Below, piece after piece: positions 1 to 64,000 of a DNA stretch of 64,000 nt. The notes under the pieces are model-generated. The model was not told the DNA's origin, did no database searches, and saw nothing but the letters and a program-made list of their open reading frames with translations. The translations under genes and the position numbers were made by a program. Position 1 is the first letter of the stretch, and the number at the start of each line of letters is the position of its first letter. The stretch covers positions 1 to 64,000 of the forward strand of contig PNOC01000007.1 in assembly GCA_013824615.1 (NCBI GenBank), given 5' to 3'. Source of the stretch: Thermodesulfovibrio sp. (lineage in GTDB: Bacteria; Nitrospirota; Thermodesulfovibrionia; Thermodesulfovibrionales; UBA6898).

Positions 1-3000
1 GGCGCGTTGCTGACCGTACCTTTGAGCTCTGCAAAGAAGGGGTTTGTCGGGTTAACGTTGTCGGTTGTCACGATTGGCTTGGCAGGCAGATAAACCTGGT
101 TCTTCATTTCGACAACTGATATACTACCCCCATTCTCACCACCAATAATATAACCACGCGCACGCAGATAAAAAGACTTGTTCTGTTCAAGAGATAATCC
201 GATCTGGGACCACGTATTGGTGCCCCTCGTGGCAGAGGCTGAAACTGTTGTCCAGGTACTGGCAGGAAGGTCATCAGGAGATGTTTCAAAGACAACCCTG
301 CTCACCTCGGGAAGCCCTCCCATCCGGCTCCAGGTGATCTGGGTAATGTCAGGAACATCCAGAGATGCTCCTGCGGAACCCACATTGACCAGCTTTGCAA
401 GGCCGTAACGCGGAGTCCCGCTTACCGCAAGGAATGACCCGCCAATAACCACCTTGCCATCCGGCTGAATACCGGCAGCAGTCACCGCCTGGTCAGGAGC
501 AGGATCAAAGGCGGGGTCAAGAGCTCCCGTACTCTTCAGCCGCGCAATATACGGCCGGGACGCGGCACCAATCTGTGTAAAGTCGCCGCCGACAAAGAAG
601 CTGCCATCCGCAGCAAGGGCTATGGACTTTACCGCGTTATTCGGATAAACCGACAGATCGTTGCTCCCGCCGGCAGTTGGTATGCGGATAAGGTTGGCAA
701 CTCCCAACCCCAAGGAGAACGATCCGCCCACCAGGATATGCAGTCCGTCTGACTGAATCGATAGCGCATGAACCACAGATCCGGCCGGCAGAAGGTAGTC
801 AATATCAGCAGCCCCTGCCGAAGTGAGGCGCACCAGCGGATTACTCAGGTCTCCCCCGAGCAGTATCTTTCCATCCGTCTGCAGGGCAATCGCATTTACT
901 GACGTCCCCGCCACCGAAGCAGGTGTGAAGCCGGAGTCTGAAGCGCCCGTGGAATCGAGCCTGACTATGAGCCCTGTAATCGCACCACCAACCAGTATTT
1001 TATTATCCGGCTGGACAGCTATGGCATTGACAGATTCTCCGCTCAAACCATGGGTGAATGTATCCAATGCACCGGACGGGGTATACCTGACAAGTAACAA
1101 GTTTGCAGCATTTTGACCACCCACCAATATATTCCCGTCCTCCTGCACAGCTATCGCATTAACCGATGTCCCAGGGACAACCGGTGTAAATGTATCATCA
1201 AGTGTTCCGTTAACATGAAAGCGGGCTATCAGGCTACGCAACTGCCCACCTATGCTGCTAAAGGTACCACCCACCAGCATCTTTCCGTCCGCCTGGAAGG
1301 CAACCGCTTTAACAAGACCATTGCCCGGATTGTTGAGGTCTGAGACAACTCCCGCCGAGTCGAGCCTGGCCACAAACGGACGAGCCACTCCGGCTACAAC
1401 AGTAAATGCTCCACCCAGAACAACATTGCTTCCATCCATTGCAAGGGCGTTGACACTTGCATTCACCGAAGGGGTGGCAGCCCCGGTCAGTATGCCGGAG
1501 TCATCGATACGGGCAAAATTATTGAGATCAGTCCCTGAAACTCCCCCTACCCGCGTAAAACTTCCGCCAAGGTAGATAAGATCGTCGGCCGGATCGTTGA
1601 CGTTGCCAGCCTTATCAAGGGTAATCGCATTGACCGTTCCGGTCACATCAGGATTAAAGCTGTCAGCCTTCCAGTTTGTAGTATCCAATCTGGCTGTATT
1701 ATTTCTGCTCTGCGCAACATTCGAGCCGTCATATACCTGAGAGAAACTTCCGCCAAATATGATCTTCCCCCCTGCCTGGATGGCAATAGCATTAACAACA
1801 GTTCCGGTCACAATAGGGATAAAGGAGCTGTCAACCAGTCCCGTCGCGCTATCGAGCCGGGCCAAAAGATTCCTGGGCGAAGTTATACCTCCCGACAGGA
1901 TAGACCCGAAAGACCCACCGATAACAATCTTTCCATCATCACCCTGAACTGCAATAGCGCGGACCGTGTTATTTATACTCGGATAAAACAACAGATCTGG
2001 AGTCCAGGTACCGGTATCCAGCCGGACAAGATTATTTCTCTGCACGCTGTTGACTGTAGTAAATTTTCCGCCGAGCAGTGCCTTTCCGTCTGCCTGGACT
2101 CTTATGGCATAAACAGTACCATTGACATTCGGATTAAATGAAATAAGGATTCCGTCCGGATCCAGTCGAGCTGCGTTATTTCTGGTGGTACAACTATCAG
2201 CCCCGGAGCCGACACAGGTAAAGGACCCGCCCACTAAAATATTCTGGTCCAAATCAAGTTCCAGGGCATAGACCGGTCCGTCCACAAACGTCGCAAGTGC
2301 GTCGAGGCTTCCATCGCTGTTAAACCGGGCAAGATTCGTCCGGGGCTCTCCTGCCACAGAGGTAAACCGGCCCCCAATCAAAACCTTGCCACCGGGCTGA
2401 ACTTTGACTGCATATATCTCTCCCGTGACAGCACCAGCCAGGTCGAAATCTGTTTCCAGAACTCCATCAGGATAAAACCGGGCAAGATTATTTCGCACTG
2501 CAGTACCGACTGCCGCAAATGAACCTCCGGCAAGAATCTTGCCGTCAAATTGTTCCTCAACAGCATAGACAACAGCAGGACCGATAATGGGATCTGAGAA
2601 ACCTGAACCAAGTGGTGTAAGGCTGCCTGAACTACGGTTAATCCTTGCTAGATTGCCAGAAAACGCGCCTCCGGCAAGTAAGTTCCCGTCAGACTGAATC
2701 GCAATACTAATGACAATGCTGTTTGGGGCAGGGTTAAACGCCTTATCGAGAATGCCATTGAATGTTGTACGGGCCAGGTTATTTATCGTCGTTGCATCCT
2801 TGGTGATAGAAAAATCACCGCCAAAAATGACGTGCCCATCCGGATGGACCACGATGGAATAAACAGCTCCAAGGCCTGCAAAATCTCCCAGCTGAGCTGA
2901 TGTAAATGAAGTAGTGTCGAAGGTCCCGGCCGGCGTTAAACGGGCGATACCTTTGAAGATCGCGTTGGGGGTAATGGAACCTGTGGCAAGAGCCTGGGAT

Positions 3001-3746
3001 GCCGTGGCAGCAGGAGAAAGTCTCCGTCTGTCCACAGAAGCACCGAGAGGTGCAACTGCCGCCGGCACAGCTGAAGATGATTGACTGATCGTCGAAAACG
3101 CACCACCGATCAGCATTGATCCGTCAACCTGCAGGGCAATGGTGTACACGTCGCCGTTAGTCTGGGCAAACGCCCCGTCCGGAACACCGGCAGCGGTAAG
3201 TCTCGCCAGATGCATATGGTCCACCGCATTTACTTTTGTGAAGGCCCCTCCAATAACAATCTTGCCATCCGTCTGTACTGCAATTGCATATACGTCGCTG
3301 TTTGCATTCGGATTAAAGGCATCAATGGCCGTATCCAGACTCCAATTCTCGTCATTCTTCAGATTCAGTTTTGCAATATAATTACGCACCGCGGATGTTT
3401 CTGCCAAAGTGGTCGGATTTACTATGGTAATGCTCGTAAAACCACCACCGATATATATAGTATCTCTGCCTCCGGCAGACTTAACCACCGTTATTGTTTC
3501 CACCGGGCCGCCAATGGTACGCATATTAAAGCTTGCATCCACGGATCCATCCGGATTCAAACGTACGATATTATTGGTGAAGCGTCCACCAACCAATATC
3601 TTGCCGTCTGACTGGACAGCTATAGAAGAAATATCTCCGTTCAGATTGGGATTGAACCCGTCCAGTGCAGTTATGGCTGCCTGCACTGAAGGTACTGTAC
3701 CTAATATGAACAGCAGAAAAAGTGTCGCCAGGTTGAATCGTTTCAT
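1..3746 (-). CDS. Giant secreted delta-60 repeat (beta-propeller) protein, 3' end missing
   Basis: Partial gene running off the left edge; the frame is open for about 1,250 codons from an ATG at 3746 with GAGG eight bases upstream. Residues 1-23 are a signal peptide ending SVQA, so the product is exported. It is followed by roughly two dozen degenerate repeats of about 45-55 residues, each with a core like IAVQSDGKILVGGxF followed by a xARLNxDGSxD stretch. This is the delta-60 (DUF5122) repeat, predicted to form beta-propeller blades. The last ~100 visible residues leave the repeat pattern and resemble the start of Ig/fibronectin-like modules. Such proteins are thought to be surface or extracellular, with no defined ligand. 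The gene is divergent from cydA and has no visible operon partner. Confidence 0.85.
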   Translation of the reverse strand, partial: MKRFNLATLFLLFILGTVPSVQAAITALDGFNPNLNGDISSIAVQSDGKILVGGRFTNNIVRLNPDGSVDASFNMRTIGGPVETITVVKSAGGRDTIYIGGGFTSITIVNPTTLAETSAVRNYIAKLNLKNDENWSLDTAIDAFNPNANSDVYAIAVQTDGKIVIGGAFTKVNAVDHMHLARLTAAGVPDGAFAQTNGDVYTIALQVDGSMLIGGAFSTISQSSSAVPAAVAPLGASVDRRRLSPAATASQALATGSITPNAIFKGIARLTPAGTFDTTSFTSAQLGDFAGLGAVYSIVVHPDGHVIFGGDFSITKDATTINNLARTTFNGILDKAFNPAPNSIVISIAIQSDGNLLAGGAFSGNLARINRSSGSLTPLGSGFSDPIIGPAVVYAVEEQFDGKILAGGSFAAVGTAVRNNLARFYPDGVLETDFDLAGAVTGEIYAVKVQPGGKVLIGGRFTSVAGEPRTNLARFNSDGSLDALATFVDGPVYALELDLDQNILVGGSFTCVGSGADSCTTRNNAARLDPDGILISFNPNVNGTVYAIRVQADGKALLGGKFTTVNSVQRNNLVRLDTGTWTPDLLFYPSINNTVRAIAVQGDDGKIVIGGSFGSILSGGITSPRNLLARLDSATGLVDSSFIPIVTGTVVNAIAIQAGGKIIFGGSFSQVYDGSNVAQSRNNTARLDTTNWKADSFNPDVTGTVNAITLDKAGNVNDPADDLIYLGGSFTRVGGVSGTDLNNFARIDDSGILTGAATPSVNASVNALAMDGSNVVLGGAFTVVAGVARPFVARLDSAGVVSDLNNPGNGLVKAVAFQADGKMLVGGTFSSIGGQLRSLIARFHVNGTLDDTFTPVVPGTSVNAIAVQEDGNILVGGQNAANLLLVRYTPSGALDTFTHGLSGESVNAIAVQPDNKILVGGAITGLIVRLDSTGASDSGFTPASVAGTSVNAIALQTDGKILLGGDLSNPLVRLTSAGAADIDYLLPAGSVVHALSIQSDGLHILVGGSFSLGLGVANLIRIPTAGGSNDLSVYPNNAVKSIALAADGSFFVGGDFTQIGAASRPYIARLKSTGALDPAFDPAPDQAVTAAGIQPDGKVVIGGSFLAVSGTPRYGLAKLVNVGSAGASLDVPDITQITWSRMGGLPEVSRVVFETSPDDLPASTWTTVSASATRGTNTWSQIGLSLEQNKSFYLRARGYIIGGENGGSISVVEMKNQVYLPAKPIVTTDNVNPTNPFFAELKGTVSNA

Positions 3747-4014
3747 CCTTTTATCCTCATGATGTCTCTTGAATTATTTACGTCTGATATATTGATTAGC
3801 ATAATATATGCCTGGCAAATATTTCATTGCTCCAGAGCACAAACAACACTAAATACAGTATTGGTCCTCATGCTGCCTACTATATCTATGCTGTATTTTA
3901 GCATAAGAGGCTCAATCTCCGGGCGTCAAGTTAAATAATCTTAATTTTATTGATTTCAAAATCATAATTTGCCATGATGTATGAGCAATATAACCCAATC
4001 ATGAAGGAAATGTG
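3747..4014. promoter_or_regulatory. Divergent control region between the delta-60 gene and cydA, with a 6-2-6 palindrome
   Basis: AT-rich 268-base gap between divergent genes. A perfect inverted repeat TGATTT-CA-AAATCA lies at 3951-3964, about 50 bases upstream of the cydA start. It resembles the FNR/CRP-family dyad TTGAT-N4-ATCAA but has the wrong spacing, so an oxygen-responsive regulator is only a guess. I could not pick convincing -35/-10 pairs in either direction. Confidence 0.35.
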
Positions 4015-5376
4015 ATGGACGTACTGACCTTAAGCAGGCTTCAGTTTGCCGTGACAAGCATGTTCCATTTCATCTTTGTGCCCCTGACACTCGGGCTGTC
4101 GGTGCTGGTGGCCTTTATGGAAACGCGCTATGTGCGGACCGGTGATCCGCAGTATCTCAGGATGACGAAATTCTGGGGAAAGCTCTTCCTGATCAACTTT
4201 GCCCTGGGCATCGTCACCGGCATTACAATGGAATTCCAGTTCGGCATGAACTGGGCAGAATATTCAAAGTACGTGGGCGACATCTTCGGCGCGCCGCTGG
4301 CGATCGAGGCTACCGTCGCCTTTTTTCTCGAGTCTACCTTTATAGGCCTCTGGGTTTTTGGCTGGGACCGCGTCTCAAAAAAAATCCATGCACTCTCGAT
4401 CTGGCTCGTTGCATTCGCCACGAATCTCTCAGCCCTCTGGATCCTCCTAGCAAACGGATGGATGCAGCACCCGGTCGGGTATGTCCTGAGAAATGGACGG
4501 GCTGAAATGGTCGATTTTGTCGCTTTGCTCACCAACCCCTATGGGATTATCAAATTTTTCCATACACTCTTTTCCGGTTATGTCATTGCAGCCTTCTTTG
4601 TTATGGGCATTGCAGCCTGGCACCTTCTGAAAAAAAACGAGACCGCATTTTTCGGCCGTTCTTTTCGGATCGCCGCCATCTTCGGCTTTGTCAGTTCTTT
4701 GCTTGTCTTTGCTGCCGGAGATTTCCATGCTATCGAGATAGCCCGGGTCCAGCCGGCAAAGTTTGCTGCCATGGAATCGGTCTGGGAGACACAACGGGCA
4801 GCACCCTATAACCTTCTTCTGATCCCCGATGAAAAAAACGAGAGGAATGCAGTCGCTGCTGCCGGCATCCCGCGCATGCTCAGCCTGCTTGCCCACCATG
4901 ACAGCAAGGCTGTGGTGACCGGGCTGAAAGAGTTTGCAAAGAATGACAGGCCGCCGGTCCTGCCGACCTTCCTGAGCTTCAGGGGTATGGCAGCTCTCGG
5001 CATGCTCTTTATCCTGTTGTCCTTTACCGCAGTCGTCAAAGCCCTGAAAAACAGCCTCACCTCTCAGCCGCTGTTTCTCAGGATCATGCTCTATGCCATC
5101 CCTCTGCCATATATCGCAGGTCAGATGGGCTGGATTGTTGCCGAGGTAGGACGGCAACCGTGGCTCGTCTATGGCGTCTTCAGAACTGCAGACGGGGTCT
5201 CGCGCTCAATATCGCCGCTTGATGTCTGGATATCGCTGACCGGGTTCACCCTTGTTTACGGGATGCTTGCAGCCATAGATCTTTATCTCCTGGTAACGAG
5301 CGCCCGGAAGGGGCCGGAACAGCACCCGGCAGTAATCATTAACTCCGGGAGACTTACACAGGACCGGGAGGTATAG
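4015..5376 (+). CDS. cydA: Cytochrome bd ubiquinol oxidase subunit I
   Basis: Membrane subunit of the bd-type terminal oxidase that carries the haem groups and oxidises quinol while reducing oxygen to water. The protein is about 453 residues, shorter than the ~520 of E. coli CydA, as in the short-Q-loop branch. The axial-ligand region FHFIFVPL near residue 19, the FGMNWAEYSKYVGDIFGAPL region and the C-terminal VAEVGRQPWLVYG block are all visible, with about nine hydrophobic segments. I start at ATG 4015 (AGGA seven bases upstream) rather than the GTG just before it. cydB follows one base after the stop, so the two are surely co-transcribed. Confidence 0.95.
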   Translation: MDVLTLSRLQFAVTSMFHFIFVPLTLGLSVLVAFMETRYVRTGDPQYLRMTKFWGKLFLINFALGIVTGITMEFQFGMNWAEYSKYVGDIFGAPLAIEATVAFFLESTFIGLWVFGWDRVSKKIHALSIWLVAFATNLSALWILLANGWMQHPVGYVLRNGRAEMVDFVALLTNPYGIIKFFHTLFSGYVIAAFFVMGIAAWHLLKKNETAFFGRSFRIAAIFGFVSSLLVFAAGDFHAIEIARVQPAKFAAMESVWETQRAAPYNLLLIPDEKNERNAVAAAGIPRMLSLLAHHDSKAVVTGLKEFAKNDRPPVLPTFLSFRGMAALGMLFILLSFTAVVKALKNSLTSQPLFLRIMLYAIPLPYIAGQMGWIVAEVGRQPWLVYGVFRTADGVSRSISPLDVWISLTGFTLVYGMLAAIDLYLLVTSARKGPEQHPAVIINSGRLTQDREV

Positions 5377-5377
5377 T

Positions 5378-6394
5378 ATGGATCTTCCGACTCTGTGGTT
5401 CATGCTCTGGGGAATACTCTGGGCTGTTTATTTCATGCTCGACGGATACGACTTTGGCGCCGGGATGCTGGTTCTTTTTTTGGGCAGAAATGAACCGGAG
5501 AAGCGGCTCATCGTCCGCACCATTGGTCCGGTCTGGAGCGGAAACGAAGTCTGGCTTATTGCCGCAGGAGGCGTCACATTTGCAGCCTTTCCTGCTGCCT
5601 ATGCCCTCATGTTCAGCTACCTCTACCTCCCGCTGCTGTTTATTCTTTTTGCCTTGATATTCAGAGGGGTCGCACTTGAGTTCAGGGGAAAGACAGAGCT
5701 GCCGGGCTGGCAACAGGCCTGTGATACCGCCCTTTTCCTTGGCAGTGCCCTCCCTTCCCTGCTGTTCGGTGTGGCCTTCGGCAACATATTTCAGGGTCTG
5801 CCCTTCGACGCCACTGGTTATCACGGCAATCTCCTGACGCTGCTGAATCCTTACAGCATGCTTACCGGTATACTCTTTCTCCTGCTCTTCCTGATGCACG
5901 GGTCAGTCTACCTGGCAATGAAAACAGAAGGAACCCTGCAATTGCGTGCAGCTGGATTTGGCTCAAAACTATGGGCAGGACTTCTGTTTGCGGCTGCAAT
6001 ATTTCTTCCGGCAACACACTTTCGCACAGACCTGTACCTGAACTACATGCACAGCCCCTTGCTGTCTATTCTTCCGGCTGCTGCTGTAGCATCACTGATT
6101 ACCGGCAGGCTTTATCTTGCAAAAGCAGGCTATACCGGGGCATTTTTTGCCTCATGCCTGACCGTGCTCTTTTTTATATTCTTCGGGGTTGTCGGACTAT
6201 ACCCCCGCCTGCTGCCATCCAGCCTGGACCCGAATTACAGTCTGAACATCGCCAATGCTGCCTCAGGCAGCTATACACTCATGGTTATGACAATCGTTGC
6301 CCTGATTTTTATTCCCGTAGTTGTTGCGTATCAGATATGGGTCCAGAGGATATTCCGCGGCGTAGTCGAAGCTAAGGATACAGGCGAGTATTAA
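5378..6394 (+). CDS. cydB: Cytochrome bd ubiquinol oxidase subunit II
   Basis: Second membrane subunit of the bd oxidase, partner of CydA. The 338-residue protein has the family signature DGYDFGAGML near residue 22, the GPVWSGNEVWLIAAGG block near residue 50 and eight to nine hydrophobic helices. It begins one base after the cydA stop. No small third subunit (CydX/CydS) was recognised after it; the gene is followed directly by the terminator shared with convergent secG. The ligand-poor CydB fold and position next to cydA leave little doubt. Confidence 0.95.
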   Translation: MDLPTLWFMLWGILWAVYFMLDGYDFGAGMLVLFLGRNEPEKRLIVRTIGPVWSGNEVWLIAAGGVTFAAFPAAYALMFSYLYLPLLFILFALIFRGVALEFRGKTELPGWQQACDTALFLGSALPSLLFGVAFGNIFQGLPFDATGYHGNLLTLLNPYSMLTGILFLLLFLMHGSVYLAMKTEGTLQLRAAGFGSKLWAGLLFAAAIFLPATHFRTDLYLNYMHSPLLSILPAAAVASLITGRLYLAKAGYTGAFFASCLTVLFFIFFGVVGLYPRLLPSSLDPNYSLNIANAASGSYTLMVMTIVALIFIPVVVAYQIWVQRIFRGVVEAKDTGEY

Positions 6395-6395
6395 A

Positions 6396-6429
6396 AAGGC
6401 CCGGTTCTCCACAGGGAAAACCGGGCCAA
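6396..6429 (-). terminator. Rho-independent terminator of the secG-tpiA unit, between convergent genes
   Basis: Inverted repeat GGCCCGGTT (6398-6406) / AACCGGGCC (6419-6427). Read on the minus strand, the hairpin is followed by a run of five T, which fits termination of secG. On the plus strand no T-run follows, so it may be weaker for cydB. Confidence 0.75.
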
Positions 6430-6448
6430 TTATCAACAAGTTCTTTTA

Positions 6449-6835
6449 CTATTTGGCAGGTGCTGCCGGAGCAGGGGTAGCCGGAGCAGACTGCTGTCCT
6501 GGCTGCGCACCCTGTATCGGGCCGCTGGCCCCCGGGGCCTGAGGAATATTCTTTTTCGGGTCAACTCCCTGAGTCCTGGCCGGTCCTGAGGTCACCACGG
6601 AACTTCCCTTGGTTGTGACTACCGCCAGCACCAAGGACGTCAGCATGAAGACAATCGCTGCACCGGTTGTCAATTTGCCCAGAACCGTGGCCGCTCCCCG
6701 TGCACCAAAAAGCGTCTGGCCGGATCCGCCAAAAGCTGCCCCAAGCTCGGCACCTTTACCGCTCTGTATAAGGACAATAAAAATCATAAACAGACAGACA
6801 ATAACATGAACAATCAAAAGCAACGTTGTAAGCAT
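6449..6835 (-). CDS. secG: Preprotein translocase subunit SecG
   Basis: Small inner-membrane subunit of the SecYEG channel. At 128 residues it has the two expected helices: residues 1-24 and about 50-72, with the conserved VLIQSGKGAELGAAFGGSG loop between them. The C-terminal third is a Pro/Ala/Gln-rich tail, longer than in E. coli SecG but common elsewhere. Its start overlaps the tpiA stop by one base (TGATG), a translationally coupled pair seen in many bacteria. Confidence 0.93.
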   Translation of the reverse strand: MLTTLLLIVHVIVCLFMIFIVLIQSGKGAELGAAFGGSGQTLFGARGAATVLGKLTTGAAIVFMLTSLVLAVVTTKGSSVVTSGPARTQGVDPKKNIPQAPGASGPIQGAQPGQQSAPATPAPAAPAK

Positions 6836-7581
6836 CAGTTCTCCTTTTTAAATGATACGATCTTATAAAAACTCTCGGGCTTCAGGCTTGCACCGCCCAC
6901 CAGAGCACCGTTGACATCATGACAGGCCATCAGACTATCGACATTTTCAGGCGTAACGCTCCCACCGTAGAGAATCCTGATTGTATCGGCCTTGCCGCTG
7001 TAAAGACCTGCCAGTGTTTTTCTGATAAAAGCATGGACCTCCTGGGCCTGTTCGTTTGATGCGGTCTTCCCTGTGCCGATTGCCCATATCGGCTCATAGG
7101 CAACCACGAGATTGTCAGGACTCACCTCAGCAAGACCCTGCTCGACCTCGCTCTTGATCACCTCGAAAGTCTTGCCTGCCTCGCGTTCATCAAGCGATTC
7201 CCCGACGCAGAATATCGCGCCAAGACCCGCCTTCTGAGCGGCCCTGACCTTCCTGTTGACAACGGTATCGTCCTCGTGAAAATACTGTCTCCGCTCCGAG
7301 TGACCGATGATCACGTGACGGCAACCTGCATCGAGCAGCATGGCCGGTGCAACCTCACCGGTATAGGCCCCCTTCTCTTCCCAGAACATATCCTGGGATG
7401 ACAGCAGGACATTGCTTCCTTTCATCCCGTCCTGCGCCGCCGACAATGCTGTAAACGGGGGCGCAATAACGATATCAATATCAGTAATATCCTTGACCAT
7501 AGGGATAAAGCCTTCAAGAAACTCCCGTGTCTCGGAAATCGTCTTGTTCATCTTCCAGTTAGCCGCAATGAAATATTTCAT
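6835..7581 (-). CDS. tpiA: Triosephosphate isomerase
   Basis: Interconverts dihydroxyacetone phosphate and glyceraldehyde 3-phosphate in glycolysis and gluconeogenesis. The 248-residue length is normal. N-terminal AANWKMNK carries the substrate lysine, IIGHSERR the catalytic His, and VAYEPIWAIGTGK the catalytic Glu and the mobile loop; the phosphate-binding ILYGGSV and GALVGGASL are near the end. secG follows with a one-base overlap. Start ATG 7581 has a weak ribosome site but a good promoter just upstream. Confidence 0.97.
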   Translation of the reverse strand: MKYFIAANWKMNKTISETREFLEGFIPMVKDITDIDIVIAPPFTALSAAQDGMKGSNVLLSSQDMFWEEKGAYTGEVAPAMLLDAGCRHVIIGHSERRQYFHEDDTVVNRKVRAAQKAGLGAIFCVGESLDEREAGKTFEVIKSEVEQGLAEVSPDNLVVAYEPIWAIGTGKTASNEQAQEVHAFIRKTLAGLYSGKADTIRILYGGSVTPENVDSLMACHDVNGALVGGASLKPESFYKIVSFKKEN

Positions 7582-7589
7582 AGCAATTA

Positions 7590-7618
7590 ATGTATCTCAT
7601 AACCCCATGATTAGTCAA
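7590..7618 (-). promoter_or_regulatory. Probable sigma-70 promoter of tpiA-secG
   Basis: On the minus strand TTGACT (7618-7613) and GATACA (7596-7591) are separated by 16 bases, which puts transcription start almost at the tpiA ATG and would leave a very short leader. The -35 is close to consensus and the -10 is weaker. The rest of the 179-base gap to pth shows nothing I recognise. Confidence 0.5.
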
Positions 7619-7760
7619 GAATAACGGCATCTTAAAAAGGCCGCGTTGACACTATAAAACGAAACTCTGCCGAAAACACGGTCAGAGAGGCCGATGAAAT
7701 GCTTTATTGCTCAGAGAAAACGGGAGAATCAGGCTTCCTATATCGAAAAACCGCTAAAGA

Positions 7761-8327
7761 CTATTTCCCTGCCACAGGATTGAACCTGTTCATGGCCTTG
7801 TCGGCACCTTCCTTGACAATGCATTCCACCGCATCCGCCGCCGCAACGATCACTTCTTTAATTTCGGGAAGCTCATTTTTTCTGAACTTTGAGAGGACAT
7901 AGTCCTCGGTAAGCATCAGGGGGTCACGCCCGATCCCGATCTTGACCCTGATGAAGGCGTTGCCGCCGATATTCTGGATAATAGACTCGACACCTCGATG
8001 GCCCCCGGAGGAACCTTTTTTTCTGATCTTAAGCCTGCCGCAGTCGAGATCAAGATCATCGTGTATTACTATAATATTTTCATGAACTATACTGTTTTTA
8101 CTGAGAATTTCCCGGACCGCACTGCCGCTTCTGTTCATAAACGTCAACGGCTCCAGGAAGATGACCTTCTCATCTCCGATGGAGCCGCTGCATATGTTAT
8201 ATCCAGGCCGTTCACGAAATTCCAGGCCGAGGCGACCAATGATCTCCTCCAGGGCCAGGAACCCGATATTATGCCGGGTCCACGAGTATTTCTTACCCGG
8301 ATTACCGAGCCCGGCAACAAGCCACAA
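7761..8327 (-). CDS. pth: Peptidyl-tRNA hydrolase
   Basis: Releases tRNA from prematurely dropped peptidyl-tRNA. The 188-residue protein has the family N-terminus LVAGLGNPGKKYSWTRHNIG with the catalytic His in TRHN, PLTFMNRSG, and the HDDLDLDCGRLKIRKKG and GHRGVESI motifs. It begins three bases after the rplY stop, the usual rplY-pth pairing. Most likely co-transcribed with prs and rplY. Confidence 0.97.
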   Translation of the reverse strand: MWLVAGLGNPGKKYSWTRHNIGFLALEEIIGRLGLEFRERPGYNICSGSIGDEKVIFLEPLTFMNRSGSAVREILSKNSIVHENIIVIHDDLDLDCGRLKIRKKGSSGGHRGVESIIQNIGGNAFIRVKIGIGRDPLMLTEDYVLSKFRKNELPEIKEVIVAAADAVECIVKEGADKAMNRFNPVAGK

Positions 8328-8330
8328 AAA

Positions 8331-8987
8331 TTATTTCTCCTTCTTTTCTGCGCCTGCCTCTTCCTTCTTGCCTTTCTTGGCAACCTCCGGCTCAGCAACG
8401 ACCGCAGCCTCGGCAGTTGTTGCCGCCTCAACAGCCGGTGCAATCACCGTTATGATAACATCATGGGGATCGGTAATCAGCTTAATGCCCTCACCAAGTT
8501 TCAGATCGCTGACATGAAGAGACTGGCCAAGTTCAAATTTAGATATATCGACCACTATCTTGGCGGGTATATTATCAGGCAGACACTCTATTTCGATTTC
8601 CCTGAGGGCATGCTGCAGTATGCCGGCATCCCTCTTTACCCCAATCGGCTCGCCGGTTGTTGAGACATGGACCGTAATCCTGATTTTCTCAGTAAGGGAG
8701 ACCTCAAAAAAATCTGTATGGAGCAACTCCCTCTTCAACGGGTCTACCTGGAAATTCTTCAGAAGCGCCAACTTCCTGTCGCCGTCGGTAAAATTAAGAT
8801 CAACCATCACCTGCTCGCCTGCCACGGTGTTGATAAGCTTTGCAAGGTCCTTCCTGTTGAGCTTGATCGACTGTGCCCTGCCCTCTCTATAAAGAACAGC
8901 CGGGATCATGCCAGCCCTTCTCAGGGTGCGTGCAGCCCCTTTCCCGTGTTCTTCTCTTTTTTCAGCTGCCAAACTAACTTTTTCCAT
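8331..8987 (-). CDS. rplY: 50S ribosomal protein L25/general stress protein Ctc
   Basis: Binds 5S rRNA in the large subunit. The 218-residue CTC form has an L25 domain in residues 1-95 (KGAARTLRRAGMIPAVLYRE near the start) and a C-terminal TL5-like beta domain to about residue 185. The tail is rich in Ala, Glu and Lys. The start ATG has a strong AGAGGAGG site upstream. Lies between prs and pth in the conserved order. Confidence 0.95.
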   Translation of the reverse strand: MEKVSLAAEKREEHGKGAARTLRRAGMIPAVLYREGRAQSIKLNRKDLAKLINTVAGEQVMVDLNFTDGDRKLALLKNFQVDPLKRELLHTDFFEVSLTEKIRITVHVSTTGEPIGVKRDAGILQHALREIEIECLPDNIPAKIVVDISKFELGQSLHVSDLKLGEGIKLITDPHDVIITVIAPAVEAATTAEAAVVAEPEVAKKGKKEEAGAEKKEK

Positions 8988-9056
8988 GTTGCCTCCTCTT
9001 TATTCGTCTCGCCTTTTACAGGCTGGGACTTGCTCGGTATTCATTAAGCCAACGGC

Positions 9057-10013
9057 CTAAACAAAAAGTGAACTTATTGATGACTCCTCATTGATCCTTT
9101 TGATCGCCTCGCCAAGCAGAGACGCAATACTCAAAACGGTCAGCTTGCCGCAATGCTCCTGTTTGCTGTTCAGCGGGGTGGTATTCGTCACGATCATTTC
9201 TTCGATAGCCGAATTATTGATGCGTTCCACCGCGGCGCCCGAAAGAATGGCATGCGTGCAGGCGGCAGAGACTCTCCTGGCACCCTTGCCTTTCAGGGCT
9301 GAAGCTGCCTGAACCATGGTTCCGGCAGTGTCGACCATGTCATCCAGCAACAGGGTATCGCGGCCCATCACATCACCGATGACATTCATGATCTCGCACT
9401 CATTCGCCTTCTCTCTGCGCTTGTCGATGATCGCAATCGAGCAGTTCAGGCGCTTCGCAAAAGAGCGGGCGCGTTCAACGCCGCCTGCATCCGGCGACAC
9501 AATAACCAGGTTGTCCTGATCATACTTGTTTTTTATGTAATCCAGCAGGACCGGCGCCGCGTAAAGATTGTCCACGGGGATGTTGAAAAAACCCTGAATC
9601 TGGCCTGCGTGCAGGTCAACAGTCAGGACACGGTTGGTACCGACTGCCGTCACCAGGTCTGCCACCATCTTTGCCGAGATCGGTACGCGGGGCTGCACTT
9701 TTCTGTCCTGCCTCGAATATCCGTAATACGGAATAACCGCCGTAATCCTGCTTGCCGAGGCCCGCTTGAGCGCATCCACAATCAGCAGAAGCTCCATAAG
9801 GTTATCATTGACCGGCATGCTGGTCGGCTGGACGACAAAGGCATCCGAACCCCTGACATTTTCATTCAATCGGACCATAATCTCGCCGTCACTGAAACGG
9901 GAGACGGTTGCATCCCCAAGACTGACACCAAGACACGCAGCAACCTCCTGCGCCAGGCCAGTATGGGCTGTCCCTGTAAAAAGTCGTAATCCCTGGGGCA
10001 TAATGTTGTTCAC
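9057..10013 (-). CDS. prs: Ribose-phosphate pyrophosphokinase (PRPP synthetase)
   Basis: Makes phosphoribosyl pyrophosphate from ribose 5-phosphate and ATP for nucleotide, His and Trp synthesis. The 318 residues match the class I family: [18 protein letters not shown] near the start, YGYSRQDRK, the flexible loop with DKRRE, and the PRPP-binding DDMVDTAGT. The GTG start at 10013 sits just after AGGAGAGGAG; an ATG four codons on is a possible alternative. tRNA-Gln and ispE lie upstream in the same direction. Confidence 0.97.
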
Positions 10014-10079
10014 AACTCCTCTCCTGACGGCCTCGCAAAAAATCCGTCTATTCTATCTTTTTCAACAGCCGACGCTCTG

Positions 10080-10154
10080 TGGCTGGGGCGGGAGGATTCG
10101 AACCTCCAAATGGGAGATCCAAAATCTCCTGACTTGCCGTTTGTCGACGCCCCA
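10080..10154 (-). tRNA. tRNA-Gln (anticodon TTG)
   Basis: Read on the minus strand, the acceptor stem TGGGGCG pairs with CGCCCCA. The anticodon stem GGAGA/TCTCC encloses loop TTTTGGA with anticodon TTG, and the T arm GGAGGTTCGAATCCTCC is canonical. The gene encodes its own CCA (10082-10080). It lies between ispE and prs, an arrangement seen in Geobacter-like genomes. Confidence 0.97.
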
Positions 10155-10159
10155 ATATA

Positions 10160-11011
10160 TTATCCTTGTTCTCCATCGACGATCGTGTCAGCTGCACACG
10201 ACCAGGTGTCAGTAAAACTTTCCGACGCCCTGCGGGCATCCTCCGGCGATCTGAAGACACCAAAAACCGTGGACCCGCTCCCGCTCATAAGCGAGAACTC
10301 TGCACCCTGTTCCAGCAGCCTCGCTTTAAGGGCGGCAATCACCTGATACCGGGAGATGACCGCATCTTCAAGATCATTAAACGCCAACCGCTTCAGAGTA
10401 CTGAAATCACTCCGGCCAAGAGCTTGACAGAATAGTTTAATATCGACTGTTTTTTTTGTCAACATTCTGTAATTTCCGTAGGCCCAGGCAGTTGCGATCC
10501 CTATATCAGGTTTTAACAGGAGCAGGGCATGGGAACGAACGCTTCCCGCAGGCAGCGGGGTCACTTTTTCTCCCCTTCCCGCTACCAGGGCGCAGGGTGG
10601 ACCAATAAAGAAAGGGATGTCAGAACCGAGTTTTGAACCTAAAGTCCTCAGTTCCTGATCATGGAGACCCAGCTTCCAGAGTCTGTTGAGACCGATGAGA
10701 GCCGCCGCTGCATCACTGCTGCCTCCGCCGAGCCCGGCGGCTGAGGGAATGCTCTTCTGAAGCGTTATAAGGGCGCCGTGGCTGCAGCCCGCAGCCTCCT
10801 GCAGAAGCTCTGCAGCGCGGTAGACCAGGTTCTCCCTGGCAGGAAGATCCATTGCGGAGGCGAGTTCCAGAGTCCCGTGCTCCTCAAAAACAAGCGTGTC
10901 ATGCAGGCTGATGCTCTGCATGATGCTGATAATGTCATGGTACCCATCGTCTCTTCTCCCGGCAACCTGGAGGAACCAGTTGATCTTGGCCGGAGCCTTA
11001 ACAACGATCAC
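10160..11011 (-). CDS. ispE: 4-diphosphocytidyl-2-C-methyl-D-erythritol kinase
   Basis: GHMP-family kinase of the non-mevalonate (MEP) isoprenoid pathway. Residues 5-12 APAKINWF, the ATP loop PSAAGLGGGSSDAAAAL near residue 90, GSDIPFF and the late SGSGSTVFG motif identify it; length 283 is normal. The GTG start overlaps the stop of the upstream TPR lipoprotein by four bases (GTGA). Followed by tRNA-Gln and prs. Confidence 0.96.
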   Translation of the reverse strand: MIVVKAPAKINWFLQVAGRRDDGYHDIISIMQSISLHDTLVFEEHGTLELASAMDLPARENLVYRAAELLQEAAGCSHGALITLQKSIPSAAGLGGGSSDAAAALIGLNRLWKLGLHDQELRTLGSKLGSDIPFFIGPPCALVAGRGEKVTPLPAGSVRSHALLLLKPDIGIATAWAYGNYRMLTKKTVDIKLFCQALGRSDFSTLKRLAFNDLEDAVISRYQVIAALKARLLEQGAEFSLMSGSGSTVFGVFRSPEDARRASESFTDTWSCAADTIVDGEQG

Positions 11012-12702
11012 CTGTTTTTTTCAAACTCCTGTATCTTCTTTTCGACTCTCTCCTTCAGCCCCTCTTCCTTCTCATGGTTTTTCAAGGACCGCCGCCAATG
11101 TTCCAATGCCTTTTCCCTCTTATGCAACGCATGATATACATCCCCCATATGCTCAAAAAGCATCGGGTCCTCGGTGGTTATGGTCACCGCCTTTTCGAGC
11201 TGCTCGATCGCCTGCTCAAAATTCCCCAAGCGGTAGAGGACCCACCCATAGCTGTCAAGTATATACCCATTGTCAGGTTTTACTGCGAGAGCGCGCTCAA
11301 TCAGCTCCCTGGCCTCCTGAAGGTTCATATTCTTGTCAGCATAATAGTACCCCAGGTAGTTCAAAGCATCCGCATTCCTCGGGTTCAGCTCAAGTGTTTT
11401 TTTCAAAGCCCCGACCATGGCATCAAACCGCTCGGCCTTGTCATATACCATAGCCAGATTAAAATAGAGTTCCTCATTGTCTTTAAACCGTACAATGGCG
11501 TCCAGGAGTACTGCCTCTGCCTTTACATAGGCTTTGGTCCGGAGATGGGCCATGGCCAGAGAGAGGAAAATCTCGGGTTTGTCTTTGTCGAACGCCAGGA
11601 CTTCCTCGAACATTTTGATCGCCTCGTCATCCTTTTTCTGTTTTGAATAAATAATGGCCAGATGCAAAAAGGCATTGACGTTTTTGGGTTCCTGTATGAT
11701 TATTTTTTTGAATTCGGCCAGCGCCTCGTCGAAACGGTCCATTTCTTCGAGTACCAGAGCCAGATAATAACGGACAGCCGTTTTTTCAGAACCGCCTGCC
11801 AGCGCCGTTCTGAACTCGTCGAGGGAGCGTTCAAAGGCCCTGGTTTCGTAGTAGAGCAGGCCCAGCCGAACATGCATATCAACATTTTCGGGTTGCTGGC
11901 TGCTGAGGATCAGAAACTCATCAATCGCCTTCCCGAGCGACTTCTGTTTCACATAAATCTGAGCAATCCGCTCCCGGGCCTGCCGGTGCAGAGGGTTGTG
12001 TCGCAGCGTGGTCTCGTAGTCAGCAAGGGCCTCGGGATAGCGCTCCAGCATCTCCCTGATGATTCCCAGCTTGAAATAGACTCCCTCAAGTTGCCTGATC
12101 TCAAGCACCCTTTTCAAATATTCTTCTGCACGGGTATACTCCTTCCGGTCGAGGTAGATTGACCCGATATAATCGAGGGCAACAAATTCGTCAGGGTCCT
12201 TCTGGACAACCTTGTTGAAAGCGTCAAGGGCATCCTCTACCAGGTCGTTGTTGTAGTAAACCTTCCCGACAAACATCATAACTTCCGGGTCCTCAGGCGA
12301 CAGTTTTCTGATCCGATCAAGGATTTCAGCAAGTTCCTTGCCCCGTTTTTGACTGTCCAGGATCTCGGCCTGGAGCATAAGAATCCGGATGTGGTCAGGG
12401 TGGTCCCCCAATGCAGATGCAGCCATCGACAAAGCCCCGGGAATATCGCCTTTCCGAAGTAGAAAATGTCCGATCTGGGCCTTGAGATACGGCGATTTCG
12501 GGTCGAACTCGAGAGCCTGTTTATAGTTGGCAAGACTGTTATCCCAATCGCCGGAAATAAACGCCTCGTAACCCAGCATATAGTAATAGTCAGCCTCAAA
12601 GCGGTGCTGCGGTCCGGTTTCGGTCAGAATCTCATGACGCAAACCGGTGCAGGCAGACAGAAGCAGGAGCAGAGTTGCAAGGCAGATTTCCTTAATTTTC
12701 AT
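11008..12702 (-). CDS. TPR-repeat lipoprotein
   Basis: A 564-residue protein with a lipoprotein signal (lipobox LLSAC at residues 15-19), so it should be anchored to a membrane through a lipidated Cys. The rest is a nearly continuous array of about 14 tetratricopeptide repeats with typical pairs such as YYMLGYEAFISGDWDNSLA and ALNYLGYYYADKNMNLQEA. It ends in a charged coiled tail. TPR arrays scaffold protein complexes; the client is not evident. It is translationally coupled to ispE and lies just after lolA. Proteins of this type next to ispE are common in delta-like lineages and have no firm role. Confidence 0.85.
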   Translation of the reverse strand: MKIKEICLATLLLLLSACTGLRHEILTETGPQHRFEADYYYMLGYEAFISGDWDNSLANYKQALEFDPKSPYLKAQIGHFLLRKGDIPGALSMAASALGDHPDHIRILMLQAEILDSQKRGKELAEILDRIRKLSPEDPEVMMFVGKVYYNNDLVEDALDAFNKVVQKDPDEFVALDYIGSIYLDRKEYTRAEEYLKRVLEIRQLEGVYFKLGIIREMLERYPEALADYETTLRHNPLHRQARERIAQIYVKQKSLGKAIDEFLILSSQQPENVDMHVRLGLLYYETRAFERSLDEFRTALAGGSEKTAVRYYLALVLEEMDRFDEALAEFKKIIIQEPKNVNAFLHLAIIYSKQKKDDEAIKMFEEVLAFDKDKPEIFLSLAMAHLRTKAYVKAEAVLLDAIVRFKDNEELYFNLAMVYDKAERFDAMVGALKKTLELNPRNADALNYLGYYYADKNMNLQEARELIERALAVKPDNGYILDSYGWVLYRLGNFEQAIEQLEKAVTITTEDPMLFEHMGDVYHALHKREKALEHWRRSLKNHEKEEGLKERVEKKIQEFEKNR

Positions 12703-12763
12703 TGTATATTATGACACAAAAAAAAGGGTATTCACCAAAAAACAAAAGACTGCTCAGCCGCAC

Positions 12764-13399
12764 TCAAAGGCCCTGATCAAAGATGCTGACTCCCTTTGGG
12801 ACCGACAGGTCAAAAAGGCTGTCCTTCAGTCCGGTGTTCACCCTGGTGTCCCTCAGCTCTATCTCGATCACATTTGAACGGCTGTCATAAATAGTAAACG
12901 CTTTGATCGGAAATCCCTCGCTGGTCAGGACCATGCGGATAGAGGTTATCGTCCCCATGGCGTTGCGCGGCTTCAGCGTGAGCTCATTCCCCTTAACGGT
13001 AATCGTGAATTCCTCTGCTATCCTGCCAAGCCCGCCGAGAAGGGCAACCGGAGTCTGGCCATAAGTATCTTTATCAAACCGTGCACGGTAAGCCTGACTC
13101 TCACCCTTTTTGAAAATCAATATGGACTCGTTGTTGACAATAATATCCTGTGCCGCATTCCCCCGGTAAACCCATTTCATCTTCAGCGGCGGCTTTATAA
13201 AGAAATCACCCTTATAGGTATCGGTCCTTTTGAGGTCTTTGATCGTACTCTTCTGGGTAAAACTCCCCCTGATATCCGTAACCCCCTCGTAAGCCTTCTG
13301 GAGCCTGCCAATCTTGTCATCAGGCTCAGAGCCTATACCCGTCCCTGCGAATACAAACAGAGTCAGCAGTGCCACGATCATCGTGCGTACATGTTCCAT
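12764..13399 (-). CDS. lolA: Outer-membrane lipoprotein carrier LolA
   Basis: Periplasmic chaperone that carries lipoproteins from LolCDE to the outer membrane. A signal peptide covers about residues 1-24 (ending near GTGIGS). The mature part has the LolA pattern: an N-terminal RGSFTQKS segment, then GDFFIKPPLKMKWVY and a late IRMVLTSEGFPIKAFTIYD. The GGGAGG site allows either ATG 13399 or TTG 13405; the latter overlaps the ftsK stop. Its presence supports a diderm cell with lipoprotein sorting, and the TPR lipoprotein next door could be cargo. Confidence 0.85.
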   Translation of the reverse strand: MEHVRTMIVALLTLFVFAGTGIGSEPDDKIGRLQKAYEGVTDIRGSFTQKSTIKDLKRTDTYKGDFFIKPPLKMKWVYRGNAAQDIIVNNESILIFKKGESQAYRARFDKDTYGQTPVALLGGLGRIAEEFTITVKGNELTLKPRNAMGTITSIRMVLTSEGFPIKAFTIYDSRSNVIEIELRDTRVNTGLKDSLFDLSVPKGVSIFDQGL

Positions 13400-13401
13400 T
13401 G

Positions 13402-15516
13402 TCAATTATGCCTCCCTATATAGTCCCTTGGTTTTCCTGCTCCCTTGGGAGGACCGACAAGGCCGTCATCTCCCATGATCTCCATGATTCTCGCCGCACG
13501 GTTATATCCGATTTTGAACTTGCGCTGAAGAGATGAAATCGAGATCTCACCGACAGATTCAGCAAATTCAACCGCCTTGTAGTACATCTCATCACGTTCG
13601 GCTGACTGCTCGTCAGAGACAGGCGCCTCAACCGGTATCTCCTCAAATATGGTATAGTCCGGTCTCCCCTGTGCTGCGATGAAATCGGTCACCGATTTTA
13701 TCTCGGTTTCGGTAACCAGCGCCCCGTGGACACGCACCAGCCGCTCTCCGGGCTGCAGGAGGAGCATATCCCCCTTGCCCAGAAGCTGCTCAGCACCCTG
13801 TGAATCAAGAATAGTCCTCGAATCGATCTTCGAAAACACCTTGAACGATATCCGGGCCGGGAAATTCGCCTTGATCAGGCCGGTAATGACATCAACCGAA
13901 GGCCGCTGAGTCGCGATGATCAGATGAATACCCGCGGCGCGCGCCATCTGGGCAAGCCGTGCAATAGAATCTTCAACTTCCTTGGAAGACGAAAACATCA
14001 GGTCTGCCAGTTCATCGATGAACACGATTATGTATGGCAGCCGCTCTTCCTCCGATGCCTTGCTGTTAAAGCCGTCGATATTCCTGGCTCCTTTTTCAGC
14101 CAGCAGCCGGTAGCGCCTCTCCATCTCGAAGACCATCTTGCGGAGGGCTTCGGAGGCGCTCTTGGGATTGGTGATGATCGGCGAAATCAGATGAGGGACA
14201 TTTTCATAAATCGAGAGTTCGAGCAGCTTGGGATCGATCATCAGCATCTTCACCTCACGGGGGGTCGCCTTATAAAGTATGCTCATGACCATGGAGTTGA
14301 TAGAGACACTCTTTCCTGCTCCGGTTGCCCCGGCCACCAGCAGATGCGGCATCCGGGCAAGGTCCGCCACTATCGGACTGCCGGAGATATCCTTTCCCAG
14401 TGCAAGGGTCAGCTTCGACTGGTTCTTTCCAAACTCCTCCGAGGCGAGAATATCCCTGAGCGAGACGATTGCTCTTTTCTTGTTCGGCACCTCGATGCCG
14501 ATCGTAGCCTTGCCGGGAATAGGAGATACGCGGATGCTCTGCGCCTTTAAGGCAAGCGCGAGATCGTCCGCAAGCGAGACCACCCGGTTAATCTTTATGC
14601 CCGGGGCAGGCTCGAACTCATAGAGTGTCACCACCGGCCCCTGGTCTATGCGGGTGATCGTTCCCTGTACATCAAAGTCGGCCAGCTTCGTCTTGAGATT
14701 TGCAGAGTTAATCCGTATATCTTCATCCGTATCGCGCACCGAGGACAGGTCATACGTGGTCAGAAAGTCAAGAGAAGGAAGAGTGTAGCCATCTTTGGAA
14801 GAGAGCTTCCGTTCTGTCTGCGGTCTGGCAGGCTGCGGCCGCTCGACCGACCGGGTAATGAGAGGGAGTTCGTCAGAAACCGGAAGCAGTTGAGGCTCAG
14901 GATCCTCCGGTTCAGGTCTGATGATAATATCCTCCTCATCCAGGATACCTTTCGCCGGCACCGTTGCCTCTGAAGACTTTCGCCCATATGTTTCAAGACC
15001 AATGCCGGGCAGAGTCAGAGAGCTCACCGGAACCGGGCTTACCAGAATAAGAGCCGATAGAAACATGGAAATGCCAACGAGGTACGCTCCAAGCTGAGAC
15101 AGGTACTGTTCGAGAAATGCTGCACTGTAATATCCGAACAATCCTCCCGGTTTAATGGCAAAGCTGAAATTGAAGGTCTCCCCAAGCAGGGCCAGCATAA
15201 TGGAGGCTGACAGGAAAAAAAGCAGAAAACCCGCATATGGAGTCCTGCCATGCTCACGAATGAACATTGCGCGCACAGCGAGGAACAGCACCAGGATCGG
15301 GATACCATATGAAGGATACCCCAGCAGGGACATGATGACGTCAGAGAGATAGGCCCCTACCACACCACCGTAATTACGCGCAGAGTTACTGGTAAACGTG
15401 AGAAATGAAGGGTCCCACGGGTAGTAGGAATAAATACACAGCCCGAGATAGATACTCCCAACCGCCGCGCTGACCGCCAGTATCTCTTCGCGTGCCCTCT
15501 TTAACTTCTCAGTCAT
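13402..15516 (-). CDS. ftsK: DNA translocase FtsK/SpoIIIE
   Basis: Septal DNA pump that clears and aligns chromosome termini during division. The 704-residue protein has about four transmembrane helices in residues 15-170 and a short linker to about 240, much shorter than in E. coli. The RecA-like motor follows, with Walker A GATGAGKSVS near residue 395 and Walker B IIVFIDELADL. A C-terminal winged-helix gamma domain (about 640-704) reads KOPS sequences. It precedes lolA with an end-to-start junction. Confidence 0.96.
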   Translation of the reverse strand: MTEKLKRAREEILAVSAAVGSIYLGLCIYSYYPWDPSFLTFTSNSARNYGGVVGAYLSDVIMSLLGYPSYGIPILVLFLAVRAMFIREHGRTPYAGFLLFFLSASIMLALLGETFNFSFAIKPGGLFGYYSAAFLEQYLSQLGAYLVGISMFLSALILVSPVPVSSLTLPGIGLETYGRKSSEATVPAKGILDEEDIIIRPEPEDPEPQLLPVSDELPLITRSVERPQPARPQTERKLSSKDGYTLPSLDFLTTYDLSSVRDTDEDIRINSANLKTKLADFDVQGTITRIDQGPVVTLYEFEPAPGIKINRVVSLADDLALALKAQSIRVSPIPGKATIGIEVPNKKRAIVSLRDILASEEFGKNQSKLTLALGKDISGSPIVADLARMPHLLVAGATGAGKSVSINSMVMSILYKATPREVKMLMIDPKLLELSIYENVPHLISPIITNPKSASEALRKMVFEMERRYRLLAEKGARNIDGFNSKASEEERLPYIIVFIDELADLMFSSSKEVEDSIARLAQMARAAGIHLIIATQRPSVDVITGLIKANFPARISFKVFSKIDSRTILDSQGAEQLLGKGDMLLLQPGERLVRVHGALVTETEIKSVTDFIAAQGRPDYTIFEEIPVEAPVSDEQSAERDEMYYKAVEFAESVGEISISSLQRKFKIGYNRAARIMEIMGDDGLVGPPKGAGKPRDYIGRHN

Positions 15517-15574
15517 GTTTCATTATAACAATTGAAGCGTCAAATCCGGCAATGCCTCTGCCCCGGCGCACTGC

Positions 15575-17314
15575 CTATCGCCCGGCAAGTTCAGTCAGGC
15601 CCTCTGCCGCCCTTTTCAGGCCCGGAGATATCTTGAGGGCTTTTTCGAAGAAACTCCTCGCCCGCGTAGGAAATCCCAGCTGCAGAAAAACAAACCCCAG
15701 CTCCGTGGGATAATCAGCATTCAGAGGTTCAAGCACGCTTGCCCGTTCGAAGGCTTTCACTGCAGGTTTCATTCTGTTCTGTCGGAGCAGTGCAAGTCCA
15801 TAATAATAGTGATAGACGGCAACCCTGTTATCGAAATAGGTTGCCTGGCCGAAGAGGAGTTCAGCCTCCCGGTAAATCCGGCTGTTGAAAGCAGCCCTGC
15901 CCTCGGCAAACTTTCTCCGGGCCTGTGTCTGCTTATCATCCTTTGCCTCTGCCTTGACCTGCTTCTTTGCATCATACTCGCGCCTTTTTTCCGGGACCGA
16001 CAGGGTCGCATAGGCTTCATAGATATAGGAGAATATATCACTTAATTTCCCCTTGACCGAGGCATCGTCAAGCGTGAAGTGAATGTCAGGATGATATTTT
16101 TTTGCAGCCGTGTAGTAGGCTTTTTTTATCTCGGAAGAGGTTGCCGTCTTCGTGAGACCGAGCACCTCATAATACCCGGTTTCCCTGCAGCCGGCATGCA
16201 GGATATGAATGCCCTCGGCATCAAAGGGGTCAGCACCTGAGCGGGCAGCGTCCGCCGGCGCCTCATCCGCCTGAACAGAGGCTTCCCCGGCTTCTGCTTG
16301 AGCAGCCGCCTCCGTGTGGGGCTGCACAAGCAGAAGCCGCGCACAGAAGAGGGCATAGAGCACCTTGATGGTTTCGTCTTCACTAACCCCCACTGACTTG
16401 AGAATCTGGCCGAGCGTTTTATTTCCATCAATCAGGTCAACCACCTGTCTGCCGGCGCTGTCCAGTGAAATGTCCTGAAAAAGCTGCCCGGAATCTGGTG
16501 ACAGCACCGGAATGCTGCCCAGTTCCGGCAGCTCAGAGAGCATGTCAGCGGTATTGTCCATCCGCCGTATCCCGTAATAAATAAGGTTTGAAGGGGAGAG
16601 CTTCAGCGTTATAACTGCGTCCGGAGGAAGCGGGGTTTCCTTGAATTCAAAACTGCCGTCCTGCAGCGTAAACAGGCTGAGAATAATCTGCTCTACCTGC
16701 TGCCTGATGACCGGGACGAGCTCCTGTGGTTTGAGATAGCCAAGCTTGACCAGTGCCACCCCTTGTTTCAGCCCTGTCTTACGCATCTCCTCAACAGTCC
16801 GGTCATACTGCTCAGTGGTTATCCTCCCCTGCTTCAGGAGAACGTCCCCAAGCCGGTCTTCCTGCTGGTTCGAGGCTGAAAAGATCATATCACCGTCGCG
16901 GATATATATCTTCTTGGTTACGGGACCATACTGAATAGTCATGATGCCGGTCTTCCTGTTCCTGTGGAGACCTATCAGTGTGTCCGCAAACCTGAAATCA
17001 TTAATCAGTCCACTGAACAATCCCTTGGTGCGCACTCCCAGCCGGACTCCGGCGGGTTCGATGCAGGACCAGACAACCTCCCCGCCGACAGCATTTTCAG
17101 GGTTGCTCATAGTAATGTTGACAATATCGCCCTTGCTGATAACAGTAGAACCTTCGACGAGTACGCCGACCCCATCCAGCGAATAGTCGACTATTCTGGC
17201 CCTGATCACCCTGTTTCTGAAGGTGATCGGAACCTCACGCGTCTTTTGGTATCTTCTGAATTTTCTCTTGTCTCTTGAGACCATGCCGTATTTTTGTCCT
17301 CCGGATATATTCAT
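15575..17314 (-). CDS. PilZ - DUF4388 - DnaJ - TPR fusion protein
   Basis: A 579-residue multidomain protein. Residues 12-110 look like a PilZ domain that binds cyclic di-GMP: an Arg-rich RKFRRYQKTR stretch and DYSLDGVGV. Residues ~115-345 match the DUF4388/PATAN-type region, with KIYIRDGDMIFSASNQQEDR. After an Ala/Glu-rich linker, residues ~378-440 form a J-domain with the essential HPD in KKYHPDIHF, which should stimulate DnaK. Residues ~470-579 are TPR repeats. No signal peptide or membrane segment, so cytoplasmic. The start could also be the ATG at 17284. The domain mix suggests a regulated chaperone adaptor, but this is inference. Confidence 0.75.
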   Translation of the reverse strand: MNISGGQKYGMVSRDKRKFRRYQKTREVPITFRNRVIRARIVDYSLDGVGVLVEGSTVISKGDIVNITMSNPENAVGGEVVWSCIEPAGVRLGVRTKGLFSGLINDFRFADTLIGLHRNRKTGIMTIQYGPVTKKIYIRDGDMIFSASNQQEDRLGDVLLKQGRITTEQYDRTVEEMRKTGLKQGVALVKLGYLKPQELVPVIRQQVEQIILSLFTLQDGSFEFKETPLPPDAVITLKLSPSNLIYYGIRRMDNTADMLSELPELGSIPVLSPDSGQLFQDISLDSAGRQVVDLIDGNKTLGQILKSVGVSEDETIKVLYALFCARLLLVQPHTEAAAQAEAGEASVQADEAPADAARSGADPFDAEGIHILHAGCRETGYYEVLGLTKTATSSEIKKAYYTAAKKYHPDIHFTLDDASVKGKLSDIFSYIYEAYATLSVPEKRREYDAKKQVKAEAKDDKQTQARRKFAEGRAAFNSRIYREAELLFGQATYFDNRVAVYHYYYGLALLRQNRMKPAVKAFERASVLEPLNADYPTELGFVFLQLGFPTRARSFFEKALKISPGLKRAAEGLTELAGR

Positions 17315-17327
17315 TAACTATTACTCT

Positions 17328-17915
17328 TCAGTGAAGAAAAGGAATGCGCACCAGCAGCAGATAACCATTCAGGCCCAATAGACTCCCGCAGGCAGCCGAC
17401 AGGACCGCAGCATAGAAAATCCGGGGTGAACCTGCCAGGATCGAGATGGAGGCCAGCACGATCGAGATCTGGATAAGCACCTCGGCATAATCGAAATAAG
17501 GGTCCTTGTTTTTATTGATATCGCGGTCTGCCTCCAGTCTCTTAGCCTCTGCCTCTATCTCCTTTTTTTCCTTCCGGTACCGGGTTTCCTCCTCGCCCAG
17601 CTTTTTTATGGTATCGGTATAACTCTGCAGCAGATCAGGGGACATGGTTTTCTTTCTTTCCAGAAGATTCGTCTCGAACTGAAGCTTCTGCAGCTTATAC
17701 ATATGCTCTCTCATAACCTTTGACTGATAAAATGCCCACTGGTCGGAAGACTGCTGCTGTGCCAGCAGCATCTCTTTCATCGCATTATTGCCCCCCAGTG
17801 ATATAATTGCCAGAACAACGGCAAAAATCGCCGTTGTCAGCGCCACCCTTTTGGTGAAGGTCTTCCCTCTCATCTCTTCGAGTTCTTCAGGATCTGGCAA
17901 TTCGATTTCAGCCAT
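17328..17915 (-). CDS. DUF4337 family membrane protein
   Basis: A 195-residue protein with one N-terminal membrane helix (about 25-43), a long charged coiled-coil (about 70-135, rich in Glu/Lys/Arg) and two C-terminal helices (about 150-192, ending LLLVRIPF). This arrangement and the SDQWAFYQSK segment match DUF4337, a family of unknown function. It ends 13 bases before the PilZ/J-domain gene and may be co-transcribed with it. Confidence 0.65.
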   Translation of the reverse strand: MAEIELPDPEELEEMRGKTFTKRVALTTAIFAVVLAIISLGGNNAMKEMLLAQQQSSDQWAFYQSKVMREHMYKLQKLQFETNLLERKKTMSPDLLQSYTDTIKKLGEEETRYRKEKKEIEAEAKRLEADRDINKNKDPYFDYAEVLIQISIVLASISILAGSPRIFYAAVLSAACGSLLGLNGYLLLVRIPFLH

Positions 17916-17926
17916 ATGACTCCCCC

Positions 17927-17955
17927 TTGGTGTTCACTGCAATTGCTGGTATAAT
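17927..17955 (+). promoter_or_regulatory. Extended -10 promoter of nth
   Basis: TTGGTG (17927-17932), 17 bases, then TATAAT (17950-17955) preceded by TGG, giving an extended -10. Transcription should start near 17962, which argues that translation begins at the later TTG 18018 with its good ribosome site, not at ATG 17964. Confidence 0.7.
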
Positions 17956-18017
17956 ATCACAAAATGCAGACAGAAGATGCATGGCAACTGAGGAGCCCGG
18001 GACAGGAAGGAAACGCG

Positions 18018-18650
18018 TTGGAAAGCAAAAAGAGACTACTCCAGATTATCAGAAAATTGAAAAAAGAATACCCTCAACCGCGGACTGCGTTAAACTTCAG
18101 CAGTCCTTTTGAGCTGCTGGTGGCAACGATCATGTCTGCACAGACGACAGATGCCCAGGTGAACAGGGTGACTTCCGTTCTCTTCAATAAATATACGACG
18201 ATCAAGGCTTTTGCCGATGCCCCGATAAAAACGCTCCAGAAAGACATCAGTTCAGTCAATTTTTTTAACAACAAGGCAAAAAATATTCAGGCCTCAGCTC
18301 AGATGCTGCTCAGGGAGTTCAATGGAAATATCCCTCAAACCATGGCCGAAATAATCAGGCTTCCAGGGGTTGCCCGCAAGACAGGCAATATTGTGCTGTC
18401 GACGATCTACGGCGTCAACGAAGGGATAGCGGTCGATACGCATGTCATGAGGCTTTCCCAGAGACTGGGCCTCTCAACATATGCAGACCCGGTCAGAATC
18501 GAACGTGACCTGATGGAACTGACGCCTCAGAAAGAATGGGCAAACCTGTCCCATCTGCTCGTTCTGCATGGCAGAAATATATGCCAGGCACGAAAACCGA
18601 AGCACGCAGAATGCGTTCTCCGGGACATCTGCCCCTCGAAAGACCTGTAG
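18018..18650 (+). CDS. nth: Endonuclease III, with one cluster Cys replaced by His
   Basis: Base-excision glycosylase/AP lyase for oxidised pyrimidines. Starting at TTG 18018 (GGAAGGA just upstream) gives 210 residues, equal to E. coli Nth. The helix-hairpin-helix LPGVARKTGN with catalytic Lys and the DTHVMRL Asp are present. The C-terminal iron-sulfur region reads CQARKPKHAECVLRDIC: by spacing (C-x6-C-x2-C-x5-C) the second ligand is His, not Cys. Either the cluster is bound by 3Cys/1His or it is unstable. The gene has its own promoter and is followed by repeats. Confidence 0.93.
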   Translation: MESKKRLLQIIRKLKKEYPQPRTALNFSSPFELLVATIMSAQTTDAQVNRVTSVLFNKYTTIKAFADAPIKTLQKDISSVNFFNNKAKNIQASAQMLLREFNGNIPQTMAEIIRLPGVARKTGNIVLSTIYGVNEGIAVDTHVMRLSQRLGLSTYADPVRIERDLMELTPQKEWANLSHLLVLHGRNICQARKPKHAECVLRDICPSKDL

Positions 18651-18675
18651 TCGGCAGCGTTTAACCTTTTGCACC

Positions 18676-18776
18676 AAACCCCTCCAAACCTCCCCTTATC
18701 AGGGAAGACTTACATGAGCCTGCCGCCGCCGGGGTTCATCCCCCTTGATAAGGGGGGACCGAGGGGGGTTGGTTTT
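18676..18776. repeat. Inverted REP-like repeat pair downstream of nth
   Basis: Two related GC-rich copies in opposite orientation: 18676-18705 (AAACCCCTCC..., CCCCTTATCAGGG) and 18740-18776 (CCCCCTTGATAAGGGGGG..., GGGGGGTTGGTTT). The reverse complement of the second closely resembles the first. This is the layout of dispersed intergenic palindromes (REP/BIME type). It could also form a transcript hairpin after nth. Confidence 0.6.
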
Positions 18777-18887
18777 AGGTCTTGCATATAACCTGATAGC
18801 AGCGGGTTCTCAGGTTTCATCACCGGTCTTGCTCCGCCCTGTGTGGATATGATAAGGTACGACATATGCTCTACGGGGGAGAAGAAA

Positions 18888-19001
18888 ATGGCAAGTGAAA
18901 ATGTGACGCGGAAGGCATCCTTTCTCAGCACCGGCTGGTGGGTAATCCATGTCCTCGGGATCGCCGCCGTATACGCCCTCGGGCATATTCTCTGGAAATA
19001 G
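18888..19001 (+). CDS. 37-residue membrane microprotein A
   Basis: Tiny ORF with a strong GGGGAG ribosome site five to six bases before the ATG. After a short basic N-terminus (residues 1-15) comes one hydrophobic helix with the pattern GWWVIH-x11-H: His21 and His33, Tyr29, and LGH before a C-terminal ILWK. The next ORF encodes a clear paralogue. Not recognised; the conserved GWW, two His 12 apart and LGH make chance coding unlikely. It heads a cluster of five further genes. Confidence 0.65.
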   Translation: MASENVTRKASFLSTGWWVIHVLGIAAVYALGHILWK

Positions 19002-19003
19002 CC

Positions 19004-19108
19004 GTGCTTCAGTATTTCATGCGCTACAGGCCGGGCTGGTGGATACTCCATATTGCCGCTGTCCTGCTTACCCTGTACCTCGGCCATATGGTCAGGTTTA
19101 CTTTCTAA
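19004..19108 (+). CDS. 29-34-residue membrane microprotein B, paralogue of A
   Basis: Starts two bases after the first microprotein stop (GTG 19004; ATG 19019 would give 29 residues). The helix carries GWWILH, then ten residues, then LGH: the same GWW, His, 12-residue spacing and LGH as microprotein A, though the sequence between differs. The stop at 19108 is one base before the start of the next membrane protein, so the three look like one translational unit. Function unknown. Confidence 0.6.
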   Translation: MLQYFMRYRPGWWILHIAAVLLTLYLGHMVRFTF

Positions 19109-19109
19109 T

Positions 19110-19520
19110 ATGAATAAAAGAGCTCTTCTGGCCGCGCTCCTGCTTCTGGCCCTATCGGGCATGATGCTCCATTACCGGATACACCGCTTCATGGTCCCGG
19201 ACAGGACGATTCCGTCAGTCTATGTTATGGACAGCACAAAATTTCTGGCATTCCTGCTGCCGCTGATTGACGTTATCGTCGTCACCGGACTCTTTCTGTC
19301 ACGCAGGACGGTTGTTTATGGATATCTCCTTAACGGTCTGCTCGTAATCTATGGAACGGTCCTCATGGGCCACTACAGCATTGCCGAGATCATGGCGCGC
19401 GCGATACCTCCGGCCGACTGGCTGATCAAATCAACAGTACCTGATATCGGCATCAGCTGGGCAGACTTTCTGGTCGGCAAGATATTATATGATGAGACCA
19501 TGCGGAATGCTCCGCACTGA
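19110..19520 (+). CDS. Unknown membrane protein, 3-4 helices
   Basis: A 136-residue protein starting at ATG 19110, directly after microprotein B. Hydrophobic segments at about 4-20, 45-65, 69-92 and possibly near 110. Several His residues sit at the membrane edges (HYRIHR near residue 21, MGHYS near 91). Not recognised. Its tight coupling to the two microproteins suggests a small membrane complex, which is inference. Confidence 0.6.
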   Translation: MNKRALLAALLLLALSGMMLHYRIHRFMVPDRTIPSVYVMDSTKFLAFLLPLIDVIVVTGLFLSRRTVVYGYLLNGLLVIYGTVLMGHYSIAEIMARAIPPADWLIKSTVPDIGISWADFLVGKILYDETMRNAPH

Positions 19521-19546
19521 TCACGTTTCACAAGGGGAGTGATGCC

Positions 19547-19993
19547 ATGCCTCATTTCGGACTGATGGACGAAGAGGCACTGGGGCCTGAAAAAGCGGCA
19601 TTTCAGCGGGCACGTCTGCATATCAGGGCGGGCAGGAGACGGCTTCGGCAGGGGAAAATCTCGGCCGGCATACTGACCCTCTATGATGCCGTGGTCTTCG
19701 GGATGGAGTGGTATGCAGCCGTGTCTGACCACAGGGCAAAACTGACGGTTTCACCAGGTGAAGACCTCCGGCAGGATAAAATTCTGTATACCGTACTTGT
19801 CCGTTCCGGCGTCCTTGATGGTCAATTTGATTACCCTGCCTTTGATAACCTTGTAGAGTATGCTTCCAATAACGAAATGCCGGACTTTGACTATCGGGAA
19901 CTCCTGACATCAATAGAGGCGATCATGACCCAGCTGGAGATCATGCCATTCGATGAAAATGAACTCCCACCTGAAGATCCTGCCACCTATTGA
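19547..19993 (+). CDS. Unknown soluble protein in the microprotein cluster
   Basis: A 148-residue protein with AAGGGGAG before its ATG. No signal or membrane segment. The N-terminal half is helical and basic (ARLHIRAGRRRLRQGK, then TLYDAVVFGMEWY), and the C-terminal half is acidic, ending ELPPEDPATY. The helical part faintly recalls HEPN-like bundles but no catalytic motif is visible. Follows the membrane genes by 26 bases and precedes the nitroreductase by about 100. Confidence 0.6.
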   Translation: MPHFGLMDEEALGPEKAAFQRARLHIRAGRRRLRQGKISAGILTLYDAVVFGMEWYAAVSDHRAKLTVSPGEDLRQDKILYTVLVRSGVLDGQFDYPAFDNLVEYASNNEMPDFDYRELLTSIEAIMTQLEIMPFDENELPPEDPATY

Positions 19994-20093
19994 TGCGGAG
20001 CTGAATCGGCATTGACGGTTCCTTCCCGCCGTCAAGCGAAAACGGGTGGAAGGGGCCGAAAGTCTCAGGTTAAAACGATACAAGGAGATCTAT

Positions 20094-20918
20094 ATGCTTA
20101 TTTTTACCGTTGATAAACAGAAATGCACGGGCTGCGGTGAATGTGCCGAAGACTGTCCGGCACACATCATCGAAATGGAGAACGGCCTTCCCGGGATTGC
20201 GGCAGACAAGGAGGCCTCGTGTTACCGGTGCCAGCATTGTTTCGCGGTCTGCCCCACCGGGGCAGTTTCCATTCTCGGTCTCAAACCGGAGGAGAGCCTC
20301 GTATTGCCAGGGAATAAACCCGCCCCCGAAGAATTAGAGATCCTTATAAGGGGTCGCCGCTCGGTGCGGCGCTATCTGCCGGAGAATCTCGATGAAGCAT
20401 TGCTGCAGCGGCTTTTGGAGGTGGCCTGGTACGCACCGACGGCGGTCAATGCAAGGCAGGTCCAGTTCACCGTGGTGAATGACCGGAAGAAGATGGCGGC
20501 GCTCCGTGAAGATGTGATAGCCGGTCTCAGCCGTATGGTGCGGGAGGGAACCCTGCCCGAAGGCCTTGGCTTTTTTGCGGGGATAGTCACCGCGTGGGAA
20601 GAGAACAAGATTGATGTAATCTTCCGCTGGGCCCCGCATCTGATTATTGCCTCAGCCCCTCAAAACAGCTTGGCGCCGGTGGTGGACAGTCTGATAGCCC
20701 TTTCGTATTTTGAGCTCTTCGCTCAGGGCCTCGGAGTCGGCGCTGTCTGGGCCGGTCTGGCTAAATGGGCCATTAATGATCTGCTGCCAGAGACCCGGAA
20801 ACGCCTGGGAGTACCGGACGACCACGTGATCGGATATGCCCTGTTATTTGGCAAACCTGCCGTGCGTTATGCCAGGACGGTCCAGCGCGGCAAAGCAAAC
20901 ATACATTTCGCATCATGA
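20094..20918 (+). CDS. Ferredoxin-nitroreductase fusion
   Basis: Flavin oxidoreductase with its own electron-transfer domain. Residues 1-65 hold two 4Fe-4S motifs (CTGCGECAEDCP and CYRCQHCFAVCP). From about residue 80 comes an FMN-dependent nitroreductase domain with RRSVRRYL and the late GLGVGAVWAGL stretch. About 274 residues from ATG 20094, chosen for AAGGAGA seven bases upstream. Such fusions reduce unknown substrates with electrons from an internal or external ferredoxin. The neighbours are unknown membrane genes, so a redox role for the cluster is possible but unproven. Confidence 0.88.
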   Translation: MLIFTVDKQKCTGCGECAEDCPAHIIEMENGLPGIAADKEASCYRCQHCFAVCPTGAVSILGLKPEESLVLPGNKPAPEELEILIRGRRSVRRYLPENLDEALLQRLLEVAWYAPTAVNARQVQFTVVNDRKKMAALREDVIAGLSRMVREGTLPEGLGFFAGIVTAWEENKIDVIFRWAPHLIIASAPQNSLAPVVDSLIALSYFELFAQGLGVGAVWAGLAKWAINDLLPETRKRLGVPDDHVIGYALLFGKPAVRYARTVQRGKANIHFAS

Positions 20919-20932
20919 AAGGGGAAGATACT

Positions 20933-21913
20933 ATGAACAATATCGGAATCAGGTTTCTCATGGCTGTAATGCTGTTCTGCTTGACCGTCGCACCGGCCTG
21001 GGCAGGGGTAGAAGGGACGAATTCAACCTTTATCGGACTTAATGCGGGCGGTTCAACCGCCATCTTCTCGGACACACATGCCAATACGTTCGTTGGCGCC
21101 TCAACCGGCTTAGACGCGACAAGCGGCAGCTACAATGCTTTTTTGGGATTTCATGCCGGGCAGCATAATACAAGCGGCAACTACAATACATTCCTTGGGG
21201 CCACCGCAGGATTATCTAATGTTTCCGGCGGCAGTATGAACACCTATGTCGGTGCGTCCGCAGGATTCTATACAACGGGAAGCAACAACACGTTTATAGG
21301 ATACAATGCAGGCAGCGGCGCACTTGTCACGGGAAGCGGCAACGTCTTTATCGGCAAAGGCGCAGGTGAAAATGAGGACACATCGAACAAACTCTATATT
21401 GCTAATACGAATACCTTTTACCCCCTCATCTATGGGGAATTCGACAACGCAGCGGTCACTATATACGGGTCGCTGTCTGTGGCGTCTGTTGCCTCTCCAT
21501 CTGACGAAAGACTGAAGAAGAACATTCAGCCGCTGGAGTCGTCGCTCGAAAAAGTAATGAAGCTGCGCGGGGTCAGCTACGACTGGAAGACGGAGGAGTA
21601 TGCAGGCAGGGGCCTCGGCACGGACAGGCAGATAGGGCTTCTCGCTCAGAACGTCGAGGAGGTTATCCCGGTACTCGTCAAGACAGACAAAAAAGGCTAT
21701 AAGGCCGTCACCTATGAGAAAATGGTCCCTGTCCTGGTCGAAGCGATAAAAGAGCAGCAGGGCATGATCAAAGAGAGAGATGCCAAAATTGAGAAGCTCG
21801 AAAAAGCACTCGAAGCTCTGGAAAAGCGCGTAGCAGGAATTGATACCCCGGCCAGGACTTTGGCATTGCGGTCAATTACCTCTGCACTATCCATGACTTT
21901 ACCGGTACGGTGA
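20933..21913 (+). CDS. Secreted repeat protein with S74 intramolecular chaperone domain
   Basis: A 326-residue protein: signal peptide to about residue 25 (ending PAWAG), then about eight short repeats of the type NTFLGxxAG / NTFIGYNAG spanning residues 30-170, as in trimeric beta-helical fibres. Residues ~190-300 are a peptidase S74 (tailspike chaperone) domain starting SDERLKKNI, whose Ser and Lys are the self-cleavage residues. It ends in a coiled coil. S74 domains help fibres trimerise and then cut themselves off. Here it sits outside any phage genes, so it is probably a cell-surface or secreted fibre. ATG 20933 has AAGGGGAAG upstream. Confidence 0.82.
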   Translation: MNNIGIRFLMAVMLFCLTVAPAWAGVEGTNSTFIGLNAGGSTAIFSDTHANTFVGASTGLDATSGSYNAFLGFHAGQHNTSGNYNTFLGATAGLSNVSGGSMNTYVGASAGFYTTGSNNTFIGYNAGSGALVTGSGNVFIGKGAGENEDTSNKLYIANTNTFYPLIYGEFDNAAVTIYGSLSVASVASPSDERLKKNIQPLESSLEKVMKLRGVSYDWKTEEYAGRGLGTDRQIGLLAQNVEEVIPVLVKTDKKGYKAVTYEKMVPVLVEAIKEQQGMIKERDAKIEKLEKALEALEKRVAGIDTPARTLALRSITSALSMTLPVR

Positions 21914-21920
21914 TAGTACA

Positions 21921-22514
21921 TTAACCTTCAATAATTTCTTTTCTCCTGAAACAACCGATTGCATGATCGTTCACCAGGCCGGTGGCCTGCATATGGGCAT
22001 AGCAGATCGTAGAGCCCATGAATTTAAACCCGCGCTTCTTCAGGTCCCTGCTCAGGGCGTCGGACTCCGGGCTTGTTGCAGGATAATCACTGAGGTTTTT
22101 TATTCTATTTAGCTTCGGCCTGTTCCCCACAAACCCCCAGATATATGTTGAAAAGCTGCTGAACTCTTTCTGAACTTCAAGGAACCTGCGGGCGTTGTTT
22201 ACCGAGGCCTGAATCTTCAGGCGGTTTCTGATAATTCCCGCATCCTGGATTAAGGCCTCAATTCTTGTTTCATCAAACTGGGCAACCTTCTTCGGATCAA
22301 AGTTTTCATATGCCTTGCGGTAGGCCTCTCTCTTCCTCAGGACCGTATACCAGCTCAAGCCTGCCTGTGCAGCCTCCAGGGTCAGGAATTCAAAGATAAT
22401 CCTGTCGTCGAACACCGGCACACCCCACTCTTTGTCGTGGTACGCGACATAATCAGGCTTGCTCAGATCAACCCAGGGGCAACGGATAACAGTCTTTTGG
22501 TTTATGGGTGACAC
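21921..22514 (-). CDS. tag: 3-methyladenine DNA glycosylase I
   Basis: Removes 3-methyladenine from alkylated DNA. The 197 residues match Tag: RCPWV and AYHDKEWG at the start, QAGLSWYTVLRKREAYRKA, and the C-terminal NDHAIGC. The Cys/His set that binds zinc in E. coli Tag is present (Cys in RCPWV, His in YHDKEW, His and Cys in DHAIGC). GTG start at 22514 has a poor ribosome site. It converges with the S74 gene with only seven bases between stops. Confidence 0.95.
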   Translation of the reverse strand: MSPINQKTVIRCPWVDLSKPDYVAYHDKEWGVPVFDDRIIFEFLTLEAAQAGLSWYTVLRKREAYRKAYENFDPKKVAQFDETRIEALIQDAGIIRNRLKIQASVNNARRFLEVQKEFSSFSTYIWGFVGNRPKLNRIKNLSDYPATSPESDALSRDLKKRGFKFMGSTICYAHMQATGLVNDHAIGCFRRKEIIEG

Positions 22515-22556
22515 ACTATTCCGTCCCGGAGGCAGGGGGCAGATCTGATTGCTTCA

Positions 22557-24428
22557 TTACCCCGCGTCCTGCAGTTCGTTCATCTGGCTGTCAAATTCCT
22601 TTGCCTTTGCGTCGTGATCAGCAGTAATCTCTTCAAGCTCGCTGAAGAGGCTGTCGATATGCTCCTTTGTCTCATGGATCGCCTTGGTCAGATCACGGAT
22701 TGCGCGTCCGTCTCCCTTGGTCGAAGCGGCCAGAAGCGACTGGTTGTCCATCTCTATACGCTTCTCAAAGCCGCTGATCATATCCTCGATATCCGTGATG
22801 CGTTTCTGGAGCGGGTTGAGTATCTTTGAACGGTTCGTAACAATCTCTGCCCGAAGCCGCCTCATCTCTTTTTTGCTGAGACCCTTGCCTTTTGGAATCT
22901 CAACCGGACCGCTGCTCTGGGCAGCAACTGCACCTTCGTCGCTCCAGCCCACCCTGCTGAGGAAGTCTTCATACGTCCCGTCAAATACCCTGATCTCTCC
23001 ACGGTCAAATATTATCAGCTTCGTCGCGATCGCGTGCAGAACCAGCTCACTGTGGGTGACGAGGACCACCGCGCCCCTGAAGGCCTCTATCGCTTCAATC
23101 AGAGAGTCGATCGACTCCATATCAAGATGGTTAGTCGGCTCGTCCAGCAGCAGCAGATTTGCCGGACTGACAAGCAGTTTTCCCATGAGAACCCGGCTCC
23201 TCTCTCCGCCGGAGAGTACGCTTATTTTTTTCATGGCCATATCGCCCTCAAACATCATTGCCCCGCATATTTTTCTGGCTGCGCCACGGCTATGGTCGGG
23301 ATGCACGTCCATGATCTCAGCTTCCACGGTCTTTGACAGGTCCAGCCGGTTGATGTTCGTCTGGCCGAAGAAAGCGGTCTTCAGCTGAGGATGCCCCGTT
23401 ATCGTACCTTCTGTGGGTTCAAGTTCTCCCGCAAGAAGGTTAAGGAGCGTTGTCTTGCCCTTTCCATTCTTACCGATGATCGCAATCCGGTCATTCTTGC
23501 CGACAGCAAAATCCAGATGGCTGATGAGCGGCTCCGCTGCAGGGTCAAAGGAGAATGACAGGTCCTCTGCCGCAATAAGCTGCTTGCCGGTAAATGAGGC
23601 ATCGTTAAAGGCAAAGTCCAGGCTCTGTATATCTGTCAGCTTTTCATGCTGCTCATGCCGCGCAAGCGCCTTGACGCGGGACTGGACCGCCTTAGCCTTG
23701 GTCGCCTGGGCACGGAAGCGGTTAATGAACTGCTCGACATCTTTGCGTTTCCGCTCATCGTTCATGCGGGTCTTTTCATACACTTCTTCGTCAATAAGGA
23801 TCTGCTGGTAGAGCTTCTCGGTCGGCCCCTCTATCTTCCGTACTTTCTGGCGGTGGATCCCAAGAGTATGTGTTGTCACGCTGTCCATGAATTCGCGGTC
23901 ATGGGTAATGATAATCATTTCATTCTGCCAGGATCTGAGGAATTTTATCAGCCAGCGTATCGAGACAATATCGAGATAGTTTGTAGGCTCGTCAAGCAGC
24001 AGAAGGTTCGGCTCCGAAACCAGGACCTTCGCAAGATTAAGCCGTATCTGGTAACCGCCGGAGAGGGACGAAGGGGCAGCATCAAAATCCTCGGTCGAAA
24101 ATCCGAGTCCATGGAGGACCGCACCCACCTTATAGCTTTCATCCCTGCCATCGTCGGTCTTGGGGAGCAGGAGGCATCCCTCTTTGAGGACTGTCTTTTC
24201 AGTAAAAGCAATATGCTGCGAAAGGTGGCCAATCCTGTATCCGTTGGGGACGGTAATTACACCCTCGTCGGCATATTCCTGACCAAGGATCATCCGGAAA
24301 AGCGTTGTCTTGCCGTGGCCGTTTCTGCCCACAAGACCAACGCGCTCGCCGGGATTGACGGTGAAGTCAATATCGTCAAGAATAGTCTGGCGGCCGTAGG
24401 CCTTTGATAAACTGTTAACCTGTATCAT
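22557..24428 (-). CDS. ABC-F family ATPase (ribosome-associated type)
   Basis: Soluble tandem ATPase with two nucleotide-binding domains: Walker A VGRNGHGKTT near residue 40 and IGKNGKGKTT near 340. The LSGGYQIR and LSGGERSR signatures and two LLLLDEPTNYLD/DEPTNHLD Walker B motifs are visible, with the ABC-F linker between the domains. A coiled-coil C-terminus (about 540-623) is present. No transmembrane part. ABC-F proteins act on the ribosome; this resembles the Uup/YheS-like group, and an exact subfamily needs phylogeny. I start at the ATG of MIQVNSLSKAYG. Confidence 0.93.
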   Translation of the reverse strand: MIQVNSLSKAYGRQTILDDIDFTVNPGERVGLVGRNGHGKTTLFRMILGQEYADEGVITVPNGYRIGHLSQHIAFTEKTVLKEGCLLLPKTDDGRDESYKVGAVLHGLGFSTEDFDAAPSSLSGGYQIRLNLAKVLVSEPNLLLLDEPTNYLDIVSIRWLIKFLRSWQNEMIIITHDREFMDSVTTHTLGIHRQKVRKIEGPTEKLYQQILIDEEVYEKTRMNDERKRKDVEQFINRFRAQATKAKAVQSRVKALARHEQHEKLTDIQSLDFAFNDASFTGKQLIAAEDLSFSFDPAAEPLISHLDFAVGKNDRIAIIGKNGKGKTTLLNLLAGELEPTEGTITGHPQLKTAFFGQTNINRLDLSKTVEAEIMDVHPDHSRGAARKICGAMMFEGDMAMKKISVLSGGERSRVLMGKLLVSPANLLLLDEPTNHLDMESIDSLIEAIEAFRGAVVLVTHSELVLHAIATKLIIFDRGEIRVFDGTYEDFLSRVGWSDEGAVAAQSSGPVEIPKGKGLSKKEMRRLRAEIVTNRSKILNPLQKRITDIEDMISGFEKRIEMDNQSLLAASTKGDGRAIRDLTKAIHETKEHIDSLFSELEEITADHDAKAKEFDSQMNELQDAG

Positions 24429-24495
24429 AATGTGTAAGCGAATATAATAATTAGTTTTACGTTGCGGAGTCAATAAAACAGGTAAAAAAATGTGG

Positions 24496-25953
24496 TTACG
24501 CTAAGCGATCAAGCGTTTTTAAAAGGGCCTCGGCTTTTTTGAGGCATTCGTAATATTCCCGTTCAGGGTCTGAATCAGCAACGATCCCGGCGCCTGCCTG
24601 AATATAGGCCTTGTTGTCCTTGATCAGAAAAGTCCGGATAATTATATTAAGGTCCATGCTGCCTCCGAACCCTATATACCCCAGAGACCCGGTATACGGC
24701 CCGCGCCTGAAGGGCTCAAGCTCGTCGATTATCTCCATGCAGCGCACCTTCGGCACACCCGTAATCGTGCCTCCGGGATAGACCGCGGCAATCACATCCA
24801 GACAATCTTTTCCCTCAGCCAGCCTGCCCTCAACATTTGAGACAATATGCATGACATGCGAATAGTCCTCGGTCACCATTAACTCATCGACCTGCACTGA
24901 ACCGTAGTCAGCAATGCGGCCGATATCATTGCGCTCAAGGTCTATCAGCATGATATGCTCCGCCCTTTCCTTCTCGTTCAGGAGCAGTTCTGCGCGCATC
25001 CGGTCGTCTTCCCTGGCGTCTTTCCCCCGGGGCCTTGTCCCGGCAATCGGCCGCGTATCAACAACCCCGTCCAGAACCCGCACAAGTCTTTCGGGAGAAG
25101 AACTGACGAGCTGATAATCGCCGAAATCAGCATAGGCAGCAAAAGGGGACGGGTTAATCTCCCTGAGAATCCGGTATATCTGCCAGGGTTCGTAACCGGT
25201 AATGTCGGCCGACACCCGGAGAGACAGATTGGTCTGGAATATATCGCCGGCAGCAATATATTCCCGTGCCTTCTTAACCATGGCAATGTAGTCTTCCTTC
25301 CGGACATCATAGGTTATCTCTATCCCCGGCCCCTGTTTCCCGAGCTCCCGGCCGCCCTGCTGCGCTGTTGCTTGAACAGGGCCTTGTGTCAGGCGCAGAG
25401 CGATCGCAGCAGCGACCTCCCCCGCCCGTGCCCTCTGCTCCTCCGTGCTGCTGCTCTCAGAATATCCCAGTGCTGTCTCGCGCGCACCCGGGCAGACAAT
25501 GATCCAGGCCCTCTTATTTGTGTGGTCAAAGGATACCAGTCGGTCGATCATAAAAAAATGGGCTTCCGGCAGTTGCAGATCATCTACGGTATTGACCGGA
25601 ATACGTTCGAGATACCTGACAAAATCGTAACAGAAGAGACCTGCTGCTCCGCCCTGAAACGGGGGAAGCCCCGCCATGGGTTTCTGCTGATAGCAGGCAA
25701 GCAGCTCTCTCAGGCGCTCGAGCGGCTTACGGGCGGAGATCGTTCTGCGGCCCGAGGTATCGATCTCAATGCAACCGTCCTTGACCGTGAATTCGAGATA
25801 CGGATCGATACAGATAAAAGAGTAGCGGGCAATGCGTGCCGGCCCTTTAACGCTTTCGAAGAGAAGACTTTTGGGAGACCTGACAGACTCGTACACCGCA
25901 GAGGGATCCTGGTAGGAGATTTCCTTTACAACCGGAGAATAAGACAGACTCAT
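24496..25953 (-). CDS. Anthranilate or aminodeoxychorismate synthase component I
   Basis: Chorismate-using enzyme of the TrpE/PabB family, about 485 residues. The C-terminal half holds the chorismate domain: FQTNLSLRV, PSPFAAYADFGDYQLVSSSP, PIAGTRPRG, ERAEHIMLIDLERNDIGR and YPGGTITGVPK. The PIAGT motif has Ala where E. coli PabB has its active-site Lys (PIKGT), which favours TrpE, but many PabB proteins also have Ala here. No amidotransferase (trpG/pabA) is adjacent. It begins about 20 bases after the pyrF stop; an upstream TTG would overlap pyrF. Confidence 0.85.
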   Translation of the reverse strand: MSLSYSPVVKEISYQDPSAVYESVRSPKSLLFESVKGPARIARYSFICIDPYLEFTVKDGCIEIDTSGRRTISARKPLERLRELLACYQQKPMAGLPPFQGGAAGLFCYDFVRYLERIPVNTVDDLQLPEAHFFMIDRLVSFDHTNKRAWIIVCPGARETALGYSESSSTEEQRARAGEVAAAIALRLTQGPVQATAQQGGRELGKQGPGIEITYDVRKEDYIAMVKKAREYIAAGDIFQTNLSLRVSADITGYEPWQIYRILREINPSPFAAYADFGDYQLVSSSPERLVRVLDGVVDTRPIAGTRPRGKDAREDDRMRAELLLNEKERAEHIMLIDLERNDIGRIADYGSVQVDELMVTEDYSHVMHIVSNVEGRLAEGKDCLDVIAAVYPGGTITGVPKVRCMEIIDELEPFRRGPYTGSLGYIGFGGSMDLNIIIRTFLIKDNKAYIQAGAGIVADSDPEREYYECLKKAEALLKTLDRLA

Positions 25954-25972
25954 TGAGAAAACTGTTTGAGGA

Positions 25973-26692
25973 TCACGACCCTGAAATCTCCTGCTGTATG
26001 CGCTCAATCGCCTTTATCGGGTCCGACTGGTTCAGGACCGCGCGGCCCATCACCAGGTAGTCTGCCCCGGCTCCTATGGCCTTTTTCGGAGTCATAATCC
26101 TGGCCTGGTCATCGGTCGCTGCCCAGGATGGCCTGATGCCGGGCGTCACTATCAGAAATTTATCCCCGCAATGCCCCTTGATCATGGCAGCCTCGTGTCC
26201 GGAGGCAACTACCCCATCGAGCCCGGCCTTCAGTGCCATGCCGGAGAGATGTTTCACATGCGTGGCCAGGCTGTGCTGCAGACCAAGTTCGGCCTTCAGG
26301 ACCTCCTGGGACATGCTGGTCAGCACCGTAACCGCAATTATTCTTGGACGGGGAAGGTTCTCTTTGAGGCAGACGTTGACCACATCCTCCCTGCATTTCT
26401 TCATCATATCCATACCGCCTGAGGCATGGATATTAAACATGAAGACCCCTTTTCTTGCCGCCGCCACCCCTGCCTTCGAAACGGTCGTAGGGATGTCATG
26501 GAATTTCAGATCAAGGAATATCTTCTTGCCTCGGCGGTGAATCTCATCAAGAATTGCGGGACCGGCAACGGTAAATAGTTCAAGTCCTACTTTAAATATA
26601 TCTATACAACTACTTAATTTATCTACTATTTCAAGTGCATAACCATATTCATCTACATCCAGGGCAATGATCACCTTGCAGTCCGGTTTCAT
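25973..26692 (-). CDS. pyrF: Orotidine 5'-phosphate decarboxylase
   Basis: Last step of de novo UMP synthesis. The 239-residue TIM-barrel protein has the catalytic FLDLKFHDIPTTV motif near residue 58, VTPGIRP near 180 and GADYLVMGRAVL near 210. Starts three bases after the dcd stop, so the two pyrimidine genes are probably one transcript, perhaps with the TrpE/PabB gene that follows. Confidence 0.96.
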   Translation of the reverse strand: MKPDCKVIIALDVDEYGYALEIVDKLSSCIDIFKVGLELFTVAGPAILDEIHRRGKKIFLDLKFHDIPTTVSKAGVAAARKGVFMFNIHASGGMDMMKKCREDVVNVCLKENLPRPRIIAVTVLTSMSQEVLKAELGLQHSLATHVKHLSGMALKAGLDGVVASGHEAAMIKGHCGDKFLIVTPGIRPSWAATDDQARIMTPKKAIGAGADYLVMGRAVLNQSDPIKAIERIQQEISGS

Positions 26693-26695
26693 CGG

Positions 26696-27253
26696 CTATT
26701 TATCGTCAACTTTCGAAAGAACTATGCCCTTCTGGGCCTGGTATTTTCCCTTCTTGTCGGCATACGAAGTCTGGCAGAGATCACCGGCACCCAGAAACAC
26801 CACCTGACCGATGCCCTCATGTGCATACAGACGGACAGGGACCGGCGCGGTATTCGAGACCGAGATGGTTATATACCCCTCCCACTCCGGCTCAAGAGGG
26901 GTCACATTTACTATTACGCCGCTGCGGGCATAGGTCGACTTCCCAAAGCAGATAGCAAGGGTCTCACGCGGTATCCTGAAATACTCAAGAGATCTGCAGA
27001 TTACATAGGAGTTGGCCGGTATTTCACAGACCTCTCCCCTGAAGTCCTCAAGACAGACGGCATCAAACTGCTTCGGATCGATCACCATGCCGGCTGAAGG
27101 CCGCAGGATACGGAACTCATCGGAGATCCGCATATCATAACCATAGGAACTGACTCCCGAGGATATGACCCCTTTACGGACCTGCTCCTGGTTGAACGGT
27201 TCTATCATGCCCTTTGAGGCCATCTCCCTGATCCAGACATCATTCTTTACCAT
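26696..27253 (-). CDS. dcd: dCTP deaminase
   Basis: Deaminates dCTP to dUTP for thymidylate synthesis. The 185 residues contain GYDMRISDEFRI, the substrate loop KSTYARSGVIVNVTPLEPEW with the catalytic Glu, and SNTAPVPVRLYAHEGIGQV. AGGAGAG precedes the ATG. Whether it is a plain deaminase or the bifunctional DCD-DUT type cannot be told from this alone. Next to pyrF, so the pair serves pyrimidine metabolism. Confidence 0.95.
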   Translation of the reverse strand: MVKNDVWIREMASKGMIEPFNQEQVRKGVISSGVSSYGYDMRISDEFRILRPSAGMVIDPKQFDAVCLEDFRGEVCEIPANSYVICRSLEYFRIPRETLAICFGKSTYARSGVIVNVTPLEPEWEGYITISVSNTAPVPVRLYAHEGIGQVVFLGAGDLCQTSYADKKGKYQAQKGIVLSKVDDK

Positions 27254-27335
27254 GCGATGCTCTCCTGCCCTGAAACATTTTCCTAATATAAATTATTGCG
27301 TGATAGTATAACCTATTGCCCATCTCATTCTCTCA

Positions 27336-29318
27336 TCATTTTCCGGCGCCTGACATTGCTTTACTGCCCATCGCCCTGATCAGACTGCGCGCCTTTTGCA
27401 GAACAGCCTCTTCGTCTGCGCCCCTGCCGAACCGCGCACGGCTGTAAGCCCGGTGAAACTCCCTGAGCAGCGGATTAAAAGGGAACTTCACTGTCTGGGC
27501 CTCTATCTCGGCTGTCGTTGTGGAGGCTGTAATGCGGATGCCTTTCCTGACGAGAGCTCCCCTCACCTTCAGATACGCCGCGGTAACCTTTCGGCGGCCT
27601 CTTCTGCGCCTTTTCAGATGAACCAGTACAGACACAGCCATGAGGACACTCAACGCGACAAACAACAGGAATGCGGGAAGACCGCTGCTCATCAGTCTTC
27701 TGACTGACTGGACAGACAGCCGACCGGCCTGGCCAAGGCCGGTGGCGAACTGACCGAGCAGGTCACTCCGGTCTTCAGGTCTGTACCCGACTACGTACCT
27801 TGACCATTTCATCTTGACCGAGTCCCAGAACAGGTTGTACGTCCCGGCCGGCTGCACCGCAACCGGAGGGGTCGGGTCGAAGCGCTGCCATTGACCCTTA
27901 ATCAGGGCCTCAACCCATGAATGCGCATCGCTCTGTCTCACGATAAGATACCCGCCGTAGGTGTTGCGGTCGCCCCCGAGGAACCCGGTCACAACCCTCG
28001 CAGGAATGCCGACACCCCTGAGCATGAGGACCATCGCAGTTGCGTAGTGCTCACAGTAGCCTTTCCGCGCAATGAACAGGAAGTCCTCGATCGGGCTGGT
28101 CCCTTCCGGAGGCGGAGAAACAGTCAAAGAATACTCGTAATTATTCCTGAGATAGCCTTCAATGAAGGCAGCACGTCCGGCCTCATCCTGAATATTCCGT
28201 ACAAGCCTGAGTGCAAGCCCTGATATGCGCTCGCTGCCGGCAGGAACCTGCAGATAGCGCGGGTCTGCAGACCCGGCCGCTCTGTCTGCAACGTCACTGA
28301 TCACCGTATACCTGATCCTGCGCGATGTCTTTCCCGGCAGGGAGATAGTACCGGCTGCATCGACGGTCATGGCATATGCATCTGTCCTGATGCTGAGCAC
28401 CCGGGCAAGTCCGAAGATCACATCCGAGTCCAGAGGTTCCAGGTCAATCTGCTGCTCGGTTTGTTGCTTTACTGTCCCCTCCGGCTGCCGGTTCGTGCCG
28501 GAGCCCTTCTCCGGCGTTCCGAGGATAAATCCGTCAGCCGTTCTGCGAAGCCTTGTCCCCGTCCTCAGTTCGTTCTTCCATGTGATCCCGTCAAAATAAT
28601 CCAGGGTACTGCCCCGCCAGTAAAGAGGACCGGCGGCAGGGCCCTGGAGTTCAACTCTCATCACCACCGTGGGGTCCAGCTTGACCGTTCCAAGTGAGCC
28701 GAAATCCATCCGGCCCGAGAATCCCGTTGTATGGATACCCCTGGCATGCCCCTTACTGATGAACCGGTAGGTGAACCGGGGAAGTCCCGCAAAAAATAGT
28801 ACCGTCAGGCATATCGTCAGAACCGATATCACATAGACCGGCCTCCTGACCAGTCCCTGGTTACCGTGGCCCTCCTTCAGAAAATGGGAGACGACCATGG
28901 CGGTGACCAGCAGGACCATAAATACGACAAAGACCACACCGAACGCCAGAGAACTGGTAAGCTCTGAAGCAATTATCAGCTGGAGCAGGGAAACAAAGTA
29001 GACCTGGAGGTGGTCCCAGGGCTCTTTCAGGTCAAAGCTCTTGAGCGCCTGAAAAGCGATCGTCAGGTGAGCCACGGCGATAAAAACATCGCCGGACACG
29101 GCAAAGGAGTCAAACAGAAAGACAAGCAGTTCGGTAAACGTGAACAGCCCTATGATCCGGATTGAGGCGTGAGGCTCCCCTTTGAAAAAGCGGTAGTACC
29201 CCGGAATGAGGGCCAACGCAACCGAGGACATGACCAGGTTAATCTGGCCGGTAATCGCCAGACTTACACAACCGGTGAGGGCCAGCAGGGCTGTTAAGAC
29301 TTTATACAGTATCGGCAT
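27336..29318 (-). CDS. Transglutaminase-like membrane protein (TgpA/DUF3488 type)
   Basis: A ~660-residue inner-membrane protein. Residues 1-190 hold about six hydrophobic helices (DUF3488-like), followed by a large soluble region. The transglutaminase-like core (about 390-500) shows the triad: Cys in KGYCEHYATAM, His in SDAHSWVEA, Asp in WQRFDPTPP. One more helix lies near 555-575, and then a C-terminal DUF4129-like tail. Follows DUF58, with ATG 29318 overlapping its stop by 17 bases. moxR-DUF58-transglutaminase sets are conserved but their substrate is unknown in most bacteria. ATG 29336 is an alternative start. Confidence 0.87.
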   Translation of the reverse strand: MPILYKVLTALLALTGCVSLAITGQINLVMSSVALALIPGYYRFFKGEPHASIRIIGLFTFTELLVFLFDSFAVSGDVFIAVAHLTIAFQALKSFDLKEPWDHLQVYFVSLLQLIIASELTSSLAFGVVFVVFMVLLVTAMVVSHFLKEGHGNQGLVRRPVYVISVLTICLTVLFFAGLPRFTYRFISKGHARGIHTTGFSGRMDFGSLGTVKLDPTVVMRVELQGPAAGPLYWRGSTLDYFDGITWKNELRTGTRLRRTADGFILGTPEKGSGTNRQPEGTVKQQTEQQIDLEPLDSDVIFGLARVLSIRTDAYAMTVDAAGTISLPGKTSRRIRYTVISDVADRAAGSADPRYLQVPAGSERISGLALRLVRNIQDEAGRAAFIEGYLRNNYEYSLTVSPPPEGTSPIEDFLFIARKGYCEHYATAMVLMLRGVGIPARVVTGFLGGDRNTYGGYLIVRQSDAHSWVEALIKGQWQRFDPTPPVAVQPAGTYNLFWDSVKMKWSRYVVGYRPEDRSDLLGQFATGLGQAGRLSVQSVRRLMSSGLPAFLLFVALSVLMAVSVLVHLKRRRRGRRKVTAAYLKVRGALVRKGIRITASTTTAEIEAQTVKFPFNPLLREFHRAYSRARFGRGADEEAVLQKARSLIRAMGSKAMSGAGK

Positions 29319-30324
29319 AGATAATCCGGGCACCATCCGGAAGGACTATATACCGACCGGCTTCGGCTGACTTGAGTACCAGAATAAACTCCCCGCTTTC
29401 ATCCGGAAGGAAGAAACCCTGCCCAGAGTCTTCTCCCGGGCCTCCCTCCCGGACGAGCGCGAGCATGTCCAGTATCTGAAGGAGATGCTCATAGCCGGAG
29501 CCAAAAGGGACCACCTCACTGCCCGCGACCAGCCTTACCGGGCGGCCACCCCGTATCAAATCACGGGCCAGAGTTGCTGCAATCGAAACCGCTTTTTCAA
29601 AATCACCGCCTGCTTTCGGATCACTATTGCCGAGTACGACTGTTGTCCTGCCGCTCTCCTGCAGGGCATACTCCCTGACCATCAGCCCGAGCCCCTTCGA
29701 AGATGCCTTCCAGCTTATCTGCCTGGGGTCGTCCCCCTCCCTGAAGTGCCTGATATGGACCATTTCGTCCCCGCTCCCCAGGGCATAATTTTTTCTGTCT
29801 CCATCCGTCCCTGGTCCGGAGTCACCGGGCAGGTCCGCATCATAATACGCCGGATAAACGACAATGTTCTTTGCGATATCCATTTTTCTTATTGCATAGA
29901 AAAAAATAAACGGGAAACTGCTCTCCAGCGCAAACGAAACCACCGGATGCAGCCCTCTTTTATAGAATATGGCCCTCGTCACTTTTTCCAGATGACCTCT
30001 GTTGTCCAGGTGCGGCAGGACTATTGTTTCGGGCAGAACAGCAGATGTGACATGCACTGAATAGGAGGGAAGAAGCCTCGTATCATTGAAAATCGAAAGC
30101 GTGAGTCGTGATGGTTCCCCTGCATATATCTGACCGTCAAATGCAAGCTCAATTCTGAGCTGAGAAAGGATCAGCCTGGGAATAAGATACGCCAGCAGGA
30201 GAAATGACAGCAGGAGCGACAGGACCAGGTAGATAAGATTGTTGCCGGTATTCACCGCGGCAACCCCGATAAGCACGGTAGCCAGGACAGAGCGCTTTCC
30301 TTCCTTGGTTGCCCTCATCTCCAT
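29302..30324 (-). CDS. DUF58 protein of the MoxR operon
   Basis: A 340-residue protein with two N-terminal membrane helices (about 13-48) and a soluble DUF58 domain, whose signature HIRHFREGDDPRQISWKASS is near residue 190. DUF58 proteins have a von Willebrand-like fold and act with MoxR ATPases, probably in assembly or maturation of envelope complexes. CAGGAGA lies eight bases before the ATG. The stop of moxR is 24 bases upstream, and the next gene overlaps its end. Confidence 0.9.
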   Translation of the reverse strand: MEMRATKEGKRSVLATVLIGVAAVNTGNNLIYLVLSLLLSFLLLAYLIPRLILSQLRIELAFDGQIYAGEPSRLTLSIFNDTRLLPSYSVHVTSAVLPETIVLPHLDNRGHLEKVTRAIFYKRGLHPVVSFALESSFPFIFFYAIRKMDIAKNIVVYPAYYDADLPGDSGPGTDGDRKNYALGSGDEMVHIRHFREGDDPRQISWKASSKGLGLMVREYALQESGRTTVVLGNSDPKAGGDFEKAVSIAATLARDLIRGGRPVRLVAGSEVVPFGSGYEHLLQILDMLALVREGGPGEDSGQGFFLPDESGEFILVLKSAEAGRYIVLPDGARIIYADTV

Positions 30325-30348
30325 AGCCGGTATCTCCTGCCCCCGATG

Positions 30349-31281
30349 TCAGACAGGGACCGGAAGGCTCTCAACGATATCGCGGACAACCAGCTCAGCC
30401 TCAGCAACCGTCATGCGTGTCCTGAGGATGATCCGGTGTCCGAGCACCAGAGGCGCCAGGGCCTTGACGTCATCGGGGCTGATATAGTCCCTGCCCTCAT
30501 AATAGGCATGTGCCCTGACGGCCGACAGAAAAAACTGGGCCCCCCGCGTACTGGCGCCGAGTCGAACAGAGGGATGGGTCCGGGTGCCGGTGACGATCTT
30601 CATGAGATAGGCAACAACACTGTCGTCAGTAAATACCTTCTCCACTTCAGCCTGCATCCTGACGATCTCCTGGTGCGACACCACCGGACTAAGGTCATCC
30701 AGCAGTACAAAACTCGTTTTTCCCAGAATGGCCTTTCTCTCATACTCAAGGGCAGGATAGCCGATAGTGATATGCAGCATAAACCGGTCAAGCTGGCTCT
30801 CAGGGAGGGGGAAGGTCCCGTGATACTCCATGGGGTTCTGTGTTGCGATGACCATGAAAGGGTCAGGCAGCATAAAGGTATGCCGCTCCACAGACACTTT
30901 TTTCTCGCTCATCGCCTCCAGAAGCGCTGACTGGGTCTTCGGGTTTGTCCTGTTGATTTCGTCTGCAAGTACAATATTCGAAAAAACAGGTCCCTGCCTG
31001 AACTCGAAATCCCTTGTCTCCTGATTGAATATTGAAACGCCGAGAATATCGGTCGGCAGGAGGTCACTCGTAAACTGGATCCTCCTGAACGTACAATCAG
31101 TTGACTTTGCGAGCGCCGAAGCAAGGGTTGTCTTTCCGACACCGGGTATATCCTCGATGAGCAGGTGCCCCCTTCCGAGGAGCGTTACGATCGCCATTTT
31201 TATGGCATCGGCCTTACCCTGGAGGATAGTCTCCATCTGGTTTTGCAATTGTCTCAATGACTGATTTATCATAGTATCCAT
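30349..31281 (-). CDS. MoxR-family AAA+ ATPase
   Basis: Cytoplasmic AAA+ chaperone-like ATPase of about 310 residues. Walker A EDIPGVGKTTLA near residue 45, Walker B VLADEINR, a sensor ATQNPMEYHGTFPLPESQLDR and the C-terminal lid are present. Starts ATG 31281 or ATG 31272; neither has a ribosome site. A TATAAT just upstream (minus strand, 31293-31288) puts the transcript start next to the ATG, which suggests leaderless translation. First gene of the moxR / DUF58 / transglutaminase unit, divergent from argH. Confidence 0.92.
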   Translation of the reverse strand: MDTMINQSLRQLQNQMETILQGKADAIKMAIVTLLGRGHLLIEDIPGVGKTTLASALAKSTDCTFRRIQFTSDLLPTDILGVSIFNQETRDFEFRQGPVFSNIVLADEINRTNPKTQSALLEAMSEKKVSVERHTFMLPDPFMVIATQNPMEYHGTFPLPESQLDRFMLHITIGYPALEYERKAILGKTSFVLLDDLSPVVSHQEIVRMQAEVEKVFTDDSVVAYLMKIVTGTRTHPSVRLGASTRGAQFFLSAVRAHAYYEGRDYISPDDVKALAPLVLGHRIILRTRMTVAEAELVVRDIVESLPVPV

Positions 31282-31316
31282 TGCTCTATTATACACCGGA
31301 CCAGAGGGAGATACGC

Positions 31317-32816
31317 GTGAAAAAGCCCACACAGAAGCCCGCACAGAAGACCCCGGCCAAGCCAGCAGGCAAGTCCATGAAGAAAGCTCAAAACAAGACG
31401 TTGAAGGCAGAGACCGGCAGGCCCATGCGTAAAGCAACAGAGAAGCTCTGGAGCGGCAGGTTCAACGAAGCCACGTCTGCTGATGTGGAAGCCTTTACCG
31501 AATCAATCTCCTTTGACCAGAGGCTCTGGAGGCATGATATCCAGGGCAGTATTGCACACGCGCGGATGCTTGCAGCGCAGCGGATTATAACAGCAAAAGA
31601 GGCAGAGGCAATCATTCGGGGACTGGACAACATTGCAGCGGATATACGTTCCGGGGACTTCTTCTTCAGCCGGAACCTGGAAGATATCCATATGAATATC
31701 GAATCAAACCTGACCGCCAGGATCGGCGACCCGGGGAAAAAATTGCATACAGCCCGTTCACGGAATGACCAGGTTGCCCTTGACCTCAGGCTTTATCTCA
31801 GGGACGAAATACAGTCGATCCTCTCGCTGATACAGCGCCTTGAAGGGACGCTCATCTCGATCGCGGAGCAGCATGATACGGTCATCATGCCCGGATATAC
31901 GCACCTTCAGAGGGCGCAGCCCGTGCTGCTGGCGCATCACCTTCTGGCCTATGTGGCGATGCTCGACAGGGACAGGGACCGGTTCACTGACTGCCTCAGA
32001 AGGATGGATGTCCTGCCGCTGGGGGCCTGCGCGCTGTCGGGCACATCACTGCCGACCGACCGGGCACTGGTAGCAAAGCAGCTCGGTTTCAGGGCCATCG
32101 CGCTCAACAGCATCGATGCCGTCTCCGACCGGGATTTTGCTGTCGAATTCCTCGCGTCATCGGCGATTGTGATCATGCATCTGTCCAGGTTTGCCGAAGA
32201 GCTGGTACTCTGGTCTACCGAGGAGTTCAGGTTCATCGAGATATCCGACCGGTTTACGACCGGCTCAAGCATCATGCCGCAGAAGAAGAATCCCGACGTC
32301 GCTGAATTGATCAGGGGCAAGACCGGCCGCGTCTACGGCAACCTGATATCTTTACTGACCCTGATGAAGGGTCTGCCCCTTGCCTATAACCGCGACATGC
32401 AGGAGGACAAACTACCGGTCTTTGATACAGCGGATACGGTCAATGCATGCCTCGCCATTATGAACGGGATGCTTCCGGCGATAACCTTCAACGCTGCCCG
32501 TATGAAAGCCACGGCAGGGGAAGGATATTCAACAGCTACCGACCTCGCCGAATATCTGGTCAAAAAAGGCATCCCGTTTCGGGAAGCGCATTCCATAACC
32601 GGCAGGATTGTTTTTCACTGCATACAAAACAAGGCCGGACTGGAAACGCTCGAACTGTCGGTACTGCAGTCTTTTTCGCCGGTTATCGCCAAAGATATAT
32701 ATCGCGTTCTTGATCCGTCAACTTCTGTCTCGGCAAGGACCTCCTATGGCGGGACGTCACCGGCCGAGGTTAAAAGACAGATACGGTATTACAGAAAGCT
32801 GCTGAAAATTAAATGA
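31317..32816 (+). CDS. argH: Argininosuccinate lyase with a basic N-terminal extension
   Basis: Splits argininosuccinate to arginine and fumarate. From the family start KLWSGRF onward it is a normal ~460-residue ArgH: TARSRNDQVALDLRLYLRD, HLQRAQPVLLAHHLLAY, and the lyase signature GSSIMPQKKNPD with the catalytic Ser loop. Preceding it are about 40 extra residues rich in Lys, Pro, Ala and Gln, from GTG 31317 (GAGGGAG upstream). The extension is unusual for ArgH and could be disordered. Its stop overlaps the next gene by four bases. Confidence 0.95.
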   Translation: MKKPTQKPAQKTPAKPAGKSMKKAQNKTLKAETGRPMRKATEKLWSGRFNEATSADVEAFTESISFDQRLWRHDIQGSIAHARMLAAQRIITAKEAEAIIRGLDNIAADIRSGDFFFSRNLEDIHMNIESNLTARIGDPGKKLHTARSRNDQVALDLRLYLRDEIQSILSLIQRLEGTLISIAEQHDTVIMPGYTHLQRAQPVLLAHHLLAYVAMLDRDRDRFTDCLRRMDVLPLGACALSGTSLPTDRALVAKQLGFRAIALNSIDAVSDRDFAVEFLASSAIVIMHLSRFAEELVLWSTEEFRFIEISDRFTTGSSIMPQKKNPDVAELIRGKTGRVYGNLISLLTLMKGLPLAYNRDMQEDKLPVFDTADTVNACLAIMNGMLPAITFNAARMKATAGEGYSTATDLAEYLVKKGIPFREAHSITGRIVFHCIQNKAGLETLELSVLQSFSPVIAKDIYRVLDPSTSVSARTSYGGTSPAEVKRQIRYYRKLLKIK

Positions 32817-33763
32817 TAAGAAGATCCTGGTCACGGTCTCTTGTATATATGCTGTTCAGCATTACGCTGCTGACAGCAGCCTGCGGCAAAAAAGGCGCTC
32901 CGACTCTCAAGACATACGACAAGCCGGTTGCCCCGTCCGGACTGACCGCCATCCACCGGGAAGACAGGATATATCTGCAGTGGACCTTTCCGAAGGACAA
33001 GGAAATTACAGTAAAGCAGATTGCAATACTAAGAGCTGCGGAAACGGATTTCGAAAAAATTGCCGACACTGACGCTGCCGGACGTTCTTACGTGGACGCC
33101 GGAATACAGACTGACGTTCAATACCGCTACAAAGTAGCTGCCCTGAATCACCGGGGAGTCTTCAGCCCGGATTCGAACACCATCCTGATTACCGCCAGCA
33201 GGGTGCCGTCTGCCCCGCAGGGTCTGAGCTTCACGGTAACAGAGACGGCCCTTGCGCTGAAATGGCAACCGCAGGACACCGCTCTGCGGTACAATGTCTA
33301 CCGGGCCACGGCGCCAGGCCAATACACTATGTTTCCCGTAAATCCGTCACCTCTTGCGTCACCATCTTTCACCGATGCTCTCTCTCTGGATAAACCCGTG
33401 TATTACACCGTGCGTTGTCTTACCGATTCAGCTGCCCGCAGCGAAAGCTCAGCGTCTGCCGAAATAGTCGTTGACCCTGGTGCGTTTGTCCCCCGGCCTC
33501 TGCAGGGAGTCCGCTCCATTGCGTCAGAGGCCCGGGTGTTTTTGTCCTGGGACCTGCCGGCTGAATCCTGGGTCACCGGATTCAGGGTATATCGCAGGAC
33601 CAGCGGCCAGGAATACACGCTGGCAGTAGAAACCCAGATACCTGCTTACATCGACCAGGACCCGTCTTCTTCAGAACGGACGTACCGGGTCCATGCCCTC
33701 GGCCCGAGACTGGAGAGTGCCGGGGTCGAACTGCCGGGCGTCCGGCTCCAACCTCGTGAATAG
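32813..33763 (+). CDS. LptM-like lipoprotein with fibronectin type III domains
   Basis: A 316-residue lipoprotein with a signal peptide and lipobox TAAC (Cys about residue 24), followed by CGKKGAPTL, which resembles the short lipoprotein LptM that neighbours argH or lysA in many Gram-negatives. After it come three fibronectin type III-like beta domains (about 40-130, 132-225, 228-310), e.g. APSGLTAIHREDRIYLQWTF. ATG overlaps the argH stop (ATGA). lysA is not seen downstream. Function of the long form is unknown; envelope assembly is a guess. Confidence 0.75.
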   Translation: MIRRSWSRSLVYMLFSITLLTAACGKKGAPTLKTYDKPVAPSGLTAIHREDRIYLQWTFPKDKEITVKQIAILRAAETDFEKIADTDAAGRSYVDAGIQTDVQYRYKVAALNHRGVFSPDSNTILITASRVPSAPQGLSFTVTETALALKWQPQDTALRYNVYRATAPGQYTMFPVNPSPLASPSFTDALSLDKPVYYTVRCLTDSAARSESSASAEIVVDPGAFVPRPLQGVRSIASEARVFLSWDLPAESWVTGFRVYRRTSGQEYTLAVETQIPAYIDQDPSSSERTYRVHALGPRLESAGVELPGVRLQPRE

Positions 33764-33783
33764 TCCGCAGCAACCCCTGCACC

Positions 33784-35106
33784 GTGAATAAAGCAGAATC
33801 CACTGACAGGGAGGCCCGCATCAGCATACTGGAGCAGACCGTTGCCGAACTGACAACTGCCCTGAGCAGCGCAGAAGAGAACTTCGGGCTGGAAAAGCAG
33901 GAACGGTTGAAACTCGAGGACGAACTGAAGGAGTACAGGGACTATCTCGACCGGACCATAGCCTGCAGGACACAGGAACTCCGGAAGGCGAACAAAGACC
34001 TGAGGGCCGAAATCATGCGGCGCATCCAGATGGAAAAAGAGCTGGTGGAAAGTCAGCGCTTTGTCAACAGAATCACCGATGCCACTCCCAATATCCTGTA
34101 TATTTACGATGTCATTACGAATCGGAATATCTATGTTAATCCCCGCATCACGAATCTGTTGGGCTATTCTGCCGAGCAGATAAAGCTGATCGGCAACCAG
34201 TTTTTTCAGTCAGTCCTCCACGTTGAAGACGCCGGCGTCTTCGAAAAACTCCAGGAGCGCTTCCAGGGCGCCCGGTACAGGGACATCCTTGAGTCAGAAT
34301 ACCGGATGAAGAATGTTCAGGGTGAATGGCGCTGGTTTCTGAGCAGAAATGTCATCTTCAAAGAAACGTCCGCAGGAAAACCCCAACTGATTCTGGGGAT
34401 TGCCCAGGACATAACCGAGAGAAAAAAAGCCGATGAAGAACTGAGCCGCTCCCGGGAACAGCTGCGCGTGCTGCTCGCCCACCTGCAGTCTGTGCGGGAG
34501 GAGGAACGGACGCGTATCTCCCGCGAGATACATGACGAACTCGGCCAGGCACTGACCGCGCTGAAGATAGACCTCTCCTGGCTGGCCAAACGTCTGACTA
34601 AAGACCAGGAAATTCTGATCGAAAAGGCCTCGGACATGTCGCGGCTGATAGATCTCAATATCCAGACGGTCAAGAGAATAGCGGCGGAACTGCGGCCGGG
34701 ACTGCTCGATGATCTGGGGCTCACCGCTGCGCTTGAGTGGCAGGCGGAGGAGTTCGAGCAGCGTCAGGGCATCAGATGCGAGCTCAGGATCAGGCCAACG
34801 GACATAACCCTGGACCGCGACATCTCAACCGCTATCTTCAGGATCTTCCAGGAAACGCTCACGAACGTCGTGCGCCATGCAAAGGCCACCCGGATCGTCG
34901 TAGCCCTTGAAAAGAAACCTCGCGGTCTGGTGCTGACGGTCCGTGACAACGGCCGGGGCATAACAAAAAAACAGATCGAAAGCCCGACGTCCATAGGGTT
35001 GATCGGTATGCGGGAGCGGGTAAATTTTCTCAACGGCACCGTCGACATAAGCGGATCAAGAACCAAAGGGACAACCGTAAAAGTATTCATCCCGCTGCGG
35101 ACCTGA
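33784..35106 (+). CDS. PAS-containing NarL-type sensor histidine kinase
   Basis: Cytoplasmic 440-residue sensor kinase: a coiled coil at ~10-90, one PAS domain ~95-215 (ending GIAQDITERKKADEEL), then a HisKA_3 dimer/phospho-acceptor domain with SREIHDELGQALTALK near residue 255, and an HATPase_c domain with QETLTNVVRHA, DNGRGI and GLIGMRER. No membrane helix, so a soluble signal is likely. Kinases of this type act on NarL/FixJ-type regulators, but no such gene lies in this window: it is an orphan. The GTG start at 33784 has no clear ribosome site. Confidence 0.9.
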   Translation: MNKAESTDREARISILEQTVAELTTALSSAEENFGLEKQERLKLEDELKEYRDYLDRTIACRTQELRKANKDLRAEIMRRIQMEKELVESQRFVNRITDATPNILYIYDVITNRNIYVNPRITNLLGYSAEQIKLIGNQFFQSVLHVEDAGVFEKLQERFQGARYRDILESEYRMKNVQGEWRWFLSRNVIFKETSAGKPQLILGIAQDITERKKADEELSRSREQLRVLLAHLQSVREEERTRISREIHDELGQALTALKIDLSWLAKRLTKDQEILIEKASDMSRLIDLNIQTVKRIAAELRPGLLDDLGLTAALEWQAEEFEQRQGIRCELRIRPTDITLDRDISTAIFRIFQETLTNVVRHAKATRIVVALEKKPRGLVLTVRDNGRGITKKQIESPTSIGLIGMRERVNFLNGTVDISGSRTKGTTVKVFIPLRT

Positions 35107-35207
35107 AGAAACGTTTGCCCGGTTTCACTATATTCTCGTCCACTCCTCTATCCTGTGCTACAATGAAGCATATGCATTCATATTCTTATGCCTCGGGGAG
35201 GTTCTAA

Positions 35208-36929
35208 ATCCCTGTCCTTTACGGAAAACTGAGCGGCCTTAAGGGCAGCCAGACCACTGCGCTCGAGAAGATTTACCGCCGCAGACTCCATCGCGAGGTC
35301 ATCACAATAGAACTCGGCAGATACCTGGCTGAACTCTCGGATGAAATGAACCGGCAGATCGGGATACTGGTCAACCGGAAGGGGACTATCACCCATGTAA
35401 TCGTCGGTGACGCGAAGGGCATCTTCATCCCCCCGCTGGAGGACTATCCACTCGGCAAGCGCCCTCTCAGGGGGCTCCGGCTGATCCATACGCACCTTAA
35501 CGATGAGCCCCTGAACAAAGACGATATTACCGACCTCTCTCTCCTGCGCTTTGACCTGATCGCGGCGCTCGGCATACGTGACGGGCTGCCGGTGCATATT
35601 CACATCGCTCACCTCATTCCGCAGACCGGGGACACGAGCGAAAGCAGGACCTATGAACTGCAGCCTCCCCAGGATTTTTTCAACCAGGACTTTGATTTTA
35701 TACCATTTGTTACAGCACTGGAAAATGAATTCGAGCGGTCGCAGGGATTTGTTATTTCGGGACCTTCAAAACGCAGCAGCCAGGACCACGCTGCATCCGG
35801 CGTTCAAAAAAATAAAGGCTCATATGAACGGGAACCGGGGAATGAGCGTGCCATACTCGTCAGCGTCTCAACCGGGTCGCGCCATGATCAGGAGGATTCT
35901 GTCGACGAACTGGCAGAGCTGGCAAGGTCAAGCAATGTCACGGTCCTCGAGAAAGTGGTCCAGAGGCCAAAGCAGATCAATCCCCGGTATCTCCTTGGCG
36001 AGGGAAAGCTGAAGGAGCTCGTCATCACCGCAATGAACCGCGGGGCAACACTTCTGATCTTCGACCAGGACCTCAACCCTTCACAGATCAAGGCCATAAA
36101 CGAACTCACCGAATTAAAAGTAATCGACCGCTCACAGCTTATCCTGGATATCTTTGCACGGCGGGCTCACAGCAGGGACGGCAAGGTCCAGGTCGAGCTG
36201 GCCCAGCTCAAATATCGGCTGCCGCGTCTGACCGGAAAGGGCACTGCCATGTCGAAGCTCATGGGCGGCATCGGCGGACGCGGACCCGGAGAGATGAAAC
36301 TGGAGATCGACCGCAGACGCGTCCGCGACCGGATTACCCTGCTTGAGAAGGAACTGAAAAGCCTCGGAGAGGCCCGGCGGCAGCGCAAGGCACGCCGCGT
36401 TGAAAGACAGGTGCCTATTGTCTCGATTGTGGGCTACACCAACGCAGGCAAATCTACCCTGCTGAATGCACTGACCAGAAGTAAAACCTTTGTCGAAGAC
36501 AAGCTGTTTGCGACCCTCGACACGGCAAGCAGACGCCTCCGCTTTCCCCATGAACGCGAGGTGATCATCACGGATACGGTCGGCTTTATCAGGGACCTGC
36601 CGAAAGACCTCGTCGCTGCCTTCAAATCCACACTTGAGGAACTTGAGGACGCCGACCTCCTGCTGCATGTGGTCGATATCTCGAACCAGCGGTTCGAACA
36701 GCATATGGCCTCAGTCGACACTATTTTGACCGACCTGCATCTCGAAGACAAGAAAAGACTGCTGGTCTTTAACAAAACTGATCTCATCCCCCCTGACGAG
36801 GCTGACTACCTGTCACAGAGATTCCAGGCGATAGCTGTCTCGGCAGTCGACAGCGGCACCTTCGCCCCGCTCCTCTCCGCCATCGCAGACCATGTCTTTG
36901 ATGAAAAAAGAGAAGCCGCAAAGGTATAA
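35208..36929 (+). CDS. hflX: GTPase HflX, with a non-standard start
   Basis: Ribosome-splitting stress GTPase. The body has VERQVPIVSIVGYTNAGKST (G1) near the middle, LDTASRRL, DTVGFI (G3) and FNKTDL (G4), plus the glycine-rich GGIGGRGPGE linker. The first in-frame ATG (35346) has no ribosome site and would cut off about 45 residues, including YGKLSGLKGSQ and KIYRRRL, which match the normal HflX N-terminus. A GGGGAGG at 35195-35201 is six bases before AUC 35208, and an in-frame TAA lies at 35205. I therefore mark 35208 as the probable start, with an ATG 35346 start or a sequence error as alternatives. Confidence 0.9.
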   Translation: MPVLYGKLSGLKGSQTTALEKIYRRRLHREVITIELGRYLAELSDEMNRQIGILVNRKGTITHVIVGDAKGIFIPPLEDYPLGKRPLRGLRLIHTHLNDEPLNKDDITDLSLLRFDLIAALGIRDGLPVHIHIAHLIPQTGDTSESRTYELQPPQDFFNQDFDFIPFVTALENEFERSQGFVISGPSKRSSQDHAASGVQKNKGSYEREPGNERAILVSVSTGSRHDQEDSVDELAELARSSNVTVLEKVVQRPKQINPRYLLGEGKLKELVITAMNRGATLLIFDQDLNPSQIKAINELTELKVIDRSQLILDIFARRAHSRDGKVQVELAQLKYRLPRLTGKGTAMSKLMGGIGGRGPGEMKLEIDRRRVRDRITLLEKELKSLGEARRQRKARRVERQVPIVSIVGYTNAGKSTLLNALTRSKTFVEDKLFATLDTASRRLRFPHEREVIITDTVGFIRDLPKDLVAAFKSTLEELEDADLLLHVVDISNQRFEQHMASVDTILTDLHLEDKKRLLVFNKTDLIPPDEADYLSQRFQAIAVSAVDSGTFAPLLSAIADHVFDEKREAAKV

Positions 36930-36958
36930 TAAACACAAGCTTTTCGTAAAATATAAAG

Positions 36959-37046
36959 ATTGTCATCCTCGGGCTTGACCCGGGGATCCATGGTTCGACA
37001 AGCTCACCATGACACTTACTATGTCACCCTGAGTTTATCGAAGGGC
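36959..37046. repeat. Cluster of intergenic palindromic repeats
   Basis: Three adjacent motifs: 36961-36990 (TCATCCTCGGGCTTGACCCG...), 36990-37012 (CATGGTTCGACAAGCTCACC..., with arms CATGGT/ACCATG) and 37023-37045 (GTCACCCTGAGTTTATCGAA...). All are of the dispersed type common between genes in many environmental genomes. No coding sense. The rest of the 210-base gap to the next gene shows nothing recognisable. Confidence 0.55.
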
Positions 37047-37139
37047 TGGAGACCCGATTAAAAACTTCGGGAATGACGGCAAAAAGTGGCGTTACTATAA
37101 CAACACTAATCATGACCGACAAAGACAAAAGGAAAACAA

Positions 37140-38210
37140 ATGGAATTTGCACCTAAATGGATAGCATGGGAAATCACACGGAGATGTAATCTCCGCTGCG
37201 TACACTGCCGCTCCTCCTCTGAAATGGAGGCCAAGGGACACCCTGATTTCAGCACTGAAGAGGCGTACCGGATACTGGACGATATCGTCAGCTATGCAAA
37301 CCCGGTCGTTGTGCTGTCCGGCGGAGAGCCTCTGTCCCGGGCTGATGTCTTTGAAATCGCCCAATACGGAACTGGCAAGGGCCTGCGCATGTGCCTGGCT
37401 ACAAACGGAACCCTTGTTACTGATGAGATCTGCGAAAAGATCAAGGCCTCAGGCATACGGATCGTATCACTCAGCCTGGACGGCGCTGACGAAAAAGTCC
37501 ACGATGACTTCAGAAATCAGAAAGGCGCCTTTGCCGGTACGGTAAACGCTGCCCGGCTCTTCAAGAAACACGGCATTGAATTTATCGTCAATTCATCCTT
37601 TACCAAGAGAAACCAGGAGCAGATCCCCCTGGTCTACAAACTTGCCAAAGAGCTCGGCGCAACTGCCTGGTATATGTTCATGATCGTACCGACCGGCCGC
37701 GGTGAAGAGATCATGAAAGAGCTTATCACCAGAGAAGACTACGACGGAATCCTTGACTGGCATTATGACATGGAAAAGGAAGAAGACCTGATGCTGGTGA
37801 GACCCACCTGTGCCCCGCACTACTACCGCGTCGTACTCCAGAAGGCAAAAGAAGACGGCGAAGCTTTCAAACGCAGGACTCTGAAGTTCTCGACCGGCGG
37901 GTCAAAAGGCTGTCTGGCCGGGCAGTTGATCTGCCTGATAGATGTTGATGGCAATGTCCTGCCCTGCAGTTATTTTCCTCTGCCCGCGGGCAATATCCGC
38001 ACCCAGTCGTTTAAGGATATCTGGGAAAACTCTGAACTCTTTAAGAACCTGAGGGACTTCAAGTCTTACAAAGGCAGATGCGGTTCCTGTGAATTTGTGA
38101 ATGTCTGCGGCGGTTGCCGGGCGCGTGCCTACGCAGTGAACGGCGACTACCTGGCAGAAGAACCCTTCTGCGGTTATACTCCCATGAAATTAAGAAAGGC
38201 GGAACAGTAA
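37140..38210 (+). CDS. AhbC/NirJ-type radical SAM protein, probably haem pathway
   Basis: A 356-residue radical SAM enzyme with the 4Fe-4S motif CNLRCVHC near residue 16, LSGGEPL near 60, and a C-terminal SPASM/twitch domain with auxiliary cluster cysteines: GCLAGQ, LPCSYF and [13 protein letters not shown]. Members close to this include AhbC and AhbD of the siroheme-dependent haem route and NirJ of haem d1 synthesis. The hemE gene follows five bases later, supporting tetrapyrrole work; assignment to AhbC, AhbD or something else needs phylogeny. Confidence 0.8.
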
Positions 38211-38215
38211 CTGAT

Positions 38216-39250
38216 ATGATGAACGATACGTTTTTGAAGGCATGCAGAGGTGAAGAGGTTGCGTATACACCGGTCTGGCTGATGCGCCAGGCAGGACGCT
38301 ATATGAAGGAATACCAGGAGGTCAGATCAAAGGTAGATTTCCTGACCCTCTGCAAGACCCCTGAACTCGCTGCAAAAGTCACGCTCCAGCCGATAGAAAT
38401 CCTGAAAGCTGATGCTGCTATCCTTTTCTCTGATATCCTGATCCCGGTGGAAGCGATGGGAATGCACCTGGAGTTCACGGACAAGAAGGGCCCTGTTCTC
38501 GGAGAGCCGGTAAGGTCAAAGGCAGGTGTCGAAAGACTCGTAATCCCGGACACGGAAGACAGCATGTCGTTTGTCCTGGAGACGATAAAAATTCTCCGCC
38601 GCGAACTCGCAGACAAGGTTCCGCTTATCGGATTTTCCGGGGCCCCCTGGACCCTTGCCACCTATATCATCGAGGGAGGTTCCTCAAAGAATTTTCTGCA
38701 TACCAAGAAAATGATGTATCAGAACCCCGGCCTTTTCAACCAGCTTCTCGAAAAGATCACGGCCACCGTGATTGAGTACCTGACAGCACAGATTAAGGCA
38801 GGCGCCCAGGCGGTCCAGATCTTTGATTCATGGGCGGGCATTCTGGCTCCCTACGACTATGAAAACATAATCTTCCCGTATGTCAAGACAGCGGTTAAGG
38901 CACTCAAGAAATTCGATGTGCCGGTGATTTATTTTGCAAATGACTGCGCAGGAATCCTCAAGATCGTCAAGAAATGCGGGGCTGACGTCATCGGCATCGA
39001 CTGGCGGGTGGACATGCATAAGGCGGTCAAAAAGATCGGCAAGAAGGCCGCGGTCCAGGGGAACCTTGATCCCTGCGTCCTCTTTGCGCCCCACGCCCAC
39101 ATTGAGGAGCGCGTCCAGGATGTACTCAATAAGGCTGAGGGCGCCAGCGGGCATATCTTCAACCTTGGCCATGGCATCCTGCCTGAGACCCCGGTCGAAA
39201 ACGCCCAGTTCATGGTCGACGCCGTACACAGACTGAGCAAAAAGGCATAA
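38216..39250 (+). CDS. hemE: Uroporphyrinogen decarboxylase
   Basis: Decarboxylates uroporphyrinogen III to coproporphyrinogen III. About 344 residues from ATG 38216: VWLMRQAGRYMKEY near residue 20 and the later GFSGAPWTLA, DSWAG and NLGHGI motifs, all typical. It follows the radical SAM gene directly and ends at a strong terminator. If the organism also had AhbA/B, C and D it could make haem from siroheme instead; only the neighbours here are visible. Confidence 0.96.
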   Translation: MMNDTFLKACRGEEVAYTPVWLMRQAGRYMKEYQEVRSKVDFLTLCKTPELAAKVTLQPIEILKADAAILFSDILIPVEAMGMHLEFTDKKGPVLGEPVRSKAGVERLVIPDTEDSMSFVLETIKILRRELADKVPLIGFSGAPWTLATYIIEGGSSKNFLHTKKMMYQNPGLFNQLLEKITATVIEYLTAQIKAGAQAVQIFDSWAGILAPYDYENIIFPYVKTAVKALKKFDVPVIYFANDCAGILKIVKKCGADVIGIDWRVDMHKAVKKIGKKAAVQGNLDPCVLFAPHAHIEERVQDVLNKAEGASGHIFNLGHGILPETPVENAQFMVDAVHRLSKKA

Positions 39251-39275
39251 AGAGCAGTATTATTTCTGTTGGACG

Positions 39276-39313
39276 AAAAAGGGGAGTTGGTTCTCTGATC
39301 CACTCCCCTTTTT
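39276..39313 (+). terminator. Rho-independent terminator after hemE
   Basis: AAAAAGGGGAGT (39276-39287) pairs with ACTCCCCTTTTT (39302-39313), and the T-run forms the end of the stem. Marks the end of the radical SAM - hemE unit. Confidence 0.85.
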
Positions 39314-39410
39314 ATTGATGTCAGGATAGCCCGGCAGCCGACCTTCAGCTTGAAAAAGCACTGTTATATGTGGAGTATATATGGAGCATATATGGAGAAT
39401 GTATAGTACT

Positions 39411-40541
39411 ATGAAAAAATGGTTGCTGCCCCTTGTCTTCCTCTGCCTTTTCAGCAGCGCGCTCGCTGCCGCAAAGATGACAGAAGTGAGTCTGCGCTAC
39501 GGCCGCCAGGAGAACACGATCAGAATCGTGCTGGAAGGTCAGGACGAGCTTATCAGAAACGCCAACACCATAACGTCACTTTCCTCGGTCAGGATCGACT
39601 TCCCGGAAGCGGTAGAGATAAAGAAGCAGAAGGATTTCCTCTTTGAGACCGTGCAGAAAGACCGGTTTTTTGTCATCAACCTTCGGGATGTCGTCGATAT
39701 CAAGACCTATAAACTGAGCTCTCCCCCCAGGATCGTAATCGACCTGAAATCTGCACCAAAGCCGGTGAAAGAGCCATTGAAGGAGCCACTGAAAGAGCTG
39801 GGGGTAAAGCCGAATATTAAAGCACCCCTGGAAACACAGCCGCCCGCCCAGAAAAGTCAAAAGGACCCGCTCCCAACCGATGCGGCAAAGGCACCGGTGC
39901 CTGCAGGTCAGACAGCACCGCAGAAACCCCAGCAGCCCGGCCAGACCCCTGCAGCATCCTCTGCCCCGGAAAAAACACGCAGACTGAAACTGCTGGTAAT
40001 CGACCCGGGTCATGGCGGCTATGACCAGGGTATCGTGCTGCAGGATACCAGGGAAAAAGACCTCTCTCTGGCGCTGGCAAAAGACCTGAACACGGTCCTC
40101 GCAAAAAAAGGACTGACTGTTTTTCTGACCAGGAAGACCGATCAGCCGCTGTCTCTTCAGGAGAGGACCAATTTTGCTTCGTCCAAGAAACCTGATCTCT
40201 TCATCTCCCTGCACGCGTCAAAAGAAGACCGCTGGAATATTTATACGGCAACAGCCGACGAACCCGGCACCGACACTGCAGTCAAAATGTACAGCTCAAC
40301 GTCTAAGCAGGGAAAGTATCTCGAAAAAAGCAGGGCAATAGCAAAGGTCTTAGCCACGGCGATCAGGAAGGAATTCAGGGGGACCGTCGCACTCCGCGAG
40401 CTTGCCCTGCCCCTTCTGACGTCACTCGACGCACCGGCGGTGATTATCGAATATCCTCTGGCAGGGAACAGCTCCTATGACCAGAAAATGCGGGAACGTG
40501 TTATAAAAACACTGCTGAGCGGGGTAACGGCTTATGAATAA
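39411..40541 (+). CDS. N-acetylmuramoyl-L-alanine amidase with AMIN domain
   Basis: Periplasmic peptidoglycan amidase, about 376 residues. Signal peptide to about residue 20 (ending ALAA), an AMIN domain (about 25-115) that targets the septum, a Pro/Gln/Lys linker (about 120-195), then an Amidase_3 zinc domain: VIDPGHGGYDQG with zinc His, a later LFISLHAS, and EYPLAGN near the end with the catalytic Glu. The ATG at 39411 begins the signal peptide; two upstream in-frame ATGs cannot be excluded. Overlaps the GerMN gene by eight bases. Confidence 0.9.
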   Translation: MKKWLLPLVFLCLFSSALAAAKMTEVSLRYGRQENTIRIVLEGQDELIRNANTITSLSSVRIDFPEAVEIKKQKDFLFETVQKDRFFVINLRDVVDIKTYKLSSPPRIVIDLKSAPKPVKEPLKEPLKELGVKPNIKAPLETQPPAQKSQKDPLPTDAAKAPVPAGQTAPQKPQQPGQTPAASSAPEKTRRLKLLVIDPGHGGYDQGIVLQDTREKDLSLALAKDLNTVLAKKGLTVFLTRKTDQPLSLQERTNFASSKKPDLFISLHASKEDRWNIYTATADEPGTDTAVKMYSSTSKQGKYLEKSRAIAKVLATAIRKEFRGTVALRELALPLLTSLDAPAVIIEYPLAGNSSYDQKMRERVIKTLLSGVTAYE

Positions 40542-41142
40542 CAGGCGCACCGTTATCTGGGTCGTGGCTTCGATACTCCTGCTTGCTCTCGCGGCAGGCG
40601 GGGGCTACTATTTCGTTCACAATTTCAAGATAACCAAACAGCAGAAAGCCGCACCTTCGCCTGAGTCTGCCGATACGATGCTCGGGCAGCCGGTCGATAC
40701 TATTACGCTCAGGCTGCATTATCCGTCAGGGAACCGTCTTGAGATAACCGAGAAGCCCATCCCAAGAAGAATCCGGACGTCCGCAATAGCCGAGGCAATT
40801 ATTGAGGAGTATTTCAAGCTTCCGGTCAACGCGGCAGATTCGATCATCCCGGCGCAGGTGAAGCTCCTGGGACTCTACCGTGACGGCATGCAGATTCTGT
40901 ACATTGATCTTTCTGATGAACTGCGGAGAAATTTTCACTCTGACGCGCTCTCTGAATATCTGCTCCTGAAAGGGCTCTATGAAACCATCGTTTCGAACAT
41001 CCCTGATATTCAGGACGTCAAAGTGCTTGTCGAGGGCAAGGAAATCGAGACGCTCGGCGGGCATCTGCTGCTGAGATATCCGCTGAAGAATACGGTCAGT
41101 GCAGAGGTCAGGGCAGAGGTCCCTCTGGCTGATGAGCAATAA
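40534..41142 (+). CDS. GerMN-domain membrane-anchored protein
   Basis: A 202-residue protein with one N-terminal helix (about 7-30) and an extracytoplasmic GerMN domain (about 58-195), seen in the spore germination protein GerM and in many non-spore formers. Its start overlaps the amidase stop and its own end overlaps murI, so it is part of a cell-wall operon. The domain is thought to help amidase or wall assembly, but no enzyme activity is known. Confidence 0.8.
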   Translation: MNNRRTVIWVVASILLLALAAGGGYYFVHNFKITKQQKAAPSPESADTMLGQPVDTITLRLHYPSGNRLEITEKPIPRRIRTSAIAEAIIEEYFKLPVNAADSIIPAQVKLLGLYRDGMQILYIDLSDELRRNFHSDALSEYLLLKGLYETIVSNIPDIQDVKVLVEGKEIETLGGHLLLRYPLKNTVSAEVRAEVPLADEQ

Positions 41143-41947
41143 GGACCTGCCGATCGGGATCTTTGATTCAGGTATCGGGGGACTGACCGTTCTGAAGGAG
41201 ATCATCAGCAGATTACCCGGAGAGGGGACAATCTATCTTGGGGACACTGCCCGCGTACCTTACGGCATACGCTCACCCGAAACCGTAACCAGATATTCCT
41301 TCGAGAACACCCGCTTCCTTTTTTCCAGGGGCATTAAGCTCCTGGTCATCGCCTGCAATACGGCTTCTTCCGTAAGCCTTGAGGCGGTAAGGCAGTCAGT
41401 CCCCGTTCCGGTCATCGGGGTCATCGAACCGGGAGCGCGGGCGGCCGCTGCGGCGACACGCAATAAGAAGATCGGGGTCATCGGCACCGATGCCACTGTC
41501 CGGAGCAATGCATATCCATCAGCCATCAGGTCTATTGACGATACCATTGAAGTCTACAGCCTGCCCTGTCCGCTCTTTGTGCCTCTTGTTGAAGAGGGCT
41601 GGACTGAAGGAGCGGTGGCCGAGCTGACCGCAGAAACATATCTCAGCGATATGAGGGGAAAGGGTATAGACACCCTGGTCCTGGGTTGCACCCACTACCC
41701 GCTTTTGAAGAACATATTGTCTCAGATCATGGGGCCTGGGGTAACGCTGATAGACTCGGCGATTGAGACTGCTGCTGCTATCCGCTCCGCGCTCGCGGCA
41801 CATGCCATGCTCAGGGATACCCCGGGAGGAGGCAGCCGGGAGTTTTATGTGACCGACTCGCCGGAAAAATTTGTGCGGGTCGGGGAGCGTTTCCTCGGCA
41901 GCAGCATAAGCTTTATACAAAAAATTGAACTTGAATCGGAGGTATAA
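41132..41947 (+). CDS. murI: Glutamate racemase
   Basis: Supplies D-glutamate for peptidoglycan. About 271 residues from ATG 41132: IGIFDSGIGGLTVLKEI, IACNTASS with the first catalytic Cys, and LGCTHYPLL with the second Cys and His. The start overlaps the GerMN stop by 11 bases. Amidase - GerMN - murI - rph looks like one transcript. Confidence 0.95.
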   Translation: MSNKDLPIGIFDSGIGGLTVLKEIISRLPGEGTIYLGDTARVPYGIRSPETVTRYSFENTRFLFSRGIKLLVIACNTASSVSLEAVRQSVPVPVIGVIEPGARAAAAATRNKKIGVIGTDATVRSNAYPSAIRSIDDTIEVYSLPCPLFVPLVEEGWTEGAVAELTAETYLSDMRGKGIDTLVLGCTHYPLLKNILSQIMGPGVTLIDSAIETAAAIRSALAAHAMLRDTPGGGSREFYVTDSPEKFVRVGERFLGSSISFIQKIELESEV

Positions 41948-41950
41948 CGG

Positions 41951-42673
41951 ATGCGGTCTGACGGCAGGCAGGAAAACGAAATACGAGAGGTAAAGATAAC
42001 CCGCAATTTCATCAGCACTGCCGAAGGCTCGGTCCTGATCGAACTCGGAAACACAAGGGTAATCTGCAACGCCACCATAGAGGAAAGGGTTCCACCCTTC
42101 CTGAAAGACCAGAACAAGGGCTGGATCACGGCAGAATACTCGATGCTCCCGAGGGCCACGCAGGTCCGCACCTCAAGGGAGTCCTCGGTCGGCCGTGTCA
42201 GCGGGCGCACCCATGAGATACAGCGCCTTATCGGAAGGTCTTTACGCTCAGTAGTAGATCTTGAGCGCCTCGGCCAGCGGACAATCTGGATAGACTGCGA
42301 TGTCATCCAGGCAGACGGCGGGACCCGCACCGCAGCCATAACCGGGGCCTTCATATGCCTCTGCGACGCTCTCAGCCATGCGATAAAAAAAGGCAGTATT
42401 TCCACGAATCCTCTGAGGGACTATCTCGCCGCAATAAGCGTCGGCGTTGTAAAAGGAGTACCGGTGCTGGACCTCTGCTACCAGGAGGATTCTGCAGCAG
42501 ATGTTGACATGAATGTCATTATGACCGGCAAGGGAGACATCGTTGAAATACAGGGTACAGCCGAGGGCAGCCCTTTTTCTCTCGGTACACTCGACAGCCT
42601 GATAGGGCTGGCGCAGACCGGAATTTCGAGCCTCATAACCATTCAAAGAGACCTGCTGGGAATCAGTCTCTGA
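41951..42673 (+). CDS. rph: Ribonuclease PH
   Basis: Phosphorolytic 3'-5' exonuclease that trims tRNA precursors. The 240 residues show [34 protein letters not shown] and [22 protein letters not shown] lies near the ATG. Follows murI by three bases, a pair found in many bacteria. Confidence 0.97.
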
Positions 42674-42731
42674 TTCTGAAAAATATCAATTTTATGTGCT
42701 AGAATAAACGAAATATCCGGAGGTATTAACA

Positions 42732-44576
42732 TTGAACGTATATAGAAGCATCTTTATATGGCTGCTGATCGGCATCATGGTCATTCTGCTGTTTAATCTC
42801 CTGAACACACCGAAGAAAAATCTGGAAGACATTATCCTGTCGGATTTTCTGACCAAGCTCGAAGAAGGCCAGGTGGATGAGGTGGCGATCAAGGAGAATT
42901 CGATCACCGGCCGCTTCAAGGACGGCACAAAATTCAAGACCTATTACACGGATTATCCCAAGCTGGTGGAACAGCTGCGGGAGCAGGAAGTCAAGATAAC
43001 CGTCAAACCTCCTGATCAGAACCCGTGGTATGTGAACGTATTCTTCACCTGGGGCCCCATTATCTTCATCGCGGTGATATGGATATTCTTTATGCGCCAG
43101 ATGCAGTCCGGAGGCAACAAGGCCCTGTCCTTCGGTAAATCAAAGGCACGCCTGATTTCGGAAAAGTCGGTCAAGATCACCTTTGCCGATGTGGCCGGGG
43201 TCGAAGAGGCCAAGGTCGAAGTGCAGGAGATCATAGATTTCCTGAAGGACCCGCAGAAGTTTCAGAAACTCGGCGGCAAGATCCCAAGGGGCGTTCTGCT
43301 GGTCGGCTCACCGGGAACCGGAAAAACACTGCTGGCAAAGGCGATCGCCGGCGAGGCGGGCGTTCCCTTCTTCAGCATCAGCGGCTCTGACTTTGTGGAG
43401 ATGTTCGTCGGCGTCGGAGCCTCCAGGGTGAGAGACCTCTTCGAACAGGCAAAAAAGAGCGCTCCCTGCATTATTTTCATTGATGAGATCGATGCCGTCG
43501 GCAGGCATCGTGGCGCAGGCCTCGGCGGCGGCCACGACGAACGCGAGCAGACCCTCAACCAGCTGCTGGTCGAGATGGACGGGTTTGAAGGCAACGAAGG
43601 CGTTATCATCATTGCAGCCACGAACAGGCCGGATGTTCTTGATCCTGCTCTGCTCAGGCCCGGCAGATTCGACCGTCAGGTCGTGGTTTCTCTGCCTGAC
43701 GTCAAGGGAAGACTTGAAATACTGAAGGTGCATACCAGAAAGATCCCGGTGGACGAACTGGTTGACCTCGACCGCATTGCCAGGGGAACCCCCGGCTTCT
43801 CGGGCGCTGACCTGGCCAATCTGGTGAACGAGGCTGCCCTGCTCGCTGCTCGCCAGGCAAAGACCAAGGTTGAAAATATTGATTTTGAAAATGCAAAAGA
43901 CAAGGTCCTGATGGGTGTCGAAAGAAGAAGCATGATCATCAGCGACACGGAAAAGAAGAACACGGCCTATCATGAGGCGGGACATGCCCTGGTAGCCAAG
44001 CTCACCCCCGGCACGGACCCGATCCATAAGGTAAGCATCATACCCAGAGGCAGGGCCCTTGGCGTAACCCAGCAGCTTCCGCTGGACGACAAGTATACCT
44101 ATTCGAAGGACTACCTGAACAAACAGCTCCTGGTGCTGATGGGCGGACGGGCTGCAGAAGAGATAGCCCTGCACCAGATGACCACCGGGGCAGGCAATGA
44201 TATCGAAAGGGCCACGGCCCTTGCCCGGAAAATGGTAACCTCATGGGGCATGAGCGATAAACTCGGCCCGGTGACCTTCGGCAAGAAAGAAGAGCACGTA
44301 TTCCTTGGCAGAGAAATGGGACAGCATAAAGACTACAGTGAAAAGACTGCAGAAGACATAGATGAAGAGGTTAAGCGGATAGTCACCGAGGCCTATGCCG
44401 TCTCCAAAAAGCTGCTTGAGGAAAGGTACAGCCTGCTTGACGCCTTTGCGCGTCGTCTACTCGAAAAAGAGACCATGGACGGCCCTGAGATCGATGAACT
44501 GCTTGCCGATGAAAACAGGCATCAACAGTCGCCTGAGCCCCCTTGCAATGACACAGGCTGCACCGGCATTGCATAA
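42732..44576 (+). CDS. ftsH: ATP-dependent zinc metalloprotease FtsH
   Basis: Membrane quality-control protease. The 614-residue protein has two N-terminal helices (about 7-25 and 100-118), an AAA+ domain with [20 protein letters not shown] and [11 protein letters not shown], second-region homology [20 protein letters not shown], and the zinc site HEAGHA near 417. Start is TTG 42732, eight bases after GGAGG. It ends with a short Cys-containing tail after the zinc domain. A strong hairpin follows. Confidence 0.97.
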
Positions 44577-44598
44577 CGGCAGGATATTAGAAGCGTTT

Positions 44599-44629
44599 AG
44601 AAACGGCGGGATCTTTTCCCGCCGTTTCT
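44599..44629 (+). terminator. Terminator-like hairpin after ftsH
   Basis: Perfect 13-base arms AGAAACGGCGGGA (44599-44611) and TCCCGCCGTTTCT (44617-44629) around a 5-base loop. The following T-run is short, so it may terminate poorly and partly allow read-through into folP. Confidence 0.6.
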
Positions 44630-44651
44630 GTTTCTGAAGAAGGAACAGACC

Positions 44652-45500
44652 ATGAAACTGACCTGGTCTCACTACAACCTCGACTTTGACAAAAAGACCC
44701 ATATCATGGGCATACTCAATATTACTCCTGATTCGTTCTCTGACGGCGGCATGCATTTTGATCCGGCAAAGGCGGTTGATCATGCACTCAGGATGGTCGA
44801 TGAAGGAGCCGATATCATCGATATCGGCGGCGAGTCAACAAGACCCGGTTCTGATCCGGTCCCGCTTGAAGAGGAGCTACGCCGCACCATTCCGGTCATC
44901 AGGGCCATTGCGCAGAGAATCTCAATCCCCCTGTCAATCGATACGTATAAGGCCGAGGTGGCAAAGCAGGCGCTGGAGGCAGGCGCTGCTATCGTCAATG
45001 ACATCAGCGGCCTCAGGTTCGACCCTGAGATGCCAAAGACCATTGCTGCGTTCAGGGTCCCGGTTGTTGTAATGCATATAAAGGGAACGCCCCGGGACAT
45101 GCAGATTAACCCATCCTATGACGCACTGATACCGGAGATCATCGAGTATCTCAGAGAATGCATTGCTATCGCGACCCGGGCCGGCATATCAGAAGAGATG
45201 CTCATCCTTGACCCCGGCATCGGCTTTGGCAAAACCTTCGAACATAACCTGCAGATCATCAATCGCCTCTCTGAGTTCAAGGCGCTCGGAAAACTCCTCC
45301 TCGTCGGCCCCTCCCGCAAGGCCTTCATCGGTAAAATACTGGACAACGCCCCTGCCTCCGAAAGACTCGAAGGAACAGCCGCCGCTGTCACCGCGTCGAT
45401 TCTGAACGGCGCCCATATTGTGCGCGTGCATGATGTGAAGGAAATGGCAAGAGTGACAAAGGTCGCTGACGCGATAAAGAGGGAAAAGCTTGAGCCTTAA
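44652..45500 (+). CDS. folP: Dihydropteroate synthase
   Basis: Makes 7,8-dihydropteroate in folate synthesis; target of sulfonamides. The 282 residues have MGILNITPDSFSDGG near residue 19, DIGGESTRPGS near 58 and GPSRKAFIG near 220. ftsH-folP order is common in many phyla. This is the last housekeeping gene before the accessory stretch. Confidence 0.97.
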   Translation: MKLTWSHYNLDFDKKTHIMGILNITPDSFSDGGMHFDPAKAVDHALRMVDEGADIIDIGGESTRPGSDPVPLEEELRRTIPVIRAIAQRISIPLSIDTYKAEVAKQALEAGAAIVNDISGLRFDPEMPKTIAAFRVPVVVMHIKGTPRDMQINPSYDALIPEIIEYLRECIAIATRAGISEEMLILDPGIGFGKTFEHNLQIINRLSEFKALGKLLLVGPSRKAFIGKILDNAPASERLEGTAAAVTASILNGAHIVRVHDVKEMARVTKVADAIKREKLEP

Positions 45501-45524
45501 CGATAAATGCTTCCCTCCCCGTTA

Positions 45525-45738
45525 TTATTGAATATCCCCGTATTCTTTCATAAGCGCATCAAGAGGGCTTTTGGCCTCAAGGGCTTTCAGAAATTCGGCA
45601 ACAGTCAGATTGAGATCAGGAGACGGCTTCTGTTTATTGCTAAAGGGCAAGAAGTTGGCTGACCCAGTGCGCAAGGTAAAGAATATGTTTTTCATGTGCC
45701 AGCTTGTGCGAAACCAGAAATTTCTGAAACTCCTCAAG
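45525..45738 (-). pseudogene. Frameshifted N-terminal fragment of a tyrosine recombinase (integron-integrase-like)
   Basis: Read on the minus strand from 45738, one frame gives EEFQKFLVSHKLAHEKHILY and then AHWVSQLLAL before a stop at about 45640. A one-base shift there joins SNKQKPSPDLNLTVAEFLK and ends at 45525. Together they resemble the N-terminal SAM-like core-binding domain of XerC/integron-type integrases. There is no start codon in frame (a TGA sits just upstream) and the catalytic R-H-R-Y domain is missing, so it is a decayed relic. The weak point is that the match is by eye; the last residues (SPLDALMKEYGDIQ) do not fit well. Confidence 0.4.
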
Positions 45739-46232
45739 TCAAGATCTATTTTTTGTGACGGCGTGATTTTAAAGATAATTTCCTTACAATCCTGTGTCTT
45801 ACAATCCTATTGCCAAAAGCCCCAGCGTTTGTGTATATTCAATCATTCACGGACGCATGAAGCTGCAAAATCGTATCTATCGGGGAGGATTCAGATTGTC
45901 AGTTGCAGCAAACGATATCAGCTGTATCCAATCCAGGACAACATTACCCCGGAAACGTTTGTCGAATCCCCATAGGTCGTCGCAACGGCTTCGTCTTCTC
46001 CTCAGCGAATCCGCCTGGGCGGACAACATGTTTCTTTCTGAAATCGCCACCACCGGAAGTCTCTCATTGCCTTGTCACTGCGTCCGACTTCAGAAAGAAA
46101 CTTTATTGTTATATCGCATTACTGGGTCAATTGTGGAGTATTATTTTTCATCTATTATGTCAGAAGATGGGTTGGAGGCAATGACTTTAGAAAATGCCAC
46201 CGCGGCATAAAAATCAAAGGGGAAAATGTGCC
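45739..46232. other. Gene-poor gap before the large secreted gene
   Basis: About 490 bases with no convincing gene. It contains a direct repeat CTTACAATCCT in two copies (near 45784 and 45797) and no recognisable riboswitch or terminator. The short ORFs here overlap in several frames and lack ribosome sites. Confidence 0.5.
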
Positions 46233-49200
46233 ATGTCAAAACGTATCATCATTTTATCTATCCTCATTACAGTCCTATTGACAGTCTCGTCCTTTGCAGA
46301 AGCAGCTTCCTGCTCAACTCCAGGAAGCCTGGTCTGGAACGTTACGAGCGAACGTTATGATGCACTGCTTCAGACCGCTCTTGACAACCTGACTGAGGCG
46401 CCTCAGCAGGAACTTAGGCTGCAGACCTTCGGGGTCAACGAGGAGGTTAATATGAGCAAGGCGGTCGCAGTCTTCCTGAAAGGCGGCTATTACTGTGATT
46501 ATCAGGATAATACTCCGGGAGGAGTGTTCGGAATAAAGACTCTTACCATAACCGGCGGCACGCTGATTGTCGAAAATATCGAGATCAATGCCGGGGTAGA
46601 ACCATACGAACCACCGGCAACGATAAGCCTGACGACAAGCGAAACAGCCATAGCGCCGGGCGCCCAGTTCAATCTCCAGTGGACTATCAGCGGCAACACG
46701 ACCGGCCTTGGGCTCCAGATATATGCAAGACAGCCGGGCAACTACTATACCACCAGCAACGGCATCGTGAATAACCCGGGTGCGCCTCCGCCAACCGGCG
46801 ACCTTCTGTATCTGCAGCCTGACGGAACGTGGGCCTCGACCCCTGCGTTGTATCTAAATCAGGTGGATATTGGCACCGCAGGCCTTACGCTGCCCAGTCC
46901 GGACGAGGGCATGTGGGTGATCGGGGCGCTGCTGGTTGATCAAACCGGCAATATGACAAATTCCTTTGACGCGAAGAACCTTCTTGTCAGCGCAGGCCCT
47001 GCAATGAGCCTTCAGCTTAACCGGCCGATAGCAAATACCACCGACAAGGTGCGGGCAAAACTGGTCACCTCTGCAGGTTCACCAACAAAGGATATTATAA
47101 TCGCCGCATGGCTGGTTCTGCCTGACCAGTCACAGGTTTCACTTCCTGATCTGACCTCCGGCCTGCAGTTCTTATACTCCGGCCCCTCCACAAATGCAAC
47201 CTATACCCTTATAGATCAGCACATGGGGCCACTCGGCACAGGCGACTACCGCCTCAAAGTGCGAATGCTCGACAGCGCAACCGGCAATATTTTGCAGCTG
47301 GCGGAGGCCAGTTTCAATGTCTGCGACGCACCAGGCGGGACTGTTTCGGGCACGGTCTACGCCTCAAACGGATTGCCCCTTGGCGGCAACAGCCCGACAC
47401 TTGCCAATGTAAAGGCTTTTGATATTGATGATGTGGGAGTAACAGCTACTGCAGTCATTGGAGCAAACGGTGCATATACACTCAATCTGCCTCCGGGTCG
47501 TTTTCTACTCATGGCAGATGTCATGGATTCGGCGGGCTGGCACAAGGCAACAGCGACGGGCCTATCAGTGATAGGTTGTACCGGACCTGCCATAACCACG
47601 GACCTGACCGCTGCTCCTCCGGAGGTGGTTCCCATGCAGGGAGCTGCCGGAACGCTACGTCCAGCCGGTATCGCCTCCAGGGAGATCAGTCCGGCAGCCG
47701 ATCCTCCCCCTGACCCAAATGCTCCTGGTGGCTGTCCAAAGCCCAGGGTAGTACTCGTGGCTACGGGGAATACCCCTTATGCACGAAGAACACTTATAGA
47801 ATACGTTAAGAGCAGAATAGATGAAGACATTCCCAATAGCTTATTGTTATCAACAAAAAGTGATATTGAAATGGGTCTGGGTGTTTTGACGGGGCAGCAA
47901 CTGATGGGTACTGACGATGCGGATCAGGTAATTGATAGGAATGTAGGACAAATGGTCGGGTCGCGATTCCTCATTCAGCTTGAAGGTAGGAGCATAAGCA
48001 CAACATTAAAAATGTTTAAGTTAGCCCTCATTGACACAACCAATGAAGATTCCATTCGCCGCGTTGATTCATCTGCTGGTCCGGAGCTCACACCTGAGAT
48101 GATTGATGAAATTCTGACACAGATGGAATATTTCTCAGGTGATCCCAGAGGCACGCCTAAATTGTTAGACCTTCTGCTTTATGTTCTGGGCGCTCCGTGT
48201 ACACCGTATCTGACGCTGGATCTGACGCCTTCCCCTCCTGAAGTTCGGCCCGGTGACAGCATTACGGCCAAGGCAACCTTGTATGAAAAGGACGCAAGCG
48301 GTGCTGTGCAGCCGAATAGGACCATAAAACTCACTCACAAGAAGCCGGACGGTTCCGTCTCAGTTACGAATGGCCAGACAGACAGCAGTGGTGTATACCA
48401 GGCTCAGTTTAATGTGGGCAGCTCAGCCGGTGGCGGCACGGTCACAGCAGAATATATGAAGGAGAGCAATATGTCTATGGCAGAAAAGGTCCGCTCATAC
48501 CGTGTGAAGCCTAACGGCGGGGTACTGATGCTGCAGTCGCCTCATGTCGAGGTCCTGCCGGGGGCCACTGAATCAGTCGGTCTGACCCTGCGCTCAAACG
48601 GTACGCCTGTGAGCGGGGCGACAGTGCAAGTGGCTTCTTCAGGTGGCACGCTTGATACAGCTCAGGTGACGACGGATGCAAACGGGACCGCCACCTTTAC
48701 ATTTACCGCAGGACCGCAGAGCGTGCTTGCAAATATCACGGCTGATACCAGTCCAGCGCCCATTCCGCAGGCAACTGCAAGTCTGCCTCTGATGGTCGAA
48801 AGCCCGGTCATTATAATGGCATTTGCAGAGCAGCCATCGATCTACAACAATGTATCTACCCATGTTACTGCCGAGGTATTTGTGGAAGGCGCGCGTGTGG
48901 CGGGGCTGCCGGTGCAGTTCAGCCTGCTGGGAGAAGGCGCGTTAAGCACCGCCTCTGGCCTTACTGACGTCAATAGCCGGGCCGAAGTGGATTATACTGC
49001 GCCGGACACAGGCAGCGGCTCCGGCGACATCACCGCAACTGTCACGGTTGACGGGCAGGAGTACAGCGGCACTACAACTGTAAGTTACGAGCCGGCGCCT
49101 TGTCAGACCGTGATGTGGCAGGGGGACGAGTGGCAGAAGTTTGGGAGTCAATCTATTATGGATTGGGACCAGGCGATCGCCTACTGCGAGGCTCTGGAGT

Positions 49201-49541
49201 GTGGGCATTCTGACTGGACACTGCCCACGATGGAGCAGTTGCAGGGTCTGATAGTCTGCACCAATGGAACGCAGGTCAGTTTCGGGTATATAGAGGGAGA
49301 GTTTCCACATTGGTGCGGCTATAATTTTGCTGCACCCTTTGATGTGCCGACTATTGACCCGGTATTTTCGATCACTGTCCCCGTCCCCTACAGCTATTGG
49401 TCGTCTACTACCCACGCCTACAGTCCAGGCCTCGCGTGGGGCGTGAACTTCGACGGCGGCTGGGTCAGCACATTCAGTAAGATCTTTTACCCGATCGTAT
49501 ACCATGGCGGCTATGCCCGCTGCGTTCGGAACGTACAGTGA
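46233..49541 (+). CDS. Large secreted mosaic protein: FlgO/CsgG-like region, Big-type domains, DUF1566 C-terminus
   Basis: A ~1,100-residue exported protein. Residues 1-26 are a signal peptide from ATG 46233. Then come poorly known beta-rich domains to about 500, with a carboxypeptidase-regulatory-like segment (GGTVSGTVYASNGLPLGGNS). Residues ~510-640 (RVVLVATGNTPYARRTLIEY, VGSRFLIQLEG, LKLALID-like) recall the FlgO/CsgG/TolB-N fold and are visibly more AT-rich than their flanks. Two or three Ig-like invasin (Big) domains follow (about 670-960), and a C-terminal DUF1566 domain ends in YWSSTTHAY... and ARCVRNVQ. Probably surface-exposed adhesin-like; an intact single frame. Confidence 0.75.
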   Translation: MSKRIIILSILITVLLTVSSFAEAASCSTPGSLVWNVTSERYDALLQTALDNLTEAPQQELRLQTFGVNEEVNMSKAVAVFLKGGYYCDYQDNTPGGVFGIKTLTITGGTLIVENIEINAGVEPYEPPATISLTTSETAIAPGAQFNLQWTISGNTTGLGLQIYARQPGNYYTTSNGIVNNPGAPPPTGDLLYLQPDGTWASTPALYLNQVDIGTAGLTLPSPDEGMWVIGALLVDQTGNMTNSFDAKNLLVSAGPAMSLQLNRPIANTTDKVRAKLVTSAGSPTKDIIIAAWLVLPDQSQVSLPDLTSGLQFLYSGPSTNATYTLIDQHMGPLGTGDYRLKVRMLDSATGNILQLAEASFNVCDAPGGTVSGTVYASNGLPLGGNSPTLANVKAFDIDDVGVTATAVIGANGAYTLNLPPGRFLLMADVMDSAGWHKATATGLSVIGCTGPAITTDLTAAPPEVVPMQGAAGTLRPAGIASREISPAADPPPDPNAPGGCPKPRVVLVATGNTPYARRTLIEYVKSRIDEDIPNSLLLSTKSDIEMGLGVLTGQQLMGTDDADQVIDRNVGQMVGSRFLIQLEGRSISTTLKMFKLALIDTTNEDSIRRVDSSAGPELTPEMIDEILTQMEYFSGDPRGTPKLLDLLLYVLGAPCTPYLTLDLTPSPPEVRPGDSITAKATLYEKDASGAVQPNRTIKLTHKKPDGSVSVTNGQTDSSGVYQAQFNVGSSAGGGTVTAEYMKESNMSMAEKVRSYRVKPNGGVLMLQSPHVEVLPGATESVGLTLRSNGTPVSGATVQVASSGGTLDTAQVTTDANGTATFTFTAGPQSVLANITADTSPAPIPQATASLPLMVESPVIIMAFAEQPSIYNNVSTHVTAEVFVEGARVAGLPVQFSLLGEGALSTASGLTDVNSRAEVDYTAPDTGSGSGDITATVTVDGQEYSGTTTVSYEPAPCQTVMWQGDEWQKFGSQSIMDWDQAIAYCEALECGHSDWTLPTMEQLQGLIVCTNGTQVSFGYIEGEFPHWCGYNFAAPFDVPTIDPVFSITVPVPYSYWSSTTHAYSPGLAWGVNFDGGWVSTFSKIFYPIVYHGGYARCVRNVQ

Positions 49542-49623
49542 CTGGGTGATTAGGTCATTCTGCGCTTCTGCGTTTGACTCTGATCCCTGTGACTGTAAAG
49601 CCGCAGGGCGGGTTTAGACTTTT

Positions 49624-49655
49624 AAAGGGGTGATACGTCCTGTATCACCCCTTTT
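49624..49655 (+). terminator. Rho-independent terminator of the large secreted gene
   Basis: AAAGGGGTGATAC (49624-49636) pairs perfectly with GTATCACCCCTTT (49642-49654) around GTCCT, and the stem runs into TTTT. Could work in both directions, as the A-run upstream gives T on the other strand. Confidence 0.85.
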
Positions 49656-49704
49656 GCTTCAGCCTCTTCTGCGGGCCATCTGAGTAATATAGGAGTCAAG
49701 AAAA

Positions 49705-49813
49705 TGGGTCAGGCTTGAAAGCATTAATCAGAAGCAGAACATCTTCATAGATGATCCGGACAGACAGGAATATCTCGCAAAAGTGCAATCTTATTAATCA
49801 AATTTGCCTGACC
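49705..49813. mobile_element. REPIN/MITE-like element with a REP-associated transposase fragment
   Basis: Imperfect terminal inverted repeats: 49707-49731 begins GGTCAGGC and ends ATTAATCAG; the reverse complement of 49790-49813 begins GGTCAGGC and ends ATTAATAAG. Between them one frame (49705-49797, plus strand) reads ESINQKQNIFIDDPDRQEYL then AKVQSY and stop, which matches the early IF-DD-DR region of Y1 (IS200/RAYT) transposases. Total about 107 bases. The right end forms the last codons of the PIN toxin gene. Confidence 0.55.
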
Positions 49814-50211
49814 GCAGATATGAATTCCGCAGGCGATATAATCCGTATCCCTGCATACTGTCCCAACTCTTTAAGATGCTTATCCCCGGAAACAATGTAC
49901 GAGGCCCGCGCGACAACGGCACACTCGATGAATCTATTATCATCCGGATCAGCCTCAACGACATTTAGTCTGTCATCACAAACGACAAGCTCGCAATAAG
50001 AATGTTGCCTGAACAGATCAAGAACCTCTTTTAACTCAGGCTCGTTTTCAAGTCCAAACCGGGAAAGCACCTCTATATATTCACTGAGAATCTCGACAGA
50101 CAGACACAGTGTCACTTCACCCTTTTTCCATAAATCAACAATTTTGCGGGGCTTGCCCTTCGGACTCAGAAAAGAGGATATAAAAACATTGGTGTCTATA
50201 ACAATCTTCAC
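49798..50211 (-). CDS. PIN-domain toxin (COG1569-like)
   Basis: Probable ribonuclease toxin of 137 residues. VIDTNVFISSF at the start gives the first Asp; a later Glu (SVEILSEYIEV), DPDDNRF near residue 92 and VSGDKHL supply the rest of the acidic site. GTG start overlaps the antitoxin stop by four bases (GTGA). The last five codons (AVRQI) lie inside the mobile-element end at 49798-49813, so the present C-terminus may have been created or changed by insertion. Confidence 0.88.
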   Translation of the reverse strand: MKIVIDTNVFISSFLSPKGKPRKIVDLWKKGEVTLCLSVEILSEYIEVLSRFGLENEPELKEVLDLFRQHSYCELVVCDDRLNVVEADPDDNRFIECAVVARASYIVSGDKHLKELGQYAGIRIISPAEFISAVRQI

Positions 50212-50453
50212 CTGGATTTTCTGGTTTCCCTGATGACCCGTTCAATGTCGGATTCGTTAAAACCCTTTTCTTTTACCTTTTTTTCCACTCGCTCCCACAG
50301 GTCGTCGACAACCTGAGACATATCAGCCTTTTTGATATAGTTTTCGACCATCTCTCTCATTTTCTCGCTTGCAGTTTTCCCTTCCCGTCTGACAATGCTG
50401 TAAAACTTTTCCTTTGTCTTGTCGTCGATCCGCAGAATCATCTGACTACTCAT
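50208..50453 (-). CDS. Antitoxin of the PIN module (ribbon-helix-helix type)
   Basis: An 81-residue protein from ATG 50453, with GGAGG eight bases upstream. N-terminal QMILRIDDKTKEKFYSIVRR and then a helix are typical of CopG/Arc-like DNA-binding antitoxins; the C-terminal half, rich in Lys/Glu, should bind the toxin. Genes overlap, antitoxin first. Expected to repress its own promoter. Confidence 0.8.
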   Translation of the reverse strand: MSSQMILRIDDKTKEKFYSIVRREGKTASEKMREMVENYIKKADMSQVVDDLWERVEKKVKEKGFNESDIERVIRETRKSR

Positions 50454-50483
50454 AACGCAAACCTCCACTGTATGTATATACAA

Positions 50484-50511
50484 ATTATACAATATATACA
50501 AATATTATCAA
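50484..50511 (-). promoter_or_regulatory. Strong promoter of the antitoxin-PIN module
   Basis: TTGATA (50511-50506), 16 bases, TATAAT (50489-50484) on the minus strand. The stretch around it repeats TTGTATATA and a TGTATATACA palindrome, likely operator sites for the antitoxin. Confidence 0.75.
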
Positions 50512-50541
50512 CACGTTTCTCTACAAGCATTTAAATATATA

Positions 50542-50569
50542 TTGACCAAAGGTATATTTAAGGTATAAT
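50542..50569 (+). promoter_or_regulatory. Strong promoter of the brnT-brnA module
   Basis: TTGACC (50542-50547), 16 bases, TATAAT (50564-50569). Transcription should start near 50576, two bases before the BrnT ATG at 50578, so the message is probably leaderless. GGTATATTTAA / GGTATAATAA direct repeats overlap the promoter and may bind BrnA. Confidence 0.75.
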
Positions 50570-50577
50570 AATTATAC

Positions 50578-50838
50578 ATGGAATATGAGTTCGACTCCAA
50601 TAAAAGTGAAATCAACAAGACGAAACACGGCATTGATTTTTATGAAGCTCAAAAATTATGGGATGATCCAGACTTTATCGAGATTCCTCTGAAAACCAGT
50701 GACGAAGAAAGGTTTTTGGTAATCGGAAAGATTTCAGAGAAGTACTGGTCTGCAATTATCACATATCGAAGCGAAACAGTTCGGCTTATTTCGGTTCGAA
50801 GATCCAGGAAAGAGGAGATTGAAATATATGAAAGCTAA
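50578..50838 (+). CDS. brnT: BrnT-family toxin
   Basis: An 86-residue RelE-fold ribonuclease toxin. FDSNKSEINKTKHGIDFYEA at the start, SDEERFLVIGKI in the middle and the late VRLISVRRSRKEEIEIYE fit BrnT. No ribosome site: the ATG lies two bases from the expected transcript start. Its last bases overlap brnA. Confidence 0.9.
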   Translation: MEYEFDSNKSEINKTKHGIDFYEAQKLWDDPDFIEIPLKTSDEERFLVIGKISEKYWSAIITYRSETVRLISVRRSRKEEIEIYES

Positions 50839-51052
50839 GGAACTTGATAAAAAATTTGATGGAGGAGAGGATATTTCCCAATACCTTGATTTAACGAAGG
50901 CAAAAAGGCCAGAGCAGGAACAAAAAAGGGTAAATGTTGATTTTCCTTTGTGGATGATTCATTCGCTGGATAAAGAAGCCCGGAGATTGGGAGTTCCTCG
51001 ACAGTCAATCATAAAAGTCTGGGTAGCAGAACGTCTTGAAAAGGCATCATGA
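50828..51052 (+). CDS. brnA: BrnA-type antitoxin
   Basis: A 74-residue antitoxin from ATG 50828 with GAGGAG ten bases upstream inside brnT, overlapping it by 11 bases. An N-terminal toxin-binding part (DKKFDGGEDISQYLDL) and a C-terminal ribbon-helix-helix (KRVNVDFPLWMIHSLDKEAR..., RQSIIKVWVAERL) are present. The toxin comes first, as usual for this family. Confidence 0.88.
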   Translation: MKAKELDKKFDGGEDISQYLDLTKAKRPEQEQKRVNVDFPLWMIHSLDKEARRLGVPRQSIIKVWVAERLEKAS

Positions 51053-51079
51053 AAATACTTAAGAAATCTGATGCTAACC

Positions 51080-51151
51080 GCGTCAACACCGACGCCTAAT
51101 AAGCGTGGTTTGAATTTGCAGTTGTCGTACAGGCGAGGGTTACGCATAGGC
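51080..51151. repeat. Structured intergenic hairpin pair
   Basis: GCGTC (51080-51084) pairs with GACGC (51091-51095), and GCCTA (51094-51098) pairs with TAGGC (51147-51151), with an inner GCGT/ACGC. It resembles an attC stem but lacks the G-TT triplets of attC simple sites. The remaining ~60 bases to the nuclease gene hold nothing recognised. Confidence 0.35.
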
Positions 51152-51214
51152 AACGCGATATTTCTGAAAACCATAATACCCAGGTGCGGAGTTCTCCATC
51201 CTGCGCCTCATTTT

Positions 51215-51781
51215 TCAGTAATGTCTGGGGTGAGTCTTCCGGTATTCTGAGGGCTCCTGCCGCAGTCCGTTTCTACCCCAGATGCCTATTTTTTTATCCC
51301 GCGCCTCCCGCTGTGCTGAGGTAAGGACATCAACATATTTAACATTCGGCGGGAAGGTATAGAGCACGGCATAGCCGTCTCTGACCATCATTTCGTTTAT
51401 CAGCCTGCTGTCAGAGGTCCTGATATATCCGAGAAGTCTGCCGTACTTGTCTCTTTCGACAACATCTCTTTCGATGCTCACCTTCCCCTCAGATGCGGCA
51501 ATGATGTCTTCAAGGTGCTGTTTTGACTTTCTTCCCCAGGGTTTCTGCGCCATCTCCGGGGCATCGATGCCGATCAGTCTCACCTTCTCTGAGCGGCCTC
51601 CGGTCATCACAGTCACCGTGTCCCCGTCAAAGACGCGGTCAACCCTTATCAGGCTCGACTGGCTTCTCCCGGGAGAAGCCTCCTTCTTCGTGCCGTTCAC
51701 ACTCCGGTCGATCAGACCATAGAGAAGGGACCCCAGAGAAAGCAGCATAATGATGATATATTTTATGTATCGTTTTGGCAT
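51215..51781 (-). CDS. Membrane-anchored thermonuclease-like protein
   Basis: About 188 residues: one N-terminal helix (about 5-22) and a staphylococcal-nuclease (TNase) fold. RVFDGDTVTV, VRLIGIDAPE (first Arg and Asp region), RDVVERDKYGRLLGY (Glu and second Arg) are the family landmarks, so catalysis of nucleic acid cleavage is plausible. I start at ATG 51781, after the rlmI stop; an upstream GTG/TTG would overlap rlmI. The tail WGRNGLRQEP is common in this group. Confidence 0.87.
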   Translation of the reverse strand: MPKRYIKYIIIMLLSLGSLLYGLIDRSVNGTKKEASPGRSQSSLIRVDRVFDGDTVTVMTGGRSEKVRLIGIDAPEMAQKPWGRKSKQHLEDIIAASEGKVSIERDVVERDKYGRLLGYIRTSDSRLINEMMVRDGYAVLYTFPPNVKYVDVLTSAQREARDKKIGIWGRNGLRQEPSEYRKTHPRHY

Positions 51782-51795
51782 GACGTGCTTCGCAG

Positions 51796-52974
51796 CTAAT
51801 CCACAACCAGAAAGGCGCACTTGAGATACTCTGTCTCGGGCATGGCAAGCAGAACCGGGTGGTCCATGGCCTGCGACCGCAGAGATAATAGTCGCAGGCT
51901 TCTGCCGGAGGCATGAGCTGCGGCGAGCAGCAGTTCCATAAACATGCCTTTCTGCAGGTGATACGAACAGGAGGACGTGGCCAGCAGACCACCGGGCTTC
52001 AATAAACGCAGGCAGGCGGCATTCAGCTCTGTATAGGCACGGACAGCCTCTTTGACCTTCGAGGCGCTTTTGACAAAGGCAGGAGGGTCACAAACGATAA
52101 AATCATATACAGCGCCCGTCTCTTCCTGTTTTTTTAGAAAATCAAAGACATCACTGATCACAAACCCGGCCTTTTCCTGCAGATTATTCATGGCTGCGTT
52201 CTGCTCTGCCTGCCTTATGGCACGTTCCGAGGAGTCTACCCCGGTGACCCGGATATTCCCTGCTGCAGCCAGGGTCAGGCTCCAGGACCCTGTATGACAG
52301 AATAGGTCGAGTCCCCTGCCCTGCTTGACGAGTTTTGAAAAGGCAGCCCTGTTTTCGCGCTGATCAAGAAAAAACCCGGTCTTCTGCCCTTCCATGGGGT
52401 CTACGGTAAAGCGTACGCCGCCTTCGTCGATCACCGGCAGGTGTTCCAGGCTTCCCTTGCGCAGCTCCTTATACTGGGGCAGCCCTTCGAGCAGCCGGGA
52501 CCTGCTGTCATTCCGTACGACAATCGTCTCAGGGCTCAGGAGCTCGTCAAGCAGGTCAAGGATATGGTCTTTCTGCTGCTCCATGCCCGCAGTCAATAAC
52601 TGTACCACAAGGCACGAACCGTAACGGTCCACGATAAGTCCGGGAAGGTAGTCAGCCTCGCTGAAGACAAGACGACAGTGCGCCGCATCACCGAGGATAC
52701 GCCTCCTGAGTTCTATGGCACGTCTCAGGCTGTTTGAGAAAAAAGCACGGTCAAGGGGGATGTTCTCTCTGGTGAGTACCCTGACGGCTATCAGGCTTTT
52801 GGGGTTGATATACCCGGAGCCGATAAAGGTATCCTTCCGGTCGAAGATCTGTACCGGCGAGCCTGGAGCAAAGTCCCGGAGATTTTCCTCTATCTCGTTG
52901 GAGAATACCCAGAGATGACCGTGTAATATTCTCCTGGAGCGCTTAAGATGGGCCTTCTGCATTTTCAATACCAC
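51796..52974 (-). CDS. rlmI: Class I rRNA cytosine methyltransferase (RlmI family)
   Basis: SAM-dependent 23S rRNA m5C methyltransferase family. A PUA domain (residues 5-80, LHGHLWVFSNEI), a middle region with FFLDQRENR, and a Rossmann domain: LDLFCHTGSWSLTLAAAG motif and catalytic DPPAFVKS, with SSCSYHLQ. GTG 52974 has AGGTGG six bases before it. Exact target position inferred only from the family. Confidence 0.87.
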   Translation of the reverse strand: MVLKMQKAHLKRSRRILHGHLWVFSNEIEENLRDFAPGSPVQIFDRKDTFIGSGYINPKSLIAVRVLTRENIPLDRAFFSNSLRRAIELRRRILGDAAHCRLVFSEADYLPGLIVDRYGSCLVVQLLTAGMEQQKDHILDLLDELLSPETIVVRNDSRSRLLEGLPQYKELRKGSLEHLPVIDEGGVRFTVDPMEGQKTGFFLDQRENRAAFSKLVKQGRGLDLFCHTGSWSLTLAAAGNIRVTGVDSSERAIRQAEQNAAMNNLQEKAGFVISDVFDFLKKQEETGAVYDFIVCDPPAFVKSASKVKEAVRAYTELNAACLRLLKPGGLLATSSCSYHLQKGMFMELLLAAAHASGRSLRLLSLRSQAMDHPVLLAMPETEYLKCAFLVVD

Positions 52975-52984
52975 TCAATACCAC

Positions 52985-55180
52985 CTAATACCACATCATG
53001 GCCTCAAAGTCGGCGGTCGGCACCGTCAGGCTGATATGTCCCCTCCACGGACATCTTTCGATCTCTTCACCCTGCTTGCGAATCGAGATAAAGATATTGA
53101 TTTCGTCCTTTTCCTCTGCCTTCAGATCCGCAAACGGGATGGCGATCTCAAAAATATCCTTCACGGCAACCTCTTCAAGGTCCCTGATCTTCGTCCATTC
53201 CTGTGTGCTTACCTGGGGGATCTTCTCGAAGACTTCCGCCCTCACCGCACCAGTTCTTATGTTTAAAGGGCACTGTATCCTGACTTCGGCAGGGGCAGAG
53301 GTGATGATCGAAAACTCCATACCGTCCTCAAATTCTTCAAAAGTCCCCTTGGGATCGATGCGGAGGAAAAGCGTCTCCTGATTAAAGCCGAAATGAATTG
53401 TCGATATCAGGCTCTCTGATTTATGCATACTGCCGCCGGATTTCCTGACATCCACCTGCGCCCCCTGGTACCACTCGTAATAGCTGGTGACCAGCCCGTC
53501 GATCTTCGGCCTGATAAAACCCCTGATCGACAAGGACGGCATGACCCCTCTGTCCTCTTGCAGGATCGGAACAAAGAGCTGTGCAGGAATGTCCCTGTCC
53601 ATCTCTTTATAGACCTTCATGAGGTTCAGCCTGAAGAGTTCGTCAAACTCCTCCTGCGTTTCGGTCGAATGCTCGTCACCATACCACCAGTTCCAGTCAG
53701 ACCCCTCTGCTGCATAAAGAGATTTCCAGGCCTTCTGCATGTCTGCACCGGGATTGGCAGCCTCAAACTCTGCAAGTGCGTCTCGGGTCTCGGTAAGATA
53801 ATCCCAGGACAGGTTGTCCTCCTCATGCCCGATCCAGATCCCATAATTCGAGTTGATCCAGGACCCCGGGTGGACCCGGTCGAGCCGTTCTCCCTGTCCG
53901 TGGGTGGCAATAAAATCCGAGACGGTCGTCGTCTGTATCCTCTGCTCCCGGCTCAGGCCCTCATAAAGATAAAGAAAGAAATCGCGGCCGTCATTCTTGA
54001 AGTGCTCCCAGGCGTTCTCTCCGTCCAGGATGATCGAGACGATGTGAGGCCGGTCAGAGGGAAGATTTTCGCGAATCCGCAGCAACCGGCCGATAAGGTC
54101 TTCAGCCGCATTTTTGGCATCCCACTGCGAATAGACAAAGCCGATCAGGTCGGAAAGCTGGTGGTCCCTGAAGACGATTGATACATCCTCGTAGGAATGC
54201 GGACGGTAAAGCAATGACGGCTCGACAAGATTGCCGGCATTGTCCCTGAACCGCCTGCCCAGCGAGTTGGAGAGAATGCCCTCGTCCGTGGCAACCCACC
54301 GGATTCCCTGCCGCGCAAACAGCCTGAGCACCTCCTCGCTAACCGACCCCTCTGAAGGCCACATGCCGGACGGCCGGTAGTTGAAGACCTTCTCGAAATA
54401 ATCCAGCCCCATGACGATCTGTTTCTCCGCATCTTCAGGATGTCTGAAGCGCTGCCGGGGAAGTCTGACTCCCGGCATGGCGACCCTCGCAATATCCGTA
54501 TCGCACATAAGCGGCAGTATCGGGTGGTAAAAAGGTGTGGCGGAAAGTTCTATCTGCTTTGTAGCGGCCATGTCCCGGTAGGTGGGGATTATCTGCCTCA
54601 GTATCTCCATCTGCTTTTCAAAGAGCAGGTCTTTATCCTCCTCAGTATAGTTGTGCCCCTTCTCGGCCAGCATCCGGAGGAACGGGTCGCGGGACCTGAA
54701 GAGCGGATCGATCCAGCAGAGGTTAAAGTGGACCTGGAGGTCCCGGAAATCACTCTCCGTAAAATATTTGATGGCGCGGACCAGGTCACTCTTGATGAGG
54801 TGCGTCCCCCTCTTGACCAGCAGCTCGTAATACCGCGGAAAAGGCCGGATCATATTGTCCCAGTGCGCAAGAAAGAAATTTTCGAGCATGAAGACCTTTT
54901 CGTCATCGGTAAGTTCCGCGGCCCTCCTTCTGCTTATTTCCAGAAAGATATCCCGGGCATTATGGTCAGTATAATCCACCAGTTGTTCAAGGAGCGACGG
55001 CACCAGGTTGAAGTTCTGCCTGATTTGGGGAAAGTCTTTGAGGATTTCGACCATATCCAGGTAATCCTTGGTCCCGTGCAGACGGACCCAGGGAAGACGA
55101 TAATAATCCGTCATGGGGTCTTTGTAGAAAGGCTGGTGCATATGCCAGATAAAGGCAAGATGCAGCGGTCTATCGGTCAT
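52985..55180 (-). CDS. Glycoside hydrolase family 57 (amylase-like)
   Basis: A 731-residue alpha-glucan enzyme of family GH57. HMHQPF near residue 13, the GMWPSEGS region (catalytic Glu) near 305, the IILDGENAWEHF region (catalytic Asp) near 400 and NYGIWIGHEEDN are the family motifs, followed by a beta-rich C-terminal domain (about 590-731). No signal peptide, so intracellular glycogen or maltodextrin use is likely. ATG 55180 overlaps the ftsB stop by 11 bases. The exact specificity (amylase, branching or 4-alpha-glucanotransferase) is open. Confidence 0.9.
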   Translation of the reverse strand: MTDRPLHLAFIWHMHQPFYKDPMTDYYRLPWVRLHGTKDYLDMVEILKDFPQIRQNFNLVPSLLEQLVDYTDHNARDIFLEISRRRAAELTDDEKVFMLENFFLAHWDNMIRPFPRYYELLVKRGTHLIKSDLVRAIKYFTESDFRDLQVHFNLCWIDPLFRSRDPFLRMLAEKGHNYTEEDKDLLFEKQMEILRQIIPTYRDMAATKQIELSATPFYHPILPLMCDTDIARVAMPGVRLPRQRFRHPEDAEKQIVMGLDYFEKVFNYRPSGMWPSEGSVSEEVLRLFARQGIRWVATDEGILSNSLGRRFRDNAGNLVEPSLLYRPHSYEDVSIVFRDHQLSDLIGFVYSQWDAKNAAEDLIGRLLRIRENLPSDRPHIVSIILDGENAWEHFKNDGRDFFLYLYEGLSREQRIQTTTVSDFIATHGQGERLDRVHPGSWINSNYGIWIGHEEDNLSWDYLTETRDALAEFEAANPGADMQKAWKSLYAAEGSDWNWWYGDEHSTETQEEFDELFRLNLMKVYKEMDRDIPAQLFVPILQEDRGVMPSLSIRGFIRPKIDGLVTSYYEWYQGAQVDVRKSGGSMHKSESLISTIHFGFNQETLFLRIDPKGTFEEFEDGMEFSIITSAPAEVRIQCPLNIRTGAVRAEVFEKIPQVSTQEWTKIRDLEEVAVKDIFEIAIPFADLKAEEKDEINIFISIRKQGEEIERCPWRGHISLTVPTADFEAMMWY

Positions 55181-55489
55181 ACGTGAAGATATACTCGTCC
55201 GGCTTCGCCAGACCAAACTCCTCCCGGGCCAGTTTCTCCCTGAAGAACGGGTCCTCCTTCAGCAGTTTTATCTGTGTCCTGATTTCTTCATTCTGCCTGT
55301 TCAGTTCCACAAGCTGCCGCTCGAGGGTCCGGCGTGTCTTGTTCAGCTCCAGGTAGCGGAAGACGCCCATATCACCGAAGACAAGATTTATAGAGAGATA
55401 GGCAACACTGAGGAGTACAAAGGTGAAGAAGATAAGCCGCTTCTTCTTCACCTCCGTGACGACCTGCTGCCTGAGAAGATTGTTGTCCA

Positions 55490-55490
<1 letters not shown>
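55170..55490 (-). CDS. ftsB: Cell division protein FtsB/DivIC
   Basis: A 106-residue septal protein with one membrane helix (about 19-37) and a coiled coil (about 45-75, TRRTLERQLVELNRQNEEIR), then EKLAREEFGLAKPDE, the typical C-terminal landmark. Starts one base into the eno stop (TAATG), as in many genomes with eno-ftsB order. Confidence 0.92.
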
Positions 55491-56794
<1,304 letters not shown>

Positions 56795-58174
56795 TTATAA
56801 ATACTGGCCGAGAAGATTTTCCACCCGTTCCATGTCTATATCTTTTCCGCTGAGTTCAGACCGGTTCTCTATATGCCGGAGGGTTGTCTCCAGATAGATC
56901 TTGAAATAGACGATTTTATCCATGATCTTGCGATATCCCTCTCCTGAAAGCGTCTCCTTCTTGACAGCCTGCATATCACTGAAGAACCGGGCAAACTCTT
57001 CGTAGTCGTCATGCCTCAGCAGTCTGAACGTAAAACTTTCAAAATAGACCATATAGTTTTTCAGCGATTCAAACGCCCGCACCCTCTCTGCAGGCTTTCC
57101 GGCCCGGGTCTCGATCAGGACCACAAACCGGTGCAGCACCACGATGTCCTCACGGAGACGAATCGACTGCTGGACCTTCGTCAGGTAGCTTACGAAAAGC
57201 TCCTCGCCTCTCGTGCCCGGCTTGAAATAATTTGCAAGCTGCACAATACTCTGCTCAGTCAGGTTTTTGAGGATCCCGTGACTGTTCTCGATCTTGCCCC
57301 TGAAATGCGGTGTCGCTTTCTTGCGGTGAATGTCCCTCAATTCCTGCTGGAATACCCGCCTGCTCTCCATCGAAAACTGGTACGACAGGGCGTTCAGGAG
57401 GTCCGCAAGGTCCTGCTCAGTGACCTTCCGTATTGTATTTTCTACATAGATATGAAAGGTATTGATCTCCGACCTCAGGAGTATCAGAATAATCAGAGAG
57501 GTATGCAGAGAGACCGTGCGGTGTGCGGCAACATCGATAAACCCGAGATAGCGCAGAAACCGGAAAAGGTACAGAAAAATGATCGAGACGTGCTTCTTGT
57601 ATGTACAGGCCTGAAGCCCCTTGACAATCTCCGATATCTCGGCGTTGCTGATCACATCAAACTCCGGGTTTATATCTCTGGCAAACGGATTGAAATACCG
57701 GTTTTCCCGTATCTCCTTATCGATCATGTGGCCGATATTCGAAAAGCCCATGTACGATATGGTGCCTGACCGGAGAATGTCGGCAAGGACCCCCTTCAGA
57801 TTAACAAAGGAATCATAGAGCAGGTAAAGCCCTTTTTCCGGATTGTCCTGCTTATACAGATTTTCCCGGAAAGAATCCCTGTCCCGTGCATTCAGATATT
57901 TTGTCTCGGCAAACTTCTGGAACCAGTAGGCATTTTTTTTGTTCTCGGGGATCACGATTTCAAGTATGCTGAGTACCCTGAGGATCGCATCCCGTGCCGT
58001 GGTCAGCTCGTCGTAGAAATTCCGGGTAGTCAGTTCATCGTTCGAGGCGGTCAGGTTTTCTATGGTAAAAAAACGGTCAAGCGCGCGGAGCAGCAGGTCG
58101 AGTTCACAAAACAGCAGGCTGTTGGCGTTTCTCGAAATAACAACCCAGTCCTCGGGCAGGTCTTTCTCTATCAT
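56795..58174 (-). CDS. Conserved-looking unknown protein, 459 residues
   Basis: Not recognised. A soluble, mainly helical protein with no signal peptide. Charged and aromatic stretches are spread along the length, with a semi-hydrophobic part near residues 190-245 (VSIIFLYLFRFLRYLGFID, SLHTSLIILILLRSEI) that might touch a membrane. No metal or nucleotide motif seen. Lies between lpdA and eno on the same strand with a 30-base gap to eno. Confidence 0.8.
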   Translation of the reverse strand: MIEKDLPEDWVVISRNANSLLFCELDLLLRALDRFFTIENLTASNDELTTRNFYDELTTARDAILRVLSILEIVIPENKKNAYWFQKFAETKYLNARDRDSFRENLYKQDNPEKGLYLLYDSFVNLKGVLADILRSGTISYMGFSNIGHMIDKEIRENRYFNPFARDINPEFDVISNAEISEIVKGLQACTYKKHVSIIFLYLFRFLRYLGFIDVAAHRTVSLHTSLIILILLRSEINTFHIYVENTIRKVTEQDLADLLNALSYQFSMESRRVFQQELRDIHRKKATPHFRGKIENSHGILKNLTEQSIVQLANYFKPGTRGEELFVSYLTKVQQSIRLREDIVVLHRFVVLIETRAGKPAERVRAFESLKNYMVYFESFTFRLLRHDDYEEFARFFSDMQAVKKETLSGEGYRKIMDKIVYFKIYLETTLRHIENRSELSGKDIDMERVENLLGQYL

Positions 58175-58192
58175 CCGCTTCTGTACGTACCC

Positions 58193-59587
58193 TTATCTGT
58201 CAGAGGCCGGCAGCACGTGCACCGCCTCACCATGGACGTCTTCCGCAGCTTCCAGCAGCCCCTCAGCGAGTGCAGGGTGTACATGAATCGTTGCTGCAAT
58301 ATCTCTGGCAGTCAGGCCATGCTGCATCGCGACCGCCATTTCATGTATGAGGTCGGAGGCATGAGGGCCCATGATATGGGCACCGAGGATTTCGTCTGTC
58401 TGTTCTTCTGCAATTATCTTGAGAAAACCCGCTATCTCACCCATCGCATGGGCCTTGCCCAGCCCCCGGAACTGGAACCTTCCGATGCGGGTCTTCAGGC
58501 CCCTCTCTTCAGCCTGGTGCTGCCTCAGGCCGACAGAGGCTATTTCCGGATGTGTAAAAATTGCAGCAGGGACCACGCGATAATCCATGGCTATTGCAGC
58601 ACCCATACAGTTCTGAGCAGCCACCAGCCCCTGCCGGGAAGCCACATGCGCCAGGAGCAGGCCCCCGGTGACATCACCGACTGCGTAGACACCCGGGACA
58701 TTCGTCTCCAGCCTCTCATTGACAATAATTTCTCCGCGCCCGCCTCTGGCGAGTCCAAGGGCCTCTGCCCCGATGTCTTCACTGTTAAACGCCCTGCCTA
58801 TCGAGACCAGCACTTTTTCGGCAGCCAGTTCCTGCCCGTCAGACAGAAACGCATGAACACCGTCCTCCCTGACGTCAACCTTCTCAACCCTGACATCTGT
58901 CAGGAGCCGTATCTTCTTTTTCTTGAGTTCCCGCGCCAGCAGTGCTGATATCTCCTGGTCCTCGGTCGCCACAGCCCTGCCGGCCATCTCGACCAGCGTC
59001 ACCTCAGAGCCAAGCTCCCGGTAGATGCAGGCAAACTCACAACCGATAGCGCCTGCTCCTACAATCAGGAGACTTTTCGGAATTGCACTGAGTTCCAGTG
59101 CCCCGGTTGACGATATAATATTCCTGTTGTCAAACGGAAAAGCAGCAATCTGAGCAGGTCGCGAGCCCGTCGCAATAATGACCTTGTCCGCAGTCACCGT
59201 ATATGACGACCCGTCTTTCCCTGCAACGCTTATATCGCGCGGCGAAGTCAGCACCCCGCGGCCGTCCTTGAGTATGACGCCTCCGGCCTTCAGCAAAGAG
59301 CGGATACCCTTCACCTGCGTGCTTACCACCTTGTTCTTGCGCTCCATAATCCTGGTCATATCAGGCGTGACGCTGCCCTGCAGCTCAAGACCAAACGACT
59401 CCATCTCCCTGGCCTTTGCCAGCAGATCAGTCGAGGCAAGGAGGGTCTTCGTCGGAATACAGCCCCAGTTAAGGCAGGTCCCGCCAACCTCCTGGTCCTC
59501 GATCAGGGTGACCCGGGCCCCAAGCTGCGCAGCCTTGATTGCCGCAACATAGCCTCCCGGCCCGGCGCCGAGGATTGCAAGGTCCAC
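58193..59587 (-). CDS. lpdA: Dihydrolipoyl dehydrogenase
   Basis: FAD enzyme that reoxidises lipoyl groups with NAD+. The 464 residues show GAGPGGYVAAIKAAQLG, the redox disulfide GGTCLNWGCIPTK near residue 35, the second dinucleotide site GAGAIGCEF, VYAVGDVTGG and the C-terminal AAIHVHPALAEGL with the active His and Glu. The GTG start overlaps the gcvH stop by one base, which ties it to the glycine cleavage lipoyl carrier. Confidence 0.97.
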   Translation of the reverse strand: MDLAILGAGPGGYVAAIKAAQLGARVTLIEDQEVGGTCLNWGCIPTKTLLASTDLLAKAREMESFGLELQGSVTPDMTRIMERKNKVVSTQVKGIRSLLKAGGVILKDGRGVLTSPRDISVAGKDGSSYTVTADKVIIATGSRPAQIAAFPFDNRNIISSTGALELSAIPKSLLIVGAGAIGCEFACIYRELGSEVTLVEMAGRAVATEDQEISALLARELKKKKIRLLTDVRVEKVDVREDGVHAFLSDGQELAAEKVLVSIGRAFNSEDIGAEALGLARGGRGEIIVNERLETNVPGVYAVGDVTGGLLLAHVASRQGLVAAQNCMGAAIAMDYRVVPAAIFTHPEIASVGLRQHQAEERGLKTRIGRFQFRGLGKAHAMGEIAGFLKIIAEEQTDEILGAHIMGPHASDLIHEMAVAMQHGLTARDIAATIHVHPALAEGLLEAAEDVHGEAVHVLPASDR

Positions 59588-59973
59588 TATTTCGCTTCCT
59601 CCTCAATATACTTCTCATATTCTGAGGAGTCCATGAGGTCTTCCGCCTCTGCAGGATTTTCCAGTTCGATCACCGCGATCCAGCCCTTGCCGTAGGGATC
59701 TTCATTGATCACCTCGGGCGATTCCGCCAGATCGTCATTCACCTTGACGATCACTCCTGCAAGCGGTGTGATGACGGCAGACGTTGCCTTTGTCGATTCG
59801 ATTTCAGATATTTCGCTGTCTGCCTCTACAGCCGTATCGACCTCGGGAAGGTCGATATAGACAATGTCGCCAAGGGCTTCCTGCGCATAATCAGTAATAC
59901 CGATCGTGCCTTTCTTGCCCGCTATACGGACCCAGGTATGTTCCTTGTGATACTTGAGATCATCAGGGTTCAT
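59587..59973 (-). CDS. gcvH: Glycine cleavage system H protein
   Basis: Lipoyl carrier between the P, T and L proteins. At 128 residues it has the lipoylation site IESTKA near residue 60 and the usual N-terminal DLKYHKEHTWVRI. AGGAGG precedes the ATG. lpdA (the L protein) follows. gcvP and gcvT are not in the window, so the H-L pair stands alone and may also feed other lipoyl reactions. Confidence 0.95.
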   Translation of the reverse strand: MNPDDLKYHKEHTWVRIAGKKGTIGITDYAQEALGDIVYIDLPEVDTAVEADSEISEIESTKATSAVITPLAGVIVKVNDDLAESPEVINEDPYGKGWIAVIELENPAEAEDLMDSSEYEKYIEEEAK

Positions 59974-60097
59974 GCTGCCTCCTTTGAAAGTAAGTATGTT
60001 CTACGGCTTACTGCCTTATAACTGCCCGCGTGGTGCGTGCCGTTCCGAAGTGCCGGCATTTTATAACTATAGCATTAAACAGGTCTAAGCGGAATTA

Positions 60098-62677
60098 CTA
60101 TTTTATCCTGCGCTGAAGTTCGATAATCACCCTGAGCAGCTCCTCGGGACTGAGCTTCCCTGCATCGATTTCTGCCAGTTCATCCGCAACAGAATCCCGG
60201 GCAGTGGCGAAGAGGTCTAGCTGAGCTTTCTGTTTTTTCCCCCTTGCTTTTGACACGGCAAACCGGGGCTTCCCGCTCTCGTTGAGCTCCTCTTTTTCGA
60301 GATTACCGAGGACCTCTTTGGCCCGGTCAAGGATACTGTCCGGAAGACCGGCAAGACGCGCCACCTGGATGCCGTAGCTCTTGTCCGCAGGCCCTTCCTC
60401 GATTTTGCGCAGGAAGATTATCTCGTCGCCCCACTCTCTGACTGAGACGTTGTAATTCCTGGCCCCCTCGGTCGTCAGCGTCAGTTCGGTCAGTTCATTG
60501 TAATGCGTGGCAAAAAGCGTCCGGGCCTTTATCTGTTTGAGTATATGCTCTGCAATTGCCCAGGCGATACTGATACCGTCAAAGGTGCTGGTCCCCCTGC
60601 CGACCTCGTCAAGAATGATAAGACTGCAGGAGGTGGCATTATTTATGATATTGGCTGCCTCGATCATCTCGACCATGAAGGTGCTCTGCCCCTTTGCAAG
60701 AAAATCAGAAGCCCCGATGCGCGTGAATATTCTGTCGACAACCCCGATAGTCGCCGCAGACGCAGGGACAAAACCGCCCATCTGGGCCATCAGGGTAATC
60801 AGCGCTACCTGGCGCATGTAGGTCGATTTTCCGGCCATGTTCGGCCCGGTCAGGATATGGAGTATATCCTCCTTCGTGTCCAGCAGCGTGCTGTTCGGAA
60901 TAAAACGCTCACCCGCCAGAACACGCTCCAGCACCGGGTGCCTGCCGTCCTCAATGCTCAGGACATCGTCCTCCCGGATCGTTGGCTTGACATAGTTATA
61001 CCGCTTTGCCGTGACCGCCAGGGATACAATCAGGTCTATGCCGGCAATGGCTTCAGAGGCGGCCAGGAGCCTTCCGGACTCCCGGGCCACGGTCCTGAGG
61101 ATTTCCTGAAATACCTCATACTCAAGACCTTTCAGCCGCTCCTCGGAGCCCAGGACCCTGCTCTCATACTCCTTCAGCTCAGGCGTCACAAAACGCTCGC
61201 TGCTGACCAGCGTCTGCTTCCGGATAAAGTCATCGGGCACCAGTTCCAGATTCGACTTGGTGATCTCAATGAAGTAGCCGATGATCTTGTTGTAGCCGAT
61301 CTTCAGGGAGGATATGCCGGTCCTCTTTTTCTCCCGGGTCTCTATCTCTGCGATAAGGTCCTTGCCGCGGGTCGAAATCTCCCGGATCGCGTCGACATCG
61401 GCATGGAAACCCTTTTTTATGATGCCGCCTTCCCGGACCGTTGCCGGAGGACTTTCCGCAATGCCCCTTTCGATAAGCCCCTGTATCTCACTGAAATCGT
61501 CAAGCATGCCGGCGGCTGCCTTTATGCCGGGCTCTTTTGCCGCTGCCAGCACTTTGCGTATTTTTGGAAGGGTTTCGAGCGACTGCTTCAGTGCCACCAG
61601 GTCCCGCGCATTAGCCGTGCCTGCCGTCACCCGCGTCGCCAGCCTCTCAATATCCTGGATCTTTCTCAGCGCCGTGCGGAGCTCCTCCAGAAGTTCGAAG
61701 TCAGCCACCAGATGCTCGACAGAGTCCAGGCGGCTCCCGATTGCGTTAACATCGGTGAGAGGCCGCAGGACGGCAGACCTTATCACCCTGCCTCCCATCG
61801 GGGTAAGGGTCTCGTCCAAAACCCAGAGGAGCGTGCCCTCACGGGAGCCGTCCCTGAGGTTATGGGTCAGCTCCAGATTGCGCTGCGTCGAGGCATCCAT
61901 GAACATATGCATCGTCTGCTGCACCGTCGTGATCTTCCGGAAAGCGGCCGACGACTTCTGCGTCTCCTCGACATACAGGATAAGGGCTCCGGCGGCGGCA
62001 ATTGCAGCCTGCATGCCTTCACAACCGTAGCCTTCGAGCGAAGAGACCCTGAAATGGCGCAGCAGTGCCCGGTAAGAGTCCAGGGCATCAAAGTGTGCAT
62101 CATCAATCCCCGAGATAAAATAGCCCGGAAGGACCTCACGGTAATGGATATTGTCCCTGACACTCGCCGGCAGAAGGATCTCCCTGGGCTCAAACCTGCT
62201 CACCTCATCCTCAATGTTTTTTTCGGTCTCAAAGACCACAAACTCACCGGTCGAAATGTCGGCGGCGGCAACACCGTGCAGTTTACCTGAGGGGAAGATA
62301 CTGACGATAAAATTGTTTTCCTTGGGGTTTTCAGGGACATGCGTCCCGGGAGTGACCACCCGGACTACCTCCCGCGCAACAATGCCCTTCGCCTCCTTCG
62401 GGTCCTCCATCTGCTCACATATGGCAACTTTATGGCCTGCCCGTATCAGTTTTGTTATGTACGACTCTGCGGCAAAATAGGGGACGCCGCACATGGGTAT
62501 CGGATTATCACTCGTTTTTTCACGCGTGGTCAGCGCAATCTGCAGTATGCGGGAGGCCTTTTCCGCGTCAGCACCGAACATCTCATAGAAATCTCCGAGC
62601 CTGAAAAGTACAATCGCGTCCTCATGCTGATCCTTGATACTGAAATACTGTTTCATCAACGGGGTAAGTTCTGTCAT
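60098..62677 (-). CDS. mutS: DNA mismatch repair protein MutS
   Basis: Finds mismatches and recruits MutL. About 859 residues from ATG 62677. TPLMKQYFSIKDQ and LFRLGDFYEMF give the N-terminal mismatch-reading domain with the Phe-x-Glu. The ATPase has TGPNMAGKSTYMRQVALI, ILDEVGRGTSTFDG and FATHYNELTEL. The TTG further upstream is less likely. A normal full-length MutS1. Confidence 0.97.
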   Translation of the reverse strand: MTELTPLMKQYFSIKDQHEDAIVLFRLGDFYEMFGADAEKASRILQIALTTREKTSDNPIPMCGVPYFAAESYITKLIRAGHKVAICEQMEDPKEAKGIVAREVVRVVTPGTHVPENPKENNFIVSIFPSGKLHGVAAADISTGEFVVFETEKNIEDEVSRFEPREILLPASVRDNIHYREVLPGYFISGIDDAHFDALDSYRALLRHFRVSSLEGYGCEGMQAAIAAAGALILYVEETQKSSAAFRKITTVQQTMHMFMDASTQRNLELTHNLRDGSREGTLLWVLDETLTPMGGRVIRSAVLRPLTDVNAIGSRLDSVEHLVADFELLEELRTALRKIQDIERLATRVTAGTANARDLVALKQSLETLPKIRKVLAAAKEPGIKAAAGMLDDFSEIQGLIERGIAESPPATVREGGIIKKGFHADVDAIREISTRGKDLIAEIETREKKRTGISSLKIGYNKIIGYFIEITKSNLELVPDDFIRKQTLVSSERFVTPELKEYESRVLGSEERLKGLEYEVFQEILRTVARESGRLLAASEAIAGIDLIVSLAVTAKRYNYVKPTIREDDVLSIEDGRHPVLERVLAGERFIPNSTLLDTKEDILHILTGPNMAGKSTYMRQVALITLMAQMGGFVPASAATIGVVDRIFTRIGASDFLAKGQSTFMVEMIEAANIINNATSCSLIILDEVGRGTSTFDGISIAWAIAEHILKQIKARTLFATHYNELTELTLTTEGARNYNVSVREWGDEIIFLRKIEEGPADKSYGIQVARLAGLPDSILDRAKEVLGNLEKEELNESGKPRFAVSKARGKKQKAQLDLFATARDSVADELAEIDAGKLSPEELLRVIIELQRRIK

Positions 62678-62815
62678 GCAGATATTAAATAATAACCGGA
62701 CATGAAAGTTCAATCACAAAAGAACATATCTGTCTTCACGCCATCCCAACACTGGTTTTCTTGACTTATTCTCGAAAATATCTTTATAATTCTATGGTTA
62801 TTGTGACGAAGTGTT

Positions 62816-63337
62816 ATGAAAATCCTGATTGCTGATATCCCGGATGAGGGGCTGATTGTTGACCTGGAAGAAGAGCTGACACCTGATGAAGGCTCTGTAA
62901 CCGCGCCCGTAATCTCGCATCTTGAACTGATGAAGACCGGGACCGCAGTTATGATATCCGGAACACTCAGCACAAAAACAGCGCTGGAATGCAGCAGATG
63001 CCTGCAGCCGTTCAGCCGGACACTGGAAATCCCGGTAAGTGTAGTCTACCATCCTTCGGAAGAGGTTACTGCCGAGGGTCAGCCTGCAAAGCATGCACTC
63101 AACACTGACGAGATGGACATGGGATTTTACCAGGACGGCGAGCTTGACCTCAGAGAACTGCTCAGCGAACAGATCATGCTGGATTCCGAGATGAAGCCGC
63201 TCTGCAGTGATCTCTGCAAGGGGATCTGCCCGCACTGCGGCACGGATCTCAACAAAGGGAGCTGCACCTGCAGCAAAGATACGGTTGATCCAAGGCTTGA
63301 AGTCCTTAAGAAATTTTTTGAAAAGAGAAAGGAGTAG
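62816..63337 (+). CDS. YceD/DUF177 family protein
   Basis: A 173-residue cytoplasmic protein usually encoded before rpmF. The central CSRCLQPF and C-terminal CSDLCKGICPHCGTDLN are the DUF177 landmarks, probably binding a metal. Linked to 23S rRNA accumulation in plants and bacteria. The rpmF start follows three bases later. Confidence 0.9.
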   Translation: MKILIADIPDEGLIVDLEEELTPDEGSVTAPVISHLELMKTGTAVMISGTLSTKTALECSRCLQPFSRTLEIPVSVVYHPSEEVTAEGQPAKHALNTDEMDMGFYQDGELDLRELLSEQIMLDSEMKPLCSDLCKGICPHCGTDLNKGSCTCSKDTVDPRLEVLKKFFEKRKE

Positions 63338-63340
63338 ACA

Positions 63341-63523
63341 TTGGCAAATCCAACAAGCAGACATTCGAAGGCACGCAGAGACAAGAGGAGGGCCAACTGG
63401 AAAGGCGAAGCCCCGAACCTTGGCGTCTGCCCGGAATGCAAAGAAATGAAGCAGCCTCATAGGGCCTGCCCGAGCTGCGGCACCTATAACGGGAACAAAG
63501 TACTCGAGATCGTCGAAAAATAG
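63341..63523 (+). CDS. rpmF: 50S ribosomal protein L32
   Basis: A 60-residue ribosomal protein: ANPTSRHSKARRDKRRA at the start and a zinc ribbon with two CxxC motifs (CPEC, CPSC). The start is TTG 63341 with AAAGGAG six bases before. Between yceD and plsX, the classic order. Confidence 0.95.
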   Translation: MANPTSRHSKARRDKRRANWKGEAPNLGVCPECKEMKQPHRACPSCGTYNGNKVLEIVEK

Positions 63524-63526
63524 ACA

Positions 63527-64000
63527 ATGCTCATCGCTCTTGACGCTATGGGGGGTGATTATGCTCCGACCATCAATATCGAAGGGGCACTCGATACCGT
63601 CAATGAGCAGAACGACATAAACGTCATACTCGTCGGGAATGAACCGCTGATCCGCCAGGAACTGCGGGGTAAGCGGTTCGATCCTGACCGTCTCAGAATA
63701 CGCCATGCGTCGCAGGTGATCGAGATGCATGACGCCCCCTCGGCTGCCATCAGAAAAAAGAAAGATTCATCCATCAGAATCGGTATTGACCTGGTCAAAG
63801 CCGGAGAGGCGGATGCCTTTGTCAGCGCCGGCCACTCGGGCGTGGTCATGGCCACGTCGCTGCTGCTGCTCGGCACCTCGCAGGGGGTAGACCGGCCGGC
63901 AATCGCTACCCTGATGCCGACCTTGAAAGAACCTTTTATCCTGCTTGACGTCGGCGCTAATGTCGACTGCAAACCTGAAAACCTCCTGCAGTTCGGCCTC
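63527..64000 (+). CDS. plsX: Phosphate acyltransferase PlsX, cut by the right edge
   Basis: Makes acyl-phosphate for phospholipid synthesis. Only the first 158 residues are present: LIALDAMGGDYAP at the start, HASQVIEMHDAPSAAIRKKK, VSAGHSGVVMA and LLDVGANVDCKP. Starts three bases after the rpmF stop. Confidence 0.93.
   Translation, partial: MLIALDAMGGDYAPTINIEGALDTVNEQNDINVILVGNEPLIRQELRGKRFDPDRLRIRHASQVIEMHDAPSAAIRKKKDSSIRIGIDLVKAGEADAFVSAGHSGVVMATSLLLLGTSQGVDRPAIATLMPTLKEPFILLDVGANVDCKPENLLQFGL

Follow-up and report, generated by a model that had tools for sequence, protein, structure and literature searches.

The window analysed here is a 64,000-nucleotide stretch of a Thermodesulfovibrio sp. 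contig (PNOC01000007.1). It contains three genes, here called P1, P2 and P3, which follow one another almost without gaps on the + strand. P1 (18888-19001) encodes a 37-aa single-helix membrane protein, MASENVTRKASFLSTGWWVIHVLGIAAVYALGHILWK, and an SD-like GGGGGAG lies ahead of it at positions 18875-18881. P2 (19004-19108) encodes a single-helix membrane protein of 34 aa, (V/M)LQYFMRYRPGWWILHIAAVLLTLYLGHMVRFTF; its GTG start agrees with the MLKYFMRY start of homologues, which open with MLKYFMRYKPGWW. P3 (19110-19520) begins one base past the P2 stop and encodes a four-helix membrane protein of 136 aa, with an HxRxH motif closing helix 1. In both small proteins, GWW is followed by a histidine at +3 from the second tryptophan and, 12 residues further, by a second histidine within LGH. 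The first histidines, His21 of P1 (GWWVIH) and His16 of P2 (GWWILH), are the predicted ligands of a haem b. The coordinates and the shared GWW-H-x11-H/LGH pattern had been given correctly by the first-pass annotation, which also knew no described family for these genes. Indeed, all three products remained below every Pfam and NCBIfam cut-off, and the sole weak Pfam match of P1 was cytochrome b559.

The gap ahead of P1 contains an imperfect 28-nt inverted repeat (18677-18770, 71% complementary, 38-nt loop), and part of its second arm, 27 nt long, is present twice in the genome (with at most 2 mismatches). Downstream of P3, a soluble ORF (P4, 19547-19993) is followed by a ferredoxin-nitroreductase gene. 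An ORF of 332 aa at 20915-21913 displays, by eye, NTFIGxNAG-type repeats and a C-terminal part resembling the intramolecular chaperone of phage or adhesin fibres.

Very short reading frames that family libraries leave unannotated might be chance ORFs or decayed gene fragments. However, when P1 alone was used in a tblastn-type search, strong matches were obtained in 14 of 101 genomes (host included), and P2 was located directly downstream in each. Both genes are under purifying selection, the differences among congeners being concentrated at third codon positions: 71, 22 and 105 differences at positions 1, 2 and 3 for P1, and 55, 36 and 152 for P2. In addition, comparison of the P1 and P2 profiles shows them to be homologous to each other (hhalign 97.9%, E 4e-13). 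P1 and P2 are thus real, paralogous genes, as had been proposed from their spacing and shared motif. Given also their conservation over at least ten phyla, their fixed order and a gene fusion (see below), an origin of the two frames by chance or decay is practically negligible.

Residues kept throughout the 14-genome set are F12, L13, G16, W17, W18, H21, I25, Y29 and G32 in P1, and F5, G11, W12, W13, L15, H16, T23, G27, F32 and F34 in P2. The first histidine is invariant in both proteins. This also holds for loci found via P3 alone, where P1/P2 lie beside P3 and GWW is in some cases replaced by GFW, GYW, GWF or GWY while the histidine is always kept. The genome-wide pattern scan described below fixed WW, H and the glycine at +11, so that their invariance among its matches is by construction; it was therefore judged on the tblastn-type set and on the P3-found set, which is free of this motif bias. 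The second histidine, the one within LGH, varies: it is present in 31 of 68 P1 (Asn in 23 of 68) and in 53 of 68 P2, replacements in the pair including Asn, Ser and Ala, and on the helical wheel it is offset from the first histidine by about 120 degrees. Owing to this variation, the second histidine and the x11 spacing were rejected as a functional element. The first-pass annotation had tied homologous pairs to retention of the histidines, GWW and LGH, and had speculated that the histidine spacing might suit haem or quinone contacts. Of this, the pair itself and the first histidine, with haem as its likely role, stood, while the LGH histidine and the spacing did not, and GWW proved variable in some pairs. 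A helical conservation moment, considered as proof of a haem face, was not significant.

We then consider how widely the three genes occur together. With the P1 profile, the pair was found in 25 of 396 Nitrospirota genomes; with the P3 profile, P3 was found in 28, including all 25 that carry the pair, and there it is adjacent to it. A tandem-motif scan of 84,980 genomes left at least 54 real tandem pairs after filtering. They cover, at minimum, Nitrospirota, Desulfobacterota, Thermodesulfobacteria, Omnitrophota, Planctomycetota, Elusimicrobia, Goldiibacteriota, Kiritimatiellae, Firestonebacteria, Saganbacteria, KSB1, Caldithrix and UBP1. WWVIHGSNM matches of the scan in Burkholderiales were discarded as DNA repeats; such tandem repeats, mimicking the tandem motif, occur in Acidovorax, Delftia, Comamonas and their relatives (L058, L062, L072, L088, L112, L159 and others). 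No viral contig carried the unit.

Outside Nitrospirota, P3 and P1 are mostly fused into a protein of ~165 aa, with P3 as the N-terminal part and P1 as the C-terminal helix, followed by a separate P2. This arrangement was seen in Omnitrophota, Planctomycetota, many Desulfobacterota and other phyla. The P3(-P1) profile matched 13 of 193 genomes in a sample centred on Omnitrophota, 12 of 247 in one centred on Desulfobacterota and 4 of 246 in one centred on Planctomycetota. P1-P2-P3 is therefore one conserved unit, and the fusion together with the constant company of the three genes makes it very likely that their products form one complex. The grouping of the pair with the following membrane gene in the first-pass annotation is thereby borne out, the fusion having escaped it, as had the resemblance to cytochrome b559. 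Its inclusion of the soluble gene, on the other hand, had to be abandoned. Of 101 relatives of the order, 39 carry P4 (148 aa, without Pfam or NCBIfam family; 39-80% identity), almost always at a place in the genome away from the pair; G000 and G002 are the only two in which P4 directly adjoins it. P4 was accordingly rejected as a member of the unit.

When modelled, the P3-P1 fusion protein displays five helices (pLDDT 87, pTM 0.81), and complete or near-complete conservation is seen for HxRxH, which closes helix 1, and for WW..H in helix 5. Positively charged residues precede helices 1 and 5 and also lie between helices 2 and 3, and the N-terminus of P2 is basic too. The positions of these residues in the fusion protein suggest a cytoplasmic location for its N-terminus and for the beginning of the P1 helix. 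From this and from the basic P2 N-terminus, it can be inferred that P1 and P2 would be parallel, with their first histidines near the cytoplasmic face and HxRxH on the opposite side.

As for the fold of P3, a Foldseek search returned no decisive structural match for the bundle (best E 0.48). P3 shares the four-helix bundle with MauE/DoxX/VKOR-like proteins, and VIA-align rows for VKOR-like and NACHO structures reached Z 6-8. However, even the VKOR-like value of 8.1 over 115 residues is within the helical-bundle background, which extends up to about 13, unrelated bundles gave Z values as high as 11, and P3 scored below all cut-offs. Against Pfam MauE it obtained 17.1 bits (E 0.0068) with a cut-off of 27, which leaves it outside the MauE/DoxX type, and a Pfam scan of the fusion proteins returned scattered weak matches and no consistent family. 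To our knowledge, neither HxRxH nor a fused P1 helix is a feature of MauE/DoxX/VKOR-like families.

The company kept by P3 is informative in the instances when P1/P2 are absent. There are four such loci, in one of which (L241) P3 has an aberrant N-terminus. In the other three (L229, L242 and L243), P1/P2 are replaced by a haem b protein of the ferric-reductase/NADPH-oxidase type, carrying FAD and NAD domains and encoded directly after P3. The assignment (PF01794, PF08022, PF00175) was made by Pfam for L229 and L242, and by evident similarity to these for L243. These three loci represent a second, undescribed P3 system. No sequence relation of this protein to P1/P2 was seen, and it differs from them in being one chain with a multi-helix core, two expected haems and its own FAD/NAD domain, but it may fill the same haem b role. 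P3 is thus accompanied either by P1/P2 or by a haem b protein, which is an argument for P1/P2 being a haem b module as well.

Cytochrome b559 is a haem-bridged alpha/beta heterodimer in which each small subunit contributes one histidine and the haem lies near the cytoplasmic side (PMC9214863). P1 and P2 resemble its subunits PsbE and PsbF (PF00283) in being encoded by an adjacent gene pair, in their size and single helix, and in the one invariant axial-type histidine of each, placed four residues past a conserved aromatic; their helices are likewise predicted to have the N-terminus inside and the histidine near the cytoplasmic side. In a search of 177,635 distinct PDB sequences, all matches of the narrow profiles were b559 subunits (6 of 6 for P1 and 5 of 5 for P2), and the multi-phylum profiles matched b559 beta in 23 of 24 (P1, best E 0.024) and 26 of 26 cases (P2, best E 0.054). 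In the PDB alignments, the invariant histidine falls on the axial haem ligand, and an aromatic at about +8 and a glycine at +11 are common to both families; these two positions and the aromatic at -4 are general in the pair. The b559 proline at +5 is found in three P2 only and the b559 arginine at -5 in four P1 only, for example SVRWWLLH compared with SVRYWVIH of PsbE.

Single E-values are marginal in both PDB and Pfam searches (best 0.024 and 0.001), and several controls bear on the likeness. The score of P1 to PsbF was 16.9 bits, as against 1.0 +/- 1.7 after column permutation that kept WW..H; for P2 the values were 16.1 and 1.4 +/- 2.0, and the observed value was reached by 0 of 400 permutations. 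The PsbE control was weaker, the observed score being reached by 26 of 400 (P1) and 10 of 400 (P2). Reciprocally, among 15,177 ORFs from 41 loci, the PsbF profile placed P1/P2 peptides at ranks 1-14 and the PsbE profile placed P1 at ranks 1-6. When the 3.6-Mb host genome was translated in six frames and searched with PF00283, P1 was the only match. By hhalign, P1-PsbF reached 82.5% and P2-PsbF 66%, the yardstick being 85.5% for the accepted pair PsbE-PsbF. Taken at the level of sequence, a likeness of P1/P2 to cytochrome b559 is established by these comparisons.

There are also differences from b559. The host has no photosystem reaction centre (a search for the type II reaction-centre protein PF00124 found none in its genome and detected it in a control cyanobacterium), and the pair is not part of photosystem II. 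Its partner is the four-helix P3, which many phyla have as a fusion with P1; where b559 has Arg-Trp or Arg-Tyr, the pair has Trp-Trp, and a luminal extension of the PsbE type is absent. PF00283 was matched weakly by 8 of 39 P1 members, and the gathering cut-off of 30 bits was reached by none, P1 of the window scoring 12-13 bits. As both this cut-off and photosystem membership had been tested and neither was found, P1/P2 were not filed under PF00283. A one-to-one correspondence of P1 with PsbE and P2 with PsbF was not significant (27 of 68 pairs, Wilcoxon p 0.10). In the open-access literature searched, no natural b559-like protein outside photosystem II has been reported.

It might be argued that any two-helix bis-His haem site favours an aromatic before the histidine and small residues after it, and that the likeness arose by convergence. 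Such an origin would agree with the comparable stretch of only about 20-25 residues, with scores below the Pfam cut-off and with the missing alpha/beta correspondence. However, no other haem helix pair appeared among the PDB matches, the permuted profiles failed to reproduce the PsbF score, and P1 is about as close to PsbF as PsbE is; we regard convergence as a real possibility, though not one we would favour. Clearly less probable is that the invariant histidine serves quinone binding, metal binding or helix packing, with P1 and P2 as small accessory subunits of P3. P3 does possess its own conserved HxRxH and fits no known fold clearly, but the b559-specific matches and the ferric-reductase-type haem b protein found beside P3 as a replacement speak against this role, and we consider it unlikely.

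Beyond P1-P3, the gene neighbourhood varies by lineage. Of 24 Nitrospirota genomes tested, 8 have rubrerythrin genes at most 3 kb from the pair, amounting to 12 genes where about 0.2 would be expected (98 matches in about 68 Mb). Genes for desulfoferrodoxin (4 loci) and Fe/Mn SOD (3 loci) were found in several phyla; nitroreductases occur within 8 kb at 7 loci, that of the window included, and 2-oxoacid:ferredoxin oxidoreductase genes at 5. At three loci (L194-L196, from UBP1 and two unclassified genomes), the P3-P1/P2 unit is flanked by ApbE upstream and an RnfE/NqrD-like gene nearby, and two of the three also contain a short CxxCH protein. A redox role would agree with these neighbours, as would, for some lineages, a function in oxygen defence.

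A more specific proposal is that the unit is a membrane electron-transfer device dedicated to oxygen or superoxide detoxification and fed by quinol or a flavoprotein. This would sharpen the reading of P1/P2 as a cytochrome rather than oppose it, and it would be analogous to activities proposed for b559, to which superoxide oxidase, reductase and PQH2 oxidase activities have been assigned (PMC4709441). The rubrerythrin excess, desulfoferrodoxin and SOD genes described above speak for such a dedicated function. However, oxygen-defence neighbours were found at 12 of 41 loci, and the other 29, the window's own among them, have no rubrerythrin, desulfoferrodoxin or SOD gene within 5 kb. Moreover, six of the eight rubrerythrin cases belong to one family, the genus of the window lacks the link, and other loci contain ApbE/Rnf or 2-oxoacid:ferredoxin oxidoreductase genes instead. 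As a general function of the unit, detoxification therefore appears rather doubtful.

The reading we prefer, with a probability of roughly two in three, is that P1 and P2 constitute a non-photosynthetic, b559-like, haem-bridged two-helix cytochrome of the b type that works with P3. According to this model, each of the two proteins would provide one transmembrane helix and one invariant histidine, and the two histidines would sandwich a single haem b near the cytoplasmic face. P3, with HxRxH at the periplasmic end of its helix 1, would be the permanent partner and probably holds a second reaction site, for a quinone, a metal or a periplasmic acceptor. The module would move single electrons across or within the membrane, and for some lineages a part in the defence against oxygen or superoxide is probable.

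As for the evolutionary relationship, we can tentatively suggest that the P1/P2 family is homologous to b559, so that the photosystem II heterodimer would derive from a more ancient redox module of non-photosynthetic membranes which persists, together with P3, in bacteria of many phyla; we put this below an even chance. The lineages of the module include Saganbacteria (L152), placed by NCBI in the Cyanobacteriota/Melainabacteria group.

Reports of cytochrome b559 have so far been confined to the oxygen-producing photosystem of plants and cyanobacteria; the look-alike pair described here belongs to a non-photosynthetic bacterium. Cytochrome b559 is indispensable to photosystem II, its function still being called unclear (PMC4709441); anoxygenic type II reaction centres lack it, and it is considered to have evolved in concert with oxygen evolution (PMC9214863). 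With the present unit, about ten bacterial phyla would gain an undescribed redox module of three genes, consisting in part of peptides shorter than 40 residues. A free-standing b559-like version without a photosystem would allow the chemistry of b559 to be studied in isolation, and it would offer a testable starting point for the origin of a photosystem II subunit.
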